From: a bacterium
GTDB taxonomy: Bacteria; UBA8248
DNA: 64,000 bases
Assembly: GCA_022828125.1 (NCBI GenBank)
Contig: JAJEJD010000019.1
Coordinates: 142,875-206,874 of the forward strand
Direction of reading: 5' to 3'
Position 1 is the first letter of the stretch. The number at the start of each line of letters is the position of its first letter. The translations under genes and the position numbers were made by a program. Positions 1-64,000 of the stretch are shown here, one piece after another. The notes beneath the pieces are model-generated. The model was not told the origin of the DNA. It worked only from the letters and a program-made list of their open reading frames with translations, and ran no database searches.

Positions 1-630
1 GATCATGGCGTCGGCGGTCTGGCGCGCCTTGACCGGATCGTTCTGGTTCCCGGTGAAGGAATAGGTAAGCTCGGCCTTGGGGTTGGTCGCCTTGAGCGCG
101 TCCGAGATGGTGTTGATGGAAGCCTTGAAGTCCGGCAGCGGGATGCCCGCGATGACGCTCACCTTGTTCGTCTTCGTGGCGAGGCCGGCCAGCACGCCGA
201 AGGGATAGAAGGCCTGGAAGTAGTGGCGGTGAATGTTCCAGACGTTCTTGGGAACCTTGAATTTCGCCGAACTCTCCATGATGAACGTCACCTCGGGGAA
301 CTTCGGCGCCAGCTTCTGCACGAGCCGGACGTACTGCCCGCCGTGGAAGCCGATGATGGTGAAGCCCGAGGCGATGTACTCGCGCGCCACCCGCTCGGCG
401 TCCGCGGGCGAGATGCGCTCGGAGTAGGAGGTTTCGATCTTGAACATCTTCTTGACGTCCTGCGCCACCTCGTAGCCCCGGAAGTTGTAGTCCGCATCCT
501 CGATGGGTCCGGGGAGGATGATGGCGAACTTGTGCGCCTTCGCGGCGAGCACCGGGCCGGGCGCGACGAGCGCAAGCGCCGTGAATGCGGCGGCGGCGAA
601 GAACAATCGGCGTGTCCATTTGGTTTTCAT
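1..630 (-). CDS. BMP-family ABC transporter substrate-binding protein, partial
   Basis: Periplasmic binding protein of the BMP/Med/PnrA family, which usually delivers nucleosides or other small organic compounds to an ABC importer. The reading frame runs from ATG at 628-630 to the window edge, so about 210 N-terminal residues are present and the C-terminus is missing. The start has a strong ribosome site (AAGGAGGAG). The first ~30 residues form a signal peptide (MKTKWTRR, then an Ala/Leu/Phe core ending LAAKA). The next stretch (FAIILPGPIEDADYNF, later GFHGGQY and VIAGIPLPDF) has the family pattern. It lies 45 bases downstream of the permease gene on the same strand. The ATPase and a second permease are not in view and may follow outside the window. 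Confidence 0.85.
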   Translation of the reverse strand, partial: MKTKWTRRLFFAAAAFTALALVAPGPVLAAKAHKFAIILPGPIEDADYNFRGYEVAQDVKKMFKIETSYSERISPADAERVAREYIASGFTIIGFHGGQYVRLVQKLAPKFPEVTFIMESSAKFKVPKNVWNIHRHYFQAFYPFGVLAGLATKTNKVSVIAGIPLPDFKASINTISDALKATNPKAELTYSFTGNQNDPVKARQTADAMI

Positions 631-662
631 TTCACACTCCTCCTTGATGAGAAAGCACGATT

Positions 663-687
663 GCCCGGGCGCGGGTCAATCCCGGGC
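663..687 (-). promoter_or_regulatory. stem-loop between permease and binding-protein genes
   Basis: Seven-base GC arms GCCCGGG (663-669) and CCCGGGC (681-687) can pair. The permease stop codon lies in the loop. There is no T-run after it, so it is more likely an mRNA-stability or attenuation hairpin between permease and binding protein than a full terminator. Confidence 0.35.
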
Positions 688-1617
688 TTCACGGTCGTAT
701 GGCCTCGTCAGCGCGCGGGGGCTCTCCGCCCCCCGGGCGACCTGAACCAGCACTATCATGGCGAACACGTACGGCAGCATGAGCAAAAACTGCGGCGGAA
801 TGATCTTGGCGAACTGCGGCAGGGCGTTGACCTTGAACTGAAAGGCGTCCACGTAGGCGAACAGCAGCGCGCCGACGAACGACCAGACCGGCACCCAGCG
901 GCCGAATATCACCAGCATCAGGGCGAGCCACCCTCTCCCGTTCACGATGTTGTCCGTGAACGAACCCGATATCACCAGCGGCAGGTACGCGCCCGCGACG
1001 CCCAGGAAGAGTCCGCCCACCGCGCACGCGCCGTAGCGCATGCGGGCGACGTCGATTCCCACCGTGTCCGCCGCGCGGGGGTTCTCCCCGCAGGCGCGCA
1101 GCCGCAAGCCCAGCGGCGTCTTGAAAAGGAAGAAACTCACCGCCGCAACCAGGAAATAGGACATGTAGACCAGTCCGTTCTGCGCGAAGAAAATCTCGCC
1201 GATGAAGGGGATGGCGCCCAGGAGCGGGATGGGTATCTCTTTTAGCGTCGGCACCTGGGGGATGGACTGCACGACCCCTACTGCCAGCCGGTAGATGGTG
1301 GGCGATATCCCCAGCCCCAGGACGAATATCCCCAGCCCGATGACGATCTGGTTCGCCCGCAGGGTGACCGAGAAATAGGCCAGGAGCAGCGTCAGAACGC
1401 TCCCCGAGAGCGCCGCGACGATGCAGCCAATGATCGCGCTGCCCGAATAGTAGGTGAGGAGAAAGCCCGTCACCGAGCCGAGCGTCACGACCCCCTCGAT
1501 GCCGACGTTCAGAATCCCCGAGCGCTCGATGATGGTCTCGCCCAGGCACGCGATGATGAGCGGGGCCATCATGAGCATCGTGAGCTGAAAAAGGGATATG
1601 TCGAACAAGAGGGACAA
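676..1617 (-). CDS. ABC transporter permease, BMP/nucleoside (NupQ-like) type
   Basis: Inner-membrane permease of the branched-chain amino acid/ribose (BPD_transp_2) superfamily, the type paired with BMP-family binding proteins. The 313 residues contain about eight to nine hydrophobic segments. The conserved stretch ETIIERSGILNVGIEGVV near residue 30 is the hallmark of the YufQ/NupQ type, and GLRLRACGENPRAADTVGID near residue 175 is the usual cytoplasmic EAA-like loop that contacts the ATPase. It is transcribed ahead of the binding protein at 1-630. No gene precedes it for 800 bases, so the operon probably starts here. Confidence 0.88.
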   Translation of the reverse strand: MSLLFDISLFQLTMLMMAPLIIACLGETIIERSGILNVGIEGVVTLGSVTGFLLTYYSGSAIIGCIVAALSGSVLTLLLAYFSVTLRANQIVIGLGIFVLGLGISPTIYRLAVGVVQSIPQVPTLKEIPIPLLGAIPFIGEIFFAQNGLVYMSYFLVAAVSFFLFKTPLGLRLRACGENPRAADTVGIDVARMRYGACAVGGLFLGVAGAYLPLVISGSFTDNIVNGRGWLALMLVIFGRWVPVWSFVGALLFAYVDAFQFKVNALPQFAKIIPPQFLLMLPYVFAMIVLVQVARGAESPRALTRPYDREARD

Positions 1618-1825
1618 GAAGGCGCACTCCCCGCAGTGATATGAATATGCGAAAACTCGTCTCCGTGCATCGCTGCCCGGGAGACTCGGGTATCATCCTT
1701 GTCGCTTTCCGCCAGTATGCCTCATGTATTTCTAAATTCAAAATATACAGGTTTCATGTTTCCGGCGTGTAACGTCGAGTCCCCTTTTCAGTTATTTACT
1801 TTGGTTCCGCAAATCCGACCCGTCT

Positions 1826-2273
1826 GGGGCTGTTGAAAAAGCCCGGAACTCTGGATTTGTCGTATGTAACCGACCGACGAGAGAGAAAAATCACTCCCCC
1901 CTTGAGGGGATTGGTGAAAAAGGCTCCTTTCCGCTTCACCCTGAGTAGCGGCCCCTCGACTTCGCTCGGGACAAGCTCCGCCCCCACCTTCCTCATCCTG
2001 AGTAGCCGCCGAAGGCGGCGTATCGAAGGGCCTGTCCTGAGCCTGTCGAAGAGGCGCTCCCTCGCCATGAAAACCAACCCCCCCTACCCCCCCTTGACAG
2101 GGGGGTAAGAAAAAGCAACCCCCCCTCATCCCGGCGAGGGCACATCGCCTTTTTATACCCCCCTGTCAAGGGGGGGTAGGGGGGGTTGCCTTTCCAGTCG
2201 AGAGGGCATCCTTCGATACGGCGCTTGCGCGCCTACTCAGGATGAGGTGGATAGGACTTTTTCAACAGCCCCC
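1826..2273. repeat. MITE-like palindromic element, copy A1 (nested)
   Basis: This fills most of the gene-free gap 1618-2417. It has terminal inverted repeats GGGGCTGTTGAAAAAGCC (1826-1843) and GGACTTTTTCAACAGCCCC (about 2254-2272). Inside are inverted arms around CTGAGTAGCCGCC...GGCGGCG (about 1992-2030, partner 2208-2248). Innermost are inverted C-tract/G-tract arms of the form ACCCCCCCTACCCCCCC (2076-2107 and 2156-2187). The same termini and core recur at several other places in this window. No transposase is present. Short frames across it rich in Pro/Gly are by-products of the repeat, not genes. Confidence 0.75.
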
Positions 2274-2417
2274 GTCGCATCCCGCTCGCGAGGAAAGCGA
2301 ATACGTTGCCCGCCGCTTCGGGTTCATACATAATGCGCGCATTGCAAACGCTTCCCATACGAACCGACCACCCAAGATGGAGATCGTTTCTTTTACCTCC
2401 AAAAGGAGACCTCCGAG

Positions 2418-3137
2418 ATGGAATTGATCGATCTGAGCATGGAAATATACCGGGACATGCCGATCTACCCGGACCTGCCCGGCCCCTCTCTCACCGTCGA
2501 TGAAGACTGGGACACCGTGGCAAGGCGCACGGGCTCCATCAACTACGGCGCCCCCATCGTGACGAACCACTGCGTCATCTTCATGAGCGACCATACGGGC
2601 ACGCACATCGACTCCCCCTGGCACAACAACCCCGACGGCTTCACGACCGAGCGCATCCCGCTCGAATGGTGCATGTCGGACGGTGTCGTCCTCGATTTCA
2701 CGGATAAAGAGTCGGGCTACGCCATCACGGCGGCGGACGTGGAAGGCGCGCTCCAGAAGATCGACTACACCCTCAAGCCGCTCGACATCGTGCTCATCCG
2801 CACCGACGCGAGCGTGGACTGGCAGACGAACCCCGACTACACCATGAACCAGCCCGGCATGAGCGCGGAGGCGACCCACTACCTCATCGACAACGGCATC
2901 CGCGTGATGGGGATCGACGCGAGCGGCTGGGACGTGCCGATCTGGAAGATGCACGAGACGCGCAGCTACTGGGAGGCCCACCGGGTCATGCTGGAGAAGG
3001 ACTATTGCCACATCGAGAACATGATCAACCTGAACCTCATCCCCAAGTCCCACGGGTTCAAACTCTCGGTGCTGCCCATCAAGTTCCGCGGCATGTCGGG
3101 CTCCCCCATCCGCGCGGTGGCGATCATCGACGACTAG
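2418..3137 (+). CDS. cyclase family protein (kynurenine formamidase/isatin hydrolase-like)
   Basis: Metal-dependent hydrolase of the cyclase family (PF04199), whose members open cyclic amides or cleave N-formyl groups. The 239 residues carry the signature metal motif HTGTHIDSPWH at 59-69 (His59, His63, Asp65, His69 as likely ligands) and a later conserved region VMGIDASGWD near 165-175. The start is fixed by the ribosome site AAAAGGAG upstream of ATG 2418. It is followed 20 bases later by the FdrA-like gene and then a DUF1116 gene on the same strand, suggesting an operon that hydrolyses and then cleaves an amide or ureide substrate. The substrate cannot be read from the sequence. Confidence 0.85.
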   Translation: MELIDLSMEIYRDMPIYPDLPGPSLTVDEDWDTVARRTGSINYGAPIVTNHCVIFMSDHTGTHIDSPWHNNPDGFTTERIPLEWCMSDGVVLDFTDKESGYAITAADVEGALQKIDYTLKPLDIVLIRTDASVDWQTNPDYTMNQPGMSAEATHYLIDNGIRVMGIDASGWDVPIWKMHETRSYWEAHRVMLEKDYCHIENMINLNLIPKSHGFKLSVLPIKFRGMSGSPIRAVAIIDD

Positions 3138-3157
3138 CCTCTCGGGGAGCGAGTGAC

Positions 3158-4708
3158 ATGGCGCTGGCCGTCCGCGTCTTAAGCGGCGCGTACCACGATT
3201 CGGTGAAGCTCATGCGCATCAGCGCTGCCGCTTCCGGGAGGCCGGGCGTCCGTCAAGCGGCGGCCTTGATGGCCACGCCGATGAACCTCGAACAACTCGC
3301 AGCGAGCGGCCTGTTGGCGGAAGATGCGGAAGGCGCCGGCCCGAACGACCTCGTCCTCGTCGTGGATGCGGATGACCAAAGCGCAGCGCAAGAAGAATTG
3401 GCCGCCATGGAAGCGGCGCTCACCGCCCCCCGCACGGGCGGCGGCGCGGCGGGCGCGCTCGCGAACCTCACGGCGCCCACTTTGGACGCCGCCCTCGGCG
3501 CAGACCCCCTCATCAACCTCGCCCTTTTCTCGATTCCCGGCCCGAGCGTGCGCCGCGAGGCCGAACGCGCCCTCGGTAAAGGCCTCCACTGCCTCATCTT
3601 CAGCGACAACGTATCTATTGAGGACGAGGCGGCGCTCAAGCAAACGGGGCGCGAGCGGGGCTTGCTCGTCATGGGTCCCGACTGCGGCACGGCGTACATC
3701 GCAGGCGTGGGCTTAGGTTTTTGCAACGTGGTGCGTCCCGGGGGAATCGGTATCGTCGGCGCCGCCGGAACGGGTATTCAGGAAGCCATGGCCGCCATCG
3801 ACGCCGCGGGAGGCGGGATCTCCTGCGCCCTGGGAACAGGCGGGCGCGACGTCACCGACGCGGTCGGCGGCCTCGCCATGATCCAGGCGATCGAGACCTT
3901 GAGCGAGGATGCGGCGACGGAGGTTCTCTTCGTTCTCGGGAAACCGCCCGAATCCGCCGCTTTTGGGAAGATACTGGAGGCAACGGCCCGTTGCGGAAAA
4001 CCCGCCGTCGTTCATTTCGTCGGGGACTGGAACCAGGACATCCTCGAACATCTCGGTCTTCACGTGGCGGACTCGCTGGCCGAAGCGGGGCGGCTCGCCG
4101 TCTCGCTGAGCGGCGGGCGCGCCGACGCGGCGGCTCCTGGACTCGATTCCGAAACGAGAGAGAGAATCGCCGGGTGGAGCCGCACGCGCGCAAAAGGCCG
4201 CCGGTTCCTGCGCGGCGTCTACACGGGCGGGACGCTGTGCGTCGAGGCGCAGGCGATAATCGGCGAATCAATTCCGGGAATTTCCTCCAACGCGCCCTTA
4301 GGTAAAATAAGCAGACAAATGCCCGACCCCCGGAAATCGGAAGGCCACACGGTCGTGGATATGGGCGACGACCTCTTCACGCGGGGAAAACCCCATCCCA
4401 TGATCGATCCTGCGCCCAGAAGCGAGCGCATTGCCCAGGAGGCGGGAGACCCCGAAACGGCGGTGGTGCTCTTCGACGTGGTGCTGGGTCTCGGCGCGCA
4501 TGAAAACCCGGCGGGAGAAGCGGCGAAGGCGATCGGGGAGGCTTCGAATCCGAATGTCTTGTTCATCGCCTCCGTCACGGGAACAGAAGGCGACCCGCAG
4601 GGATTAAACGCCCAGCGCGCGAAACTTGAAGAGACAGGCGTCCTCGTGGCGGATACGCACGCAGGCGCCTGCCTCGCCGCTGCCGCCGCACTCGAGGAGT
4701 GCACCTGA
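3158..4708 (+). CDS. FdrA-like protein (succinyl-CoA synthetase-related, AllF family)
   Basis: Homologue of E. coli FdrA (AllF), which with AllG and AllH forms the oxamate carbamoyltransferase of anaerobic allantoin breakdown. The fold derives from succinyl-CoA synthetase. Visible landmarks in the 516 residues are SIPGPSV near 125-131, GPDCGTAY at 173-180, the glycine-rich GIVGAAGTGIQ at 198-208 and GTGGRDV at 226-232. ATG 3158 is chosen because homology begins with MALAVRVLSGAYHDSV; an upstream in-frame extension would overlap the cyclase gene. The stop overlaps the next start by one base (TGATG), showing translational coupling with the DUF1116 gene. The family has varied substrates, so carbamoyl transfer is inferred only. 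Confidence 0.85.
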   Translation: MALAVRVLSGAYHDSVKLMRISAAASGRPGVRQAAALMATPMNLEQLAASGLLAEDAEGAGPNDLVLVVDADDQSAAQEELAAMEAALTAPRTGGGAAGALANLTAPTLDAALGADPLINLALFSIPGPSVRREAERALGKGLHCLIFSDNVSIEDEAALKQTGRERGLLVMGPDCGTAYIAGVGLGFCNVVRPGGIGIVGAAGTGIQEAMAAIDAAGGGISCALGTGGRDVTDAVGGLAMIQAIETLSEDAATEVLFVLGKPPESAAFGKILEATARCGKPAVVHFVGDWNQDILEHLGLHVADSLAEAGRLAVSLSGGRADAAAPGLDSETRERIAGWSRTRAKGRRFLRGVYTGGTLCVEAQAIIGESIPGISSNAPLGKISRQMPDPRKSEGHTVVDMGDDLFTRGKPHPMIDPAPRSERIAQEAGDPETAVVLFDVVLGLGAHENPAGEAAKAIGEASNPNVLFIASVTGTEGDPQGLNAQRAKLEETGVLVADTHAGACLAAAAALEECT

Positions 4709-6126
4709 TGAGCGCGAAAAACTTGCTGGAGGGCGTCCGCGTCGCCAACGTCGGCGTGGAGCTGTTCGCGGAGAGCATCGCCGCGCAGAACGCCCCCGTG
4801 GTGCAGGTGGACTGGCGTCCCCCCGCCGGAGGAGACCCCGACATGATCGAACAACTCGACCGACTGGCCGCTTGCGATGCGGCCAACGACATCGCCATCG
4901 AACGCCTTCAGGCGGCCAGGCCCGTTTGGGTGGACGTCGGCGTCGCCATAGAAGATATCCCCGGCATGGGCGAGCGCACCCTCCTGCACGCGGGCCCTCC
5001 CATCGTGTGGGATAGAATGTCCGGGCCGCTCAAGGGCGCGATGATCGGAGCGGCGCTGCTCGAGGGCTGGGCGCAGACAGCGGAGGCGGCCGAAAAACTC
5101 TGCGCGAGCGGGGAAATCGCCTTCGAGCCGTGCCACCACCACTCGGCGGTGGGACCGATGGCGGGCGTGGTGTCGCCCTCGATGCCGGTGAACGTCATCG
5201 AAAACCGCGCGCCTGAAGAACTCGGCGGCGGCGGGAGGGCCTATTGCACGCTGAACGAAGGCCTGGGCAAGGTGCTGCGCTACGGCGCCTATTCGGAAGA
5301 CGTGCTGGCGCGCCTGAAGTGGATGGCGGACGAACTGGCCCCCGCCCTGCGCGCGGCCCTGCGGGCCATGCCGGAAGGACTCGACATCAAGAACGTCATC
5401 GCGCGCGCCCTGCAGATGGGCGATGAGGCGCACAACCGGAACGTCGCGGCCACCTCGACGGTCGCCCGCACCCTCATGCCCCGGCTCGCGGAGGCGGTGG
5501 ACGACACCGGGGTGATCTCCCGCGCGGCGGATTTTCTCGCCGGAAACGATCACTTCTTCCTGAACCTCGCGATGCCCGCCGCCAAGGCGAGCCTCGACGC
5601 CATGGCGGGAGTCGAGGGCTGCTCCCTGGTCTACGCCATGTCGCGCAACGGGACGGATTTCGGCATCAGGGTCGCCGGCCTGGGCGATGCCTGGTTCACC
5701 GCGCCCGCGAAGCATCCCGTCGGCCTTTTCTTCCCCGGACATTCCCAGGAAGACGCCAACCCCGACATCGGCGATTCGGCTATCATGGAAACGCTCGGCG
5801 TCGGCGGATTCGCCATGGCCGCGGCGCCCGCCATCGTCGAGTTCGTGGGCGGCTCGACGGCGGAGGCCTTTCAGGCGACGAACGAGATGTACGGCATCAC
5901 CTGGGCGAGAAGCCGCGACTACACCCTGCCCGCCCTCGATTTCGCGGGCGCGCCGACCGGGGTCGACGTGCGCAAGGTAATCGAGACGGGCATCTATCCC
6001 GTCATCAACACCGGAATCGCCCACCGGGAGCCGGGCGTAGGCCAGATAGGCGCGGGCGTCCTGCGCGCGCCCGAAGCGCCGTTCCGAAAAGCGTTCGAAG
6101 CCCTCGTCGAGAAGACGGGCGGGTAG
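4708..6126 (+). CDS. DUF1116 family protein (YlbE/AllG-like)
   Basis: Partner family of FdrA. E. coli YlbE (AllG) is a subunit of oxamate carbamoyltransferase. The 472-residue protein has the typical N-terminus (NLLEGVRVANVGVELFAESI, then VVQVDWRPPAGGD) and the conserved central stretch FEPCHHHSAVGPMAGVVSPSMP with three adjacent His residues. Later it has NGTDFGIRV and PVINTGIAHREPGVGQIGAG near the C-terminus. ATG 4708 overlaps the fdrA-like stop; a GTG at 4699 is possible, but GAGGAG at 4693-4698 suits ATG 4708. The third subunit (AllH/DUF2877) is not in view. Confidence 0.85.
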   Translation: MSAKNLLEGVRVANVGVELFAESIAAQNAPVVQVDWRPPAGGDPDMIEQLDRLAACDAANDIAIERLQAARPVWVDVGVAIEDIPGMGERTLLHAGPPIVWDRMSGPLKGAMIGAALLEGWAQTAEAAEKLCASGEIAFEPCHHHSAVGPMAGVVSPSMPVNVIENRAPEELGGGGRAYCTLNEGLGKVLRYGAYSEDVLARLKWMADELAPALRAALRAMPEGLDIKNVIARALQMGDEAHNRNVAATSTVARTLMPRLAEAVDDTGVISRAADFLAGNDHFFLNLAMPAAKASLDAMAGVEGCSLVYAMSRNGTDFGIRVAGLGDAWFTAPAKHPVGLFFPGHSQEDANPDIGDSAIMETLGVGGFAMAAAPAIVEFVGGSTAEAFQATNEMYGITWARSRDYTLPALDFAGAPTGVDVRKVIETGIYPVINTGIAHREPGVGQIGAGVLRAPEAPFRKAFEALVEKTGG

Positions 6127-6162
6127 CGGGAGGGTTTGCCGAGCAAGGCAATCTGCTCCCCT

Positions 6163-6190
6163 GTAGGGACAGGTCGCGGCCTGTCCTTAC
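6163..6190. repeat. short hairpin repeat (GTAGGGACAGG type)
   Basis: Arms GTAGGGACAGG and CCTGTCCTTAC separated by six bases, just after the DUF1116 stop. Related hairpins occur at 33127-33218, 35216-35243 and 61850-61877. It may act as a weak terminator or be a dispersed intergenic repeat. Confidence 0.5.
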
Positions 6191-6248
6191 GCATTCGGCG
6201 ATTGCGTGATTCGTTTGTCATTCCGGCAATCAATGCCGACTGAGGAGG

Positions 6249-6468
6249 AGCTGTTGAAAAAGCCTTTGCCAAAGGAGCAACCCCCCCTACCCCCCCTTGT
6301 CAGGGGGGCAAGAAAAAACAAAAGCCCCTCAGCCGGCGGCGGGCGAACCGGTACTTGGCGTGGCCTTTTTTACCCCCCTGACAAGGGGGGGTAGGGGGGG
6401 TTGCCTTTATGGGGTTTCCCTTTCAAGGGGTTGCCATTCCCCTCTCAGGGACTTTTTCAACAACCCCC
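6249..6468. repeat. MITE-like palindromic element, copy A2
   Basis: About 220 bases with termini GAGCTGTTGAAAAAGCC on the left and GGGACTTTTTCAACAACCCC on the right. An inner inverted pair of C-tract/G-tract arms lies at about 6279-6310 and 6371-6402. It fills most of the gap between the DUF1116 gene and the EamA gene. The small reading frames across it are not credible genes. Confidence 0.75.
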
Positions 6469-6507
6469 TCAAGGGGGGAATACCCCGTTTTTCGTCCGCG
6501 TCCCACC

Positions 6508-7383
6508 TCACGCCGTCTGCCAGATGATCACCACCATCCCGATGAACAGCAATACCGCGCCCACGGTTTTCTGCCAGGTGATCTCCTCTTCCGCCTTGAG
6601 CCATATCCGTGCGAGCAGCAGGGAGAACAGCGGCGCCGTATACACGATGGGCGCGATGATCGAGACGTCCCCGTAGCGATACGACGTGAAATGGCAGAAA
6701 AACGAAAGCGTGAGAATCGAGCCCGCCAGCGCGAAGCCCATGACGCCCGCGCGGTTGAAGGAGAGCCGCTCGTTTTCGGGCAGGAAGGGATAGAACACGA
6801 ACAGCACGGGAAGGGAAATCGCATAGGAAAGCGTGGCCCCCAGCAGCGGTTCGGGCATGAGGGCGAGCGCATGTTTTCTGATGGACGCGGCGAAGGCGAA
6901 CGAGACGGCGTGCGCCATCGGCATGAGGATGAAAATCCGCCGCCAGGGTTTCTCGCCTTCTCTCTTGAGCGCAAGCAGAACGCATCCCGCGACGACGAAG
7001 AACGTCGCCGCCAGGACCACGACGCCCGGCCGCTCGCCGAGCCAGACCATCGCCACAAGGGTGGAGAAAAAAGGCGTCACCGTGATGAGCGGCATCGCGC
7101 GGCCCACCCCGATATAGCCGATGCTCAGGAACATGAGCGCCTGCGCCAACCCGGGTGCGAGCGCGCCGCCCGCCAGAAACCAAAGGGCGACCGGCAGCGT
7201 GAGTTCCCTCCACGAGGAGAGAAAGGCCGAGATCACGACCAGCACCACCGTTCCCATGCTGAGCGTGATGAGGCTGCCCGTGAAGGCGCTCGTGTGGCGC
7301 ATGTTCCGCCGCGCCATGACGCTGAAGACGGCGAACAGCACCGAGGAGGCGAGCGCAAAGAACGAGGCCAGCAAGGGGTTCAA
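6508..7383 (-). CDS. EamA/DMT-superfamily permease
   Basis: Ten-helix membrane protein of the drug/metabolite transporter superfamily (two EamA repeats), likely exporting or importing a small metabolite. The sequence is hydrophobic throughout, with repeat starts LLASFFALASSVLFAVFSVMAR (N-half) and ILMPMAHAVSFAFAASIRK (C-half). TTG at 7383 is preferred: GGAG lies about six bases upstream and the first helix begins two residues later, giving 291 residues, normal for the family. An ATG 66 bases upstream (7449) adds a basic, unconserved stretch. It is convergent with the cyclase-FdrA operon. The substrate is unknown. Confidence 0.82.
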   Translation of the reverse strand: MNPLLASFFALASSVLFAVFSVMARRNMRHTSAFTGSLITLSMGTVVLVVISAFLSSWRELTLPVALWFLAGGALAPGLAQALMFLSIGYIGVGRAMPLITVTPFFSTLVAMVWLGERPGVVVLAATFFVVAGCVLLALKREGEKPWRRIFILMPMAHAVSFAFAASIRKHALALMPEPLLGATLSYAISLPVLFVFYPFLPENERLSFNRAGVMGFALAGSILTLSFFCHFTSYRYGDVSIIAPIVYTAPLFSLLLARIWLKAEEEITWQKTVGAVLLFIGMVVIIWQTA

Positions 7384-7492
7384 GGAATTCTCCAGAGTCA
7401 GGCTTGCTGGCTCACTTGGCGCACGCCGCTTGCGCGCTCGCCCGGGCAAAGATCGCTGCCCCGCAAAACGGCACTATTCATCCGGCAAGGCC

Positions 7493-8017
7493 TCAACAGC
7501 CGGTTTTCTGACACCTGATGCACTCGACGATCCTGTCCGGCTCGTCCGGCCTGGAGGAGTTTCTGACATCGTAGCCCTCCATCTTCCCGTCACCGAACAA
7601 ACCGATGAGCATTCGCCCGTCTTCGAGAACGATGTAATCCCCAATCAAAACCCTTCCGGTGGTATCATCCCGGGCGGCCCGCCGATAAATCTTATAGCCC
7701 CTCGGCCCGATTCTGTGGTTGCACGAAGACGCGTACCGGGCGCCGCTCTCAAGAGCATGGACTTTCCCGTCCGCAATTTCCGTGTGCGTTTTGCGCCCGC
7801 GCCCCTCTCCGGAAACCGAAGCATCTACGAAGGTCACTCTTGTTATCCCGTCCTCACCCACCGCGAAGGATATTTTCAGGTAGCGGATCTCCCCGCAAAC
7901 CCATTCGCCGATCATCTCCCGGTTGCACTCGGAGGCGGGCTCTGCAGCTAACGCGCCTCCGGCGGGAGCGGAGAGGGCAAGCGACAGAAGCAGTGCCATC
8001 AGGGCGATAAAAAACAT
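7493..8017 (-). CDS. secreted hypothetical protein
   Basis: 174 residues that I do not recognise. A clear signal peptide (MFFIALMALLLSLALSAPAGGALA, cleavage near AAEPASEC) sends it to the periplasm, or the Cys soon after cleavage may be disulphide-bonded. The mature part has several Cys (SECNRE, GEWVCGE, SSCNHR, ECIRCQKTGC) and a beta-rich pattern (IRYLKISFAV, GRVLIGDYIVLEDGRMLIGLFG) suggestive of a small barrel. The ribosome site GGGGAGG precedes ATG 8017. It lies in tandem upstream of the EamA gene, but the 109-base gap does not prove co-transcription. Confidence 0.65.
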   Translation of the reverse strand: MFFIALMALLLSLALSAPAGGALAAEPASECNREMIGEWVCGEIRYLKISFAVGEDGITRVTFVDASVSGEGRGRKTHTEIADGKVHALESGARYASSCNHRIGPRGYKIYRRAARDDTTGRVLIGDYIVLEDGRMLIGLFGDGKMEGYDVRNSSRPDEPDRIVECIRCQKTGC

Positions 8018-8104
8018 GAGCGCCTCCCCATAAACGTCCGGTTTCGCGGGATTCTACACCAGGCAGGCGAAAAGCGCCGCCCGTATGGGGGAAGCATCGG
8101 GGCG

Positions 8105-8343
8105 TCCCCCTCGACAGGCTCGGGGCAGGCTCTCGATACGACGCTTCGACAGGCTCAGCACAGGCTCCTTCGCGCCTGACCGGGATGAGGGGATTGTTGT
8201 CACTCCCCGTTCCGGGCGCTACCCTTCCTCACCCTGAGTAGCCGCCGGAGGCGGCGTATCGAAGGGCGAGGGAAATCGAACGCCTCGCGCCAGGGCGAGA
8301 GGGCATCCTTCGATACGCGGCTTCGCCGCTACTCAGGATGAGG
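8105..8343. repeat. intergenic inverted-repeat block (CTGAGTAG/CTACTCAG hairpin)
   Basis: The gap 8018-8432 holds a large imperfect hairpin. Left arm 8227-8268 is CCTCACCCTGAGTAGCCGCC followed by a GGCGGCGTATCGAAGG segment. Right arm 8303-8343 is its near reverse complement ending CTACTCAGGATGAGG. A preceding part (8105-8190) has GACAGGCTC-type repeats. The same arms sit inside element A1 at 1992-2248. No gene is seen. Confidence 0.65.
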
Positions 8344-8432
8344 CGGTGCGGTTTTGATCGTCTTGCCGGCGAAAGCGGGCTGGCATTTTAATCCGCGATG
8401 GGATATATTCTTTCCAGAATGGAGGAAAGATA

Positions 8433-9056
8433 ATGGCGACTAGCATTGCGGACCGGGCCATGTCGGCGAACGAGGCGGCCTGTGTCACCGGCGTACCCCT
8501 GAAACAGGTGCACCGGATCATCGACTCAGGCCTCCTGGGCGCCGCCGCGAAAAGCCAAAAGGGCTCCCGCTTCATCCTTTACGACGGCCTGGTGGGCCTC
8601 AAGCTCGCCCACGAGACGACGGACACCCTCACCCTCGACGGACGCCGTCGGCTCGTACGCTATCTTCTCGAGAATCCGAAGGCCGGGACGGCCCGTGAAA
8701 ACAACGTGGCCGTCGACGTGCGGCCCATGAAGGGGCAGGTGCGCAGAGGGCTTTCCAGGCTGGCGAGGGCGCGCAAGATGATCACGGTCGATGAGGCCGT
8801 ACTCTCAGGCTCCGCGTGCATCAAGGGAACCCGCATACCCGTTCACGAAATCGCCGAAATGCTCACCAACGGCGATGGCATGGACGCCGTCCTCGAGGCT
8901 TACCCCTCCCTCGCGAAGGTCCAGATCGAAGCCGCGGCCCTCTATGCCCGGGCCTACCCGCGCCGCGGCCGCCCCCGTCAAGGACCCTTCTGGCGCAGCC
9001 GAAAACCGGTCATATCGAGCGAGGTCGATTTCCGGGAATTGCCTCCGGGCCGGTGA
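8433..9056 (+). CDS. DUF433-domain antitoxin with N-terminal HTH-like region
   Basis: Antitoxin of the DUF433/VapB45-like type. The 207 residues have an N-terminal MerR/HTH-like region (MSANEAACVTGVPLKQVHRIIDSGLL, about 10-37) that probably binds DNA. The C-terminal DUF433 domain, about 120-180, begins ITVDEAVLSGSACIKGTRIPVHEIAEML. The ribosome site GGAGGAAAG precedes ATG 8433. Its stop overlaps the next gene's GTG start (GTGA), the coupling expected of a toxin-antitoxin pair. The ~25 residues after the DUF433 domain are basic, then acidic, and may be the toxin-neutralising tail. Confidence 0.8.
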   Translation: MATSIADRAMSANEAACVTGVPLKQVHRIIDSGLLGAAAKSQKGSRFILYDGLVGLKLAHETTDTLTLDGRRRLVRYLLENPKAGTARENNVAVDVRPMKGQVRRGLSRLARARKMITVDEAVLSGSACIKGTRIPVHEIAEMLTNGDGMDAVLEAYPSLAKVQIEAAALYARAYPRRGRPRQGPFWRSRKPVISSEVDFRELPPGR

Positions 9057-9442
9057 AGTTTCTCATCGACGAATGTCTTAGCCCGACGCTCGCGGCCATC
9101 GCCCGGAAGCAGGGGTTTCCGGAATCGACGCACGTGAACTGGATAGGATTGAGGTCCCGGAAGGACTGGCTCCTCGTCCGGCGCGCCATTCGCGACGGGT
9201 TTGTACTCGTGACAAACGACGCGGTGGATTTCACGTCGCTCATGGAGCGGGAGCGCGGCCATCCCGGTCTCGTCTGCATCAACGTGGCGCACGGCCTCAT
9301 GAGCTTGGACGTTCAAACGAAGCTGTTCGAGCACGCCCTGGCACAATTGGCGGAGGTCGACCTCGCCGATCAGGTTCTCGAAGTCACACTGACGCCCGAC
9401 CGCACGGTTCGGGTGGGCAGATATGTTACAAGAGTCCGGTAA
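9053..9442 (+). CDS. DUF5615 PIN-like toxin (VapC45/Mut7-C type)
   Basis: Putative ribonuclease toxin with the PIN-like fold. The 129 residues start with the family hallmark VKFLIDECLSP (Asp6 and Glu7 as candidate metal ligands). They continue through a helix ending LRSRKDWLLVRRAIRDG and VLVTNDAVDFTSL with two more Asp residues. GTG 9053 overlaps the antitoxin stop. The length is normal for the family and the reading frame is intact, so the pair is probably functional. It could serve plasmid-like stabilisation, stress response or phage defence. Confidence 0.82.
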   Translation: MKFLIDECLSPTLAAIARKQGFPESTHVNWIGLRSRKDWLLVRRAIRDGFVLVTNDAVDFTSLMERERGHPGLVCINVAHGLMSLDVQTKLFEHALAQLAEVDLADQVLEVTLTPDRTVRVGRYVTRVR

Positions 9443-9588
9443 CCGCCCTGCGCTCCCCCTGGAAATACACCTCGCCGGGGCGCCGGGAAGCCAAGATCAT
9501 TCAGCAGGCGGAAATTTGACGGAGAGAACCAAGTTTCGATAAGATAGGTGTATATATGTTTATGTGCATATACACAGGAGGCTGGCCC

Positions 9589-9825
9589 ATGACCCGATGG
9601 AACCTTTCCATCCCCGAAGAGACCGACCGCGCAGTCCGCACCTTTCTTGCGCGAAACGGCGGCAAGAAAGGAGACCTCTCCCGCTTCGTGGATGAAGCCG
9701 TGCGACGCCGCGTATTGGAACTCACCGTCAGCCGGGTCAAGGAGCGCAACGCCCAATATGACCAGCAGGACCTCCTCGATCTGATCGACGAGGAAGTGGA
9801 CGCCGCGCGTGCGGGTCGTTCTTGA
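9589..9825 (+). CDS. ribbon-helix-helix antitoxin, apparently orphan
   Basis: 78-residue DNA-binding antitoxin of the ribbon-helix-helix (CopG/Arc-like) group. MTRWNLSIPEETDRAVRTFL is the beta strand plus first helix, GGKKGDLSRFVDEAVRRRVLE the second helix, and the acidic tail RNAQYDQQDLLDLIDEEVDAAR the probable toxin-binding part. ATG 9589 follows a perfect AGGAGG at 9576-9581; an ATG 33 bases upstream lacks one. Homologues normally precede a PIN toxin. Here only a 17-codon remnant follows (9809-9859), so the partner looks lost. Confidence 0.78.
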   Translation: MTRWNLSIPEETDRAVRTFLARNGGKKGDLSRFVDEAVRRRVLELTVSRVKERNAQYDQQDLLDLIDEEVDAARAGRS

Positions 9826-9859
9826 GGCCACCCTCCCCTCTCCCGGCTATTTTTAAGAA
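9809..9859 (+). pseudogene. possible remnant of a PIN toxin start
   Basis: A GTG overlapping the end of the ribbon-helix-helix antitoxin gene opens a frame reading VRVVLEATLPS and then stops after 16 codons. PIN toxins paired with this antitoxin type commonly begin RVVLDTN at just this overlap, so this may be a decayed toxin gene. The match is only about six residues and could be chance. Confidence 0.3.
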
Positions 9860-9960
9860 GCGCAAATCTGCAACCCCCGCGTTTTAGAATCATTTCCCGT
9901 CTTGCCCACAGTTCACTTCGCCTTTAAGTCAGGGGATCTCGAAACAATTGCGGAGGAAGC

Positions 9961-10123
9961 CACTCCCCCCTTGAGGGGGAGTCGAAGAGCTGAGGGCGTA
10001 AGCCCGAAAGCGATTCGGTGGGGGGTATAATCCGGACTGGCGATAAAACGCATTTTACCCCCCACCGATTCAGCCTTCGCACAAACCGCTCGGCTTCATC
10101 GACTCCCCCTCAAGGGGGGAGTG
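9961..10123. repeat. 163-bp palindromic element, copy B1
   Basis: Bounded by CACTCCCCCCTTGAGGGGGA on the left and its near inverse TCAAGGGGGGAGTG on the right. Inside, GATTCGGTGGGGGG and CCCCCCACCGATTC form a second inverted pair around GGCGATAAAACGCATTTTAC. Copy B2 at 25901-26062 is nearly identical in the opposite orientation. It occupies the gene-free stretch 9826-10227. Confidence 0.8.
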
Positions 10124-10227
10124 AATTTCCTCTCTCTTCGGTCGGCAACAATCCTCAAGAGGGAGTGAACCCCAAACACTCATTGCGGCAACGGGCAAAC
10201 GCTCAGTTCCCCGCCTCACGCCTCCCC

Positions 10228-11448
10228 CTAGAAATACACCTCGCCGGGCCTTACCGGCGGCGTCCACTCGCACTCGCCGAATGGGCCGTCGCCGTTTTCC
10301 TTGACGTAGGCGATGCGGTCGTCGTTCACGCTCTCGCCTATCAGGGCGCGGTGCAGCCAGTCGAGAATGTATTGGTGGTTGTCCACGCCGCCCAGGTTCG
10401 AGAGGTTCACGAGGGGGTGGAACTGGTTCTCGAACACCCACATCTCCTTCCTGCAGGTCAAGTCCTCGTACACTTCTATCGCGTCCTCGAGCGGGCAGAG
10501 CGGGTCGAACTCGCCCGTCACGAGCAGCGTGGGGCACTGCACCTTGTCCATGTAGCCCTTGACGGTCATGTTGCGCGCCATCTCGTCGAAGGCGTCCTCA
10601 TCGTCCATCCCCGCCATGTACATGAACACCTGCTTGAAGCGCGGCGAGGACTGCGTGAAGATGGTGTTGTTCGGGTTGAAGCACGCCACCGCGCTCGCCA
10701 CAGCCGCCGCCCGGTGGTCGTAGCTCGCCAGGCGGAGCGACCAGAAGCTGCCCATGCTGATGCCGTAGATGCCGATCTTGGTGGGTTCGACCTCCTCGCG
10801 CCCGAGGAGGTAGTCCATCACCGCCGCGCCCGCGCGCTCATAGTTGTCACCCACGGCGCGTATCTTCTGGATGTTGGAGTTGCCCTGCCCCGGACCGTCC
10901 ATCGCAATGACGTGAAAACCCCTGTCCGCCGCCACGTTGTGGCGCGCGTGGGGGAACACCTCCTTGCTCTGGTCCATGCCCGGCACGTAGATGATGCACG
11001 GCGCCTTTCTGCGGTCGGGAAGCAGGTGCAGGAGGCAGGAGATGGTCTTGCCGTCGTCGAAGGGCACCTCGACGCGCTCGATGGGGTAGGACGCCGTCTC
11101 CGAGCGCCTGTCGACCATCTCCTTCAGCTTGTTGCACAGGTAGATCTTCACCGGGTTGTCGTCGTAGAAAATCGGGTGCTGCGCCATGCGGTAGGCCTCG
11201 ATGGCGTGGTCGTAGTGCTCCGTGGCCGTGGCGTCGAAGCCCTCTCTCTGGGCCTTCTTGCCGAGTGTTTCGTGAAATTCCGCGGACTCGCGCCAGACCT
11301 TGGGCAGCATCTGGTAGTTGTGCGCGCGCTTGCCCTGGGGGACTTCTAGGTAGTCGCGCTCGAAGTTCTGGACGCGGCCCCTCATGTTCAGGGCCAAGTC
11401 GAGCATCCACTGCTGATTGTCTCTTTCGGTGCGTAGTTTACGAATCAT
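10228..11448 (-). CDS. alpha/beta hydrolase (DHPON hydrolase/FrsA-like)
   Basis: 406-residue serine hydrolase with a helical N-terminal extension (~1-120) before the alpha/beta core, like 2,6-dihydroxypseudooxynicotine hydrolase and FrsA-type enzymes, which cleave C-C or ester/amide bonds. The oxyanion region is IIYVPGMDQSKE (~152-163), the nucleophile elbow GISMGS with Ser231, the likely acid is in LLVTGEFDPLCP, and the His is in FENQFHPLVN. ATG 11448 follows GGAGAGG; a GTG four codons upstream is less likely. It lies downstream of the CaiB-family gene on the same strand with a 128-base gap. The substrate is unknown. Confidence 0.82.
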   Translation of the reverse strand: MIRKLRTERDNQQWMLDLALNMRGRVQNFERDYLEVPQGKRAHNYQMLPKVWRESAEFHETLGKKAQREGFDATATEHYDHAIEAYRMAQHPIFYDDNPVKIYLCNKLKEMVDRRSETASYPIERVEVPFDDGKTISCLLHLLPDRRKAPCIIYVPGMDQSKEVFPHARHNVAADRGFHVIAMDGPGQGNSNIQKIRAVGDNYERAGAAVMDYLLGREEVEPTKIGIYGISMGSFWSLRLASYDHRAAAVASAVACFNPNNTIFTQSSPRFKQVFMYMAGMDDEDAFDEMARNMTVKGYMDKVQCPTLLVTGEFDPLCPLEDAIEVYEDLTCRKEMWVFENQFHPLVNLSNLGGVDNHQYILDWLHRALIGESVNDDRIAYVKENGDGPFGECEWTPPVRPGEVYF

Positions 11449-11576
11449 TTTCCTCTCCACGTTTGAAAAATGGCAAAAAAGTTTCGCCGGGAAATGTATC
11501 TGTTCCGGATTCGGGCGGAATGCCAGGCGCGCCGTCCTCCATCGGTCAACGGCGCAAGACGCAAAATATTAAATCC

Positions 11577-12749
11577 CTAGCGGACGACGTCCTTTCTCCT
11601 TAAGACGGCTATCTCCTCAACTGATAAGCCGAGTTCTCCGAGCACCTCATCCGTATGCTGCCCCAGCACGGGCGGCGGCCTCCGCACCGAAGAAGGCGTC
11701 TTGTCGAACTTCACGGGCACGCCGCCCAGCTGCAACACGCCGTATTCGGGATGCTCGGCGCGGGCCAGATAGCCCATCGCCTTCATCTGGGGGTCCTCAT
11801 ATAGATCCGTGGGCTTTCTCACGCGCGCGCAGGGCACGCCCTCGCCCTCGAACTTGCGCACCCATTCCTCTCCCGGCGCCGTGCGCAAGACCTCCTGCAC
11901 GAGGGGGATGATTTCCTCGCGCGCCTCGTGCCTCCCCCGAAAGGTCCGCCAGGCCTCTTCTTCGAGCAGTTCGGGCAATCCGAGCACTTCTGAGGATTTC
12001 TCCCAGAAGCCGTCCACGTCCATATAGAGATAGATGTAGCCGTCGGAGACTTCATACACGCGGGCGATGCGGTCGTTCAGGGCGTCTTCCACCTCCGAGA
12101 CGGGCTCCGTGTCGCTCGCCCACATGAGGCGGCCGAACTGCATGGCCGTGGCCCCGCCCAGGAGCGATGCGTCGATACGCTGGCCCTCGCCCGTGCGCTC
12201 GCGCACATAGAGCGCCATCATCACCGCGCCATACGCGAGCGCGCCCGTCATGTAGTCCACGAAAGAACCCTGCACGAGCTGCGGCGCGCCGCCCCCGCCC
12301 TGCTCGGCGGGAATGCCCGCCGTCGTCTGGATGATGGGGTCGATGCCGCGCCGTTCGCGCAGGGGGCCGCCCTGCCCGTAGGCGGATACAGAGAGATAGA
12401 TGAGCCTTGGGTTCTCGCGCATCAGGGCGTCCGCGCCGAGGCCGAACTTCTCGATTGCGCCGGGGCGGTAGCCCTCCACGAACACGTCCATCTGCGCGGC
12501 GAGCCTTTTGGCGATCTCCCGGCCCTTCTCCTCGCGCAGGTTCAGGGCGAGGCTCCTTTTGCTGCGGTTCAGCCCCAGAAAGAGCCTGCTCTCCCCGGCG
12601 AACGAAGACGGAAAATTCCGCACGCGATCGCCCTCGGGCGGCTCTAACTTCACCACGTCCGCGCCCGCGTCCCCCATCATCAGCGTGCAGAACGGACCCG
12701 CCACGTAATGCGTGAGGTCCAGCACCCGAATGCCTTCCAATCCGTCCAT
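11577..12749 (-). CDS. CaiB/BaiF-family CoA-transferase
   Basis: Type III CoA-transferase that moves CoA between organic acids through aspartyl-CoA intermediates. The 390 residues have the canonical start LEGIRVLDLTHYVAGPFCT, then DVVKLEPPEGD, and the probable catalytic Asp165 in GSFVDYMTGALAYG. The C-terminal half has the expected GVPCARVRKPTDLYEDPQ. It is preceded 45 bases upstream by the FlK-like thioesterase gene on the same strand, so the two may act on the same acyl-CoA. The donor and acceptor acids cannot be inferred. Confidence 0.9.
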   Translation of the reverse strand: MDGLEGIRVLDLTHYVAGPFCTLMMGDAGADVVKLEPPEGDRVRNFPSSFAGESRLFLGLNRSKRSLALNLREEKGREIAKRLAAQMDVFVEGYRPGAIEKFGLGADALMRENPRLIYLSVSAYGQGGPLRERRGIDPIIQTTAGIPAEQGGGGAPQLVQGSFVDYMTGALAYGAVMMALYVRERTGEGQRIDASLLGGATAMQFGRLMWASDTEPVSEVEDALNDRIARVYEVSDGYIYLYMDVDGFWEKSSEVLGLPELLEEEAWRTFRGRHEAREEIIPLVQEVLRTAPGEEWVRKFEGEGVPCARVRKPTDLYEDPQMKAMGYLARAEHPEYGVLQLGGVPVKFDKTPSSVRRPPPVLGQHTDEVLGELGLSVEEIAVLRRKDVVR

Positions 12750-12794
12750 TTTATTCCTTGAAAATACTTGAAATATACATAATATCTGTTTGTT

Positions 12795-13211
12795 TTATTG
12801 TCGTTTATCAACTGTTTCAATCTTTTCCATCAGTTTTTCATTCTTGCGCTCTTTGGGAACGATGAAGCGCTCGTTCGTCCCGCGGGCGACGAGTTCCACC
12901 TCGTCGTGAATCTCCACTTCGAAGACGCAGCGCCTGCGGTCACGCTCGACCAATCGCGCCCGCGCCTCCACGCGCATCCCCTTGGGCGTTCCCGCCATGT
13001 GGGTGAGCGATACCTTCGTCCCCACGCTCGTCTCATCGGGCCCCAGGTGCGCCGCCAGCGCGTCCATGGCGGCCTTTTCCATGAAGCGCACAAGTTCCGG
13101 CGTCGCCACTACTTCTGCGTTCGTGCCCCTCAGGTGCATGGGGACGTGTTCATCCGCCACGACGACGGAATACGTCCCCGCAAGTCCCGGCTGAATCGCG
13201 TCTTCATTCAT
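12795..13211 (-). CDS. hotdog-fold thioesterase, FlK-like
   Basis: 138 residues resembling fluoroacetyl-CoA thioesterase (FlK)-type hotdog proteins. VVATPELVRFMEKAAMDAL (~34-52) carries the Thr and Glu expected in the active site, and VGTKVSLTHMAGTPKGMRVEARARL (~62-86) carries the catalytic-type His. The tail FEVEIHDEVELVARGTNERFIV is typical of the fold. Its position just upstream of a CaiB-family transferase suggests removal of CoA from dead-end thioesters in the same pathway. Fluoroacetate specificity should not be assumed. Confidence 0.8.
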   Translation of the reverse strand: MNEDAIQPGLAGTYSVVVADEHVPMHLRGTNAEVVATPELVRFMEKAAMDALAAHLGPDETSVGTKVSLTHMAGTPKGMRVEARARLVERDRRRCVFEVEIHDEVELVARGTNERFIVPKERKNEKLMEKIETVDKRQ

Positions 13212-13242
13212 GTGGGTTCACCAGGCGGCCGCGATACGGCGG

Positions 13243-14223
13243 CTAGCCGCCCATCGTGAGCACGATTTTCCCGAAAACCTTCCCGGTCATCAGCACGTCG
13301 TGGGCGCGAGGCGCATCCGCCAGCGGCATCGTCTCCCCCACCGAGGCGCGCACCCTGCCGTCGGCCAGCATGAGGTCCAGCTGGCGAATCATCTCCGGGA
13401 ATACGGGGTCCGAGTTGAACAGGCTTAGGCCCCGCACGTCGATGTCTTTGGAATAAAACGGCGGATAGTTCACCGAACCCACGGGGTTCTTACCGGTGCC
13501 CGCGCCGAGCACGACGATCGTGCCGTATTTCTTGACCGCCCGGCAGTCGGCGTCGAAATTCTCCACCGCCACCATCTCGATTACCGAATCCACCCCGACG
13601 CCGCCAGTCTCGGCCAGGCAACGCTCGGCAACATCCTCCTCGCGGTAGTTGACGACCACGTCGGCGCCGAACTCGCGGCAAAACGCCGCCTTATCTTCTG
13701 AACTCACCGTCGTGATGACGCGCGCCCCGGCCGCCTTTGCGATCTGAATCCCCATGCAGCCCACGCCGCCCGCACCCGCGTGGATGAGCACCGTCTCGCC
13801 CGCCTTGAGCCCCGCCTTGTATATCAGCGCGTAATAGGCCGTATACAGGACCACCGGCAGGGACGCGCCCTCCTCATAAGAGAGGTTGTCCGGCAGTTTC
13901 GCCGTGCGAAGGGGATTCAGGAGCGCCTTTTCGGCGTAAGAGCCGCTCATTGCCGCGCCGAACACCCTGTCGCCGGAGGCGAAGCCGCTCACGCCCTCGC
14001 CCACGGCCAGCACGTCGCCCGCCGCGTCGACGCCGGGCGTCCAGGGCAGCGCCAGGCTTTTGGAGAGCGGGTGCGCGCCCGAGCGGAAGGTGGTGTCCAC
14101 CGGGTTCACGCCCGCCGCCTTCACGTCCACCAGTATCTGGCCCGCCCCGGGCGTCGGGTCCGCCGCGTCTTCAAGCACCATCACTTCGGGGCCGCCGAAT
14201 TCATGTACGTGTATCGCCTTCAT
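13243..14223 (-). CDS. NADPH:quinone oxidoreductase-like MDR dehydrogenase
   Basis: Zinc-free medium-chain dehydrogenase/reductase of the quinone oxidoreductase group, which uses NADPH. The 326 residues begin MKAIHVHEFGGPEVM, have the family stretch NPVDTTFRSG, and carry the nucleotide-binding GAGGVGCMGIQIAKAAGARVI near 150. There is no Cys-rich structural zinc loop. ATG 14223 is preferred to ATG 14229 because GGGAG abuts the earlier one but sits six bases from the later one. It is the first gene of a minus-strand set ending at 10228 and is divergent from the TAXI-TRAP genes. Confidence 0.85.
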   Translation of the reverse strand: MKAIHVHEFGGPEVMVLEDAADPTPGAGQILVDVKAAGVNPVDTTFRSGAHPLSKSLALPWTPGVDAAGDVLAVGEGVSGFASGDRVFGAAMSGSYAEKALLNPLRTAKLPDNLSYEEGASLPVVLYTAYYALIYKAGLKAGETVLIHAGAGGVGCMGIQIAKAAGARVITTVSSEDKAAFCREFGADVVVNYREEDVAERCLAETGGVGVDSVIEMVAVENFDADCRAVKKYGTIVVLGAGTGKNPVGSVNYPPFYSKDIDVRGLSLFNSDPVFPEMIRQLDLMLADGRVRASVGETMPLADAPRAHDVLMTGKVFGKIVLTMGG

Positions 14224-14368
14224 CTTCATCTCCCATCGAATTGGGGCGCCGTGCGCCTCGTCGTTATCTCAGAAATGGACAATGGATTGTTCCGATCCCC
14301 TATTCCTTATCACACATCGGGAGAAAATGCTCTTTCTTCCGGGCCGTGCACGCGGGCGGCCTCAGGCC

Positions 14369-14396
14369 TTGACACGGAGTTTTCAGCGGAGATAAT
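14369..14396 (+). promoter_or_regulatory. candidate sigma-70 promoter for TAXI-TRAP operon
   Basis: TTGACA at 14369-14374 and GATAAT at 14391-14396, spacing 16 bases, about 180 bases upstream of the TAXI gene. It is the best promoter-like match in the divergent gap 14224-14577. The rest of that gap shows no gene and no clear repeat. Confidence 0.45.
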
Positions 14397-14577
14397 GAGA
14401 CATTCTCATCAGCGTAAACAATAGCGCGCCCTGTATGTACGAATAGCGGGGCGGAGAATATCGAATAGCAGAGGACTTGAGTTCACAGGGAACTCCGAGA
14501 GGACCAAAGCGTTCATCTGGTGATGAGGCGTCATCATCAAAATTCGTGCATGTTTTCACCATGAAAAGGAGCTTGTA

Positions 14578-15570
14578 ATGAAGAAATTCGCATTCCTGGC
14601 AACAGTGGCGGCAGCCGTGGCGTTCACTTTCGGCGCGGTCGATGCCGCCGAGCGCTATCGCTTCGGCGGAGGCCCCTCCGGCGGCGCGTGGCATCCCTCC
14701 ATCAGCGCGGGAACCCAGCTTCTGAACCGAAAGGTCGGACGGAAGTTCTACTTCCAGTATTCCCCCTCGGCCGGTTCGGTGGCCAACGTCCGCCGCGTGA
14801 GCCTGGGCGAGTTCGCCACCTCGTGGGGACACGTCGGCCAGGTGTACCAGTCCTGGACGGGCACCGGCCTCTTCAAGAAAGACGGCGCCAACAAGGACTT
14901 CCGCATCGTCGCCAACGTCCGCGCGCAGTCGCAGATCATCGCCGTGCTGGCGGACAGCCCCATCAAGTCCTACAAGGACATGGTCGGCAAGCGCGTGAAC
15001 CTGCTCAAGCAGGGAACCGGCAGCCACGTGAACTGCAAGAACATCTTCGCCGCCGTCGGCATCCTCGACAAGATCAAACCGCGCTACCTGGGCTTCACCG
15101 CCTCGGGCCGCGCCCTGGGCGACCGCCAGATCGACGTCTACTGCTCCGCAGGCGCGCCCTTCACCATCCCGGCCCTCACCCGGCTCTCCATCCAGAAGCC
15201 GGTGCGCTACATCAGCCTGAGCGAGGCCGAGCAGAAGAATGTGACCAGCGCTCACAAGTTCTACGTGCCGATCACCATTCCCGTCCAGAAGGAAGTCCGG
15301 GGAATGAAAGAGCCGGCGCGCTCCATCGCCTACGACGTCTGGTGGATTGCGCACAAGCAGATGTCCAACGACGCCGTTTACAACATGCTCAAGGTCATCG
15401 CCTCGCCCGAGAACCTCAAGCAGCTGACCAAGACGGCGCGCTACTGGCGTGACCTGAGCGGCAACTTCAACGCCCTCAAGGTGCACAAGATTTGGGTGCA
15501 CCCCGCCGCCGCGCGTTACTGGAAAGAACGCGGCGTGAAGGTGCCCGATGAGGTCGTGAAAGGCTTCTGA
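14578..15570 (+). CDS. TAXI-family TRAP transporter solute-binding protein
   Basis: Periplasmic solute receptor of a TRAP-TAXI importer for organic acids. The 330 residues have a signal peptide (MKKFAFLATVAAAVAFTFGAVDAAE). The TAXI signature RFGGGPSGGAWHPSISAGTQLL follows, then a typical linker KSYKDMVGKRVNLLKQGTGSHVNCKNIF near 135-162. The ribosome site AAAAGGAG precedes ATG 14578. The fused permease follows after a strong hairpin, the usual arrangement that yields more receptor than permease. The ligand is unknown; downstream citrate-synthase and aconitase genes hint at a di- or tricarboxylate. Confidence 0.92.
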   Translation: MKKFAFLATVAAAVAFTFGAVDAAERYRFGGGPSGGAWHPSISAGTQLLNRKVGRKFYFQYSPSAGSVANVRRVSLGEFATSWGHVGQVYQSWTGTGLFKKDGANKDFRIVANVRAQSQIIAVLADSPIKSYKDMVGKRVNLLKQGTGSHVNCKNIFAAVGILDKIKPRYLGFTASGRALGDRQIDVYCSAGAPFTIPALTRLSIQKPVRYISLSEAEQKNVTSAHKFYVPITIPVQKEVRGMKEPARSIAYDVWWIAHKQMSNDAVYNMLKVIASPENLKQLTKTARYWRDLSGNFNALKVHKIWVHPAAARYWKERGVKVPDEVVKGF

Positions 15571-15602
15571 TTCTCGCAACGATAATCCGGCGAGAAATCG
15601 CG

Positions 15603-15652
15603 CCCGGGGAGGAGGAGAAACCGGAAAATCCTCCTTCTCCCCGGGATTCTTT
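15603..15652 (+). terminator. strong stem-loop between TAXI and TRAP permease genes
   Basis: Arms CCCGGGGAGGAGGAG and TCCTCCTTCTCCCCGGG form a long GC-rich stem followed by a moderately T-rich stretch (ATTCTTT). The position, between receptor and permease genes of one operon, fits a partial terminator or 3' mRNA stabiliser. Confidence 0.6.
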
Positions 15653-15711
15653 CGCTTCACAGCTTTTCTCGCCATTCAAGGCCCGCTCGCCCGGGCCGAG
15701 GTAAGGACGCC

Positions 15712-18180
15712 ATGTACCGAAATCTCCTGCCCTTTTTGATGAAGATCGGCCTCATATCGGACGAGATGGTCGTCCCGCGCGACCTGCGGGGTTATTCGCG
15801 CGTCATCGTCTCGATTATTTCCGTCGCGTTTTCCTACTTCTTCGTTCATATCTCATACTTCGGCCCCCCGCGTTCGGAGATATTCAAGGGCGTCTACATC
15901 CTGGCGACCGCCACCTTGTGCATCCTCGTCTACAAGGGCAGGCAAAGGCCCGTCCGCGAGGGCTTCGCCTATCTCGATGAAATTTTCTCGTTCCTCGCCA
16001 TCGTCGTCATGTGCGCCTCACTGACCCTGTGGGCGTACTGGGGCGCATTCTTCGGCGACGTGCTCTGGAGCGAATTCATGGTCGGGGGAACCTACCTGGT
16101 CGCCCTGATCGGCGCGCTGTTCGGCGCGTTCCTCTACCGGTTTGAAGCCACCGTAGAGCGCGTATCGGAATTCCCGACGCTCTCGGACTGGCTGTTCATC
16201 ATATCGGCCGTCGCCCCCATCATCTGGTGGAACATCTACAACATCGAACTCACCACGCGCATCGGCGGCCCCGTGCCCGCCTCGGTGGTGATATACACGC
16301 TGCTCCTGACGGCGGTGAGCTTCGACATCGCCAGGCGCGTCATCGGCCCCGTCATCCCGTTCATCGGCTTCCTGTTCCTGATCTACAGCTTCAAGCCCAT
16401 CGCGCAGATATCGCCGGGACTTCTCTACCACGAGGGCTTCGGGCTCGACCGCGTGACCGAGTTCCTGATGCTCGAGGCCGACGGCCTCACCGGCCTCATC
16501 GTCGAGGTCTTCGCCACCTACATCGTCATCTTCGTCGTCCTGGGCGCCTTTCTGGAAAAGACGGGCCTGGGCGAATTCCTCATCGACGCCACCTACCGGG
16601 TGACGGGCCAGAAAACGGGCGGCCCCGGCCTCACGGCCGTCATGTCGAGCGGGCTGTTCGGCATGATCTCGGGCAGCGGCGTGGCCAACGTGGTGACGAC
16701 GGGCACGTTCACCATCCCCCTCATGAAGCGGGTGGGCTACCGCTCGGAGTTCGCAGGCGCGGTGGAGGCCGCCGCATCCACCGGGGGGGCCTACATGCCG
16801 CCCATCATGGCGGGCGGGGCCTTTCTCGTCGCGCAGCTCACCGAAACCTCGTATTTCGACATCGTCAAGATAGCGACGCTCCCGGCCATTCTCTACTATC
16901 TCTCGGTGGGCTACATGGTCTACATCCGCGCCGTGCGGCGCGGGCTCCACGGCGTCGACCCCTCGGAGCTGCCCCCCTGGAGCAGAATCATCCCGCGCCT
17001 CCACTTCCTGCTACCCATCCCCGTGATGGTGTACTACCTCGTCATCGGCGATTCCGCGTTCCTGGCGGCGTTTAAGACCATCTGCCTCATCGTGATGCTC
17101 AAAACCTGCGAGTTGCTCTCGAACATCAAGGTGCCCACCGCCGATCAGACGGCCCGCCCGTTTCTCGCCATCTCGATCGCCTTCGGCGTCTTCTCCTATT
17201 TCTTCGGCCTCAAGGTCGGCGCGCCGTTCGCCTGGTTCGCGGACACGCTGCGCGGGATGAACTGGGGAGACGCCCTGTTCTGGACGGTTACGGCGTTCAT
17301 CGTCCTGAAGCTCGCCGAGATCATCTCAACCGGCTTGAGGGCGGAAACCGGAGAGTCCGAATACGAGACGGGGCCGATTCTCTTCAGGCGGCTGTGGGAA
17401 CTCGTGGTGGATATCGTCAAGGTCACCTGGATATCCCTCGAAGCGGGCGCGCGGAACACGCTCGTCATCGGCTGCATCGCGTGCGTGCTGGGCATCCTGC
17501 TCTCCTGCGCCACGCAAAGCGACCTCTCGGGCCGCATATCCATACTTCTGACCGAGTTCAGCTTCGGTCTCCTGCCGCTCACCATCCTCTGGGTGATCAT
17601 CGCGGGCTACATCGTCGGCATGGGCCTGCCCATCACGGCGAGCTACGTCGTGCTGGTCATCTTCGGCGTCATCGCGCTCACCAACCTGGGCGTGCCGACC
17701 CTCCACGCGCACCTCATCTGCTTCTGGGTGGCCGTCGTGAGCGCCGTGACCCCGCCGGTCGCCCTGGCGGCCTACGCGGCGAGCGCCATCGCGGTGTCGG
17801 ACCCGGTCAAGACCGGCTTCCAGGCGCTGAAGCTCGCCTCGTGGCTCTTCATCATGCCGTTCCTGTTCGTCTACACCCCGCTTCTCCTGGACGGCACGAG
17901 GACCGAGGTGACCATCACCTTCATTGCGTGCGTCATCGGCATCGTCGGCTGGGCCGGGTGGATGGAGAACTTCATGACGCGGTACGCGAACGGCCTGGAG
18001 CGGGCGTTGATGTTCATCGGCTCGGTTTGCCTGCTCCTGCCCGTGGGGAACTTCGTGGTATTCATCACCCCGCTGGAGGGAGACTTGCGGTATGTCTCCT
18101 ACGCCGTGGGCGTCATCTCCCTGGTAGCCGTGTTCGTCATGCAGCGCACGCGCGGCGGCGAAGACCCGGTGCCCGCCTGA
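15712..18180 (+). CDS. TRAP transporter permease, fused small and large subunits
   Basis: 822-residue inner-membrane protein combining the 4-helix (DctQ-like) and 12-helix (DctM-like) subunits, as is usual for TAXI-type TRAP systems. The N-terminal part has helices around IVSIISVAFSYFFV and ILATATLCILVY. The DctM region includes GGPGLTAVMSSGLFGMISGSGVANVVTTG and the family hallmark AAASTGGAYMPPIMAGGAFLVA. A second repeat is AGYIVGMGLPITASYVVLV followed by VSAVTPPVALAAYAASAIA. It takes substrate from the TAXI receptor encoded 141 bases upstream, driven by a sodium or proton gradient. Confidence 0.92.
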   Translation: MYRNLLPFLMKIGLISDEMVVPRDLRGYSRVIVSIISVAFSYFFVHISYFGPPRSEIFKGVYILATATLCILVYKGRQRPVREGFAYLDEIFSFLAIVVMCASLTLWAYWGAFFGDVLWSEFMVGGTYLVALIGALFGAFLYRFEATVERVSEFPTLSDWLFIISAVAPIIWWNIYNIELTTRIGGPVPASVVIYTLLLTAVSFDIARRVIGPVIPFIGFLFLIYSFKPIAQISPGLLYHEGFGLDRVTEFLMLEADGLTGLIVEVFATYIVIFVVLGAFLEKTGLGEFLIDATYRVTGQKTGGPGLTAVMSSGLFGMISGSGVANVVTTGTFTIPLMKRVGYRSEFAGAVEAAASTGGAYMPPIMAGGAFLVAQLTETSYFDIVKIATLPAILYYLSVGYMVYIRAVRRGLHGVDPSELPPWSRIIPRLHFLLPIPVMVYYLVIGDSAFLAAFKTICLIVMLKTCELLSNIKVPTADQTARPFLAISIAFGVFSYFFGLKVGAPFAWFADTLRGMNWGDALFWTVTAFIVLKLAEIISTGLRAETGESEYETGPILFRRLWELVVDIVKVTWISLEAGARNTLVIGCIACVLGILLSCATQSDLSGRISILLTEFSFGLLPLTILWVIIAGYIVGMGLPITASYVVLVIFGVIALTNLGVPTLHAHLICFWVAVVSAVTPPVALAAYAASAIAVSDPVKTGFQALKLASWLFIMPFLFVYTPLLLDGTRTEVTITFIACVIGIVGWAGWMENFMTRYANGLERALMFIGSVCLLLPVGNFVVFITPLEGDLRYVSYAVGVISLVAVFVMQRTRGGEDPVPA

Positions 18181-18208
18181 TTCAAACAGTTCCCGAGAAG
18201 GAGGCATC

Positions 18209-18841
18209 ATGAGCGCAATTCCTCCCGCCCTCAGGCGCATCCAGCACGTGGGCCTCAAGGTCCACGATCTGGACGAGGCGGTGGCCTTCTACCGCGACGT
18301 CATGGGGCTTATGATTTCGGATCGCTACGAGCCGGGCGACAACCCCCACAGCCCGTGGGGGATATGCTTCATGCGCTGCGGCGAGGGACACCACGAGGTA
18401 TCCCTCATCGCCTACCCCAAAGAGGCCGGCTTGGCACCCAAAGAGGGCGACATGCGTAAGCCCGAAGTCGGCCTCCACCACGTGGCCTTCGAGGTCGGCT
18501 CGAAGGCGGAGCTCGAAGCCTGGGCGGCGCACATCCGCTCGAAGGGCATCGAGATCGCGGCGGGGCCGCTCGTCCACAGCCCCACGCACCCCGAGGGCGA
18601 CGGCACCCTGGGCGAGAACCGCGCCTTTTACTTCCACGACCCCTGCGGAAACGGCATCGAGATTTTCTGCGACCTGGCCAGGATGGACTCAGGAACCAAC
18701 CGCATAAACGAGGCGTGGTTCCGCGACAGGCTCGAGCGCGACGGATTCTCGCGCGACGTGGCCGACCCGCCCCCCGCATGGCGGCCCGGCACATCGAGCA
18801 TGGCGGACGCGAAAGAGAAATTCGGCCAGCCATCTTCATGA
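18209..18841 (+). CDS. VOC-superfamily dioxygenase/glyoxalase-like protein
   Basis: 210-residue vicinal-oxygen-chelate protein with one complete betaalphabetabetabeta pair. IQHVGLKVHDLDEAVAFYRDVMGL (~12-35) gives the first metal His, GLHHVAFEVGSKAELEAWAAHI the second, and FYFHDPCGNGIEIFC a Glu. The pattern is like catechol extradiol dioxygenases or fosfomycin-resistance-like VOC proteins, but the specific reaction is not evident. Ribosome site GAAGGAGG. It follows the TRAP permease by 28 bases and is probably co-transcribed, suggesting it acts on the imported compound. Confidence 0.8.
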   Translation: MSAIPPALRRIQHVGLKVHDLDEAVAFYRDVMGLMISDRYEPGDNPHSPWGICFMRCGEGHHEVSLIAYPKEAGLAPKEGDMRKPEVGLHHVAFEVGSKAELEAWAAHIRSKGIEIAAGPLVHSPTHPEGDGTLGENRAFYFHDPCGNGIEIFCDLARMDSGTNRINEAWFRDRLERDGFSRDVADPPPAWRPGTSSMADAKEKFGQPSS

Positions 18842-18842
18842 C

Positions 18843-19130
18843 GGGGGTGTGAAAAAGTCCGGATTTCACGATTCGACAAATGTAATCGACCGGGGAACGA
18901 GGGTTCACGTCGATGGGGGATGGAGGGCGCGGAGGAAATCATGCTTCACTCGCCTCCTCGCCCTCCTTCGCCTCGAAAGGCAACCCCCCCTACCCCCCCT
19001 TGTCAGGGGGGCAAGAAAAAACAAAAGCCCCTCTACCGGTGGCGGGTGTTGCCTTTTTATACCCCCCTGTCAAGGGGGGGTAGGGGGGGTTGCCTTTATC
19101 ACCTGACGAGGGGCTTCTTCAACATTCCCG
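18843..19130. repeat. MITE-like palindromic element, copy A3
   Basis: Left end GGGGGTGTGAAAAAGTCCGG, right end GGGCTTCTTCAACATTCCCG, with inner C-tract/G-tract inverted arms at 18982-19013 and 19060-19091. The left inner part (GATTTCACGATTCGACAAATG) is also seen, diverged, in A1 and A4. It separates the VOC gene from the hydroxyacid dehydrogenase gene. Confidence 0.72.
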
Positions 19131-19163
19131 TGATGCACCGATTCCAAGGAGGAAATCATCAAA

Positions 19164-20120
19164 ATGACACACCGCGTCTTGAGCGTGGATGAGCGCACGA
19201 AAACGCAGCCTGCCCGCAGGGCATTCATGGAGGAATACCTGCACGAGGGCTATGAGTTCGTAGAGCCGGAATCCTTCGACGACGCCGCTCTGCTCGAGGC
19301 GGCCGCGGGCGCGTGCGCGCTCACTACTGGGTTCGCGCCCATCACGCGCGAGATGATGGAGGCGGGGCCGGATATCAAGGTGGTCGGCAAGGTGGGCACG
19401 GGCGTGGACAACATCGACACGCAGGCGGCCACCGAACTCGGCATCCCCGTCGCCAACGCGCCCGGCTGGATGCGCTGCGTCCCGGTGGCGGAACACGCGA
19501 TGGCGCTCACCCTCATCATGGCCAGGAGGCCCTGGCTCTGGCCGATTGGGGAACGCAAGCTCCACTTCCAGCTTCAAGGGGCGACGCTGGGAATCGTGGG
19601 ACTCGGGAACATCGGGGGGGCGCTGGCGAAGCGCGCCGCCGCCTTCGAGATGAATATCTGCGCCTACACGCGCACGCGGGGGAAGTTCCAGCCCGAGGGC
19701 TTCGAGGTGGAAGAGGTGGAGACGCTCCACGATCTCCTGCCGCGCGTCGATTTCCTGGCCCTCACCCTGCCGCTCACGCCCGAGAACACGGGCATGATTG
19801 GCGAGCGTGAGCTGGAACTCATGAAGGAGACGGCCAGCCTCGTCAACGTATCGCGCGGCCCCCACGTGGATACCGACGCGCTCACGCACGCCATAAGAGA
19901 AGGCAAAATCGCGGGCGCGGGCCTCGACGTGGTGGAGCCGGACCCTTTGCCCGAAGACCATCCCTTACACGAATTCCCCAACGTCGTCATGTCGCCCCAC
20001 AATGCCGCCCAGACCGAAAGCGTCCAGCGTGAGAGCTACAAGCTTTTGTGCGATAATATCAAGCGGGCGGTGGAGGGCGAGAAAGTGACCTCGCTCGCCA
20101 ATCCGGAAATCTACGAGTAA
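19164..20120 (+). CDS. D-2-hydroxyacid dehydrogenase (phosphoglycerate dehydrogenase-like)
   Basis: NAD-dependent oxidoreductase of the D-isomer-specific 2-hydroxyacid dehydrogenase family. The 318 residues show KVVGKVGTGVDNIDTQAATELGIPVANAPG (substrate domain), the Rossmann motif GIVGLGNIGGALAKRAAAF near 140-158, the catalytic Arg region VNVSRGPHVDTDAL, a Glu in GLDVVEPDPLPEDHPL and the catalytic His in MSPHNAAQ. Ribosome site AAGGAGG. It heads a run with citrate-synthase-like, aconitase and PrpF genes, so it may reduce or form a 2-oxo acid in that pathway rather than make serine. No ACT domain is present. Confidence 0.88.
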   Translation: MTHRVLSVDERTKTQPARRAFMEEYLHEGYEFVEPESFDDAALLEAAAGACALTTGFAPITREMMEAGPDIKVVGKVGTGVDNIDTQAATELGIPVANAPGWMRCVPVAEHAMALTLIMARRPWLWPIGERKLHFQLQGATLGIVGLGNIGGALAKRAAAFEMNICAYTRTRGKFQPEGFEVEEVETLHDLLPRVDFLALTLPLTPENTGMIGERELELMKETASLVNVSRGPHVDTDALTHAIREGKIAGAGLDVVEPDPLPEDHPLHEFPNVVMSPHNAAQTESVQRESYKLLCDNIKRAVEGEKVTSLANPEIYE

Positions 20121-20143
20121 ACGCGCCGCAGAGGAGATTCAGG

Positions 20144-21280
20144 ATGGAAGATGCACCGGTTCGAGGCCTCGAGGGCGTCATCGCGGCCGACACGCGGATA
20201 TGCTCGCTCGACGGCGTGAACGGGATTCTGGGGTATTACGGCTACGACGTGCCCGAGATGGTGCGCAAGAAGGTCTCCTTCGAGGAGGTCGTCTATCTGC
20301 TGTGGCACGGCGAACTCCCCACCCGCGAGCGCTTGAAGGAATTCGACGGGGCCATGAAGGCCGAGCGCGCGCTCTCGCCCGGGATGCTGCGCGCCTTGAG
20401 ACAAATCCCCCCCGGCGAGCAGAGAACGGCGGCGCTGAGGGGCGGCGTCGGCATCCAGGGGCTGTTCGACGAAGAAGCCGAGGACGACTCGCCGGAGGCG
20501 AACCGCAGAAAGGCGCTCCGGCTCACCGCGAAGATGCCCACCATCGTCGCGGCCCAGCACCGCCTCGCGGCGGGCCTCAAGCCGCTCAACCCCCGCCGGG
20601 GACTCGGACACGCGGCGAATTTCCTCTACATGATTACCGGCGAGGCGCCCGACAAGCTCGACGCCCGCGCGCTCGACGCCACCCTGGTCCTCTATGCCGA
20701 GCACGAGTTCAACGCTTCGACCTTCGCGACGCGCGTCGTCACCTCCACCATGTCGGACATCTACTCCGCCGTCACGGCGGGCATCAGCGCGCTCAAGGGC
20801 CCGCTCCACGGAGGGGCAGGCCTCGCGGTGATGGAAACCCTGAGGGAGATCGGCGATATCGAGAACGTGGAGCCCTTCGTCGAGGCGGCGCTCGCGAAGA
20901 AGCGCCTGTTCATGGGCTTCGGCCACCGGGTCTATACGAAGAGCGGCGACCCGCGCGCGAGCGTGCTCATCGAACTGGCCGATGAGGTGTGCCACCAGCC
21001 CGGCCGGGACGCCAAGTGGTTCGACATGGCGCGCGCGCTCGACCACGCCGTGCAGAGCCGGAAGGGCGTCATCCCGAACGTGGATTTCTATTCCGCACCC
21101 CTGTGGCAGGGGCTTGGGATCCCCATGGAGCTGTTCGTTCCCATCATCGCGATGTCGCGCGTTGCGGGCTGGACGGCCAACATCCTGGAGCAACAGGCCG
21201 ACAACCGCCTCATCCGCCCCCGGGCGCGCTACACCGGGCCCGAAAAGCGGCCCTACAGGACCATGAGAAGCCGTGGCTGA
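20144..21280 (+). CDS. citrate synthase/2-methylcitrate synthase family protein
   Basis: Condenses an acyl-CoA with a 2-oxo acid, classically oxaloacetate. The 378 residues have the three catalytic landmarks: His in KGPLHGGAG (~222-230), His in MGFGHRVYTKSGDPR (~260-275) and Asp in GVIPNVDFYSAP (~311-322). The start EGVIAADTRICSLDGVNGILGYYGYD is typical of the short bacterial citrate/methylcitrate synthases. It overlaps the downstream aconitase gene by 8 bases. With aconitase and PrpF next to it, 2-methylcitrate synthase activity on propionyl-CoA is plausible but unproven. Confidence 0.88.
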   Translation: MEDAPVRGLEGVIAADTRICSLDGVNGILGYYGYDVPEMVRKKVSFEEVVYLLWHGELPTRERLKEFDGAMKAERALSPGMLRALRQIPPGEQRTAALRGGVGIQGLFDEEAEDDSPEANRRKALRLTAKMPTIVAAQHRLAAGLKPLNPRRGLGHAANFLYMITGEAPDKLDARALDATLVLYAEHEFNASTFATRVVTSTMSDIYSAVTAGISALKGPLHGGAGLAVMETLREIGDIENVEPFVEAALAKKRLFMGFGHRVYTKSGDPRASVLIELADEVCHQPGRDAKWFDMARALDHAVQSRKGVIPNVDFYSAPLWQGLGIPMELFVPIIAMSRVAGWTANILEQQADNRLIRPRARYTGPEKRPYRTMRSRG

Positions 21281-23255
21281 GCAGGGCACCCGCAGCCTCA
21301 CGCAAAAGCTCATCGACGCGCACCTGGTATCGGGCGCTGCGAGAACGCCGGGCGAGGAGGTCGAGATACGAATCGACCAGGTGCTGTTGCAGGACGCTTC
21401 CGGCCCCACCGCCCTGCTCCACTTCGAGGCCATGGGCTTCGCGCGGGTGAAGCAGAAGATAGCCGTCATGTACGGCGACCACCAGACCATCCAGGTCAAC
21501 AGCCTGCACACCGACGCCCACCGCTTCATGCTCGGCTTCTGCCGCAAGCACGGCATCCACTTCTCGAAACCGGGAAACGGCATCTGCCACAACGTCCATC
21601 TCGAGGAATTCTCCGTTCCGGGCGAGAGCCTCCTCGGCACGGACTCGCACACCCCGCAGGGCGGCGCGGTGGGAATGCTCGCCATCGGCGCGGGCGGCAT
21701 GGACGTGGCGACCGCCATGGCGACGGGCGCGACCATCATCCCGCGTCCGGCCATCGTCGAGGTGCGGCTCACCGGAAAGCTCGGCGCCTGGGCGACGGCG
21801 AAAGACGTGATCCTCGAACTCCTGCGCCGCCTGGGAGCGCGCGGGGGAATCGGCAAGTATTTCGAATACACGGGACCCGGCCTCCGGACCCTCACTGTGC
21901 CGGAGCGCTTCACTATCGCGAGCATGGGCACCGAGCTCGGCCTCACGGGCAGCATCTTCCCGAGCGACGCGCAGACCAGGACGTTCTACGAGCGCATGGG
22001 CCGCCTCGAAGATTGGTCGGCGCAGGAGGCGGAATCGGGCGCGGCGTATGACGAGAGAATCGAACTGAATCTCGGGGACGTACAGCCGCTCGTCGCCCTG
22101 CCCTCGAACCCCGAGAACGTGGTGCCCGTATCGGAAACCGTCGGCACGCCGATCCACCAGGTCATCATCGGGAGCTGCACGAACGGCACGTTCACCGATG
22201 TGGCCTCTTTCGCGCAGGTGCTCCGTGGCCGCAAGGTGGCGGACGGCGTCGACGCGATCGTCTTTCCGGGCAGCCGCCAGGCGTTCGAAGAGCTCGCGAG
22301 AGAGGGCCACCTGGCCGATCTGCTGGCCGCGGGCGTCTGCGTGTCGGAATCGACCTGCGGCTCCTGCCCCGGCTACGCCCACATCCCCGCGCCCGGCATG
22401 AACTCCCTGCGCGCGTTCAACCGCAACTTCAAGGGCCGCTCGGGGCTGAGCGAGGACGCCGTCTATCTCGCGAGTCCCGAACTCGCCGCCGTGGCGGCAC
22501 TGCACGGCGAGATAAGAGACCCGAGAGACGAGGGCAAGGCGCCCGAGGTGCTGCTCCCCTACCGCTTCGCGGGCGACAGGACGGGAATCGTGGAGCCTGC
22601 GGAAGACCCCGCAGGGGTGGAGATCATCCGGGGGCCGAACATCCAGCCCGTACAGGTGGGAGAATTTATCGGCGATTCCTACGCCGGAGAAGTCCTCATC
22701 AAGCTGGGTGATAACGTCTCGACCGACCACATCAGCCCGGCGGGGGTCGAGGCCATCACCTACCGAACGAACATGCCCGCACTCGCGGACTTCACCTTCA
22801 GGCGCGTGGACGAGACCTTCGCCTCCCGCGCGAGAGAAGCGGGCGGCGGGGTCATCGTCGGGGCGAAGACATACGGGCAGGGCTCCGCGCGCGAGCAGGC
22901 GGCGATTTGCCCGATGATACTCGGCGTCCGCGCTGTCATCGCCAAGAGTTTTGCGAGAATCCACCGGGCGAACCTCATCAACTGGGGCATCCTGCCCCTC
23001 GCGTTCTCTGACGAGGACGATTACGAAAAGGTGGAAGCCGGCCAGAACCTCTCCATCTCCGACATCCAGGATTCGATCGCCACAGGTCTTTTCCAAGTCG
23101 AAAACACGGATACGGGCCACAGCTTCAGCGCGACGTGCGCGCTCACCGAACGCGAGCGGCGGATGCTCGCCGCGGGCGGCGCGCTGGCGCTGGCGCGCAT
23201 CGAGGGGGGCGGCGCAGGCTCCGCAGACCCCTCCCCGGCGCGGGACGGCGCCTGA
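21273..23255 (+). CDS. aconitate hydratase family protein
   Basis: [4Fe-4S] dehydratase that isomerises tricarboxylates. At 660 residues it is the compact aconitase type rather than the ~860-residue AcnD. Landmarks are LGTDSHTPQGGAVGMLAIGAGGMD (~125-148), the first cluster Cys in IGSCTNGTFTDV (~298-309), two more in STCGSCPGYAHIPAPG (~358-373), and the swivel-domain loop YGQGSAREQAA with AKSFARIHRANLINWGILPL. It overlaps the citrate-synthase-like gene and is followed one base later by prpF, so the three enzymes are translationally linked. Confidence 0.9.
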   Translation: MAEQGTRSLTQKLIDAHLVSGAARTPGEEVEIRIDQVLLQDASGPTALLHFEAMGFARVKQKIAVMYGDHQTIQVNSLHTDAHRFMLGFCRKHGIHFSKPGNGICHNVHLEEFSVPGESLLGTDSHTPQGGAVGMLAIGAGGMDVATAMATGATIIPRPAIVEVRLTGKLGAWATAKDVILELLRRLGARGGIGKYFEYTGPGLRTLTVPERFTIASMGTELGLTGSIFPSDAQTRTFYERMGRLEDWSAQEAESGAAYDERIELNLGDVQPLVALPSNPENVVPVSETVGTPIHQVIIGSCTNGTFTDVASFAQVLRGRKVADGVDAIVFPGSRQAFEELAREGHLADLLAAGVCVSESTCGSCPGYAHIPAPGMNSLRAFNRNFKGRSGLSEDAVYLASPELAAVAALHGEIRDPRDEGKAPEVLLPYRFAGDRTGIVEPAEDPAGVEIIRGPNIQPVQVGEFIGDSYAGEVLIKLGDNVSTDHISPAGVEAITYRTNMPALADFTFRRVDETFASRAREAGGGVIVGAKTYGQGSAREQAAICPMILGVRAVIAKSFARIHRANLINWGILPLAFSDEDDYEKVEAGQNLSISDIQDSIATGLFQVENTDTGHSFSATCALTERERRMLAAGGALALARIEGGGAGSADPSPARDGA

Positions 23256-23256
23256 T

Positions 23257-24402
23257 ATGGGCCAAAGGAAATATCCGGCGGTCTTCATGCGCGGGGGCAC
23301 GAGCCGCGCCATCGTCTTCCACGCGAAAGACCTGCCCGAAGACCGGGCCGAGCGCGACGCCATATTCCTGAAAGCACTCGGCAGCCCCGACCCGAACGGA
23401 CGCCAACTCGACGGCCTGGGCGGCGGAATTTCCAGCTTGAGTAAGATCGCGGTCGTGGCGCCTTCCGGTCGCGCGGATGCGGACGTGGATTTCACCTTCG
23501 CGCAGGTGGGCGTGACGGATGAGACCGTGGACTACGTCGGCACCTGCGGGAACATTTCGAGCGCGGTGGGGCCCTTCGCCGTGGACGAGGGTCTGGTGGA
23601 GGTGGATGAGGGAACCACCACCGTGCGCATATTCAACACGAACACGGGCAAGACCTACCACGCCCGCTTCCCGGTGGAAGAAGGCGCCGCGGGCGTTGGC
23701 GGCACGTATGAGCTGCCCGGCGTATCGGGCTCGGGCGCGCGCATCACGCTCGAATTCATGGACCCGGGCGGCGCGGCCACAGGCAAGCTCCTGCCCTCGG
23801 GCAATGCCGTGGACACCTTCGAGATAGAGGGCATCGGCGCCATCGAAGCGAGCATGGTGGACGCCACCAACCCGATGGTCTTCGTGCGCGCAAAAGATTT
23901 AGGCCTCACCGGCGGAGAAAGCCCCGGCCTCATCGACAGTCGCGTCGAGGTGATGGTGAATCTCGAGCAGATCCGCGCCGAAGCGGCGGTGCGCATGGAG
24001 CTTGCGCGCGACAGGCGAGAGGCTTCCGAGAGCGTACAGGCGGTGCCGAAGGTGGTGCTCGTAGCACCTCCCCTGGAATACATGGACTTGAAAGGCGAGA
24101 TCATCTCGGCGGATGATTGCGACATTGCGGCCCGCATCGTCTCGATGGGAAAGACCCACCGCGCCTTCGCCCTCACGGGCGCGATGTGCCTCGCCGTGGC
24201 CGCGCGGATACCGGGCACCGTCGTGCACGAGGCTGCCCGGGGCGGTGCGGGCGACATCCGCCTGGGACATCCCTCGGGCGTGCAGACGATTAACGCCGTG
24301 GTCGCAGAGACGCCCGAAGGCCCCCTGGCCGAGAAAGTCATAGTCTACCGCACGGCGAGAAGACTCATGGAAGGAATGGTCTGCGTGCCCGTCACTTCTT
24401 GA
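23257..24402 (+). CDS. PrpF-family isomerase (2-methylaconitate/4-oxalomesaconate tautomerase-like)
   Basis: 381-residue cofactor-free isomerase of the PrpF family, related to diaminopimelate epimerase. The hallmark start is YPAVFMRGGTSRAIVFHAKDLP. It continues with DGLGGGISSLSKIAVVAPS, VDYVGTCGNISSAVGPFAVDEG (active-site Cys in the TCGN motif) and ATNPMVFVRAKDLGL, then the C-terminal MTLTG-like region AFALTGAMCLAVAARIPGTVVHE. ATG 23257 sits one base after the aconitase stop. In the methylcitrate cycle PrpF converts the AcnD product to cis-2-methylaconitate. Here no prpB lyase is seen, so the pathway's end is open. Confidence 0.87.
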   Translation: MGQRKYPAVFMRGGTSRAIVFHAKDLPEDRAERDAIFLKALGSPDPNGRQLDGLGGGISSLSKIAVVAPSGRADADVDFTFAQVGVTDETVDYVGTCGNISSAVGPFAVDEGLVEVDEGTTTVRIFNTNTGKTYHARFPVEEGAAGVGGTYELPGVSGSGARITLEFMDPGGAATGKLLPSGNAVDTFEIEGIGAIEASMVDATNPMVFVRAKDLGLTGGESPGLIDSRVEVMVNLEQIRAEAAVRMELARDRREASESVQAVPKVVLVAPPLEYMDLKGEIISADDCDIAARIVSMGKTHRAFALTGAMCLAVAARIPGTVVHEAARGGAGDIRLGHPSGVQTINAVVAETPEGPLAEKVIVYRTARRLMEGMVCVPVTS

Positions 24403-24406
24403 AGCC

Positions 24407-25327
24407 CTACCTCCTCTCCCCCGTCACGAGCCACACGCCCGTCGCCGTAAGCGAGGCGCCGACCAGCAGATGCCAGCCCAGTTGCTCGCCGAGGTAGAGG
24501 GCGCTGCCCACCACGCCGACGATGGGCGTCATGAAGAAGAACACCGAAATCTTGGCGGGCGAGTAGCGGAGCAGCAGATGGCCCCAGTAGGCCAGCAGCA
24601 GCGCGCTCGCTATGACGCCCATGTAGATGACCGCGAAAATCTGCGGGCCGCCGATATGGGTGATCCCGAAATTGGGCTGGGAGAAAGAGAGGAGGAAATA
24701 GGTCGGCGCGCCGATGAGCATGGACCACCTGGCGATCGAGGTAACGTCGGATTTGCCGAGATAGCGGCGGTAGTGGATCGTCTGCGTCGCCCAGCCGGCG
24801 GCGGCGATGAGGATGTAGAAATCGGCCTGCATGGAGCCGCCCGCGTCGAGGCTGTGCGAGAAAACCGTGACGGTGCCGGCCATCGCCGTCGCGAAGCCCA
24901 GCGCCCGCACGAGGGTGATGCGCTCGCCCGTGAGAAAGAGGGCGCTCAGCAGCATCACCCAGACGGGCTGCGTGTAGAGCAGCACCGAGGCGCGCGCGGC
25001 CGCGGTTCCGAACATCCCCTGGTAGAGGAACCAGACGTAGGCGTTGTGCATGCAGGCGTTCAGGATGCGGTGGCCCTTCTCCCGCCAGGGGTCGTGGTAG
25101 GTCACGCTCTCGGGAATGCGCATCAGGAGCCTGTAGAGCGTGAGGGTCAGCACCCCCGCGCAGCAGCGCATCCATATCATGGCGTAGGGGGTGACGCCCG
25201 CGTAAGCGCCCTTGATGACGGGCTGCGCCATGCCCCACACCGTCGTGAGGAGGAGCGAGCCCAGCACCAGTTCGAGCGTCATTCCCGAATCGGCGGATGG
25301 TTTCGGTGAGGCCGGGCGGCTGGTCAA
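24407..25327 (-). CDS. EamA/DMT-superfamily permease
   Basis: 306-residue ten-helix transporter with two EamA repeats. The N-half helix pair starts LVLGSLLLTTVWGMAQPVIKGAYAGVTPYAMIWMRC. The C-half includes ADFYILIAAAGWATQTIHYR and ends AKISVFFFMTPIVGVVGSALYLGEQLGWHLLVGASLTATGVWLV. Its start overlaps the stop of the VOC gene at 25324 (ATGA), so the two are co-translated. It converges with prpF, with only four bases between stops. The substrate is unknown. Confidence 0.85.
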   Translation of the reverse strand: MTSRPASPKPSADSGMTLELVLGSLLLTTVWGMAQPVIKGAYAGVTPYAMIWMRCCAGVLTLTLYRLLMRIPESVTYHDPWREKGHRILNACMHNAYVWFLYQGMFGTAAARASVLLYTQPVWVMLLSALFLTGERITLVRALGFATAMAGTVTVFSHSLDAGGSMQADFYILIAAAGWATQTIHYRRYLGKSDVTSIARWSMLIGAPTYFLLSFSQPNFGITHIGGPQIFAVIYMGVIASALLLAYWGHLLLRYSPAKISVFFFMTPIVGVVGSALYLGEQLGWHLLVGASLTATGVWLVTGERR

Positions 25328-25734
25328 TCGTTCTCCCCGGCGGAGCGTGGCCGCTCGCAGATTTCGACGCGGATGTTCTCGGGCCCCTTGATGAAGGCGA
25401 TCATCCGGCCGCCCACGCCCGCGGCCACGGGCGCCATGTCGACCTCCGCCCCGCGCTCCACGAGCCGTGCGACCGCAGCTTCCACGTCATCCACCGCGAC
25501 GCCCAGATGGTCGAGGCCGTGCGTCAGCATGGGCGCCACGGCATCCGGCGCATCGCCCGGGCGGTAGCCCCGGATGCGCAGGTCCCCTTCCCCCAGCTTC
25601 AAAATGGAGTAGGCCGCGCCCTTGAAGTCCTCCTCGTAGGAGAGTAACTCCAGTTCGAAGACGCGCTCGAAAAAATCCGTCATCGCGCGCACGTCGCGCG
25701 TGAGGAAGTGGACGTGGTCGTATCTGAATTCCAC
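25324..25734 (-). CDS. VOC-family glyoxalase-like protein
   Basis: 136-residue single vicinal-oxygen-chelate module. YDHVHFLTRDVRAMTDFFERVFELELL (~5-31) carries the first His, GLDHLGVAVDDVEAAVARLVERG the second, and FIKGPENIRVEICE the terminal Glu. This layout matches methylmalonyl-CoA epimerase or glyoxalase I-like enzymes. It is coupled to the EamA gene by a four-base overlap. A propionate link (methylmalonyl-CoA epimerase beside methylcitrate-type genes) is tempting but not shown. Confidence 0.8.
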   Translation of the reverse strand: MEFRYDHVHFLTRDVRAMTDFFERVFELELLSYEEDFKGAAYSILKLGEGDLRIRGYRPGDAPDAVAPMLTHGLDHLGVAVDDVEAAVARLVERGAEVDMAPVAAGVGGRMIAFIKGPENIRVEICERPRSAGEND

Positions 25735-25834
25735 AATAAACTCCTTTCGTGATTGTTCATCTTCGCGCGCTCATATTACGCTGAACCGAGAATCCCACAG
25801 GAAGCGTCGTTTGCACAAACGATTTTCACCTTGA

Positions 25835-26163
25835 GGGGGTTGTTGGAAAAGTTATTATTTCGAGTTTCGTCGTATATTACCTACCGGCGAGTTGCGGAAT
25901 CACTCCCCCCTTGAGGGGGAGTCGAGGAAGCCGAGCGTTTTGTGCGAAGGCTGACTCGGTGGGGGGTGAAATGCGTTTTATCGCCATCCGAATTATCCCC
26001 CCCACCGAATCGCTTTCGGGCTTGCGCCCTTAGCTCTTCGACTCCCCCTCCAGGGGGGAGTGAATTCACTTCCTGCTTCCTTGGTAGTGCAGAATGATTA
26101 TTTCCACTCTTGCCGGTCGGCTCCATACGCAGAATCACGGATTCGGGACTTTTTAAACAACCC
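25835..26163. repeat. MITE-like element, copy A4, with element B nested inside
   Basis: Left end GGGGGTTGTTGGAAAAGTT, right end GGGACTTTTTAAACAACCC. The left inner part has the TCGTCGTATATTACCTACC stretch shared with A1. Its centre is not the usual C-tract pair but element B2 (25901-26062). It fills the gap 25735-26182 together with B2. Confidence 0.7.
25901..26062. repeat. 162-bp palindromic element, copy B2
   Basis: Reverse-orientation copy of the element at 9961-10123. It has the same CACTCCCCCCTTGAGGGGGA boundary, the same inner TCGGTGGGGGG/CCCCCCACCGA pair and the same AAAACGCATTT or AAATGCGTTTT core. It lies inside element A4. Confidence 0.8.
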
Positions 26164-26182
26164 ACATTCAGAAAGGACACCC

Positions 26183-27094
26183 ATGCCGAAAACGAAAATC
26201 ACGGGCGAGGAGCACCGGGCGCATCACGACGGGGCCGACCTGTTCTTGTGGAGAAAGCGACAAGCGGGGCCGGATAAACCGCGAGACGCGGTGCTCCTCG
26301 TGCACGGCTCGTCCATGGCCTCCACGCCCACGTTCGACCTCCAGGTGAAGACCCGGCCCGGATACTCCCTCATGGACCATCTCGCAGGGCGCGGCTACGA
26401 CGTCTGGTGCGTGGACTGCGAGGGCTACGGGAGGTCCACCAAGTCGAGGCGGGTCTCCTGCGGCATCGAGCGCGGCGCAAGGGACGTTCTCGCGGCGGCG
26501 AACGTGATCCGGCGGGTCAGCAGAAAGAACGCGGTTCACCTCTACGGCATCTCCTCCGGCGCGCTGCGGGCCGCCCTTTTCGCGCAGAAAAACCCCCGGC
26601 GGGTGAAACGCCTCATCCTCGACGCCTTCGTCTGGACGGGCGAAGGAAGTCCCACGCTTGCGGAGAGAAGGGAGCGATTCCGCGGCGTGGCCTCCACGTC
26701 GAGACGGCCCGTGAATGCCAGGTTCATCGAGAGCATCTTCACGCGCGATCATCCCGGCACGGCCTACCGCGACGTCATCCGCGAATATGCGAAGACGATC
26801 TGCGCGCTCGACGACACGATACCGAACGGCACCTATATCGACATGTGCGAGCGGCTGCCGCTCGTGAACCCGAAGAAGATCACCACGCCGGTGATGATCG
26901 CGCGCGGCGAGTTCGACGGCATCGCCCACCTCGACGACCTGGTGGAATTCTTCCGGCTGCTGCCGAACCCCGACAAGCAGTTCGTCATGATGCCCGGCAT
27001 CGCCCACGCGAGCCTGCAGGAAAAGAACCATCATATCGTCTTTCACCTGATCGAGCGCTTCTTCAGCCAGCCCGCGCCCGTCTACAAGGGCTGA
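26183..27094 (+). CDS. alpha/beta hydrolase
   Basis: 303-residue serine hydrolase. The oxyanion region is AVLLVHGSSMAS (~34-45), a conserved core segment is DVWCVDCEGYGRS, the nucleophile elbow is YGISSGALRAAL (Ser in GISSG near residue 117), the acid is in IARGEFDGIAH and the His is in MMPGIAHASLQEKNHH. ATG 26183 follows GAAAGGAC; the longer upstream frame runs back into element A4 and is rejected. It is separated by 169 bases from the following MBL pair. The substrate is unknown. Confidence 0.83.
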   Translation: MPKTKITGEEHRAHHDGADLFLWRKRQAGPDKPRDAVLLVHGSSMASTPTFDLQVKTRPGYSLMDHLAGRGYDVWCVDCEGYGRSTKSRRVSCGIERGARDVLAAANVIRRVSRKNAVHLYGISSGALRAALFAQKNPRRVKRLILDAFVWTGEGSPTLAERRERFRGVASTSRRPVNARFIESIFTRDHPGTAYRDVIREYAKTICALDDTIPNGTYIDMCERLPLVNPKKITTPVMIARGEFDGIAHLDDLVEFFRLLPNPDKQFVMMPGIAHASLQEKNHHIVFHLIERFFSQPAPVYKG

Positions 27095-27263
27095 AGACGC
27101 CCGGCGGCGGTTGCGCCGGGGGGTAGCTCATTCCGCCCTCGCTTGATTCGCGCGGGGCAATGGGGCTAGATTAGGGCCATCGATTCGTACAAATGGTTGG
27201 GGCGAGAACGTCCTGTATCCGAAAGCGAATAAATTCTTATCCCTCAAGCAGAAAGGCTTTTCT

Positions 27264-28085
27264 ATGGAAACCCAGGACTGGTATTCCGTCAACAATTTCG
27301 CACCGGGCAGCTACCAAATCACCGAGGGGGGCCGCTTCAACATGCTCCTCCTCGAAGGAGACGAGAAGGCGGTCGCCATCGACGGCGGCATCGGTATCGC
27401 GAATCTGAGGAAACTCTACGAGAGCATCACGGACAAGCCCATCGACTTCATCCTCACCCACACGCACTGGGACCACGTGGGCGCGGCCTCGCAGTGGGAC
27501 AGCGTGGGCGTCCACCCCGTCGGCAAGGACCTGCTCGCGAATGATTTCTCGAAACTAGAGCAGGCCTTCGTGAACATGTGGAAAAAGAACGGGAACACCT
27601 TCCCGGACTGGTTCGACGAGGAGGCCTACGGCATCAAGCCCGCCACCTTCGGCTGGACGCTCGAAGAAGGCGACACGTTCGACCTGGGCAACAGGAAGTT
27701 CCGCGTCTACGAGACGCCCGGCCATTCGCCCTGCAGCATCTCGCTCTATGACGAGCGCGAGAAAATTCTCGTCTCGGGCGACCTGATCCGCTGCGAGGAG
27801 TACCTCTTCCTCCAGGTGCCCACGGCGGTGCTCTCCGACTACGCGCCCTCGCTGCGCAAGCTCGAGAAAGTCGCCGCGGAGAACGAGGTGCGCTGGATCA
27901 CCTCGGGCCACACCGACCCCTACCCGGACCCCTCCATCATCGGCGAGCTGGCGCAGAACATGGAGGAGCTGGAGGCCGGCGCGCACGACCCGCCCGCCAA
28001 GGTGGACGGCGGCGCGTGGGGCGAGGTGGACGAGTACGTCTTCCCCCGCGCCAAGGTGTGGATTCAGGACCACGCGAGGAAGTAA
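27264..28085 (+). CDS. MBL-fold metallo-hydrolase, first of a tandem pair
   Basis: 273-residue zinc hydrolase of the metallo-beta-lactamase fold. The metal motif FILTHTHWDHVGA near residues 68-80 is the HxHxDH signature, VYETPGHSPCSISLYDEREKILVSGDLI gives the third His and bridging Asp, and TSGHTDPYPD the last His. The next gene, 16 bases downstream, is a clear paralogue with the same layout and start (WYSVNNFAPGSYQI versus WYDVTEFAPGTYQI). The pair sits upstream of two acyl-CoA synthetases, so thioesterase or lactonase roles are conceivable. Confidence 0.85.
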   Translation: METQDWYSVNNFAPGSYQITEGGRFNMLLLEGDEKAVAIDGGIGIANLRKLYESITDKPIDFILTHTHWDHVGAASQWDSVGVHPVGKDLLANDFSKLEQAFVNMWKKNGNTFPDWFDEEAYGIKPATFGWTLEEGDTFDLGNRKFRVYETPGHSPCSISLYDEREKILVSGDLIRCEEYLFLQVPTAVLSDYAPSLRKLEKVAAENEVRWITSGHTDPYPDPSIIGELAQNMEELEAGAHDPPAKVDGGAWGEVDEYVFPRAKVWIQDHARK

Positions 28086-28101
28086 TTCCGGGGAAAACGC
28101 C

Positions 28102-28917
28102 ATGGACACGCAAGGCTGGTACGACGTCACAGAGTTCGCGCCGGGCACCTATCAGATATCGGAAGCCGGGCGGTGGAACATGTTCCTGCTCGTGGGCGAG
28201 GAGAAGGCCCTCTCGCTCGACGGGGGAATCGGCGTGGGCAGCGTGCGCAGGCTGTGTGAATCGATTACCAGTCTTCCGGTAGAGCACGTCCTCACCCACA
28301 CGCACTGGGATCACGTGGGCGCCGTCCACGAATGGGAGTCGGTGGGCGTTCACCCGAACGGAAAGGACAAGCTCGCGAACGACTACAGCGCAGGCTGCCG
28401 TGATTTCGTCCAGACCTGGGACGGAAAACCCTTCCCCGAGGGGTTCGACCCGGATACCTTCACCATACCGCCCGGAAAGTTCGGGTGGGCGGTGCAGGAA
28501 GGCGACACGATCGACCTCGGCGGCAGGAAAATCCACGTCTACGACACGCCGGGCCACTCGCCGTGCAGCATTTCGTTGCACGATGAGCGAGAGCGCGTCC
28601 TCATCACGGGCGATCTCGTGAAGCCCGGCCAGCCGCTGTTCATCCAGGTGCCGACGGCCGTCCTGTCCCAATACGGGCCTTCCATGCGGAGGCTCCAGAG
28701 CATCGCGGAAGATAACGACGCGAGGTTCGTCTGCTCGGGCCACACCGACCCGTGCGAGGATATCGCCGTTATCGGGCGGATGGCGCAGTTCGTGGAAGAA
28801 GTCGCCGCAGGCGCGCACGAGCCGCCCGCGAAGGTGGAAGCAGGCAAGTGGGGCGTCGTGGACGAATACGTCTCCGGCGACATGAAGATATGGACGAACG
28901 ACAACGCGAGAAAATAG
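28102..28917 (+). CDS. MBL-fold metallo-hydrolase, second of a tandem pair
   Basis: 271-residue paralogue of the preceding protein. It has VLTHTHWDHVGAVHEW (HxHxDH), VYDTPGHSPCSISLHDERERVLITGDLV and CSGHTDPCEDIAVIG. Both copies share the C-terminal ending with AGAHEPPAKVEAGKWGVVDEYV. It is followed ten bases later by the first acyl-CoA synthetase gene. Both frames are intact, so the duplicates are probably both used, perhaps with different acyl or lactone substrates. Confidence 0.85.
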   Translation: MDTQGWYDVTEFAPGTYQISEAGRWNMFLLVGEEKALSLDGGIGVGSVRRLCESITSLPVEHVLTHTHWDHVGAVHEWESVGVHPNGKDKLANDYSAGCRDFVQTWDGKPFPEGFDPDTFTIPPGKFGWAVQEGDTIDLGGRKIHVYDTPGHSPCSISLHDERERVLITGDLVKPGQPLFIQVPTAVLSQYGPSMRRLQSIAEDNDARFVCSGHTDPCEDIAVIGRMAQFVEEVAAGAHEPPAKVEAGKWGVVDEYVSGDMKIWTNDNARK

Positions 28918-28927
28918 CGGAGGGTAA

Positions 28928-30880
28928 ATGCAAGTGAACGCCTCGGACATCATCTGGCGGCCGGATGAGGATTTCCTGACGAACAGCCACGTCGCCAGGC
29001 TGATGAAAAAGCTCGGCATCACCGATTACCGCGAGTTCCTCAAGTGGTCCATCGAGGACATCCGGCGCTTCTGGGAGGTCGTTTTGGATGACATGGGGCT
29101 CGAATGGTACAGTCCCTACGACGAGTTGCTCGACCTGAGCGGCGGCTTCCCGTGGGCGAAGTGGTTCATCGGAGGCGAAACGAACCTCGTCCTGAACTGC
29201 ATCGACCGCCACGTAGAGGGCGGGCGGCGCGATCAGACCGCGCTGGTCTGGGAGAGCGACGGGGGCGAGGTGCGGACGTTCACCTACGCGGAACTCTCGG
29301 CGGAAGTATCTCGCCTCGCGAACGCCATGCGCGGGATGGGTCTCAAGCCGGGCGACGTGGCAGGCGTGTTCCTCCCCATGGTGCCCGAAGCCGCCATCGT
29401 CATGTACGCGTGCTTCAAGACGGGCGTGGCCGTGCTGCCCGTCTTCTCGGGCTTCGGCCCCGAAGGGCTGGCCGAGCGCCTCATCCACGCCGAAGCGCGC
29501 ATCCTCTTCACGGTGGACGGCGCCGTCCGCCGGGGCAAGAAGGTGCCCTTGAAAGGCACGGCGGACGCGGCGCTGGAGCGCGGCACGAAAGTCGAGAAAG
29601 TCGTGGTCCTCACGCGCTCTGGCGATGAGGTCCCCATGAAAGCGGGGCGCGACGTCACCTGGGACGATTTCGTAGCGGGACAATCCCCGGAAGCCGAGAC
29701 CGAGCGGCTCCCCGCCGACGCCGTCTCGATGATCATGTACACCTCGGGCACGACCGGAAAGCCCAAGGGCACCGTCTACACCCACGCGGGCCTCATGAGC
29801 GGCCCGGGGCGCGAACTCAAGTACTGCCTCGACATGCGCGACGGCGACACGGTCTTCTGGGTGACGGATTTCGGCTGGGTCATGGCGCCCTATGAACTCG
29901 TGGGCTCTCACTTCAACGGCCATTCGTGCCAGCTCTATGAGAGCGTGCCGAACCACCCGGCGCCCGATCGCTTATGGCAGATCATCTCCCGGAACGGCGT
30001 CACCCACCTGGGGCTTTCCCCGACGGCGGTGCGCGTGCTGATAAGCGCGGGCGATGAGTGGGTGGAAAAACACGATCTGTCTTCACTCAGGGTGCTGGGC
30101 TCCACGGGCGAACCCTGGGACCCGGAATCCTACATGTGGTACTTCGAAAAGGTGGGCGGCGGCAGGTGCCCGATCATGAACATATCGGGCGGCACCGAGA
30201 TCGGCGCATGTCTCCTGCAGCCCCTGCCCGTCATGGACCTCTCCCCCTGTACGCTGGGCGCGCCCGCCATGGGCACGGACGCCGACGTGTTCGGCGAGGA
30301 CGCCAAACCCATTCGCGGCGAGGTGGGCCACCTCGTGCTCAAGCAACCCATCCCCTCGCTCACCAACGGCTTCTGGAAGGAGCCGGACCGCTACCTCGAG
30401 ACCTATTTCTCGCGCTGGGAGGGCGTCTGGTACCACGGCGACTGGGCCAAGGTGGACGAGCAGGGGCTGTGGTATCTCTACGGGCGGTCTGACGACACCA
30501 TCAAGGTATCGGGCAAGCGCGTGGGGCCGAACGAGATCGAATCCGAACTCATCAAGCACCCCGGCGTCATCGAGGCCGCCGTGGTGGGAACACCCCATCC
30601 GGTGAAGGGTGAAGGCCTCACCTGCTTCGTCGTCATGCACGATTCCTTTGAGCTGAACGACGCCCTGCGCGAGGAGCTTAAGGATCAGGCGGTGGAGTAC
30701 CTCGGCAAGAGCCTGCGCCCCGATGAGGTCCGCTTCGTGAAAGCCCTGCCCAAGACGCGCTCCGCCAAAATCGTGCGGGGCGCCATCAAGAAAGTCTATC
30801 TCGGCGAACAGGTGGACCATATGGACCTGAACTCGCTCGAAAACCCCGCGCATCTGGACGCCATCCGGGAAGCGGTGTAG
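28928..30880 (+). CDS. AMP-forming acyl-CoA synthetase, first of a tandem pair
   Basis: 650-residue ANL-family ligase of the acetyl-CoA/acetoacetyl-CoA synthetase type, activating a carboxylic acid via acyl-AMP. Core motifs are MIMYTSGTTGKPKGTVYTH (A3, ~270), LGSTGEPWDPESYMWYFEKVGG, WYLYGRSDDTIKVSGKRVGPNEIES (A8 hinge) and the terminal catalytic Lys region PKTRSAKIVRGAIKK (A10). The N-terminal ~100 residues (DIIWRPDEDFLTNSHVARLMKK) match the acetyl-CoA-synthetase-like lead domain. It is followed two bases later by a paralogue. The substrate is unknown. Confidence 0.9.
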   Translation: MQVNASDIIWRPDEDFLTNSHVARLMKKLGITDYREFLKWSIEDIRRFWEVVLDDMGLEWYSPYDELLDLSGGFPWAKWFIGGETNLVLNCIDRHVEGGRRDQTALVWESDGGEVRTFTYAELSAEVSRLANAMRGMGLKPGDVAGVFLPMVPEAAIVMYACFKTGVAVLPVFSGFGPEGLAERLIHAEARILFTVDGAVRRGKKVPLKGTADAALERGTKVEKVVVLTRSGDEVPMKAGRDVTWDDFVAGQSPEAETERLPADAVSMIMYTSGTTGKPKGTVYTHAGLMSGPGRELKYCLDMRDGDTVFWVTDFGWVMAPYELVGSHFNGHSCQLYESVPNHPAPDRLWQIISRNGVTHLGLSPTAVRVLISAGDEWVEKHDLSSLRVLGSTGEPWDPESYMWYFEKVGGGRCPIMNISGGTEIGACLLQPLPVMDLSPCTLGAPAMGTDADVFGEDAKPIRGEVGHLVLKQPIPSLTNGFWKEPDRYLETYFSRWEGVWYHGDWAKVDEQGLWYLYGRSDDTIKVSGKRVGPNEIESELIKHPGVIEAAVVGTPHPVKGEGLTCFVVMHDSFELNDALREELKDQAVEYLGKSLRPDEVRFVKALPKTRSAKIVRGAIKKVYLGEQVDHMDLNSLENPAHLDAIREAV

Positions 30881-30882
30881 CC

Positions 30883-32826
30883 ATGCCCGAAGACATCATC
30901 TGGCGGCCGAACGAGGATTTTCTCGAAAACTCGAACGTCGCCCGCTTCATGAAGAAACAGGGGCTTCCGAGCTACGAGGCGCTGATCGACTTCTTCCGGG
31001 AAGACGTCGGCCGCTTCTGGTCGGCCATCGAGAAGGACATGGGCGTCTCCTGGTACAGGCCGTATGACGAGATCATGGACGCATCGGGCGGCCTCCCCTG
31101 GACGAAGTGGTTCCTGGGCGGCAAACTCAACATCGTCCACAACTGCATCGACAGGCACCTCACGACCTCCAAACGCGACAGGACGGCCCTCATCTGGGAG
31201 GGCGACGGCGGCGAGGTGCGCCGCTACACCTACGCCGAGATGAACGTCCACGTCTGCCGCCTGGCGAACGCCATGCGCGCGATGGGGATGCGGCCCGGCG
31301 ACAGCGCCGGCATCTTCATGCCCATGTTGCCGGAGACCGTCTTCGCCATGTTCGCGTGTCTCAAGATCGGCGTCGTGGCGATCCCCATCTTCTCGGGCTT
31401 CGGCCCCGAGGCCGTCGCCGAGCGCCTCGACCACGCCGACGCGCGGCTCGTTTTCACGTCTAACGGCGGGATGCGCCGGGGCAAGGAGATCGGCGTGAAG
31501 GCCCTGATGGACAAGGCCTTGACCCTCGGAACCCGGGTCGAGAAAGTCGTGGTCTTCAGAAGAACGGATACGGACGTCCCCATGCAGGCCGGGCGCGACG
31601 TCGACTGGGAGGATTTCATCGAGGGTCAATCCGAAGAAGCCGAAACCGAGCGCCTGCCCGCCGAGGCCCTCTCCCTCATCATCTACACCTCGGGCACGAC
31701 GGGAAAGCCGAAAGGCTCGGTGCACACCCACGCGGGGTGCATGCTCAACGTGGCCAAGGAGATCCGCTACTGCATGGATCTGCGCGATTCGGACACCCTC
31801 TTCTGGGTGACGGACATCGGCTGGATGATGGGTCCCTGGAAGATGATAGGCGTCCAGTTCGGGGGCGGCACGTATCTGATATACGAGGGCGCGCCCAACT
31901 GGCCCGAACCCGACAGGCTCTGGCAGATGCTGAGCGATCACAAGGTCTCCATCTTCGGGGTCTCGCCCACCGCCGTGCGGCTGCTCATCAGCGCAGGCGA
32001 TGAATGGGTGGAAAAACACGACCTATCTTCGCTCAGGGTGCTGGGCTCCACGGGCGAGCCCTGGGACCCGGAGTCCTACATGTGGTTCTTCGAAAAAGTG
32101 GGCGGCGGGCGGTGCCCCGTCATGAACATATCGGGCGGCACCGAGCTTTGCGGCTGCATATTACAGCCCTACCCCATCGTTCCGCTCACGCCGTGCTCCC
32201 TGGGCGGCCCGGCCCTGGGTTCGGACGCCGACGTGTTCAACGAGGAGGGCGAGCCCGTGCGCGGGGAGATCGGCCATCTCGTGCTCAAGCAACCCGTCCC
32301 CTCGATGACCAAGGGGTTCCTGAAAGACGACGCGCGCTTCCTCGAAACCTATTTCTCCCGCTGGCCGGACGTCTGGTACCACGGCGACTGGGCGCGCCTG
32401 GACGAGGACGGGCAGTGGTATCTCTTCGGGCGTTCGGACGACACCATCAACGTCGCGGGCAAGCGCGTGGGGCCCGCCGAGGTGGAGGCCGCCCTCATCC
32501 GGCATCCCGCCGTGGTGGAGGCCGCCGTCATCGGCGCGCCGCACCCCATCAAGGGCGAGGGTCTTTGCTGTTTCGTGGTGCTGGTCGGGGGCCATGAGCC
32601 GAGCGACGCGCTCCGTGAGGACCTCAAGGAAGAAACCGTGAAATACCTGGGAAAGAGCCTGCGCCCCGATGAGGTCAGGTTCGTCGAGGCGTTGCCCAAG
32701 ACGCGCTCGGCCAAAATAGTGCGCGCCGCCATCAAGAAGGTCTATATGGGCGAGGACCCCGCGAACATCGATACGTCATCCATCGAGGTGCCTGAATTTC
32801 TCCACGCCATCACAGAGGCGCGATGA
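30883..32826 (+). CDS. AMP-forming acyl-CoA synthetase, second of a tandem pair
   Basis: 647-residue paralogue of the preceding ligase, starting IIWRPNEDFLENSNVARFMKK. A3 is IIYTSGTTGKPKGSVHTH, A8 is FGRSDDTINVAGKRVGPAEVEA and A10 is PKTRSAKIVRAAIKK. The stretch from SAGDEWVEKHDLSSLRVLG through NISGGTE is nearly identical in both proteins, while substrate-pocket regions differ. The arrangement (two bases between genes) implies one transcript. It is followed after one base by a small zinc-ribbon protein. Confidence 0.9.
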   Translation: MPEDIIWRPNEDFLENSNVARFMKKQGLPSYEALIDFFREDVGRFWSAIEKDMGVSWYRPYDEIMDASGGLPWTKWFLGGKLNIVHNCIDRHLTTSKRDRTALIWEGDGGEVRRYTYAEMNVHVCRLANAMRAMGMRPGDSAGIFMPMLPETVFAMFACLKIGVVAIPIFSGFGPEAVAERLDHADARLVFTSNGGMRRGKEIGVKALMDKALTLGTRVEKVVVFRRTDTDVPMQAGRDVDWEDFIEGQSEEAETERLPAEALSLIIYTSGTTGKPKGSVHTHAGCMLNVAKEIRYCMDLRDSDTLFWVTDIGWMMGPWKMIGVQFGGGTYLIYEGAPNWPEPDRLWQMLSDHKVSIFGVSPTAVRLLISAGDEWVEKHDLSSLRVLGSTGEPWDPESYMWFFEKVGGGRCPVMNISGGTELCGCILQPYPIVPLTPCSLGGPALGSDADVFNEEGEPVRGEIGHLVLKQPVPSMTKGFLKDDARFLETYFSRWPDVWYHGDWARLDEDGQWYLFGRSDDTINVAGKRVGPAEVEAALIRHPAVVEAAVIGAPHPIKGEGLCCFVVLVGGHEPSDALREDLKEETVKYLGKSLRPDEVRFVEALPKTRSAKIVRAAIKKVYMGEDPANIDTSSIEVPEFLHAITEAR

Positions 32827-32827
32827 G

Positions 32828-33085
32828 ATGTCGCTGCTCAACTGCCCCGAATGCGGAGGACTCCTGAGCACCGAAGCCAGGACGTGTCCGCACTGCGGCT
32901 TTCCCTTGAAAAAAGGCGGAATCGGAAGCGTCTTTCACGCCATCGCCCAGATTCCATGTTTCGTCGCCGGCCTGATCCTCATCTTCATCGCCCTCTTTTT
33001 CGGTCTCGTTCTGCTGGACGTCTACTACTTCCACGGCCTGATCCCCAGATTGTTCGGTATCGAAGGCCACGTCACCACGTTCTAG
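32828..33085 (+). CDS. small zinc-ribbon membrane protein
   Basis: 85 residues. An N-terminal zinc ribbon has two CxxC knuckles (NCPECGGLL and TCPHCGFPL), and one or two hydrophobic segments follow (IPCFVAGLILIFIALFFGLVLLDVYYFHGLI). It is of the type annotated as zinc-ribbon domain-containing protein, with no assigned function. It starts one base after the acyl-CoA synthetase stop and is probably co-transcribed. Confidence 0.7.
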   Translation: MSLLNCPECGGLLSTEARTCPHCGFPLKKGGIGSVFHAIAQIPCFVAGLILIFIALFFGLVLLDVYYFHGLIPRLFGIEGHVTTF

Positions 33086-33126
33086 GGGCTGGCGCACCGC
33101 CGCGCCGGAATGACGGTGGAGGGTCC

Positions 33127-33218
33127 CCGTAGCGGACAGGCCCCTGTGCCTGTCCGAGGCCCCTGTGCCTGTCCTGGTCGCGTCCACCCTGAAAAAGGAC
33201 AACCACGGAGGGTTGTCC
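33127..33218. repeat. short hairpin repeats in the intergenic gap
   Basis: GGACAACC (33198-33205) and GGTTGTCC (33211-33218) form a hairpin. Just upstream the motif AGGCCCCTGTGCCTGTCC is present twice in tandem (about 33137-33176). They belong to the same class of short intergenic palindromes as those near 6163 and 35216. Confidence 0.5.
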
Positions 33219-33258
33219 CTACAGCCCTTGCGGTTTTGCCCTCCTCGCCCTGAAAACC

Positions 33259-33303
33259 AACCCCCCCTACCCCCCCTTGTCAACGCCTTTCTCAACAACC
33301 GCG
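33259..33303. repeat. truncated MITE-like element, copy A9
   Basis: Only the left C-tract arm (ACCCCCCCTACCCCCCC) and a right-end-like AACGCCTTTCTCAACAACC remain, directly joined. This looks like an internally deleted copy of the A family. The remaining 33086-33384 has no gene. Confidence 0.55.
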
Positions 33304-33384
33304 CGAACCCGCCCCGCCCTTGTTCCCGGCCCCCCGAATCGCTAAGCTGGCGCTTCTTTTCGTCAAAGGCTTGCAGGGGACGTT

Positions 33385-34131
33385 TTGGACTACACGGCGC
33401 ATCAGCTTCTCGCATTCGGGATCACCGCCTTTTTCGTCGGCTTTCTGAAAACCACCTTCAGTTCCGGTATCGGCATCCTTCTCGTTCCGATCATGATCAT
33501 GTTCTGGCCCACGCGGTTCATCATCGGCATCGTGGCCGTCATCATGTGGGTGACGGATTTCTTCGCCATCCCCATGTTCTGGAAACAGTGGGAGAGCCGC
33601 TTCCTGCGCTATCTGGTGCCCGGCTTCTACATCGGCATCATCATCGGCGTCTACTGGCTGGTGACCCTGCCCGATTTCTGGCTGAGAAAGGGCATCGGCT
33701 TGACCTGCGTCCTGTTCGCCGTGCTGCTCTTCTGGCGCGAGGCGCGCGGCGAGATGAAGCCCCCGCCCATCAGCCTCCCGGCGGGGGTGGGCATCGGGAT
33801 AGGCGGCGGCATCATCAGCGCCATGTTCCACTCGGGCGGCCTCGTGCTGAGCCTTTTCTTCGTCAGCCAGGGCATGTCGAAAACGGCGATAGTGGCGAGC
33901 ATCCTCGTCGTCTGGTTCTGTGTGAACCCCTTCAAGGTCGCCTCGCTGTGGTACGGGGGCGTCGTGCAGACGCCCATGCTCGTGGCGGGCGCGCTCGCCT
34001 TTCCCCTCGCCTGGGCCGGAAGCTGGTGCGGCAAGCAGGCGCTCCATAAAATCCCCCAGAAAGGATTCACTTACATATTGCTGCTCCTGTCCCTCATCAC
34101 CGCCCTGCGCCTTCTGCTCGAAGCGAACTAG
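33385..34131 (+). CDS. TSUP-family permease (TauE/SafE), first of a tandem pair
   Basis: 248-residue membrane protein of the sulfite exporter TauE/SafE family with about eight helices and the two-repeat layout. The N-half begins FGITAFFVGFLKTTFSSGIGILLVP and the C-half has PAGVGIGIGGGIISAMFHSGGLVLSLFFVSQGM. TTG 33385 is the most credible start, with AGGGGAC about six bases upstream. TSUP proteins move small anions such as sulfite, sulfoacetate or other organosulfonates; nothing here fixes the substrate. A paralogue follows two bases later. Confidence 0.83.
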   Translation: MDYTAHQLLAFGITAFFVGFLKTTFSSGIGILLVPIMIMFWPTRFIIGIVAVIMWVTDFFAIPMFWKQWESRFLRYLVPGFYIGIIIGVYWLVTLPDFWLRKGIGLTCVLFAVLLFWREARGEMKPPPISLPAGVGIGIGGGIISAMFHSGGLVLSLFFVSQGMSKTAIVASILVVWFCVNPFKVASLWYGGVVQTPMLVAGALAFPLAWAGSWCGKQALHKIPQKGFTYILLLLSLITALRLLLEAN

Positions 34132-34133
34132 CG

Positions 34134-34880
34134 ATGCCGGATTTCACCTGGGTCGAGTGGGGCTTCGTCCTCGCGGCGGCGTTTTGCAACGGCTTTCTGG
34201 TGCGCACGTTCGGGGCGGGCGTGGGCCTGGTGATCACGCCCTTCCTCATCTTCGCGTTCTCGCCCTCTTTTTCGCTCGGCCTCATCGCGATGTTCAGCTG
34301 CTGGTCGGGCCTGGGGTCGGCGCCGCATTTCTGGGGAAAGTGGAACCTGCGCTACGTGCTCCTCCTGGCGCCCGGCATCGTGGTCGGGCTCGGCCTGGGC
34401 GTCTGGCTGCTCACCTGGCTCCCGGGGGCGGGGCTGAAAATGCTGATCGGCGCCATCTGCTTCTCCCTCGCCGCCTACCAGGCGACCATCGAGATCAGGG
34501 GCAGGCCCTTCGATATCCCTCCCCTGCCGATGTGGCAGGGCGGGGGCTTCGGCGTCATGAGCGGGCTTTGCTCCGCACTCGCCAACAGCGGGGCGATCTT
34601 CCTCACCCCCGTCCTCATCAGCCAGAGACTGGAAAAACTCACCCTGGTGAGCACGATATGGATGCTCTACGCGGTGATGAACCCCGTCAAGGTGGTCGCC
34701 TTCTGGCAGGTGTCCGTCGTCACCTGGGACACCATCTGGGCGACCGTGGCCGGCCTGCCCGTCCTGTGGCTCGGCATCATGGCGGGCGCATGGGTGCAGG
34801 AGAGGCTAAGCGGCCGCACGTTCAACCTGTGCGTGCTGAGCATCGCGCTGGGAGGTTCGATACGGCTGCTGCTCGTTTAG
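34134..34880 (+). CDS. TSUP-family permease (TauE/SafE), second of a tandem pair
   Basis: 248 residues, same length and layout as its neighbour. It begins WVEWGFVLAAAFCNGFLVRTFGAGVGLVITPFLI and the C-half repeat is WQGGGFGVMSGLCSALANSGAIFLTPVLISQRLEKLTLVST. The two are clearly paralogous but well diverged, so they may form a heterodimeric or two-substrate system. They follow the acyl-CoA synthetase pair on the same strand with one ~300-base repeat-containing gap. Confidence 0.83.
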   Translation: MPDFTWVEWGFVLAAAFCNGFLVRTFGAGVGLVITPFLIFAFSPSFSLGLIAMFSCWSGLGSAPHFWGKWNLRYVLLLAPGIVVGLGLGVWLLTWLPGAGLKMLIGAICFSLAAYQATIEIRGRPFDIPPLPMWQGGGFGVMSGLCSALANSGAIFLTPVLISQRLEKLTLVSTIWMLYAVMNPVKVVAFWQVSVVTWDTIWATVAGLPVLWLGIMAGAWVQERLSGRTFNLCVLSIALGGSIRLLLV

Positions 34881-34967
34881 GGAACATTCGCCTCCCGCGC
34901 TTCCGCGCCGATATGCGAAAAGCAAGAACTCATGCCTGATTGGCCATGCCTCCTCATGAGTAAAGGC

Positions 34968-35286
34968 AACCCCCCCTACCCCCCCTTGTCAGGGGGGTAA
35001 AAAAGGCTGACGCCCCGGCAAGTGGGGGATATGAAAAAAGACGACGCCCGCCACCGGGTGGAGGGGGTTTTGCTTTTTCTTGCCCCCCTGTCAAGGGGGG
35101 GTAGGGGGGGTTGGTTTTCAGGGTGAGGTTTTGGGGCCGCCTGCGCGGTATGAAGGAGAACCGCCGTAGGGGCGGCCCTCCGTGGCCGCCCGTCAATCGT
35201 ATTTACCCCGATATAGGACAGGCACGGAGGCCTGTCCCTACGGCGAACGATCTTGAAAGTCGAGCAAGGCCTTTTTCAACACCCCC
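34968..35286. repeat. MITE-like palindromic element, copy A5, with extra hairpins
   Basis: C-tract/G-tract inverted arms at about 34968-35000 and 35080-35112. The right terminus is AAGGCCTTTTTCAACACCCCC (35266-35286); no matching left terminus is seen. Between lie two short palindromes, including a GGACAGG...CCTGTCC hairpin at 35216-35243. It fills the gap 34881-35355. Confidence 0.65.
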
Positions 35287-35355
35287 GTCAAGGGGGGTTG
35301 GGGGGTTGGCCCGTCAAATATATAATCCCCCCAAAAACCGCATGGAGGATCGAAC

Positions 35356-36468
35356 ATGAGCACGACGCCGCAAGCCGCGAAAACGCCCCTGCCGGTCTCG
35401 GAATCCAGCATCGGCATGGTGGACGCGGACATCCACCACGTACCGCCGTCCCTGGACGCCCTCAAGCCCTACCTGCCTATCGTGTGGCGAAACTACGTGG
35501 AAGAGACCGACTATTCGAAACTGCCCAACGCCCCCTATCCCAAGACGGCGGGCGGCGGCGTGCGCAAAGACGCCATACCGCCGGACGGGCCGGCGGGTTC
35601 GAGCCTCTCGATGCTGCAGGAGCAGGTGCTGGACGCCTACGGGGTGAGCTACGGGGTGCTGAACGGGGCGTATTACAACGTCTCCTTCATGGGAATCCCT
35701 GAGTTCGGCGCGGCCCTGGCGAGCGCGCACAACGACTGGACTATCGAGCACTGGCTCGAAAAAGACGAGCGCCTGCGCGGCGCCATCACCGTCTCGCACC
35801 ATGACCCGCAGCACGCCGTGGACGAGATAAAGCGCGTCGGCGAACGCGGCGACATGGCGCAGGTGCTCTTCCCGGCGGGTTCGCACGCCCCCTACGGGCA
35901 GAGGCGCTACCACCCCATCTACGCGGCGGCGGAAGAGCGCGGACTCCCTATCGGCATCCATTTCGGGGGTACGGGTGCCGGCAACGCGCCGCCGCCCACG
36001 GCTTCGGGCTGGCCCACCTATTACATCGAGTGGCACACGGCGATGAGCCAGGCCTTCATGACCCACGTCGTGAGCTTCATCTGCGAGGGCGTGTTCGAGT
36101 TTTTCCCGAAGCTCAAGATCGTGCTGATCGAGGGGGGCCTCTCCTGGATTCCGGGATTGTTGTGGCGGCTGGACAAGAACTACCGGGGCATGCGCGCCGA
36201 GGTGCCCTGGCTCAAGAAGCTGCCGAGCGAATACTTTTACGAGCACTTCCGGGTGACGAGCCAGCCCATCGAGGAGCCGAATAAAGACGAGCATCTCGTC
36301 CAGATATTCGAGATGGTCCACGCCGAAAAAATCCTGCTCTTCGCCACCGACTACCCCCACTGGGACTTCGACTCCCCCGTCCACGCCCTGCCGCGCCGGG
36401 TGGACGCAGACCTCCGCGCGCGCATCATGCGGGATAACGCGGTGGAGCTGTATGGGTTGGGGGGTTAG
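35356..36468 (+). CDS. amidohydrolase family protein (ACMSD/decarboxylase-like)
   Basis: 370-residue metal-dependent hydrolase or decarboxylase of the amidohydrolase-2 (ACMSD) family. [12 protein letters not shown] (~21-32) gives the N-terminal metal pair, GIHFGGTG (~202-209) the next His, [26 protein letters not shown] a conserved core helix/strand, and [15 protein letters not shown] (~330-344) the final Asp. Ribosome site TGGAGG. Relatives decarboxylate or hydrolyse aromatic or enol acids. A 101-base gap containing a palindrome separates it from the ATPase-PIN module. Confidence 0.87.
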
Positions 36469-36485
36469 TAGATTTTGACGGGGGG

Positions 36486-36502
36486 TTATGCGTAGCGCAT
36501 AA
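36486..36502. promoter_or_regulatory. palindrome upstream of the ATPase-PIN module
   Basis: TTATGCGTAGCGCATAA: seven-base arms around TAG, 18 bases after the amidohydrolase stop and 68 bases before the ATPase start. There is no T-run, so it is better read as a possible operator than as a terminator. Confidence 0.35.
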
Positions 36503-36569
36503 TTCCCGGCGAATCGGGTAAAGAGGCTACCGATCTACGATACCCTTCGTTCGCCTTGGAGAAAGTGTG

Positions 36570-37991
36570 ATGATCCGGCACGTCAACCTCAAGAATTTCA
36601 AGGCGTGGCGCGAGCTCGACATAGAGCTCGGCCCGAGGATCACCGGTCTGTTCGGAACCAACAGTTCGGGCAAGAGCAGCCTGATCCAGTTTCTCCTCAT
36701 GCTGAAGGAGACGAAGAACAACCCGGACAGGAACATCGTTCTCGATTTCGGAAAATCCGGCGGGGTGATCAACCTGGGTGGTTTCGGCGACGTCATTCAT
36801 CGAAACGACAAAAACCTGAAGCTGGAATGGGAGTTGTCCTGGGATGGGCTGGAAGAACCTTGGATCGCAACCGACCCACACACAGGTGAAGATGAGATCC
36901 GATTCAACTATAAAGAACTCGTCATACAAGCAGTGGTGGAAATGACGAATCCAGAGGAATCGAAGTCTCTGAAAACGCAGTCCATTCATTACGCCATAAA
37001 AGACACCGCGACCGGCGAGATGACGATTTTCGGTATCGAGCCAAACCCTGATCGGGATAACGGCTTTCAGTTTACAACGGGGCAAAAAAGCGAGTCGAGT
37101 TTTGATACCCAGCAACATACGGAAAATATTTTTTCAGGAGAATTCCCCGGTCCCATCAAAACCCATCTTTTTCCTTTCCAAGCCAGATCCCATTTGCCAC
37201 TAAAAGATCAAAGAGACCCGCTGAGCGATCTGGAAGCCGATTACGAAAAACTGATGGACAGGATTTATTATCTTGGACCACTACGAGACTTCCCACACCG
37301 GCAATACAACTGGAGCGGAGGCAGCCCTTCAGACGTGGGGACACGAGGCGAATTGACGATCAACGCCATCCTAGCCTCTTCGGAGAGAGACAACGCTCTT
37401 CAACTGAAGGAAGAGAGCAGAAAACGCTCCTTTCAGGAAGTGGTCGCCATGCGGCTCAAGGAAATGGGCCTCATCCATTCCTTCTCGGTGGCCGAGGTCG
37501 CCAAGGGTTCCAACATCTATCAGGCCAAAGTATCGGTGGACAAGAAAAGTCCGAAAGTGCTCTTGACGGACGTGGGCTTCGGCGTATCCCAGGTTCTTCC
37601 CGTCATCGTCCTGCTGAACCATGTTCCGGAAGGCTCTACCGTCATCCTGGAACAACCGGAAATTCACTTACACCCCGAAGTGCAGAGCGGTTTGGCGGAC
37701 GCCATCGTGGGGATCGCCGAAACGCGGGACTTGCAGGTGATCATCGAAAGCCACAGCGAACACCTATTGCGACGGCTCCAGAGAAGGGTGGCGGATGAAA
37801 CGATTCAGGCGGACCTGGTGAAACTCTACTTCGTCTCGCAGGAAAGCGGCGAAGCACGCCTGGCGGACATCGGATTGAACGAATACGGAGAGATAGAGAA
37901 CTGGCCCGAGCATTTCTTCGGCGATGAGATGGAGGAAATCGCAGAGACCAGAAAAGCCGCTATCGAACGCAAGATGAAAGTCGAGGAATGA
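36570..37991 (+). CDS. RecF/SMC-like AAA ATPase with C-terminal DUF3696
   Basis: 473-residue ABC/SMC-type ATPase. The N-terminus MIRHVNLKNFKAW is the standard RecF/OLD start. Walker A is GTNSSGKS at 29-36, the signature-like GVSQVLPV at 338-345, Walker B TVILEQPEIHLHP at 357-369, and the switch His is in IIESHSEHLLRRL at 391-403. The C-terminal ~416-460 (LVKLYFVSQESGEARLADIGLNEYGEIENWP) is the DUF3696 region. ATG 36570 is preferred (GGAG eight bases upstream) to GTG 36567. It overlaps the PIN-like gene by four bases. Base composition is visibly less GC-rich than its neighbours. Such ATPases commonly act as sensors for attached nucleases in defence. Confidence 0.85.
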   Translation: MIRHVNLKNFKAWRELDIELGPRITGLFGTNSSGKSSLIQFLLMLKETKNNPDRNIVLDFGKSGGVINLGGFGDVIHRNDKNLKLEWELSWDGLEEPWIATDPHTGEDEIRFNYKELVIQAVVEMTNPEESKSLKTQSIHYAIKDTATGEMTIFGIEPNPDRDNGFQFTTGQKSESSFDTQQHTENIFSGEFPGPIKTHLFPFQARSHLPLKDQRDPLSDLEADYEKLMDRIYYLGPLRDFPHRQYNWSGGSPSDVGTRGELTINAILASSERDNALQLKEESRKRSFQEVVAMRLKEMGLIHSFSVAEVAKGSNIYQAKVSVDKKSPKVLLTDVGFGVSQVLPVIVLLNHVPEGSTVILEQPEIHLHPEVQSGLADAIVGIAETRDLQVIIESHSEHLLRRLQRRVADETIQADLVKLYFVSQESGEARLADIGLNEYGEIENWPEHFFGDEMEEIAETRKAAIERKMKVEE

Positions 37992-38476
37992 CGGACAGGA
38001 TTGTCGTTGATACGAATGTCTTGATTGTGGCGAACGAAAGAGGCAATCCCCCGGCGGATCCCGAATGCGAACGCACGTGCATCAAAATGCTGGAGGGAGC
38101 GGCCAAAGGGAAACAGGTCGTCCTACTCGATGGATCCAATCGCATCATGGATGAATACAGAACTTCTCGTAGTTATAGCGGAGTGCCCGCTGGTAATGCG
38201 TTTTTTAAGTATCTGCATGACTATCAGCATTCCACCAAGAAAGTCATTCACATATCAATCCAAGAGACGCCGGACGAAGACGGAGGATTCGCCAATCTTC
38301 CCGCGAATACTTTCGACCGGGATGACCGAAAATTCCTGGCCGTCGCCGAGGCCGGAAACGGGCGAGTCGTGAACGCCACGGACTCGGACTGGTCGGAACA
38401 CGCCGACTTCATCGACTGCCTCGGCGTACGCGTGATTGAACTGTGTCCGCAATGCCTGAAGCAAGCAGATAGTTAG
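37988..38476 (+). CDS. PIN-like nuclease coupled to the DUF3696 ATPase
   Basis: 162 residues with a PIN-type pattern. RIVVDTNVLIVAN gives Asp8 on the first strand, DEYRTS (55-60) a mid acidic residue, FDRDDRKFLAVAEAGN (109-124) the paired Asp after a helix cap, and VVNATDSDWSEH (127-138) the last acidic cluster on a strand. These match the four acidic positions of metal-dependent PIN RNases. The start ATG overlaps the ATPase stop (ATGA). It is longer than a typical VapC and has no small antitoxin beside it, so the ATPase is likely its regulator. A short CPQC motif lies at the C-terminus. Confidence 0.75.
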   Translation: MTDRIVVDTNVLIVANERGNPPADPECERTCIKMLEGAAKGKQVVLLDGSNRIMDEYRTSRSYSGVPAGNAFFKYLHDYQHSTKKVIHISIQETPDEDGGFANLPANTFDRDDRKFLAVAEAGNGRVVNATDSDWSEHADFIDCLGVRVIELCPQCLKQADS

Positions 38477-38937
38477 TCAACAATCCCTACTTCCCTACTC
38501 AGCAACCACTCTCTCCGCCCGCGATTGACCACGCAATTCCCCGCATTTGCGCGTACCGCGCATCGGGTGGTTTTCGCTATCCTCCTGCGCCGAGGCTCGC
38601 CGCAGAGACCGGCTCGATAGTCCCGAACGATGGGCGCGCCGAGAGCCGTATGAGGAGGTTGGACGATGCTGCGAAGCGCTGATGATAGCCTGACGTCGAA
38701 GATTGATTTCCGGGCGAAGCACCGCCTCGAAACCCCTCATGAATTACCGAAAATTTCGATAAATATCGATAAATTCACGGGGTTTTTCAATAAATTTCCG
38801 AAAAGAAATATCTCGATAAACGATTCTAATACAAATGGTTATCATGCAGATATGAGCGCTGATCACTCAGATTCGGCAGTAAGAAAAGTTTTCCGGCGCC
38901 TGAGCATTTGCCCGCATTTGCGATGAATCGAGCGCGA
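38477..38937. other. gene-free stretch with AT-rich repeat
   Basis: No credible gene. It holds the AT-rich repeat D1 (38743-38811) and copies of a CCCCGCATTTGCG-like motif at 38539-38551 and 38910-38922 on either side of it. The short frame starting at 38666 reads through the repeat and is not supported. Confidence 0.6.
38743..38811. repeat. AT-rich dispersed repeat, copy D1
   Basis: Contains TTTCGATAAATATCGATAA, then ACGGGGTTTTTCAATAAATTTC. The reverse complement is found at 44144-44216. It stands out sharply from the GC-rich surroundings, and both copies are flanked by CCGCATTTGC-type motifs. Confidence 0.7.
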
Positions 38938-39462
38938 CTATGCGCGCCAGCAGCGCGGGTCGTGGGGCGCGGGAATCCTGCCGACGCTCTCAAGGTAGGC
39001 TTCAGCGATCTTGGGCCCCATGAAGACGAATTCCTGGCGGAAAATCTTTTGCAGCGCGGGCAGATCGTCCGGCAAAGAGGCGAGGTAGCGGTTGAACGAG
39101 CCGTGTTCTTTCTTGATGGCGAGGAACCTCCCCGCGTTCTCGATGGCCGCCTCGATCTTCTTGCGGTTGCGCACGACGCCCGGGTTCCCCATGATGCGCT
39201 CGATGTCCTTCCCGGTGAAACGGGCGACTTTCTCGGGTGCGAACCCCACGAATTCCTTTCGGAACGCCTCGCGCTTATGCAGTATCGTGCGCCAGGAGAG
39301 GCCCGCCTGAAAGATTTCGAGGGTGAGTTGCTCGAAGTGTTTCCGCGTCGTTCGGACGAGAAACCCCCATTCCTCGTCGTGGTATTTCTCCATCACCGGG
39401 TCGCCCTCGGCCCACGTGCACCTCGTGGGATTGGGGATGTCTTTTCGCGTTCGGGGGGTCAT
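38938..39462 (-). CDS. tag: DNA-3-methyladenine glycosylase I family
   Basis: 174-residue base-excision repair glycosylase of the Tag family, which removes 3-methyladenine. It has RCTWAEGDPVMEKYHDEEWG near the N-terminus (Cys and His zinc ligands), LTLEIFQAGLSWRTILHKREAFRKEF with the catalytic-region Glu, IMGNPGVVRNRKKIEAAIENA, and C-terminal PHDPRCW with the second His/Cys pair of the zinc snap. It is shorter than E. coli Tag (187) but retains all these positions. It is the last gene of a minus-strand run starting at 42173. Confidence 0.87.
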   Translation of the reverse strand: MTPRTRKDIPNPTRCTWAEGDPVMEKYHDEEWGFLVRTTRKHFEQLTLEIFQAGLSWRTILHKREAFRKEFVGFAPEKVARFTGKDIERIMGNPGVVRNRKKIEAAIENAGRFLAIKKEHGSFNRYLASLPDDLPALQKIFRQEFVFMGPKIAEAYLESVGRIPAPHDPRCWRA

Positions 39463-39486
39463 GCGTTCTCCAGGCGGGTCGTGAGG

Positions 39487-40149
39487 CTAGAGGGGCCATT
39501 CCTCCATCTTCCAGCTCATATCCCAGAAGAGGTATTCATACCGCGTGCCCATCAGGAAATGCGCGCGCATGCGCTCGCGCTCGGCGGGACCCGCCGTCGA
39601 TGCGGCTTCATCGAACATTTCGCGCAGCCAGCGGGCCAATTGCGAAAACTCTTCAGACGCATAGGTCTCTATCCACTCGGCGTGGAGCGGCGCGTTTTCG
39701 GGAATGCCTCCGGCGGCGAGCAGTTCGCCGATGATGGCGTAATCCCACTGGCAGGGGAGCATGGCGGCGGCGACCTCCCCGAACGTGCCCGCATAGGCCG
39801 CTTCGAGCAGGAAATCGGTGTAGCCCTTACAAGTCGGAGCGGGCTTCGTCGCCTCGATCTCGTCCGCCGAGATGCCGAATTTCGCCGCGAATCCCCGGTG
39901 GAGTTCCATCTCGGTATTCAACGTGGCGTTCAAGAGGTCGGCGAAACGCCCCATCTCCGCCAGTTCGGGGGCCTTCACGACGGCCAGGGCGATGACGCGG
40001 CTGTATTCCTTCAGGAAAATGTAGTCCTGACACATGTAGAAGCGGAACTGCGCGAGCGGCAGGGTGCCGTCTCCAATGCCCCGGACGAAGGGGTGCGCGT
40101 GAATTGTTTCCCAAAGCGGCTCCGCCTCCTTGCGAAGCGCCTCGCTCAT
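39487..40149 (-). CDS. tenA: TenA/thiaminase II family protein
   Basis: 220-residue all-helical protein of the TenA family, which salvages thiamine-pyrimidine breakdown products (aminopyrimidine aminohydrolase). Landmarks are PLWETIHAHPFVRGIGDGTLPLAQFRFYMCQDYIFLKEYSR, EMELHRGF with the active-site Glu region, AAMLPCQWDYAIIGELL with the conserved Cys, and WIETYASEEF. ATG 40149 (MSEALRKEAEPL) fits the family start; a longer frame would run into the FmdB-like gene. No TPP riboswitch is seen nearby, which fits its place inside an aroA-led operon. Confidence 0.87.
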   Translation of the reverse strand: MSEALRKEAEPLWETIHAHPFVRGIGDGTLPLAQFRFYMCQDYIFLKEYSRVIALAVVKAPELAEMGRFADLLNATLNTEMELHRGFAAKFGISADEIEATKPAPTCKGYTDFLLEAAYAGTFGEVAAAMLPCQWDYAIIGELLAAGGIPENAPLHAEWIETYASEEFSQLARWLREMFDEAASTAGPAERERMRAHFLMGTRYEYLFWDMSWKMEEWPL

Positions 40150-40174
40150 CTTCTGTTCGGTGTTCAACGTGGCC

Positions 40175-40507
40175 TCACAGGTTATCGAGAATTTTCTTGG
40201 AACGCCCCTTTTCCAGGGTTTCACCAAATGAATCGCCCAAGTCGACGCCCAACTGCTGGGCGCGCTTCTGGGCCCAGAGCCCGATGTTGCGATCGTCCTT
40301 GTAGAAGGAACTATCCTGCGGCTTCGAGGGGTCGAACGAATCGAGACGCTGGGCTTCCGTCTGATGCGAGGAGAAGCGCGACATGATTTTCCGGAGTCTC
40401 CTGTGTCCGCAGGAGCGGCAGGTGAGTTTTCTCCTGTCCGCCGGCTTCATCACCAGATGGCCGGAGACGAAGCCACACTCCCTGCACTCGTATTCATAGA
40501 TCGGCAT
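40175..40507 (-). CDS. FmdB-family zinc-ribbon protein
   Basis: 110 residues with the FmdB/CxxC_CxxC_SSSS start MPIYEYECRECGFVSGHL and the second knuckle LTCRSCGHRRLRKIM. The following ~70 residues are polar and charged (RFSSHQTEAQRLDSFDPSKPQD). The family is a putative regulator or metal-binding protein without a firm role. It overlaps the end of aroA by 14 bases and precedes tenA by 25 bases. Confidence 0.8.
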   Translation of the reverse strand: MPIYEYECRECGFVSGHLVMKPADRRKLTCRSCGHRRLRKIMSRFSSHQTEAQRLDSFDPSKPQDSSFYKDDRNIGLWAQKRAQQLGVDLGDSFGETLEKGRSKKILDNL

Positions 40508-41783
40508 CGGGTGAATCCCTCTTTTCCATCTCCGCGCCCAGTGACGCCATGCGCTCGCAAAAATCAGGGAATGTTACCGCCATCGCCTCCGCCGTGTCGA
40601 CCGATACGCCCTCGGGCGCTGCGAGCCCGGCGACGGCGGCGGACATGACGATGCGGTGGTCGCCGAACCCATGGACCGCCCCGCCCTTGAGGCCGCCGCC
40701 CTGGATGATAATGCCGTCCGCCAGTTCTCTCGCTTGGCCGCCCAGCGATTCGATGACTTCGCGCATGGCGGAGATCCTGTCCGTCTCCTTGATGCGGGCC
40801 TGGGGCGTGTTGACGAGCCTGGTCTCTCCCTCCCCGACCGCGCCGAGCACGGCCATGACGGGCAGCAGGTCGGGCGTGGCGTTCAGGTCGAATTCCCCGC
40901 CGCGCAGCGCTTTCCCGCGGATTCGAATGCTGGCTTCTGATACGAGAACATCCGCCCCCATGCCTTTCACGAAGCGGAGAATCTCCTTGTCGCCCTGCGA
41001 GTCATCGAGGTCCAGTCCTTCGAGCGTCACGTCACCGCCCGGCAAAGCGCCTGCGGCCACCAAAAAGGCGGCGGAACTCCAGTCGGCAGGCACGGTGACC
41101 TCGAACCCCGAGAGCGTCTGCCCGCCCGGGACGGTGAAACTGCGGTATTCATCGCGTTCGTATTCCAGACCCAGGCGATCGAGCCACCAAAGCGTCATCT
41201 CGACGTAGGGACGCTCGTTCAGGTCTATCGGCTCGATGGTGGTCGTCTCCTCGCCGAAGGGCGCGTTCAGGAGCAAAGAAGACGTGAACTGGCTGGTCGT
41301 GCCGTCGACTTTCGTCCGCCCGCCGCGCCAAGGCCCGCCCACTGCGACGGGGAGATATCCGTCCTTGCTCGATTGCGCCCTTGCGCCCAGATTGGAGAGC
41401 GCGTCCAGCAGCGGCCCCATCGGGCGTTTCCTGGTCTGGGCGTCGCCGTCGAATCGCGCTTCGCCCTCCCTGATGAGGGCGGCGGTGCCGAGCGCCATCC
41501 GGCAGGTGGTTCCCGAATTGCCTACGTCCAGAATCCCTTGCGGGGCTTCGGGCCGGGCGCCGAAGCCCGCCACCGACCAGACGTCTTCTTCCTTGTTTAT
41601 CCCGGCGCCGAAACTCCCGTAGACGCGGGCCGCCGAGAGGCCATCTGCAGAGTCAAGAGGATTCGATATCTCGCTTTTTCCCGACGCGAGGGATGCGAAC
41701 GCGACGGCGCGAATGGAGTGGGATTTCGATCCGGGAACGCCGGTGATTCCCCTGGCAGCGGATGGTTTGACCGAGAGTATCAT
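40494..41783 (-). CDS. aroA: 3-phosphoshikimate 1-carboxyvinyltransferase (EPSP synthase)
   Basis: Sixth step of the shikimate pathway: transfers enolpyruvyl from phosphoenolpyruvate to shikimate-3-phosphate. The 429 residues have the N-terminal GVPGSKSHSIRAVAFASLASGKS (shikimate-phosphate site), LDVGNSGTTCRM (~88-99, the PEP-site loop), DGDAQTRKRPMGPLLDALSNLGA and the C-terminal VNTPQARIKETDRISAMREVIESLGG, all standard. The length is normal. It lies in a minus-strand run HNH-aroA-fmdB-tenA-tag and overlaps the fmdB-like start. Confidence 0.95.
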   Translation of the reverse strand: MILSVKPSAARGITGVPGSKSHSIRAVAFASLASGKSEISNPLDSADGLSAARVYGSFGAGINKEEDVWSVAGFGARPEAPQGILDVGNSGTTCRMALGTAALIREGEARFDGDAQTRKRPMGPLLDALSNLGARAQSSKDGYLPVAVGGPWRGGRTKVDGTTSQFTSSLLLNAPFGEETTTIEPIDLNERPYVEMTLWWLDRLGLEYERDEYRSFTVPGGQTLSGFEVTVPADWSSAAFLVAAGALPGGDVTLEGLDLDDSQGDKEILRFVKGMGADVLVSEASIRIRGKALRGGEFDLNATPDLLPVMAVLGAVGEGETRLVNTPQARIKETDRISAMREVIESLGGQARELADGIIIQGGGLKGGAVHGFGDHRIVMSAAVAGLAAPEGVSVDTAEAMAVTFPDFCERMASLGAEMEKRDSPDADL

Positions 41784-41810
41784 GACGATGGACGTGTCTG
41801 GCGGCGGTTG

Positions 41811-42173
41811 TTAACGGTCATCGCTCAGGTAGCGGCCCAGCATGTCGCGGGAGTGTTCATCCTCGTGGCAGTCCACGCATAGATTCTCCCAGTTGCTCCC
41901 GTCGGGAGGGTTGTTCCTGTGGTCGCCGTCGCGGTGGTGGACCGTCAGGATGTGGAGGTTGTTCTCATCGAAATCGCGGCCGCATTTCGCGCAGAACCAG
42001 CCGTGAATTTCGAGCGACTTGCGCCTGTAATCCTGCGCACTCTTCCCTACGCTCGCCGAGGACTTGAGGCGCGCGGCGATTTGTTTCGCGCTTTCTCCGG
42101 TAGGAGCGGCCGGTTTGGGAGCGCTTCTTCTCCCCGGGCGGCGTCTGTTTGCGCTGAATCTCGTTCTGGCCAT
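41811..42173 (-). CDS. HNH nuclease, YajD-like
   Basis: 120-residue HNH protein like E. coli YajD. A basic N-terminus (~1-45, many Arg/Lys/Pro) precedes the zinc pair CAKCGRDFDENNLHILTVHHRDGDHRNN, which includes the HH of the catalytic motif, and NLCVDCHEDEH with the last Cys pair and His. The function of YajD-type HNH proteins is not established. It is the first gene of the minus-strand aroA run, 27 bases from aroA, with no visible defence partner. Confidence 0.8.
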   Translation of the reverse strand: MARTRFSANRRRPGRRSAPKPAAPTGESAKQIAARLKSSASVGKSAQDYRRKSLEIHGWFCAKCGRDFDENNLHILTVHHRDGDHRNNPPDGSNWENLCVDCHEDEHSRDMLGRYLSDDR

Positions 42174-42307
42174 CGAATCAACCTCCCGTGCTCAGGAGCC
42201 ATCCTAGCAAATCGCGCTATAATGAGGAAGAGATGGATTTGATGACGACTTTCATCCTGGCGGATCAAAGAGTGGGAAATGACATGCTTGCGCCGAGGAG
42301 AACCTGA

Positions 42308-42931
42308 ATGCGAAGCTCCCGGAGACGCTGGTGGCGATGGCTGATTCTGCTCGTCTTACTGTCCCCCCTGCTCGGAGTCGGCAGTCTGTACGGGATTCGC
42401 GCCGTGGAGTCCTACGACCCGTTCTGTACGGTCTGCCACTTACAGGATCACCAGGATTATCTCGACGACGGCGCGCGCGCGGAGAACATGGTCAAGACGC
42501 TGGGCGGGTGGCACAAGAGTGCGGGCGGCGTGAAGTGCATATCATGCCACGGGGAAGAGGGCATCACGGGGATGATCCGCACGACGATTCTGGCGAACAA
42601 GGACCTGTATAAGTTCATTATCGGTGATTATGAGCAGCCCTCGCGCGTTTTCCATCCCATTCTGGATAAGGACTGTGTGAAGTGTCACGACGAGGAGCGC
42701 CTCCTGGAGTTGGCCGACGACGCGTTTCACGCCATCAGCGACCACGCGGAACTCAAGGCGGACTGCGTTCAGTGCCATAACGGCCATCGCCTCGGCGGCG
42801 ACCGGGAAAAAGGGTTCATGGTGGCGGCCACGGCGCAACCGCGTTGTGACGCCTGCCACGACGAACTGGAGCAGAAAGTGGATTTGAAGGATCTTGAGCC
42901 GTTTCCCAAGAAAAGAGAATCTGACAGCTAA
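42308..42931 (+). CDS. NapC/NirT-like membrane-anchored pentahaem cytochrome c
   Basis: 207-residue quinol-oxidising type cytochrome. An N-terminal membrane helix (WWRWLILLVLLSPLLGVGSLYGI) anchors a periplasmic domain with five CxxCH haem sites (CTVCH, CISCH, CVKCH, CVQCH, CDACH). Proteins of this family pass electrons from quinol to periplasmic reductases. The Nap-like reductase operon at 44761-50955 lacks such an anchor cytochrome of its own but has NapGH, so this protein could serve it or another reductase. Its partner is not adjacent, and the next gene is an EamA permease. Confidence 0.82.
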   Translation: MRSSRRRWWRWLILLVLLSPLLGVGSLYGIRAVESYDPFCTVCHLQDHQDYLDDGARAENMVKTLGGWHKSAGGVKCISCHGEEGITGMIRTTILANKDLYKFIIGDYEQPSRVFHPILDKDCVKCHDEERLLELADDAFHAISDHAELKADCVQCHNGHRLGGDREKGFMVAATAQPRCDACHDELEQKVDLKDLEPFPKKRESDS

Positions 42932-43007
42932 AGGCGTGCTTCCCTCGGATTTCACCCGCCGCCTGATTCCCGGTACAGATCGGATTCGCTGAAAGGACAG
43001 GCAGGAA

Positions 43008-43883
43008 TTGCGATTTTTCGTTTTGATCTTCACCGTCACCTTTCTGTGGGGTCTGAGTTTTCCGGCGGCCAAGATAGGTCTGCGCGGCGTGGAGCCTTTC
43101 ACGTTCCTCTGGCTGCGGGGCATCATCTCCTCGGCGAGCGTTTTCCTGATCATGTTCGCCCGAAAGATGCCGGTCCTGCCGCCGCGACCGTCCTGGAGGG
43201 GGGAGAGCCGCGATTTCTGGCTCAACGCCTGCCTGCACAACTTGATGTTCATCACCTATTACCACGGCGTGGACCACACCACCGCCGGGCGCGCCTCGTT
43301 GTTCCTCTACTCCCAGCCCCTGCTCCTGACGGCGCTCGCGGCGTGGATTCTGCCCCAGGAGAGGGTGGGCGTCCGCGCGGTTTCGGGCTTCATGGCGGCG
43401 AGCTTCGGCATGGTGTTCCTCTTCGGCGACAAGCTCTCCTCGGCGGGCGGCTCCACCTGGTACGGGGATTCGATCGTCGTCCTGGCGGCTGTGATATGGG
43501 CGGTACAGTCGATCTTTTTGAAGATGAAGCTTAGAAGCTTCGACGCCTTCAGGATCACGGCCTGGACGCAGCTTCTGGCCGTGCTCCCGTTCTTCATCGT
43601 CGCCTCGTTCCTGGGCGAGCCCTGGCCCGACTTGACGGACGCGAACGTGCTCACCGGCGTGGGCTACAGCGGCCTGATCGGCACGGGCCTGGCCATGATC
43701 CCCTGGCTGTGGCTGCTGACGGACTACCCGGCGAGCCGCGTGGGCGTGTTCATGTTCCTGACCCCCGTGTTCGGGGTACTGACGGGCGCCCTGCTGCTGG
43801 CGGAGCCGCTCACATCCCTCATGCTCGGAGGTGCCGTTTTGATCTCGACGGGGATATATCTGGTGAATTCCGAGTCGAGATAA
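43008..43883 (+). CDS. EamA/DMT-superfamily permease
   Basis: 291-residue ten-helix transporter. It begins RFFVLIFTVTFLWGLSFPAAKIGLRGVEPFTFLWLRG (first EamA repeat). The second repeat starts STWYGDSIVVLAAVIWAVQSIFLKM and it ends FLTPVFGVLTGALLLAEPLTSLMLGGAVLISTGIYLV. TTG 43008 appears to be the start (AAGGAC about 12 bases upstream). It is the third EamA permease of the window, after 6508 and 24407. The substrate is unknown. Confidence 0.82.
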   Translation: MRFFVLIFTVTFLWGLSFPAAKIGLRGVEPFTFLWLRGIISSASVFLIMFARKMPVLPPRPSWRGESRDFWLNACLHNLMFITYYHGVDHTTAGRASLFLYSQPLLLTALAAWILPQERVGVRAVSGFMAASFGMVFLFGDKLSSAGGSTWYGDSIVVLAAVIWAVQSIFLKMKLRSFDAFRITAWTQLLAVLPFFIVASFLGEPWPDLTDANVLTGVGYSGLIGTGLAMIPWLWLLTDYPASRVGVFMFLTPVFGVLTGALLLAEPLTSLMLGGAVLISTGIYLVNSESR

Positions 43884-44760
43884 AAACTTATAATTCATTA
43901 CATTCCATATGGTTATGGCTCACAATTAAAGTTTTATCTCGCTTGGGTTGCTCTGCGTCGACCCATCGAAATCTCCCGTGTGATCATCGCCGGTTCCGCC
44001 GGTTCCGAATCCCTGCGGCCCGCAGGATTCGCGAATCCGGGGGAATTCCGCCCCCGCAACTCCCCGCATTTGCCGTCATGGCGGGGCCGGCCGAACGTGG
44101 CAGAATTCCCCTGCGCCCGGATTCCGCGGCGTCAAAACCTAAGAATTTAATTTTTAGAAATTTATCGAAAAACCCCGTTAATTTATCGGTATTTATCGAA
44201 TTTTTCGGAAATTCCTTATCCGCGGACAAAGCGACCGGCTCCGCCTTGATACCCGCGTTCTCCTCTTCTCCCGTCACCGCAAATGCGGGGAAATGCGGCG
44301 GCCGGCCAGGTCGATTCCGATTGATGGAGAAGGGGCCGGGCCTCCCCGTGACGGGGAAATCCGGCCGCACGCCAACCCTTCAGTATACTCACGCGCCCTT
44401 CGTCTCCCGGCGCCGCAATTGCAGGCAAATGCGTGCGACGGCGTCGACCGGGGAGGGAATGCGGTTTTCATCGTCATTCCGGCATCGAGTCAGAATGAGG
44501 AGCGAATGAACGCCGGGATCCGGGACGGATGAATTCATCGAACCGGGCGGTCACGCCGATCCACCCCTGCGAATCACTTGTCGAGACGACCGTAAGAGAC
44601 GGTTTGCGGGGTGCGGCCGCGCCATGGACAGGAACTCTACGTGGCACGGTCCGGAAACGTCGGAGGTTCGAAGCGCGTGACGCTGCCCCGGCGCGGCGAG
44701 TTCTCCGCCGATGAGGCGGGGAAGCGGGCGGGCGGCGTCATCGACCGCATCAGGCAGGGT
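43884..44760. other. long gene-free region between EamA gene and reductase operon
   Basis: 877 bases without a convincing gene. It contains the AT-rich repeat D2 (44144-44216) and CCGCATTTGC/GCAAATGCGG motifs at 44062-44076, 44277-44298 and around 44425. At 44470-44525 it has a CATTCCGGC/GCCGGGATCC-type segment of the kind seen in other gaps. Frames read here on either strand are low-complexity and cross the repeats. Confidence 0.55.
44144..44216. repeat. AT-rich dispersed repeat, copy D2
   Basis: Reverse-complement copy of the element at 38743-38811 (TTTATCGAAAAACCCCGTTAA, TTTATCGGTATTTATCGAA). The copies differ at several positions, so they are not recent duplicates. Confidence 0.7.
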
Positions 44761-45345
44761 TCAGGGACCGAACACCCGGATGGCGGAGGGCTGCGCCGGG
44801 CAGAAATACTCGCATACGCCGCACCCGATACACCCGTCTTCGACCACGGGGCCGCGGACGCCTCCCGCGCGCTCGAGGCGGATGGCTCCTGACCCGAGCG
44901 GACAGCGGTCCACGCAGTAATCACACCCCGGGTCCGTCCCGCTCCACGCGAGGCAGCGGTCGGGGCTCACCTGCGCGAGACCGATGCGTATCTCCTCGCG
45001 GGATACCAAAGAGAGCGCGCCGCTCGGGCAGGCCTTCATGCAGGCCAGGTCCTCACAGACGATGCAGGCGGCCTCCTGGGGGACGATGACCGGATGGAGG
45101 GTTTCCGAATCGTCCGCTCCGGAGACCAGCCGGATGGCTTCGGCCGGGCAGACCTCCGCGCACGCGCCGACGCCGCAGCAGAGCTCCAGGAATTCCTCCT
45201 CGGGCGCCGCGCCCGGCGGACGGAGCGGCGGCCGGGGCGCGTCGGCGCTATCGTCCGAAGACGCGGAGAAGACCGCCTGGATAAAGGCGAAGGGTCCCTT
45301 CTGGAGGAAGGCGCGCCGGTCGAATTCAATCGGCTTCATCGTCAT
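44761..45345 (-). CDS. polyferredoxin (NapF/NapG-like, four 4Fe-4S sites)
   Basis: 194-residue iron-sulphur protein. After the NapF-like start FDRRAFLQKGPF there are four cysteine clusters: CCGVGACAEVCP (~56-67), CIVCEDLACMKACP, CLAWSGTDPGCDYCVDRCP and CIGCGVCEYFCP near the C-terminus. The RR motif has no strong hydrophobic signal after it, so the location (cytoplasm like NapF, or Tat-exported) is open. It is the last gene of the cytochrome-NapA-NapG-NapH operon, 30 bases after napH, and probably matures or reduces the molybdoenzyme. Confidence 0.8.
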   Translation of the reverse strand: MTMKPIEFDRRAFLQKGPFAFIQAVFSASSDDSADAPRPPLRPPGAAPEEEFLELCCGVGACAEVCPAEAIRLVSGADDSETLHPVIVPQEAACIVCEDLACMKACPSGALSLVSREEIRIGLAQVSPDRCLAWSGTDPGCDYCVDRCPLGSGAIRLERAGGVRGPVVEDGCIGCGVCEYFCPAQPSAIRVFGP

Positions 45346-45375
45346 CCTCAGAGGAGCCGCCGTGCCGGGATTGTC

Positions 45376-46899
45376 TTACGCGCCAGATGCCACATGGGTC
45401 TTCTTCCGGCGGGCCGCGCGGGATCGCCTCCGGTGGAGAAACAGGAGCAGGATGAAGAGCGCGACGCCGCCCGATGCGGCGTACGGCATCCAGGAGACGC
45501 CCTCGCCCTGGACGTCGACCGCGACGGACCCCTGAAACCCTTCGGTGATGAGCCTCAAGTCGTAAAGCCCCGTTCCTGGCACCGACTGGCGGACCCGGTA
45601 CACGGCTTCTTCGAAAGGCCGGTCGTGCCGGAAGACCGCAAGCCGGGTCTTGCCCCGGCGCACCTCGATGGTCAGGGGGCCAGTGTAGCTTTGGCCGGTC
45701 TTGGAGTCCGTGAGGCTGACGTAGAACTGCACGTCGTCTGGCGTGTCTGAAGTCTGTCGGCGCAGCCCCTCGAAAAAATAGCTCACCACGGTGATGTCGT
45801 AGCGACCGACCCGCACGCGCGTTTCGCGCGTGGGGATCTGCGGATAATTCTCGGCATAGCCGTAATGGGGCTTTCCCCGCATGTGGTGGCCGGAGGCGGT
45901 GAGCGGTATCAGGAACAGGGCCAGCCCCAACCCCAGGGAGACGCCCTTTTTCAGCCGCGAGAGAAACCGGGCCGGAAAGCGTCCGGGTGCGGGAGCGATT
46001 CCCAGGGTCAGGAGGTCGTCGGGGCACGCGGTCGTGCAGACCCCGCAGTTGTAGCATTCGACCAGGGAGAACGTCTTCGCCGGGTTGACCCCCATCGGGC
46101 AGGCTCTCGCGCAGGCCGTGCAGCCCTCGATGCAGGGACTCTCGGCCTTGCGCACCCGGAAGGGGGCCAGCGAGCCGAAGAAGCCCAGCAGCGCGCCGGT
46201 CGGGCAGAGGGAGCGGCACCACGCCCGGCGGGAGAGGAGCAACTCGGCCAGGATGACGCCCGAGAAAATCAGGACGCCGCCGTTGGTGACGCCGAACACC
46301 ATCAGGGAGAACACGTCCCGCCCGATCTGAACGTGGGGAAGGAGGTTCGCCCACAGGGCGATGTTGAATACGACCGCCGCGGCCAGACCGGCGAAGAGCA
46401 AAATCCACTTGGCCCACCGGGGAACTTGGAGGTCCGGCGGACGGACCCCGATCTTCGGCAGCGCGCGCTGGCGCAGGAGGTCGAATCCCTCCAGGAGGGT
46501 GTTCACCGGGCAGACCCACCCGCAGAAGACCCGCCCGAGGGCGACGGCCAGGAGCACCGGGAGCGCGGCCCCCGCCAGGAGAGCCGGCCAGGCAGCCGGC
46601 GTGCGGAAGGCGGTCTCGGCCGCGACCACCGGATCGAGAATGGGGAACCCGAACACGGAGAACGACCCGAAATTGCCCACCCAGTCCATCGACCGGACGG
46701 CGGGGTCCGGCAGGCGGCCCACCGTGATCGAAAACAGGTGGTAGAGCCATTGCTCGAAGACGGTCCCTGTGAGGGATATCTTGTGGTAGCCGTTCTTGCC
46801 GTACTGCTGGTAGAGGATCCCCCCGTAATTGAGGGCGGGCACGGCCAGGAGGAGGCCGAGCGCCCCCAGCTGAATCACTCTTCTCAGCCGGCGAGCCAC
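45376..46899 (-). CDS. NapH-like quinol dehydrogenase membrane protein with extra C-terminal domain
   Basis: 507 residues. The first ~330 are NapH-like: several membrane helices, the CxxxCP motifs CGWVCPVNTLLEG and CRSLCPTGALLG, and two ferredoxin clusters CTACARACPMG and CYNCGVCTTACP. They pass electrons from quinol to NapG. The last ~170 residues are not standard for NapH. They comprise a beta-rich segment (VRVGRYDITVVSYFFEGL, VQFYVSLTDSKTGQSYTG, YDLRLITEGFQGSVAVDVQGEGV) and a final helix (ALFILLLFLHRRR), probably a periplasmic accessory domain. It starts four bases after napG. Confidence 0.82.
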   Translation of the reverse strand: MARRLRRVIQLGALGLLLAVPALNYGGILYQQYGKNGYHKISLTGTVFEQWLYHLFSITVGRLPDPAVRSMDWVGNFGSFSVFGFPILDPVVAAETAFRTPAAWPALLAGAALPVLLAVALGRVFCGWVCPVNTLLEGFDLLRQRALPKIGVRPPDLQVPRWAKWILLFAGLAAAVVFNIALWANLLPHVQIGRDVFSLMVFGVTNGGVLIFSGVILAELLLSRRAWCRSLCPTGALLGFFGSLAPFRVRKAESPCIEGCTACARACPMGVNPAKTFSLVECYNCGVCTTACPDDLLTLGIAPAPGRFPARFLSRLKKGVSLGLGLALFLIPLTASGHHMRGKPHYGYAENYPQIPTRETRVRVGRYDITVVSYFFEGLRRQTSDTPDDVQFYVSLTDSKTGQSYTGPLTIEVRRGKTRLAVFRHDRPFEEAVYRVRQSVPGTGLYDLRLITEGFQGSVAVDVQGEGVSWMPYAASGGVALFILLLFLHRRRSRAARRKKTHVASGA

Positions 46900-46903
46900 G
46901 GTA

Positions 46904-47494
46904 TCAGGACTCCAACGGGACGATGCGGATCGCCTGGGGGACGTGGATGCAGGCGCGCTCGCAGAGCCCGCAGCCCACGCAGGCGTCCGTCACGATGGGC
47001 TGTTCGTACATCCCGGTCTTCATGGCCACCCCGGGGAAAGGACAGGCGCGGATGCACACCCCGCAGGTGCGCCCCTGGTAGGAGAAGCACATGGATCGAT
47101 CCACCACCGCGCGCCCCATCTTGACCTGCGTGAGGACGGCTTCGTCGTCTGCGGCGATTCGGGTCAGCGCCCCCGTCGGACAGACTTCGGTGCACTTCAT
47201 GCAGAGCATGCAGGCCTGTTCGCGGGGAACGATGTAGGGCGTGTTGAGGTTTCTCAGGCCCTGCCCGAACCCGGTCATCTGGATGGCGGTGTTCGGACAG
47301 ACGGCGGCGCACCTCGCGCAGCGGATGCACCGTTCGAGGAAGTCCTGTTCGCTCAGCGCGCCGGGCGGGCGGAGGAATCGGCGAAAGCGCGTAGCGGCCC
47401 TCGCGAAACTCCTCCGTCCGGTCGCGAGCAGGGATGCGACGCCTGTGAGCGCCGCCGCCCCCGCGAGGAGGAACATCCGTCTGTTCAGGCCCAT
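46904..47494 (-). CDS. NapG-like Tat-exported ferredoxin-type protein
   Basis: 196-residue periplasmic electron carrier of the NapG family. The Tat signal is NRRMFLLAGAAALTGVASLLA. Four 4Fe-4S clusters follow: CIRCARCAAVCP, CMLCMKCTEVCP, CFSYQGRTCGVCIRACP and CVGCGLCERACI. NapG takes electrons from NapH and delivers them towards the periplasmic reductase. It sits between the NapA-like and NapH-like genes, the canonical order A-G-H. Confidence 0.87.
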   Translation of the reverse strand: MGLNRRMFLLAGAAALTGVASLLATGRRSFARAATRFRRFLRPPGALSEQDFLERCIRCARCAAVCPNTAIQMTGFGQGLRNLNTPYIVPREQACMLCMKCTEVCPTGALTRIAADDEAVLTQVKMGRAVVDRSMCFSYQGRTCGVCIRACPFPGVAMKTGMYEQPIVTDACVGCGLCERACIHVPQAIRIVPLES

Positions 47495-47578
47495 TATCTC
47501 AACTCCCCAAAGCCCCCATGCCCGGCGGGACGGGGAAGACGAACGTCGCCTCCCCTTCCCGCCCGCTGCATCAAGTAT

Positions 47579-50215
47579 TCAAATCTTCTCGATCCTCGCC
47601 TTTACGTGCTTGAAGTCCGCCTGGCCCGATACCGGATCGAACGCCCGGTGCGTGACCGCGTTGACGAGCCAGCGGTTCTTCTTCGGGTCGGCGCTGTCCG
47701 CGACGGAAAGGTTCCACGGGGAGAACACCTGCCCCGGCATGACCTTGTTGCGCGCGGGCTTGACCTTGCTCTTCGTGCCGATGCTGGCCCGCGCCTCGTA
47801 GCTGCCCCGGGGCGTCACGACCCGGACCCATTCCCCGTCCTCGATTCCGAGCTTCCGGGCGTCGCGGGGATTCATTTCGAGATACTGCTCCGGCACCAGA
47901 CGGCGGGTGGTGGCCGCCCGGATCGTCTTGGTGGTGTGGAAGTGCTCGAAGACGACCCCCAGGTTCAGCCAGAACGGGTACTTGTCGGCTTTCTTGATCT
48001 CCGTCATGGTCTTTCCGTAGTAGTCGAAATCGGGCAGTTCCGGCGTCAACCCGTCGTCGCGCATCTGGATAAGCACGTCGTAATGGTCCATGGCGTAGAA
48101 ATCCGGGTCCTTGCCCGCTTTCGCGAAGATGTCCGTCAACTCCTTGGCGCGCGAATAGTCCTGCTCGGTGAGCTTGAACTTCGCCCTGCCGTCCTTGCGG
48201 CGGAAGGCGCTGTAGGGCTTGTCCTTCCAGCCCTTCTCCTGCGCCATGTACTTGCGCGCGATTCCTCCCCCTTTGGCGATCTCATACGTCGGGGCGGGAT
48301 AAAAGATTCCCTTGCGCTTCCGAAGCTGCTCGTAGGGAGAGAGCTTGTCCCGCTTTTCCACCTCCAGCATTCCCGTCAAATCCGCATCCGAGCCCTTGCT
48401 GGCCCGTATGATGTCCCGGTAGACCTCCTCGGGGTCATAGTAGCCGTCCGCCTTTCTCTGGTAGGGGAATATCTTCTCCGCGTCCAGGCCGAGCTTTCTG
48501 GCGATGGACTTGCCCTCGTCGATGATGACGTCCAGATCGGGCCTGCAGTTTTTGGGCGGCTCCATGGCCTTGTCCGTGACGTACATCTTCCGTTCGCTGT
48601 TCTGGTACACCCCCCATTTCTCCCCGTGGGTGGCGGCGGGGAAGATGACGTCGCCGTAGAGCAGGTTCGGGGCGTGCCGGTAGGCCTCCACCATGTAGGT
48701 GAACGTCTTGGTGATGGCGGGGCGGATGAGGGTTTCCACCTCCGGCAGGTCCACGTGGGTGGCGTAGGCGAACTGCATTATCTTGATGTCGCCCTTCATG
48801 GCGCGCTCGAACATGCCGATGGTCATGCCCTTGTTCGGGGCGTCGGCGGTGACGTCGAGCCGTCCGGGAGGCAGGCCCCAGGCTTCGTTGATCTTCTTGC
48901 GGTGCGCGGCGTTCTTGATGCCCTCGTTGAACGGGAGCCGTCCGGTCAGGCCGCCCATGAGGCGTTCGCTCATGGCGTTGGGCTGGCCCGTCATGGAGAA
49001 GGGCCCCGCGCCCGGCCGGCCGATGTTCCCGGTCAGCAGATGGAGGTTGATGATGTTGATGGTCCGGTGCTGTCCGTGGAGCGACTGGTTGTAGCCGATC
49101 CCCCAGAAAGAGAGGACGCCGCCTTTCTTGCGCCGCCGACCCTTGATGGTGGCGTCCGCCCAGATCGAGGCTATCCGCCGGACCACCGAGGGGGCGATCC
49201 CCGTCCGGTCGATGACCTGCTCCGGGCTGTACCGGGCCATGATGCCCGCGCGGTAATCGTCGAAACCGTCCGTGTGCTGCCGGATGAAGGCCTCGTCCAC
49301 GGCCTGGGGGAACTCCTTCATCAGGACGTGGGCGATGGCGTTCTGAAGAGAGAGATCGCCGTTGGGGCGGATGGTGATCGAGAGGCTGTTGTTGGGGTTG
49401 ATCTGGGCGTAGCCGTCCATGGTCCCGGTATAGCGCGGGTCGACCACCATGGTCGGGATGTTCCGCTTTTCCTTGGTGGCCGCCACGCGCCAGAACAGGA
49501 CGGGGTGCGACCCGCGCGCGTTGTGGCCCCAGTGGTTGATGAAGTCGGCGTCTTCGATATCGGAATAGTTTCCGGGCGGGTGGTCGCTCCCGAGGCTGTG
49601 GATGTAGCCCGTCACGGCCGAGGTCATGCACATCCGAGCGTTGGCCTCGATGCTGTTCGACTGGAGGACGCCCTTGTAGAAGATGTTGTCCAGCCATTGC
49701 TCCTCCATGGTCAACTGGCCGGACTGGTAGATCCCCACCGAGTTCCCTCCGTGCTTCTTCACGACGCCGACGACCATGTTGGAGACGATGTCCATGCCTT
49801 CTTCCCACGTGCCGACGCGGAAGACGTCTTTATCGAAGCGTCCTTTCGTCTTCGAGACGTGGCCGGTCAGCGGGTTGGACATGTCCTTGCGGATCAGCAC
49901 CTCCTCCAGCCGGTCGACGTAGAGGGACTCCGCGGCCGTGAGGCCCTTGATGCACTGCAGACCCAGGTTGACGGGGGAATCCTTGTCCGGGATGCACGCC
50001 ACGATCTTCTCGTTCTCGACGACGTAGTAGGTGTGGCATCCCACGCCGCAGTAGGGGCATTGCGTGGGGACGAGCTTCCGCGTGTCCTGGGCGCCTTCCG
50101 CCTCTCCGACGAGCTGGAACAGCTCCTTGTCGCGGGTCAGGGCCCCGCCCATGGCGAGCCCTGTGGCGAGCGCGGTGGACGACTGCAGAAACGCACGGCG
50201 ATTGAACTTCGGCAT
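47579..50215 (-). CDS. NapA-like periplasmic molybdopterin oxidoreductase
   Basis: 878-residue Mo-bisMGD reductase. A Tat signal (KFNRRAFLQSSTALATGLAMGG) precedes the 4Fe-4S motif CPYCGVGC near residue 51, with the fourth Cys in QCIKG, whose Lys is the usual electron-relay residue. The Mo ligand is the Cys in NARMCMTSAV, where NapA has NARHCMASAV. Further regions are NPNNSLSITIRPNGDLSLQNAIAHVL, FWGIGYNQSLHGQHRTINIINLHLLTGNIGRPGAGPFSMTGQPNAM and C-terminal MNPRDARKLGIEDGEWVRVVTPRG. ATG 50215 has GGAGGGA seven bases upstream and overlaps the cytochrome stop. No napB or napD is adjacent, so nitrate is likely but unproven; selenate or another oxyanion is possible. Confidence 0.87.
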   Translation of the reverse strand: MPKFNRRAFLQSSTALATGLAMGGALTRDKELFQLVGEAEGAQDTRKLVPTQCPYCGVGCHTYYVVENEKIVACIPDKDSPVNLGLQCIKGLTAAESLYVDRLEEVLIRKDMSNPLTGHVSKTKGRFDKDVFRVGTWEEGMDIVSNMVVGVVKKHGGNSVGIYQSGQLTMEEQWLDNIFYKGVLQSNSIEANARMCMTSAVTGYIHSLGSDHPPGNYSDIEDADFINHWGHNARGSHPVLFWRVAATKEKRNIPTMVVDPRYTGTMDGYAQINPNNSLSITIRPNGDLSLQNAIAHVLMKEFPQAVDEAFIRQHTDGFDDYRAGIMARYSPEQVIDRTGIAPSVVRRIASIWADATIKGRRRKKGGVLSFWGIGYNQSLHGQHRTINIINLHLLTGNIGRPGAGPFSMTGQPNAMSERLMGGLTGRLPFNEGIKNAAHRKKINEAWGLPPGRLDVTADAPNKGMTIGMFERAMKGDIKIMQFAYATHVDLPEVETLIRPAITKTFTYMVEAYRHAPNLLYGDVIFPAATHGEKWGVYQNSERKMYVTDKAMEPPKNCRPDLDVIIDEGKSIARKLGLDAEKIFPYQRKADGYYDPEEVYRDIIRASKGSDADLTGMLEVEKRDKLSPYEQLRKRKGIFYPAPTYEIAKGGGIARKYMAQEKGWKDKPYSAFRRKDGRAKFKLTEQDYSRAKELTDIFAKAGKDPDFYAMDHYDVLIQMRDDGLTPELPDFDYYGKTMTEIKKADKYPFWLNLGVVFEHFHTTKTIRAATTRRLVPEQYLEMNPRDARKLGIEDGEWVRVVTPRGSYEARASIGTKSKVKPARNKVMPGQVFSPWNLSVADSADPKKNRWLVNAVTHRAFDPVSGQADFKHVKARIEKI

Positions 50216-50955
50216 CACTTGTCCCTCCATGGGTCTACGGGTCCCGAATCGCGTTTTTCCCAGGTGCGGATGTAGGCGACGATGTCGTTAATCTCTTCCT
50301 CGGTCAGTTCCACCATGCCCTGCTTGCCCTTGAGGTAGGCGCCCATCGGCGTACCGACGCGCCCTTGCATCATCGTCGCCTTGATGTAGCCGTCGGTGGC
50401 GGATTTGAGAAAACCCTGGTTGTTCAGGGCGGGTCCGGCGTAGCCCGCCATGGCGTTGGTGACGTGGCCTCCGCCCACCTGGGGGCCGCCGAGGCCGTCG
50501 CGCCCATGGCAGCCGGAGCACATCCCGTCGAAAAATTCCTTTCCGCGGGATACGGAGCCCGCCACCCGTTTTTGATCGATCCCGACGTAGTCGCGAAGCT
50601 GCCAGCTCCGCACGTATGTGGCGATGGCTTCGATGTCTTCTTTTTTCAGGAAAGTCCCGTACGGGATCATCTGGCGCGGCAACCGCCCGTAGAAGATGGA
50701 GCGGCGGATGTACCCCTCGGGGGCGACGGACAGGAAGCTCTGCAGGTTCAGGGGGAGGCCCACGCCTCCTTGGCCGTTCTTACCGTGGCAGGCCGCGCAG
50801 TGAATCAGGTAGAGCCGGCTGCCCTTCGAATAGACGGAATCCCACTTGGAGTCGCGATCGAAGGCGGCCGTTCCGGTGGGAAAAAGAAACGTGGCGATCA
50901 GCAAGAAAGAGAAGAGAAAACCGACGAGAACCGGGAATGGGCGCCACTTCTTCAT
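50215..50955 (-). CDS. dihaem cytochrome c
   Basis: 246-residue exported cytochrome with two class I c-type domains. The signal segment is WRPFPVLVGFLFSFLLIATFLFPTGTAA. Haem sites are CAACH (~53-57) and CSGCH (~147-151), with likely Met ligands in GRLPRQMIPYG and GRVGTPMGAY. It is the first gene of the operon and its stop overlaps the NapA-like start by one base. It probably replaces NapB as the direct electron donor to the molybdoenzyme. The signal could remain as an N-terminal anchor. Confidence 0.85.
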   Translation of the reverse strand: MKKWRPFPVLVGFLFSFLLIATFLFPTGTAAFDRDSKWDSVYSKGSRLYLIHCAACHGKNGQGGVGLPLNLQSFLSVAPEGYIRRSIFYGRLPRQMIPYGTFLKKEDIEAIATYVRSWQLRDYVGIDQKRVAGSVSRGKEFFDGMCSGCHGRDGLGGPQVGGGHVTNAMAGYAGPALNNQGFLKSATDGYIKATMMQGRVGTPMGAYLKGKQGMVELTEEEINDIVAYIRTWEKRDSGPVDPWRDK

Positions 50956-51382
50956 GAGTGTTCTCCTCTCGAACAGTTTCTGTCCTATGTTGGCGGGACG
51001 AACCTTGCTTGAACTCCTTTCTCTTATCCCCCGAACGGGGGTCCAATCTCGTGGTCCTATGATGCGTTTAACTCACGCCTATATAATTAAAAATAGGTTC
51101 GAAGGGTCGATATGTCAATAATTCCTGACGGCCCGCGATGATGCGGCAAAAGGGCGAGTTTCGCCGCCGCGTAAGGCGGCATGGAGGCGGCGGAGACAGG
51201 CGGGGTCGTCCACCATTTCGCCAGGCTCGAAGCGAAGTCGCTTTCGCTCGCGACGGCGTCCGAGTGCGGCCCCTCGCCCGGCTGTTCGGCGCGCTTAAGG
51301 GCGCGGTGACGAGCCGAAGGACACGGACTTGACTTCACCCGCCGAAGCGGATTGGGGTGCCAAGCGATAGTGCGCGCCGCCC
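50956..51382. other. gene-free leader of the reductase operon
   Basis: 427 bases without a supported gene. It holds a CCCCCGAACGGGGG hairpin (51028-51041), a promoter candidate at 51090-51118, and GC-rich sequence up to the hipA remnant whose frames are not credible. The part nearest the hipA remnant could carry other relics of the toxin locus, but none is recognisable. Confidence 0.5.
51090..51118 (-). promoter_or_regulatory. candidate sigma-70 promoter for the reductase operon
   Basis: Read on the minus strand, TTGACA (51118-51113) and TATTTT (51095-51090) are 17 bases apart, ahead of the dihaem cytochrome start at 50955. The -35 is perfect and the -10 matches four of six. No clear FNR palindrome is seen beside it. 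Confidence 0.4.
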
Positions 51383-51631
51383 TCAAACGTCCCCAAGTCC
51401 CGTCTCGTAAAAGAGGCCGTCATAAAGAAAAGCGCTGCGGATCGCCTCGCAGTCGCGTTCGCTCACGCCGGCACGGCGCATCGTCGCGCGCCATGAGGCG
51501 CGCACCGTTTCGACCATGCGCGTGAATATGGCCTCGGCCTCATCCGCGCCGAGGAGAAAACGGCCCGCCGTCACGAACTCGCACTCTCCGGGGAGGACGA
51601 TATAGACGAAGCACTCGCCCTCAGAAGTCAT
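51383..51631 (-). pseudogene. hipA: internally deleted HipA toxin (N- and C-terminal ends joined)
   Basis: 82 codons that read as the two ends of a HipA-family kinase. Residues 1-~27 (ECFVYIVLPGECEFVTAGRF) match the usual N-terminus. The rest (ADEAEAIFTRMVETVRASWRATMRRAGVSERDCEAIRSAF) matches the C-terminal helices. The whole kinase core of some 300-350 residues is missing, yet the frame is kept. The start overlaps the HipB-like gene by 11 bases, as in intact hipBA operons. It cannot be an active kinase. It could still bind HipB or be a decaying relic. The family match is from recognition, not a search. Confidence 0.65.
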
Positions 51632-51980
51632 TGTCGAGCCTCCTGCGGCGCGGCGCGGACTTCGGGCTTCTGGCGCTTTCGAGCGTCTTGCCCTCCTCGT
51701 CGCGGTCGGGGTCGGCCACCTCGCTCATGCCCTCCAGCAGGCCGAGCGCCCACAGCGCGCCCGCATAGGCGGCCATGGACGCGCCCGGCTTGCCCTTCTC
51801 GACGTCCGCGACCGTGAAACGCGAAGCGCCGATGCGGTTCGCCACGTCCTCGATGCGCAGCCTCCGGCGCAGGCGCGCCGTTCGGATGTTCCGCCCCATA
51901 CACCGGATGGCCTCCTCGACGGCTGCCGGCGGTGTCCGTGTAACCCTGCTTTTATTCATCATGTTGAAAATATCCATCAT
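51621..51980 (-). CDS. hipB: HipB-like XRE-family antitoxin
   Basis: 119-residue DNA-binding protein. The helix-turn-helix spans ~25-80 (AIRCMGRNIRTARLRRRLRIEDVANRIGASRFTVADVEKGKPGASMAAYAGALWALGLLEGM), the standard XRE/HipB pattern. The tail is charged (DPDRDEEGKTLESARSPKSAPRRRRLDNDF). No clear ribosome site marks the start; ATG 51959 (MNKSRV) is an alternative. It overlaps the truncated hipA. Two copies of CATCATATAA lie at and just upstream of the 51980 start and may be its operator. Confidence 0.75.
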   Translation of the reverse strand: MMDIFNMMNKSRVTRTPPAAVEEAIRCMGRNIRTARLRRRLRIEDVANRIGASRFTVADVEKGKPGASMAAYAGALWALGLLEGMSEVADPDRDEEGKTLESARSPKSAPRRRRLDNDF

Positions 51981-52015
51981 ATAAGAGTTATATGTTGGTT
52001 AAAGTCATCATATAA
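51975..52015. promoter_or_regulatory. direct repeats at the hipB start, possible operator
   Basis: CATCATATAA occurs at 51975-51984 and again at 52006-52015, 31 bases apart (three helical turns), at and just upstream of the 51980 start. Autoregulatory HipB binding is a natural guess but is not shown. Confidence 0.35.
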
Positions 52016-52082
52016 AATACGGAATTACTGCTCTCCCCGTCAAGCGAAAAGGGATTATGCGTTTCTTAGGAAAATTATATGG

Positions 52083-52171
52083 AACCTATAAACCGACTAA
52101 ATTCCGTATAAACGCGCCAACTATTCCCTTGCTTAACCTATAAAAGTAAGGCATTATCATATTAAGTAAGG
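52083..52171 (+). promoter_or_regulatory. direct repeats upstream of the AbrB/VapC pair
   Basis: AACCTATAAA at 52083-52092 and 52135-52144, and AAGTAAGG at 52144-52151 and 52164-52171, lie in the AT-rich leader before AGGAGG (52175-52180) and ATG 52188. Paired sites are expected for AbrB/MazE-type autoregulation. Confidence 0.35.
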
Positions 52172-52187
52172 AATAGGAGGGTTCCGC

Positions 52188-52421
52188 ATGGTCGAATCCA
52201 CGATTACCTCGAAGGGCCAGACGACGCTGCCAAAGCCGGTACGCGATGCCCTCGGCGTAGGGCCGGGCGACCGCGTGCGCTATATCATCATTGACGATGA
52301 GGTGCGCATCATCCCGATGCGGCCCATCGCCCGGCTGTTCGGCATGCTCAAATACGAAGGCCCCCCAAAAACGCTCGAAGATATGGAGCGCGCTATCGCC
52401 GAGGGGGCGAGTGAGGAGTGA
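52188..52421 (+). CDS. AbrB/MazE-type antitoxin
   Basis: 77-residue SpoVT/AbrB swapped-hairpin DNA-binding protein, residues 1-~45: VESTITSKGQTTLPKPVRDALGVGPGDRVRYIIIDDEVRIIPM. The C-terminal part ARLFGMLKYEGPPKTLEDMERAIAEGA is the typical toxin-binding segment of antitoxins paired with PIN toxins. A perfect AGGAGG lies seven bases before ATG. It overlaps the toxin start by four bases. Confidence 0.88.
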   Translation: MVESTITSKGQTTLPKPVRDALGVGPGDRVRYIIIDDEVRIIPMRPIARLFGMLKYEGPPKTLEDMERAIAEGASEE

Positions 52422-52813
52422 TCGCGCTCGACACGAACATCCTCGTCCGATATCTGGTCAAGGATGATGCGGCCCAGACCGAAGCGGCCCGAGGTCTGAT
52501 GGCGGGGCTGACTGCCGAGAGGCCCGGCTTTATTTGCCGCGAGGTGACTGTCGAACTCGTCTGGGTGCTCGAGCGAACCTATCGGTTATCCCGAGAACGA
52601 ATCGCAGAAGTGTTGGAAGAACTCATCGCCAGCGTGGAACTCGAAATCGAGGCGGCGGACGACGTGGCCCGCGCCGCTTTCCGCTACCGAAGCGGCGGTG
52701 CCGGTTTTTCCGACCTCATGATCGCAGCCGCCGCGAGCCGAAGCGGCGCACACCCACTTTATACCTTCGACAGACGAGCGGCGCAGTTGGAGGGGGTGGA
52801 GTTGGTGGGATGA
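52418..52813 (+). CDS. VapC-type PIN-domain toxin
   Basis: 131-residue ribonuclease toxin. The PIN acidic residues are visible in MIALDTNILVRYL (Asp5), CREVTVELVWVLER (Glu near 46), GFSDLMIAAAA (Asp near 98) and YTFDRRAAQL (Asp near 117). GTG 52418 overlaps the antitoxin stop. The length and all motifs are intact, so the pair is probably active. It sits between the damaged hipBA locus and the TIR gene. Confidence 0.88.
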   Translation: MIALDTNILVRYLVKDDAAQTEAARGLMAGLTAERPGFICREVTVELVWVLERTYRLSRERIAEVLEELIASVELEIEAADDVARAAFRYRSGGAGFSDLMIAAAASRSGAHPLYTFDRRAAQLEGVELVG

Positions 52814-53049
52814 ATCCTGGTTGAGGGAGGGTGGGGTTGCGCTTCTTGAATAACACCTGCTCGCTGAAACCTCTAATAGACGTTATTCCTAAAGATTATC
52901 TTTACGTTTACTTTGTGCAATGACCTAAAATGCAATATTATTATGTTGTAACTGGCAGCCCATCATTCAATAGACACTTTACATTCAAGACAGATTTACT
53001 TCCTTTCACTCCATACATTGCACGACGTCCCAGAAGCGAGATTAAACAA

Positions 53050-54201
53050 ATGGATCAAGCAACGAAACCGTATGAAGAATTGTTGAATATTGCTGAAAGT
53101 TTGGATCAATTAGCGGAGCGCGGCCACGAGACGAATATAACGGAACCCCTTGGGCGGCTAGAAGAAGCAGCTACTAAAATTGGGGAAGCCTGGAGTGGTT
53201 CATGGCTAGGCTACCACGCCAATGTATACTACAAAGGTTTGAAACCTCCACCACCGGGCGAGCATTTCAGCCAAGAATGGGGTCTTTTGGACACATATTT
53301 TGATGGTAGTTCTGACAACTGGATTGAATTCGAAGCGAAAGACATAAAATCCGCAATTTACGAACGCGCAAAACACCCTGATCTGAAGCCTGCTGATAAG
53401 TTGAAGGAAGAAGCAACTCAACAATTCGAAACCGAACAATCTAATGTAATTTCCATACTAGAAATAGAAATTAACAAATCAAGTGATCCTTTTCTGGTGC
53501 AACAAAAAGAAAAAATAGAAAATATGTCAATTTTGACAGAAGGAGAGGTAATCAAACGCTTGAGACCAAAAACGCCACAGATAATGACTAGAGACACCAT
53601 TGTAATTGGTCAAGGTTATTGGACACCACCGCATCATTCCGTTCTCTCTAAAGTCCTCTCATTCCAACGCACGATCAATGCAGTCGCAATGCTGTCAAAG
53701 AGAACGACACAGGTCAGATCACATCTCCTACGCCAGAAGCATCAACGTCGACGAACTGAACTTGAAGGCACGAACGTGTTTATCGGACACGGTCGTTCAC
53801 CGATTTGGCGTGAACTAAAGGACTTCATAGAAGACCGTTTGGGCTTGCCCGTAGACGAATTCAACCGGGTTCCTGTTGCTGGCGTAACCAACACAGCCCG
53901 CCTGTCGGAAATGATGGATGCCGCAGCTATCGCTTTTCTTGTGATGACTGGAGAGGATGAGCAGCCCGATGGAAACGTGCGGGCTCGTATGAACGTGATC
54001 CACGAAGCTGGACTTTTTCAAGGACGGCTGGGATTTACGCGTGCAATTATTTTGCTGGAAGAAGGCTGCGAAAAATTCAGCAATATTGAAGGTCTTGGAC
54101 AAATACGATTTTCAAAAGGCAGCATCAAAGCCGCATTCGAGGAGATAAGAGAAGTTCTTGAGCGCGAGGGGATTCTCACGCCACACCAACAAGCAAAGTG
54201 A
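53050..54201 (+). CDS. TIR-like effector (PF10137/Cap12-type) with unknown N-terminal domain
   Basis: 383-residue protein. The C-terminal ~242-371 is the TIR-like domain of predicted nucleotide-binding (Cap12/Pycsar-TIR) proteins: NVFIGHGRSPIWRELKDFIED is the first strand-loop-helix, AAAIAFLVMTGEDEQ the central strand, and RARMNVIHEAGLFQGRLG holds the presumed NADase catalytic Glu319. The N-terminal ~1-240 includes GEAWSGSWLGYHANVYYKGLKPPPPGEHFSQEWG, a conserved-looking sensor or adaptor segment I cannot name. The gene is strikingly AT-rich compared with its neighbours, a sign of transfer. ATG 53050 is chosen by pattern; ATG 52930 would add 40 unfamiliar residues, and neither has a good ribosome site. 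No cyclase, STING or Thoeris partner is adjacent. Confidence 0.8.
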   Translation: MDQATKPYEELLNIAESLDQLAERGHETNITEPLGRLEEAATKIGEAWSGSWLGYHANVYYKGLKPPPPGEHFSQEWGLLDTYFDGSSDNWIEFEAKDIKSAIYERAKHPDLKPADKLKEEATQQFETEQSNVISILEIEINKSSDPFLVQQKEKIENMSILTEGEVIKRLRPKTPQIMTRDTIVIGQGYWTPPHHSVLSKVLSFQRTINAVAMLSKRTTQVRSHLLRQKHQRRRTELEGTNVFIGHGRSPIWRELKDFIEDRLGLPVDEFNRVPVAGVTNTARLSEMMDAAAIAFLVMTGEDEQPDGNVRARMNVIHEAGLFQGRLGFTRAIILLEEGCEKFSNIEGLGQIRFSKGSIKAAFEEIREVLEREGILTPHQQAK

Positions 54202-54214
54202 AACTAATCCCCCC

Positions 54215-54844
54215 CTACCTCCTCATCTCCCGCGTTTCGATCTCCCCGCCCTCTTCCTTCTCACCACCCGTTATGCCTTCGAGCTTTTTCTTCACCGCGC
54301 CGACGCCCTCCTTGGCCGAGTCGAGCTTGTCGCCGAGTTTCTCCTTGGCGGCGTTCAGGCCTTCCTCGATATCCGCCTTGTCGAACGCCTGGATGTAGGC
54401 GCTCACTTGCCGCACATACGGGAGGAGCCTGTCCCCGCCGCCCGCAGGAAAAAAGCCGGACACATGGGCACCGAAGACCGCCAGCCCCAGGGCGAAGAAG
54501 AACACGCCCTTGGCGCACCCGATGAGGCCGCCGCCGAGCCTTGAGAACAGCCCGGGCGTGGCGATCGACAAGACGCCGAACATCATGCGGAAGAACCAGG
54601 CGGCGAGCACCCATACGCCCAGGAATAGAAGCGGCTTGACGAACGAATCGAGCCGGCCCGTCTCGCCCAGGAAATACGAGAGGTAGGAGCGCGTGAGGTC
54701 GGTGAACTGCATGGTGACGAGAACCGCGATTCCGAGCGCGACCACGGAAAAAGTCTCGCGGAAAAAACCGCGCACGCAGCCGCGGATGAGGAACGCGCCG
54801 ACGAATACGGCAATCACGACATCGGGAAACGTGAAGGAAATCAT
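54215..54844 (-). CDS. cvpA: CvpA-family membrane protein
   Basis: 209 residues with four to five N-terminal helices of the CvpA (colicin V production) family: FPDVVIAVFVGAFLIRGCVRGFFRETFSVVALGIAVLVTM, VKPLLFLGVWVLAAWFFRMMF and GGGLIGCAKGVFFFALGLAVFG. A charged helical tail follows (DKADIEEGLNAAKEKLGDKLDSAKEGVG). The family affects envelope integrity and biofilm or colicin phenotypes. It converges with the TIR gene (13-base gap) and lies downstream of rimI. Confidence 0.87.
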   Translation of the reverse strand: MISFTFPDVVIAVFVGAFLIRGCVRGFFRETFSVVALGIAVLVTMQFTDLTRSYLSYFLGETGRLDSFVKPLLFLGVWVLAAWFFRMMFGVLSIATPGLFSRLGGGLIGCAKGVFFFALGLAVFGAHVSGFFPAGGGDRLLPYVRQVSAYIQAFDKADIEEGLNAAKEKLGDKLDSAKEGVGAVKKKLEGITGGEKEEGGEIETREMRR

Positions 54845-54889
54845 ATATATATGGCGTCTCTACGGACGGTTTTAGGCCGCAACGGGCAT

Positions 54890-54918
54890 AATCTAGCAAA
54901 TAACAATGCGTTTGTCAC
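54890..54918 (-). promoter_or_regulatory. candidate promoter upstream of cvpA
   Basis: On the minus strand GTGACA (54918-54913) and TAGATT (54895-54890) are 17 bases apart, 46 bases ahead of the cvpA start. The match is moderate. Confidence 0.3.
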
Positions 54919-54937
54919 TAGATATTTAAGCTTCGGT

Positions 54938-55390
54938 TCAGATTTTTTCTTTCCACATCACCAGGGCGTCTTCGCTGTTGTCGGGATAATAGCGCCGACG
55001 CATGGCCGCCGCCGTGAACCCCCACTTCTCATACAAGGCGATGGCGGCGGCGTTGCCGAGGCGCACCTCCAGGGTGGCGCGGAGGAGTCCCCTGCCCTTC
55101 GCATCTTCGAGAATCCTCCCCAGCAGAACATCAGCCACCCCCTTGCGCCTGTGGGCGGGCGCGACGGCGAAATTCGTGATGTGGCACTCATCCACCACCT
55201 CCCACCAGCAGGCGTAGCCCATGAGGTCGGCCCCGGCCTCCTCATCCTCCGTCACGACCAGGAGGCGGGAATTGTCGATCTCGCGAATCTCGCGGATAAA
55301 ACTCTCCCTGGACCACGGCAGCGGGAAGGAGAGGCGTTCGATGACGAGCACCGCATCCACGTCCTCGACTCTCATGGGCCTCGTATTCAC
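54938..55390 (-). CDS. rimI: ribosomal protein S18-alanine N-acetyltransferase
   Basis: 150-residue GNAT acetyltransferase. It has the RimI pattern: VLVIERLSFPLPWSRESFIREI at the N-terminus, GYACWWEVVDECHITNFAVAPAHRRKGVADVLLGRIL with the acetyl-CoA loop (RRKGVA), then ATLEVRLGNAAAIALYEKWGF and RRRYYPDNSEDALVM. RimI acetylates the N-terminal Ala of ribosomal protein S18. It often lies beside tsaB/tsaD, which are not in view here. ATG 55390 is the first start consistent with MNTRPMRVEDVDAVL. Confidence 0.9.
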   Translation of the reverse strand: MNTRPMRVEDVDAVLVIERLSFPLPWSRESFIREIREIDNSRLLVVTEDEEAGADLMGYACWWEVVDECHITNFAVAPAHRRKGVADVLLGRILEDAKGRGLLRATLEVRLGNAAAIALYEKWGFTAAAMRRRYYPDNSEDALVMWKEKI

Positions 55391-55579
55391 GGCTTTTCAT
55401 CCTCTCACGCAGCCGGAAACGGCGAATGAAGCGAAATCCCCTGAAACTCTTTCGCCCCGGAGTTTTCGGGACTATAATGCGCCGACCGAACTTCAGAACA
55501 TTTGAACACAAACCGATGCCGCAAACGTAGCGCGTTTGCGGTCGAGCGAAAACCCAAGAAACCGATACGGAGGATCATC

Positions 55580-56290
55580 ATGGGCGCAACTCTTACTTAT
55601 CTGGGACATTCCACTTTCGTAGGGCAGTCAGGCGGGGGCAAGACCTTCTACATCGACCCCTGGCTCGAGGGGAACCCGCGCTGCCCCGAAGACCACACCA
55701 GCCCGCAGAAAGCCGACCTGATCGCCTTGACCCACGGCCATTTCGACCACATCGCCGCCGTCATGGACGTCTACGGCCAGGGCGGATGCCCGGTGGCGGG
55801 GCCCTATGAACTGGTGAACCTCATCGCCCAGAACGAGGGCTTCGCGGAAGAGCACGCGGGCGCGATGGGCAAGGGCGGCACGGTGGATTTCGGCGGCATC
55901 GGCGTCACCTTAACCCACGCCATGCACAGCTCCAGCTACAACGATCCGGGCGTCTACGCCGGCGAACCCGCCGGCCTCGTCATGACCTTCGAGGACGGAA
56001 AGCGCGTCTACCACGCGGGGGATACCGCCGTGTTCGGCGACATGAAGATCATCGGCGAGTTGTACCAGCCGGACCTCTGCCTCCTGCCCATCGGCAGCCG
56101 GTTCACGATGGACCCGCGCGAGGCGGCCCTGGCCGTCGAGCTTCTGGGCGCGAGCCGTGTCGTGCCCATCCACCACTCGACCTTTCCGCCGCTCACGGGC
56201 ACGCCCGAGCAGTTCGCGGAAGAGGTCGCGGCGCGGGGTCTCTCGCCCGAAATCACCGTGATGGAGCCGGGCGAGTCCATCAGCGTGTAG
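55580..56290 (+). CDS. UPF0173-type metal-dependent hydrolase (MBL fold)
   Basis: 236-residue metallo-beta-lactamase-fold hydrolase of the YtkL/UPF0173 group. TLTYLGHSTFVGQSGGGKTFYIDPWLEGNP is the family start, LIALTHGHFDHIAAVMD (HxHxDH, ~48-64) the metal motif, HAMHSSSYNDPGVYAGEPAGLV a further His, YHAGDTAVFGDMKIIGELYQPDLCLLPIGSRFTMDP the bridging Asp, and VVPIHHSTFPPLTG the last His. ATG 55580 follows CGGAGG; an in-frame TTG upstream is rejected. The substrate is unknown for the family. Confidence 0.88.
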   Translation: MGATLTYLGHSTFVGQSGGGKTFYIDPWLEGNPRCPEDHTSPQKADLIALTHGHFDHIAAVMDVYGQGGCPVAGPYELVNLIAQNEGFAEEHAGAMGKGGTVDFGGIGVTLTHAMHSSSYNDPGVYAGEPAGLVMTFEDGKRVYHAGDTAVFGDMKIIGELYQPDLCLLPIGSRFTMDPREAALAVELLGASRVVPIHHSTFPPLTGTPEQFAEEVAARGLSPEITVMEPGESISV

Positions 56291-56315
56291 GCGTGGGGGA
56301 ATGCTCGACCCTTGA

Positions 56316-56497
56316 GGGGGCTGTTAAAAAAGCCTTTGTCATAGGAGCAACCCCCCCTACCCCCCCTTGTCAGGGGGGTAAAAAAAGGCGACGCCAGCCG
56401 CAGGTTGAGGGGCTTTTGTTTTTTCTTGCCCCCCTGTTAAGGGGGGGTAGGGGGGGTTGCTTTTATCCCCTGACAGGAGGACTTTTTCATTGACCCT
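56316..56497. repeat. MITE-like palindromic element, copy A6
   Basis: Left end GGGGGCTGTTAAAAAAGCC, right end GGACTTTTTCATTGACCCTC, with inner C-tract/G-tract arms at 56349-56381 and 56427-56458. It fills most of the gap 56291-56626. The remaining AT-richer 56500-56626 precedes the CocE gene and shows no firm promoter. Confidence 0.72.
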
Positions 56498-56626
56498 CAA
56501 AGAGGAATGAGAAAAACCAGACAGAAAAAAGTAGTCTCCAACTGAAATATACAATTCTCAAACGCAGGCGCCGAAGAAACGGAAAAACAGGAATTCGCTA
56601 TCAACGCCAAAAGAAAGGAACCACGC

Positions 56627-58396
56627 ATGAGTGAGGCCCCCCAAGTCAACACGAGAACAGAAGACCGCGACGGAATGCGGATCACCTGGCACCAGCCCAT
56701 CGAGATGGACGACGGACTCGTGCTCCGCGCCGACGTGTTCCGGCCCATCGAGGAAGGGAAATACCCCGTCATCCTGACCTACGGCATCTACGCCAAGGGG
56801 GTGGCCTACCAGGAGGGCTATCACCACCAGTGGAACAAGATGGTGGCGGACTATCCCGAAATTCTCGAAATGTCCACCAACAAGTACCAGAACTGGGAGG
56901 TCACGGACCCCGAGTGCTGGATCCCGCACGGCTACGTCTGCATCCGCGTGGATTCGCGCGGGGCCGGCTGGTCCCCCGGCTTCATGGCGCCCAACTCCCC
57001 TCGGGAGATCGACGATCTTTATGAGTGCATCGAGTGGGCGGGCGTGCAGGAGTGGAGCAACGGGAAGGTGGGGATGCTGGGCATCTCCTACTACGCGCGC
57101 AACCAGTGGCGCATCGCGGGCCGAAAGCCCCCGCACCTGACGGCCATCATCCCCTGGGAGGGCGGGAACGACACCTACCGCGATTCGGGCTATCACGGGG
57201 GAATTTTAAGCCAGTTCCAGGAGCAGTGGTCGAAAGTCCAGGTGATGAACGTCCAGTACGGACGCGGCGAGAACGCGCGAAAACACCCCGTTACGGGAGA
57301 ATCCGTCGCGGGCCCCATCACGCTCACGGAAGATGAGCTGGCGGCGAACCGCGTGAACGCCTTCGAGGAACTCAAGAAACATCCCTTCGACGGCCCGTGG
57401 CACCGGGAGCGCTCCGGCGACCTCTCTAAGGTCACGCTGCCGCTCCTCACCTGCGCCAACTGGGGCGGACAAGGCATCCACCCGCGCGGGAATTTCAACG
57501 GCTACATCGAATCGCCCTCCGAGCAGAAGTGGTTGGAAGCCCACGGCGATTCCCACTGGTCGCTCTTTTCGAGCGCCTACGGGCTGGACCTCCAGAAGCG
57601 CTTTTTCGATTACTTCCTGAAAGGAATCGAGAACGGCTGGGAGAAGACCCCGCGCGTGGCACTGAACATCCGCCACCCGGGGCCGAAATTCGTCCACCGC
57701 TACGAGAACGAGTGGCCCCTGGCGCGCACGCAGTGGACGAAGTTCTATCTCGATCTCGAGAACAAGGCGCTCACGAGAGAACCTACCGCAGGGGAAGCGA
57801 CTCTCGAATACGACGGCATGGGGGACGGCGTGACGTTCTGGATGCCGCCGATGGAAGAGGCGACCGAGATCACGGGGCCGATGGCGGCGAAGCTCTTCGT
57901 CTCCTCATCGACGGAAGACGCGGACCTCTTCCTCATCGTGCGCGTGTTCGACCCCGAGGGGAAAGAACTCACCTTCATGGGCTCCACCGACCCGCACACG
58001 CCGATTGCGAACGGCTGGCTGCGCGTCTCGCACCGCGCGCTCGATCCCGAAAAGAGCACCTTCTACCGGCCGTATCATCCGCACGACAAGGCGGAAAAGC
58101 TCACGCCCGGTGAGGCGTATGAGTGCGACGTGGAGATCGTCACCTCGTGCATCGTCGTGCCCGCCGGCTGGCGGGTGGCGTTCACCGTGCGCGGGAAGGA
58201 CTATGAGTACACGGGCGAACTCAGCGAGTTCGGCAAGCAGTTCCACTACTCCACGAAAGGCACGGGCGGCATGACGCACAACGACCCCGACGACAGGCCG
58301 CCCGCGGTCTTCGACAACAAGGTGACCCTGCACGCAGGCTCCGGGCGCGACCCCTACCTGCTTCTGCCCATCATCCCGCCGAAAGAGGGGGAGTAA
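56627..58396 (+). CDS. CocE/NonD-family hydrolase (S15 peptidase-like)
   Basis: 589-residue serine hydrolase of the CocE/X-Pro dipeptidyl-peptidase group, which cleave esters or acyl-amides. The alpha/beta core begins VLRADVFRPIEEGKYPVILTYGIYAKG. VDSRGAGWSPGFMAPNSPREIDDLYECIEWAGVQEWSNGKVGMLGISYYARNQW contains the nucleophile motif GISYYA. Later AHGDSHWSLF carries a candidate His. The C-terminal ~200 residues are the jelly-roll domain (LFVSSSTEDADLFLIVRVFDPEGKEL, LRVSHRALDPEKS). No signal peptide is seen. Ribosome site GAAAGGAAC. Confidence 0.88.
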   Translation: MSEAPQVNTRTEDRDGMRITWHQPIEMDDGLVLRADVFRPIEEGKYPVILTYGIYAKGVAYQEGYHHQWNKMVADYPEILEMSTNKYQNWEVTDPECWIPHGYVCIRVDSRGAGWSPGFMAPNSPREIDDLYECIEWAGVQEWSNGKVGMLGISYYARNQWRIAGRKPPHLTAIIPWEGGNDTYRDSGYHGGILSQFQEQWSKVQVMNVQYGRGENARKHPVTGESVAGPITLTEDELAANRVNAFEELKKHPFDGPWHRERSGDLSKVTLPLLTCANWGGQGIHPRGNFNGYIESPSEQKWLEAHGDSHWSLFSSAYGLDLQKRFFDYFLKGIENGWEKTPRVALNIRHPGPKFVHRYENEWPLARTQWTKFYLDLENKALTREPTAGEATLEYDGMGDGVTFWMPPMEEATEITGPMAAKLFVSSSTEDADLFLIVRVFDPEGKELTFMGSTDPHTPIANGWLRVSHRALDPEKSTFYRPYHPHDKAEKLTPGEAYECDVEIVTSCIVVPAGWRVAFTVRGKDYEYTGELSEFGKQFHYSTKGTGGMTHNDPDDRPPAVFDNKVTLHAGSGRDPYLLLPIIPPKEGE

Positions 58397-58563
58397 AGCG
58401 AAACGAGACGACTTCATTTTTCAGTCGTGGCAAAAGGAGCATTCAAACGTGAAGTAACACAAAAAATCGGTCTGTTGACCGTAACCACCCGAATTGCGAT
58501 ATTTATCTTGTTCCCCGCTTGCGCGGGCGCGAGGACAACCTCAAGGACCCAAGGAGGATCCAG

Positions 58564-58941
58564 ATGAAAGACACATGGATCGGGTTTTTGGGCGTCATGC
58601 TGACGACTGTTATGGCCTTCATATTCGTCTACGGCGAAATGGGCGACATCCGCGAGCAAATCGGAAGAGTTGACGGGAGACTTGTGGGAATCGAAAAAGG
58701 CATGATGAAAATCGAGAGTCGCATGACGAGGATCGAAACACGAATGACTAGGATGGAATCACGTATGACGGGGCTCGAAAACCGAATGACGGGAATTGAG
58801 AACCGCATGGTGAAGGTCGAAAATCGCATCGGGAAACTGGACAACCGCACGGCGAGAGTCGAGAAATGGGTGGGCCTCACGGCACGCGGCCTCAACCTCC
58901 TTCCGCAAGACGAAAAATCGACTCAGAAACCGCTCCCTTAA
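58564..58941 (+). CDS. membrane-anchored heptad-repeat coiled-coil protein
   Basis: 125 residues. An N-terminal helix (WIGFLGVMLTTVMAFIFVYGEMG, ~5-27) is followed by ten tandem seven-residue units from about residue 32 to 101 (QIGRVDG, RLVGIEK, GMMKIES, RMTRIET, RMTRMES, RMTGLEN, RMTGIEN, RMVKVEN, RIGKLDN, RTARVEK). They form a regular coiled coil, then a short tail WVGLTARGLNLLPQ. It probably self-associates at the membrane; the function is unknown. ATG 58564 follows AAGGAGG. The stop lies against a solo A-type repeat end at 58942. Confidence 0.75.
   Translation: MKDTWIGFLGVMLTTVMAFIFVYGEMGDIREQIGRVDGRLVGIEKGMMKIESRMTRIETRMTRMESRMTGLENRMTGIENRMVKVENRIGKLDNRTARVEKWVGLTARGLNLLPQDEKSTQKPLP
58657..58866 (+). 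repeat. ten 21-bp tandem units within the coiled-coil gene
   Basis: Units such as CGCATGACGAGGATCGAAAC, CGAATGACTAGGATGGAATC and CGTATGACGGGGCTCGAAAA lie end to end from 58720. Seven are close matches and three earlier ones are more diverged. They encode the heptads, so unit number could change by slippage without breaking the frame. Confidence 0.7.
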
Positions 58942-58961
58942 GGGGCTGTTGAAGAAGTCCT
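58942..58961. repeat. solo end of the A-family element
   Basis: GGGGCTGTTGAAGAAGTCC stands alone just after the coiled-coil stop, with no C-tract core. It is probably a relic of an A-family copy. Confidence 0.5.
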
Positions 58962-59016
58962 GCAACACCGGGATTGCTGTCATTCCGGCGAATGAATCTG
59001 CTCTGCCTCTTGTAGT

Positions 59017-59052
59017 GGGCCGTTCTTGTGAACGGCCCGAGGTCGCGACCTC
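59017..59052. repeat. two adjacent short palindromes
   Basis: GGGCCGTTC paired with GAACGGCCC (59017-59038), then the perfect palindrome GAGGTCGCGACCTC (59039-59052). They lie between the convergent coiled-coil and SDR genes and may terminate transcription from both sides. Confidence 0.5.
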
Positions 59053-59095
59053 TCCCTACCACTTTCGTGGTTGTCTCTACGAGTTTCCTGCTCCA

Positions 59096-59863
59096 TCACC
59101 CCGCGGCGCCGCGGCCGCCGTCCACGACGATGTGCTGTCCGGTGAGGTAATCAGAAGCCGAAGAGCACAGGAATAGCGCCGCTCCCGTCAGATCCTCAGG
59201 AACCCCCGCGCGGCCCGCGGGCGTGCGCGCGTGGACTTCCGCCATTTTCTCTTGATTGGCAAACAACCCCCCCGTCATGGGCGTCTTGGTGAGTTGCGGC
59301 CCCAGGGCGTTCACCTGGATGCCGTGCGGCGCCCATTCGAGCGCCAGCGCGCGCGTCAGTGATACGACGGCGCCCTTGGTGGCGACGTAGACGGCCTGGT
59401 TCGGGACTGCGCGCTCGGCCACCATCGAAGTGAGCAAAACGATCTTCCCGCCGCCGCCCTGATCGACCATGACCTTGGCGGCTTCCTGCGCGCAGAGAAA
59501 GGCGCCGCGCACGTTCGAGGCCAGGAGCGCGTCCACGTCTGCGGGCGCGTGGTCGAGCGCGGGCTTCACGATGTTTATAGCGGCGCTGTTCACCATGACG
59601 TGAAGGCCTCCGTGGCTCGATACGACCTCTCCAATGAGATTAGAAACCGAGTCTGCATCCCCGACGTCGCAGGATTGGAAATCCGCCTCCAGACTATCCG
59701 CCCGGAAAGACTCCAGCGTCTCGTTTCCCCGCTTCTTCGAGCGGCCCGCGATGACGACCCGCGCGCCCGCGTCCGCGAGCGCCTTCGCTATCGCCAGGCC
59801 GATGCCCGAGGTGCCGCCCGTAACGAGGGCGACACGGCCGTCCATCCTGAATTGCTTTATCAT
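59096..59863 (-). CDS. short-chain dehydrogenase/reductase (SDR)
   Basis: 255-residue classical SDR. It has the cofactor motif VALVTGGTSGIGLAIAKALADAGARVVIAGRS (~10-41), HVMVNSAAIN (NAG-like), the catalytic Ser in IVLLTSMVAE and the YxxxK motif YVATKGAV with its Tyr and Lys, and the terminal ASDYLTGQHIVVDGGRGA. ATG 59863 follows GGAGG seven bases upstream; a GTG two codons earlier is less likely. It is 25 bases after the TIM-barrel isomerase gene on the same strand, so the two probably serve one sugar-acid or polyol pathway. Confidence 0.88.
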   Translation of the reverse strand: MIKQFRMDGRVALVTGGTSGIGLAIAKALADAGARVVIAGRSKKRGNETLESFRADSLEADFQSCDVGDADSVSNLIGEVVSSHGGLHVMVNSAAINIVKPALDHAPADVDALLASNVRGAFLCAQEAAKVMVDQGGGGKIVLLTSMVAERAVPNQAVYVATKGAVVSLTRALALEWAPHGIQVNALGPQLTKTPMTGGLFANQEKMAEVHARTPAGRAGVPEDLTGAALFLCSSASDYLTGQHIVVDGGRGAAG

Positions 59864-59888
59864 CGCCACACCTCCGAAAGGCTGCTAC

Positions 59889-60698
59889 TCACAGGCGCGG
59901 CCTCAGATATTCTATCGTCTTCGTCGCCGCCGTCTCGAAGTCGGGCTTCTGGGCGAGCTGGGCCGAGAGATAGCCCGCGTAGCCCACCTCCTTGAGCGCG
60001 CCGATAATCTCGTCGAACGGAATGTGGCCCGAACCCGGGTAGGTGCGCATGTTGTCGGCGATGTGGAAATAATCGATCCTGTCGCCCGCCTCTCGTATCG
60101 CGCCTGAGAAAGAAGCATCCTCGATGTTCATGTGAAAGCTGTCGATCAGGAAACCCACCGCCTCGTGGTTCATCTCGTCGAGAAAATCCAGGCCCTCACG
60201 TGTCGAGCGCACGAAGTTCGTATTGAAGCGGTGGTGCGGCTCGAAGAGCATTTTGATGCCGCGCTCCCCCGCCCTGTCAGCACCCGCGCGCAGTCCGTCC
60301 CACATCCAGCCTTCGGACTCGGCCCTCCTTTCGTCTTCCAGAAAATTCCCCCGGAAGCGACCGATGTTCACCGGACAGCCCAACTCGCCCCCGAAGTCGA
60401 TGTGGCCGAAAAGACGCTCGATAGCCTTGGCGCGCGTATCGGCGTCTGCGTGGCAGATTTCGATCTCGTCCTGATAGGAAATCGGCGCCGTGCCGATCAA
60501 GGAGACTTCGAGACCGGTTTCCTCGATCGTGCGGCGCAGTTCGTCCTTGTCGAACGCGCCCGCGTCGCGCGTCGCGAGTTCCACGCCGTCGAAACCCAGA
60601 TCCCTTAAAAACATGAGATTGTCCCTAAACGCGCCGCGCACCGCGGGCATGAGCGGCGTCGTCACGTCGGGCGTTGCGACTACATATCCGATTTTCAT
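59889..60698 (-). CDS. TIM-barrel sugar-phosphate isomerase/epimerase family protein
   Basis: 269-residue xylose-isomerase-like (AP-endonuclease-2 family) barrel protein. Metal-site landmarks are FDGVELATRDAG (~35-46), MLFEPHHRFNTNFVRS, with Glu and His near 150-155, VGFLIDSFHMNIED with Asp/His, YFHIADNMRTYPGSGHIPFDEII with His/Asp, and GYLSAQLAQKP. Relatives include hydroxypyruvate isomerase, tagatose epimerase and inosose isomerase; no more precise call can be made. It is transcribed with the downstream SDR. Confidence 0.83.
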   Translation of the reverse strand: MKIGYVVATPDVTTPLMPAVRGAFRDNLMFLRDLGFDGVELATRDAGAFDKDELRRTIEETGLEVSLIGTAPISYQDEIEICHADADTRAKAIERLFGHIDFGGELGCPVNIGRFRGNFLEDERRAESEGWMWDGLRAGADRAGERGIKMLFEPHHRFNTNFVRSTREGLDFLDEMNHEAVGFLIDSFHMNIEDASFSGAIREAGDRIDYFHIADNMRTYPGSGHIPFDEIIGALKEVGYAGYLSAQLAQKPDFETAATKTIEYLRPRL

Positions 60699-60898
60699 CC
60701 TGCCCTGCTCCTTTCACACATTCGTTTTATCAAAATTTGTATCGCTGTCCTGCGCTCGTTCATTCTAACGGGAACGGCGCACACTATAGCCGCAAGGGCG
60801 TCGGTGCGAAAGAGGAATATGCGTTGCCCGAACGGCGGCGATTCTGTAGCTTTCATAAACAGGTATCCGATGCCACACAAAACCCGGAAAGGAACGGC

Positions 60899-61846
60899 AT
60901 GAGAGAAGACCAGAGGCTGCTTCACGGCGCAATCGACACCCACATCCACGCATCGCCCAGCCTGTTCCCGCGCGTCTGCGACCATATCGAGTGCGCGCGC
61001 GGGGCGGCATCGGTCGGGATGCGCGGCGTGGTGTTCAAGATTCACCACGGCGACACGTCGGGCCGCATCCCCATCGTGCGCGAGGTGATGGGCGACGCCA
61101 TCGAAATCTACGGGGGGGTCACCCTCAACAGCCCGGTGGGCGGGTTCAACCCCTTCGCGGTGGACACCGCCATCAAAATGGGGGCGAAGATGGTGTGGAT
61201 GCCTACCATCAGTTCGCTGAACCACCTGGAAAAACTCGGTGCGCCGCATTTCCCGGGCATGAAGCAGACCAGGGGCGTGAAGCTCAAAGAAGAGGGCCTC
61301 ACCATCTTCTCGGATGAGAAGCGCACCAAGATTCATCCGGAAGTGAGAACCATCTGCAAGCTCATCGCCGATGCGGGAATCTGCCTGAGCACGGGGCACC
61401 TGGACGTGGAAGAAGTGCGTGCGCTCATCCCCCTCGCGAAAGAAGAGGGGGTGAAGCACATCATCGTGCAGCACCCCGAGTACATCGTGGACGCATCTAT
61501 CGAAGAGCAGGTGGAGTTCGCAAAGATGGGGGCCTACATCGAGCATCTGGCGATCTTCTGCTTCACCCACTGGGGCGCGTACCCCACGGATGAGAACGCG
61601 CCGCCCATCTCCGTGAGAGAACAGGCGAGGATGGTGAAGGCCGTGGGCGCGGCCAGGACGATTCTCTCCACCGACCTCGGCCAGCTCCACAACGCACCTC
61701 CCTGGGAAGGCCTGCGCGTGTTCGTTCAGCTTTTGCTGGAGGCCGGTATCAAACCCCGCGAGATCGAGACGATGCTCCACAAAAACCCCGCCCGCGTCCT
61801 GGGGCTGCCCTTGAAGGCGCCCAAGCGGGAGCTGGAATCCACCTAG
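60899..61846 (+). CDS. DUF6282 family metal-dependent hydrolase
   Basis: 315-residue amidohydrolase-like protein. The start AIDTHIHASPSLFPRVCDHIE gives the HxH metal pair. MRGVVFKIHHGDTSGRIP has another His and the Lys of a possible bridging site, STGHLDVEEVRALIPLAKEEGVKHIIVQHPEYI contributes two His, and ILSTDLGQLHNAPPWEGLRVFVQLLLEAGI holds the final Asp. The family is known only as DUF6282, and no reaction has been assigned that I know of. ATG 60899 follows AAAGGAAC; the longer upstream frame lacks family-like sequence. Confidence 0.82.
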   Translation: MREDQRLLHGAIDTHIHASPSLFPRVCDHIECARGAASVGMRGVVFKIHHGDTSGRIPIVREVMGDAIEIYGGVTLNSPVGGFNPFAVDTAIKMGAKMVWMPTISSLNHLEKLGAPHFPGMKQTRGVKLKEEGLTIFSDEKRTKIHPEVRTICKLIADAGICLSTGHLDVEEVRALIPLAKEEGVKHIIVQHPEYIVDASIEEQVEFAKMGAYIEHLAIFCFTHWGAYPTDENAPPISVREQARMVKAVGAARTILSTDLGQLHNAPPWEGLRVFVQLLLEAGIKPREIETMLHKNPARVLGLPLKAPKRELEST

Positions 61847-61849
61847 TTC

Positions 61850-61877
61850 GTAGGGGCGGTTCGCGAACCGCCCCTAC
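61850..61877. repeat. perfect 28-bp palindrome after the DUF6282 gene
   Basis: GTAGGGGCGGTTCG followed immediately by its exact inverse CGAACCGCCCCTAC, four bases after the stop codon. It could work as a terminator hairpin, but it resembles the dispersed GTAGGG-type repeats at 6163 and 35216. Confidence 0.6.
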
Positions 61878-61938
61878 AATCGGAGAATCGAAGGTGTCGG
61901 GCGTAGAGGTTGCCATCCGTATTGTAGGGGTCGCATTT

Positions 61939-62178
61939 GGGGTTGTTGAAAAACCCCTGAGAGGGTAATGGCAACTCCCTTGAAAGCGAAACCCCATAAA
62001 CCAACCCCCCCTACCCCCCCTTGTCAGGGGGGTATAAAAAGGCGATGCGCTCCCACCGGGCTGAGGGAGCTTTGCTTTTTCTTGCCCCCCTGACAAGGGG
62101 GGGTAGGGGGGGTTGCCTTTCTATCCGAGAGGGGCTTCTCCTCTGCCCCTGAAATTTGGCCTTTTTCAACTGCCCCCC
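61939..62178. repeat. MITE-like palindromic element, copy A7
   Basis: Left end GGGGTTGTTGAAAAACCCC, right end GGCCTTTTTCAACTGCCCCC, with inner C-tract/G-tract arms at 62003-62035 and 62084-62114. Together with the palindrome at 61850 it fills the gap 61847-62209 between convergent genes. Confidence 0.74.
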
Positions 62179-62209
62179 CATAGTCGCGACCTGTGGGACA
62201 GCCACTCCC

Positions 62210-63499
62210 CTACAACCTGTACCCCGCGTCGCGAACGAATCTCGCGAGACTCTCCTTCGTCTCCTCCCCAAAACCCTCGAACATCTCGAGCGTCGTCTGC
62301 TTGCTCCCCTCCACCGCCGGCTGATCGAACGGGTTCACCCCGCGCAGCAGGCCGCCGTAGACCGCCGCCCACTGCCAGAGCGCGATGAGGCCGCACACAT
62401 CGGCGACTGCCAGGGAATCGAGGGTGAGGACCATGTGGGGCGTCCCCCTGCTCTCGGCTTCCGCGGCGACGCCCGCGTGCTCCAAGTGCAAAAACTCCGT
62501 GCAGGTGACTCCGCCCGCGAGAGCCTCATCCTCCTGAAATCTGCCGACGCACAGCGACAGCCCCACTACGTTATCCCGCCCCCCGAAATATCTCTGGTTC
62601 GTATGGTGCTGGCTCTCGGGCGCGCCCGCCCAGAGAATCGTCTGCCCGTGCCCGCCCTTGCAGTAGCTCTCATGCACCAGTTGCACGATGAGCTCGCCCG
62701 CGCCTGAGAGCGCATGGGCGTAAATCGGCATGAAGACCTCCGTGTAGCCGGCCTGCTCCGCCCGCCACATTTCCAGAGCGAGATGCTTCGCCATGTTCTC
62801 ATTCAATGGCGAGGAGACCTTGAGCTTTTCGTGGGCGTCGGCGAAAGCGGCGTCAATCTCTCCGGCCAGCTTCGTATCCCCCTCCAGCATCGCCAGGGGC
62901 AGGAGCGCGTTGTTCTGCGCGGCGGTGAAGCGCCCGCCCACCTCATCGGGATGCGGGAAGGCCTCGAGATTCGCCTCGGCGACCATCGCAGCCAGCTTGC
63001 TGGGGCCGGATGAGGTAATCGCCAGCGCCGGATAGCCGCGCTCCATCAGGAGAGCCGTCTCCTGAATCACGTTTTCCGTCTCGCCGGATTTGCTCACGGG
63101 AACGATGAGCGTGTTCTCGGGATTGAACGCGCCGCCTTCGCGCAGCAACTCTCCGAGCAGTCCGCTCATGTCCGTGCCGTCGAGCAGGTGCAGCTTTCGG
63201 GCAAACCCCTGTTCTGAAAGCGCCAGATAGAGCGCCCACACGTTTCGTATCGACCCGCCGTTTCCGATAACGACAACGTGTTCTTTCCCCTCCGCCGCCT
63301 TGAGTTTGGCTTCCATCCCCGCAACGTCCGCCCGCTCGGCCGCGAAATACGGCTCTCCCGACCCGTCCTGGTACTCCGCTATCAGTTCGGCGCACTGTGC
63401 TGCGTCATCGAGCAAGTCTCTCTTCTCGCGCCAGAGGCCGTCCTTTCCCCTCTCCCCGAGCGGGGTCTCGAAACTTTTCACATACAGGTGCAGGCTCAA
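62210..63499 (-). CDS. pgi: glucose-6-phosphate isomerase
   Basis: 429-residue phosphoglucose isomerase of the shorter bacterial type. It has HVVVIGNGGSIRNVWALY (~74-91, sugar-phosphate loop), IVPVSKSGETENVIQETALLM (~130-150, SKSGET phosphate site), HPDEVGGRFTAAQNNALLPLAML with the catalytic Arg region, GGHGQTILWAGAPESQHHTNQRYFGG with Glu and His, and the C-terminal GVNPFDQPAVEGSKQTTLEM with the catalytic Lys. It interconverts glucose-6-phosphate and fructose-6-phosphate. It is 42 bases downstream of the MBL-fold gene on the same strand. Confidence 0.9.
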   Translation of the reverse strand: MSLHLYVKSFETPLGERGKDGLWREKRDLLDDAAQCAELIAEYQDGSGEPYFAAERADVAGMEAKLKAAEGKEHVVVIGNGGSIRNVWALYLALSEQGFARKLHLLDGTDMSGLLGELLREGGAFNPENTLIVPVSKSGETENVIQETALLMERGYPALAITSSGPSKLAAMVAEANLEAFPHPDEVGGRFTAAQNNALLPLAMLEGDTKLAGEIDAAFADAHEKLKVSSPLNENMAKHLALEMWRAEQAGYTEVFMPIYAHALSGAGELIVQLVHESYCKGGHGQTILWAGAPESQHHTNQRYFGGRDNVVGLSLCVGRFQEDEALAGGVTCTEFLHLEHAGVAAEAESRGTPHMVLTLDSLAVADVCGLIALWQWAAVYGGLLRGVNPFDQPAVEGSKQTTLEMFEGFGEETKESLARFVRDAGYRL

Positions 63500-63541
63500 A
63501 CCTTAGCTCCTCGTTCGCAAGGTGGCGGAAAACGCATCGTA

Positions 63542-64000
63542 TTAAATCGGCCCCTCATCGAGATGGGCTTTCATGCTGCGCAAGACGATGGGGATGAGAC
63601 CTGCGCGCGGCAGGCCCAGACGCTCGAAAACGAACTCCGCCGCCTCCCCGGGCGAAACGTCATCTCCCTTTTGAGACAAAACCTCCTGAACCAGCCCGTC
63701 AATTTCTCTCATATAACCCTGCCCGCTCTCGATATGGCTTGCGACCGCCTCATCCCGCGATACCTTTCGGCTCATGGCGGAGAGCAGGACTTTCACTCTC
63801 TCCAAGGTCTTCAACTTCTCCAGGCTCGCCAGCGTGTCGGCCACGCTCTCATAGATCGGCAGCGTGCCCGGTTCGGGCAGCACGTCGCCTGAGATGAGCG
63901 CGCCCTCCTCAGGCATGAAGAAAGAGAGGCTCCCCGCCGAATGCCCCGGCGTGTGTAGCACCCGCACGGCGACGCTGCCCGGCGAAATCTCATCGCCTTC
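63542..64000 (-). CDS. MBL-fold metallo-hydrolase, partial
   Basis: The last 152 residues of a metallo-beta-lactamase-fold protein; the N-terminus with HxHxDH lies beyond the window. Visible are VRVLHTPGHSAGSLSFFMPEEGALISGDVLPEPG (third His and bridging Asp) and a helical C-terminal region (SHIESGQGYMREIDGLVQEVLSQKGDDVSPGEAAEFVFERLGL) like LACTB2/glyoxalase-II-like enzymes, followed by VLRSMKAHLDEG, the usual His near the C-terminus. The frame is open to base 64000. Confidence 0.83.
   Translation of the reverse strand, partial: EGDEISPGSVAVRVLHTPGHSAGSLSFFMPEEGALISGDVLPEPGTLPIYESVADTLASLEKLKTLERVKVLLSAMSRKVSRDEAVASHIESGQGYMREIDGLVQEVLSQKGDDVSPGEAAEFVFERLGLPRAGLIPIVLRSMKAHLDEGPI

Follow-up and report, generated by a model that had tools for sequence, protein, structure and literature searches.

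In PARIS, a hexamer of the ATPase AriA sequesters the tRNase AriB until a phage protein triggers its release and tRNA is cut (PMC12409363). The HECs, or Hma-embedded candidates, are described in PMC12988326 and PMC10855318, and several of them, including HEC-06, are active against viruses (PMC12988326). HEC-03 is represented in PADLOC-DB 2.0.0 by models PDLC04147 and PDLC04148, dedicated to its components HEC-03A and HEC-03B. Our literature searches for DUF3696 with PIN, for NsnB, or for PIN with RNA ligase in defence returned nothing on point.

Here we describe an ATPase gene and a PIN-like nuclease gene at positions 36570-38476 of a 64,000-nucleotide stretch of bacterial DNA, hereafter called the window. 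The original prediction could not match this exact pairing to any named system, a statement that has to be corrected: the ATPase matches the HEC-03B model at E 7.4e-176 (residues 1-471, profile positions 1-455 of 458) and the small protein matches HEC-03A at E 5.3e-45 (residues 5-155, profile positions 3-153 of 159). Judging by these profile matches, the pair is a chromosomal copy of HEC-03, a catalogued candidate anti-phage system. As the pair itself is already catalogued, the value added here is its association with an RNA ligase, the third gene in 13 of 43 loci; also beyond the PADLOC catalogue is a DUF4268 gene that follows the pair in three close relatives.

The gene pair and its two proteins

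The ATPase ORF (36570-37991, forward strand) begins with ATG, with an in-frame GTG at 36567, and encodes 473 amino acids; the PIN-like ORF (37988-38476, forward strand) encodes 162. The two overlap by four nucleotides (ATGA), as had been described. A GGAG at 36558-36561 (forward strand), identical in five copies from the genus, probably serves the ATPase gene as its ribosome-binding site. Further upstream lies a putative sigma-70-like promoter (36475-36503, forward strand; TTGACG-17-CATAAT, 10 of 12 positions), the hexamers of which are likewise identical in the five genus copies; as three promoter-like sites were observed where shuffled sequences would give 1.7, the promoter call is weak by itself. 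The palindrome said to precede the pair was recovered at 36486-36502 as TTATGCGTAGCGCATAA, the only one in the window, where 0.09 were expected with up to two mismatches. It overlaps the -10 hexamer, is kept in G007, G008 and both G009 copies save for the loop and the outermost bases, and was annotated, as TTATGCGtagCGCATAA, as a candidate operator. It may indeed be an operator; shared ancestry could also explain its conservation.

The lower GC content claimed for the pair was also found, at 0.53-0.56 over 36-39 kb against 0.62-0.65 in the adjoining kilobases. Upstream are two TauE-type permease genes and an Amidohydro_2 gene, and downstream, on the opposite strand, are genes for a methyladenine glycosylase, a TenA-like protein, a zinc-ribbon protein and EPSP synthase. 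Between the PIN gene and the glycosylase gene the only noteworthy ORF is at 38666-38926, and a family search with it gave no match. With metabolic genes directly on either side, the window copy does not lie in a defence island. In a second low-GC patch of the window (GC 0.455 at 53-54 kb), a gene at 52930-54201 (forward strand) encodes a 423-residue protein with a C-terminal TIR domain of the CAP12/Pycsar type (Pfam PF10137, E 9e-20) and weak PADLOC matches to PDC-S35 and PycTIR, possibly another defence gene; just upstream, at 52418-52813 (forward strand), is a gene for a VapC-type PIN protein (PF01850, E 8e-15).

HEC-03B was correctly recognised from the outset as an SMC/RecF-like ATPase. 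Its Pfam domains are AAA_15, AAA_21 (RecF/SMC/OLD-like) and DUF3696, and it has a Walker A motif GTNSSGKS at residues 29-36 (36654-36677), a Walker B-like VILEQPE at residues 358-364 (37641-37661) and, at residues 412-458 (37803-37943), the C-terminal DUF3696 domain with an NWPEHFF motif (E 9.9e-9, above the Pfam cut-off), all on the forward strand. A Foldseek search of the PDB with its predicted model, which is of low confidence (pLDDT 56) and has no long coiled coil, matched the heads of PtuA, Rad50, SMC and OLD proteins. The Walker B sequence of HEC-03B proteins is mostly hhhEQPE, and hhhEEPE in an outlying clade (33 EQ, 2 DQ, 2 EH and 4 EE), so that Gln362 of the window protein stands at the position that holds Glu in that clade. 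In ABC-type ATPases, replacement of the catalytic Walker B Glu by Gln blocks or slows hydrolysis, and on this precedent the Gln would suit an ATP-locked switch. As a hallmark of HEC-03 the residue was rejected, other DUF3696 ATPases having E, Q, N or S there. The HEC-03B of one relative (G008, locus L059, 3495-4905) was read as two pieces of 111 and 396 amino acids and may be frameshifted, either in the genome or in the assembly.

The PIN-type acidic residues noted in the small protein proved to be nearly invariant over 40 HEC-03A rows, with D8, N10, D48 and E56 present in all 40, D113 in 38 and D132 in 37; D8, E56, D113 and D132 follow the D-E-D-D order of PIN nucleases. C27, C31 and C153, kept in 38-39 of the 40 rows and atypical for PIN nucleases, could form a metal site or a disulfide. 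Pfam gave only a sub-threshold PIN_3 match (E 0.038, 15.2 bits against a cut-off of 27), and no Pfam PIN model scored above its cut-off, the best family member reaching E 0.0018 to PF01850. PDB sequence searches with the single protein and with a 32-member profile found no PIN match; the single match of the profile (E 4e-4, to 28 residues of a designed TIM barrel) was taken as chance. An hhalign comparison of the HEC-03A profile with the VapC-type PIN protein of the window aligned only the DTN motif. An AlphaFold2 model (7 sequences, pLDDT 67) consists of alternating strands and helices, and its top three PDB matches in Foldseek are PIN-type or PIN-like (3ix7, VapC4 in 5h4g and the PilT-N protein SSO1118), followed by SMG6, VapBC2 and FitAB. 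For this model of moderate confidence, the matches have a probability of 0.99 at an E of 4e-3 and a TM score of about 0.5, so that structure prediction agrees with the expected fold as far as the identity of the matches goes and is weak in their scores. We consider that the small protein is very probably a PIN domain, as a divergent branch of the family.

Pairing, distribution and genomic context

The PIN gene was readable in 43 loci, a set drawn from five sampled phyla and including three more distant loci; in every one of them the ATPase gene lies immediately upstream of it, on the same strand, and the DTN motif starts 7-48 nt after the ATPase stop. All 11 full-length HEC-03B matches of at least 390 bits in one sample of 398 genomes were in genomes with HEC-03A, and HEC-03B was also present in all 12 plasmid records that carry HEC-03A. 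Rare adjacency had been named as the finding that would speak against a functional pair, and the opposite is clearly the case. Distant ATPases in G092, G108 and G112 that appeared to be partnerless were rejected as exceptions: a PIN relative, missed by the genome search with PADLOC models, adjoins each of them.

Within the phylum of the window, 4 of the 18 genomes have HEC-03A, all four among the 7 genomes of its genus. For four further phyla, sampled by way of relatives titled Methylovulum, Planctomycetota, Dehalococcoidia and Latescibacterota, the counts are 12/398, 4/392, 15/400 and 5/64 genomes (1-8%), and no relative was found in 50,697 phage records or in a scan of viral contigs. This patchy presence counts against a housekeeping unit of RNA maturation or repair, made up of PIN nuclease, ATPase and sometimes ligase and unrelated to conflict, as do carriage on plasmids, a GC content below that of the flanks and the embedding in defence operons described below. 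Such a unit would agree with the metabolic genes flanking the window pair and with the ligase partner found in sister clades; on balance we judge it very improbable.

The pair was predicted to be self-contained, which is true of the window and untrue of the three nearest pair-bearing relatives, where an extra defence-candidate gene stands behind the pair. In all three (G007, G008 and G009) HEC-03A is followed by a gene for a DUF4268-type protein, and the one in G007 matches PDC-S11 (E 3e-115). The alignment of the window with G007 breaks off after 38460 and resumes at 38511, and between these points a scar of about 50 bp (38461-38510) replaces about 1.1 kb with the PDC-S11 gene in G007. Because the third gene is present in all three relatives, we read it as lost by deletion in the lineage of the window. 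Apart from its C-terminus, where the junction gives CLKQADS instead of CLK, the PIN gene of the window is intact.

In G004, which is without the pair, the glycosylase-EPSP synthase block is inverted beside the amidohydrolase, and the comparison yielded no clean empty site; its locus (L103, 3096-8483), in which the block from EamA to the glycosylase is inverted relative to the amidohydrolase as compared with the window, is a rearrangement site. An AT-rich element, TTTCGATAAATATCGATAAATTC, is located at 38739-38804 of the window. G004, G006, G008 and G009 have copies of it, 83-92% identical, close to the glycosylase gene; G009 has an additional one behind HEC-03, G004 has one near each end of the inverted block, and a similar 16-mer occurs at 44182 of the window. 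The element may be a small repeat that favours rearrangement. The G009 assembly also holds, on contig 134 (L058), a second amidohydrolase and HEC-03B copy cut by the contig end, which may be a second locus or a mixture of strains.

Several relatives lie within defence operons. The pair is found between HmaA and HmaB (L081), between HmaB and HmaC (L084), between PglX and BrxC-PglZ (L076) and beside PglXI (L068), and, together with a ligase gene, with a Ppl gene and a further ORF on one side and BrxHI on the other (L071). In L070 and L073 it lies between genes for a DUF1156-type methylase and a helicase, and an Orf5/HEC-06-like gene was also scored in L070. These loci were chosen for their defence-like neighbours and so show occurrence, not frequency. 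The embedding is an independent repeat of the observation behind the name HEC-03, and the view of the pair as a defence-system candidate is strengthened by these relatives within Hma, BREX/Pgl and methylase-helicase operons.

The same embedding, being repeated and within anti-phage operons, weighs against a toxin-antitoxin-like module, in which a PIN toxin and an ATPase antitoxin would serve stress dormancy or the maintenance of a plasmid or locus instead of phage defence. A compact two-gene operon with coupled translation, its occurrence on 12 plasmids and a palindrome overlapping the promoter, which suggests autoregulation, are all in keeping with such a module. The ATPase gene comes first, however, and the classical small antitoxin is absent, as had been remarked: no VapB-type gene adjoins the PIN gene, the gene upstream of it being that of the ATPase. 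The ATPase family moreover resembles the sensors of PARIS, Septu and Gabija, and we regard a toxin-antitoxin-like module as decidedly unlikely.

An RNA ligase in related loci

In the 13 ligase-bearing loci, the gene next after the PIN gene encodes an RNA ligase of family PF09414 (E 1e-31 to 1e-35), and it abuts the PIN gene or, usually, overlaps its end by a few bases. All 13 proteins have an invariant KxDG block (EEK-DGANLG) and FGEW, the ligase motifs being EEKLDGANLG, FGEW, EGIV and AKLV. Three of them, scanned against the PADLOC models, gave no match. On the ATPase tree the ligase is found in 10 of the 12 rows of one clade and in 3 of the 4 rows of another, which takes three changes in all, and none of 500 shuffles gave a number as low. 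The pair with ligase occurs inside different host operons (L068, L070, L071 and L073) and also outside them (L067 and L072), and for this reason the ligase looks like a partner of the pair and not of the host system. The window locus, the clade of the window (9 rows) and about two thirds of the loci are without it, and it is thus not essential.

A ligase gene beside the PIN gene suggests that the nuclease cuts RNA and leaves ends that can be ligated. A wider reading, to which we give clearly less than an even chance, is that HEC-03 forms the centre of a larger defence module of ATPase, PIN nuclease and RNA ligase, in which nuclease and resealing enzyme would share one operon. Its own repair arm would make RNA cleavage reversible or limit self-damage, and the window would carry the ligase-free form.

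PIN domains can also act on DNA, and the same defence module could be built around a DNA substrate, with an SMC-like ATPase recognising DNA ends or replication intermediates and delivering the PIN nuclease to DNA, as with the HNH nuclease of Septu or the nuclease of Mre11-Rad50. PtuA, Rad50 and SMC heads are the nearest solved folds to the ATPase model, which favours this reading, as does the location of several HEC-03 loci inside systems based on DNA methylation (Hma and BREX/Pgl). The model in question is nevertheless of low confidence and without the long coiled coil, the ligase paired with the nuclease in the 13 loci is an RNA ligase and not a DNA ligase, and the best-known PIN toxins, VapC, are RNases. 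A DNA-directed module is, in our estimation, unlikely.

Proposed mechanism and comparison with known systems

The model that we propose is that of a guard ATPase with a PIN RNase effector, similar to PARIS, which would stop translation upon infection; taken as a whole, we give it about an even chance. HEC-03B would be an ATP-bound oligomeric sensor and keeper, and HEC-03A a metal-dependent RNase bound by it and held inactive, the restraint of the nuclease by the ATPase being plausible on the analogy of PARIS. Through coupled translation the cell would make matching quantities of both. A signal of infection would alter the ATPase, upon which the PIN nuclease would become active and cut cellular RNA, most likely an RNA of translation such as tRNA. 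This would halt translation and phage growth, and the cell would pay with dormancy or death. In the sister clades, the ligase encoded by the gene overlapping the PIN gene would reseal cut RNA, and so limit accidental damage or allow recovery.

The ligase-bearing relatives turn the uncharacterised HEC-03 into a testable hypothesis of RNA cutting and resealing. If this is true, HEC-03 would join the translation-stopping systems guarded by an ATPase, such as PARIS, with the addition of a repair enzyme encoded in the operon, and would be relevant to the question of how such systems keep from killing the cell that carries them.

Among catalogued systems, HEC-03 is matched nearly end to end by both window proteins. 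Its name comes from Hma embedding, which is probably no requirement for membership: relatives L081 and L084 are inside Hma operons, whereas the window copy is free-standing beside the Amidohydro_2 and methyladenine glycosylase genes. Some relatives matched by the HEC-03 models also carry the RNA ligase that has no PADLOC match. The next-best PADLOC families for the ATPase, NsnB (E 8e-63) and PDC-M55A (E 6e-54), are clearly lower than HEC-03B.

With PARIS the window locus shares an AAA_15/AAA_21 ATPase adjoining a small nuclease, and the PADLOC AriA models match the ATPase at E 1e-28; its score with the HEC-03B model is far higher, however, DUF3696 is present, and the effector is PIN-like, whereas AriB is a Toprim tRNase. 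The predicted model of the ATPase resembles PtuA of Septu, but PtuB is an HNH nuclease and the partner here is PIN-like. Searched against the PADLOC models, the small protein matched only HEC-03A, and neither an AriB Toprim-type nor a PtuB HNH effector. Gabija consists of GajA, with a Toprim domain, and the helicase GajB, whereas the window ATPase has no Toprim match in Pfam and no adjoining helicase. A small PIN protein in a two-gene operon recalls VapBC, but its partner is a 473-residue ATPase and not a small DNA-binding antitoxin, and PIN sequence models give the protein no match above cut-off. The anticodon nuclease PrrC is set against phage-encoded RNA repair, and here too RNA cutting would be opposed by RNA ligation; there the ligase is encoded by the phage, whereas in the sister clades of HEC-03 it shares an operon with the nuclease.
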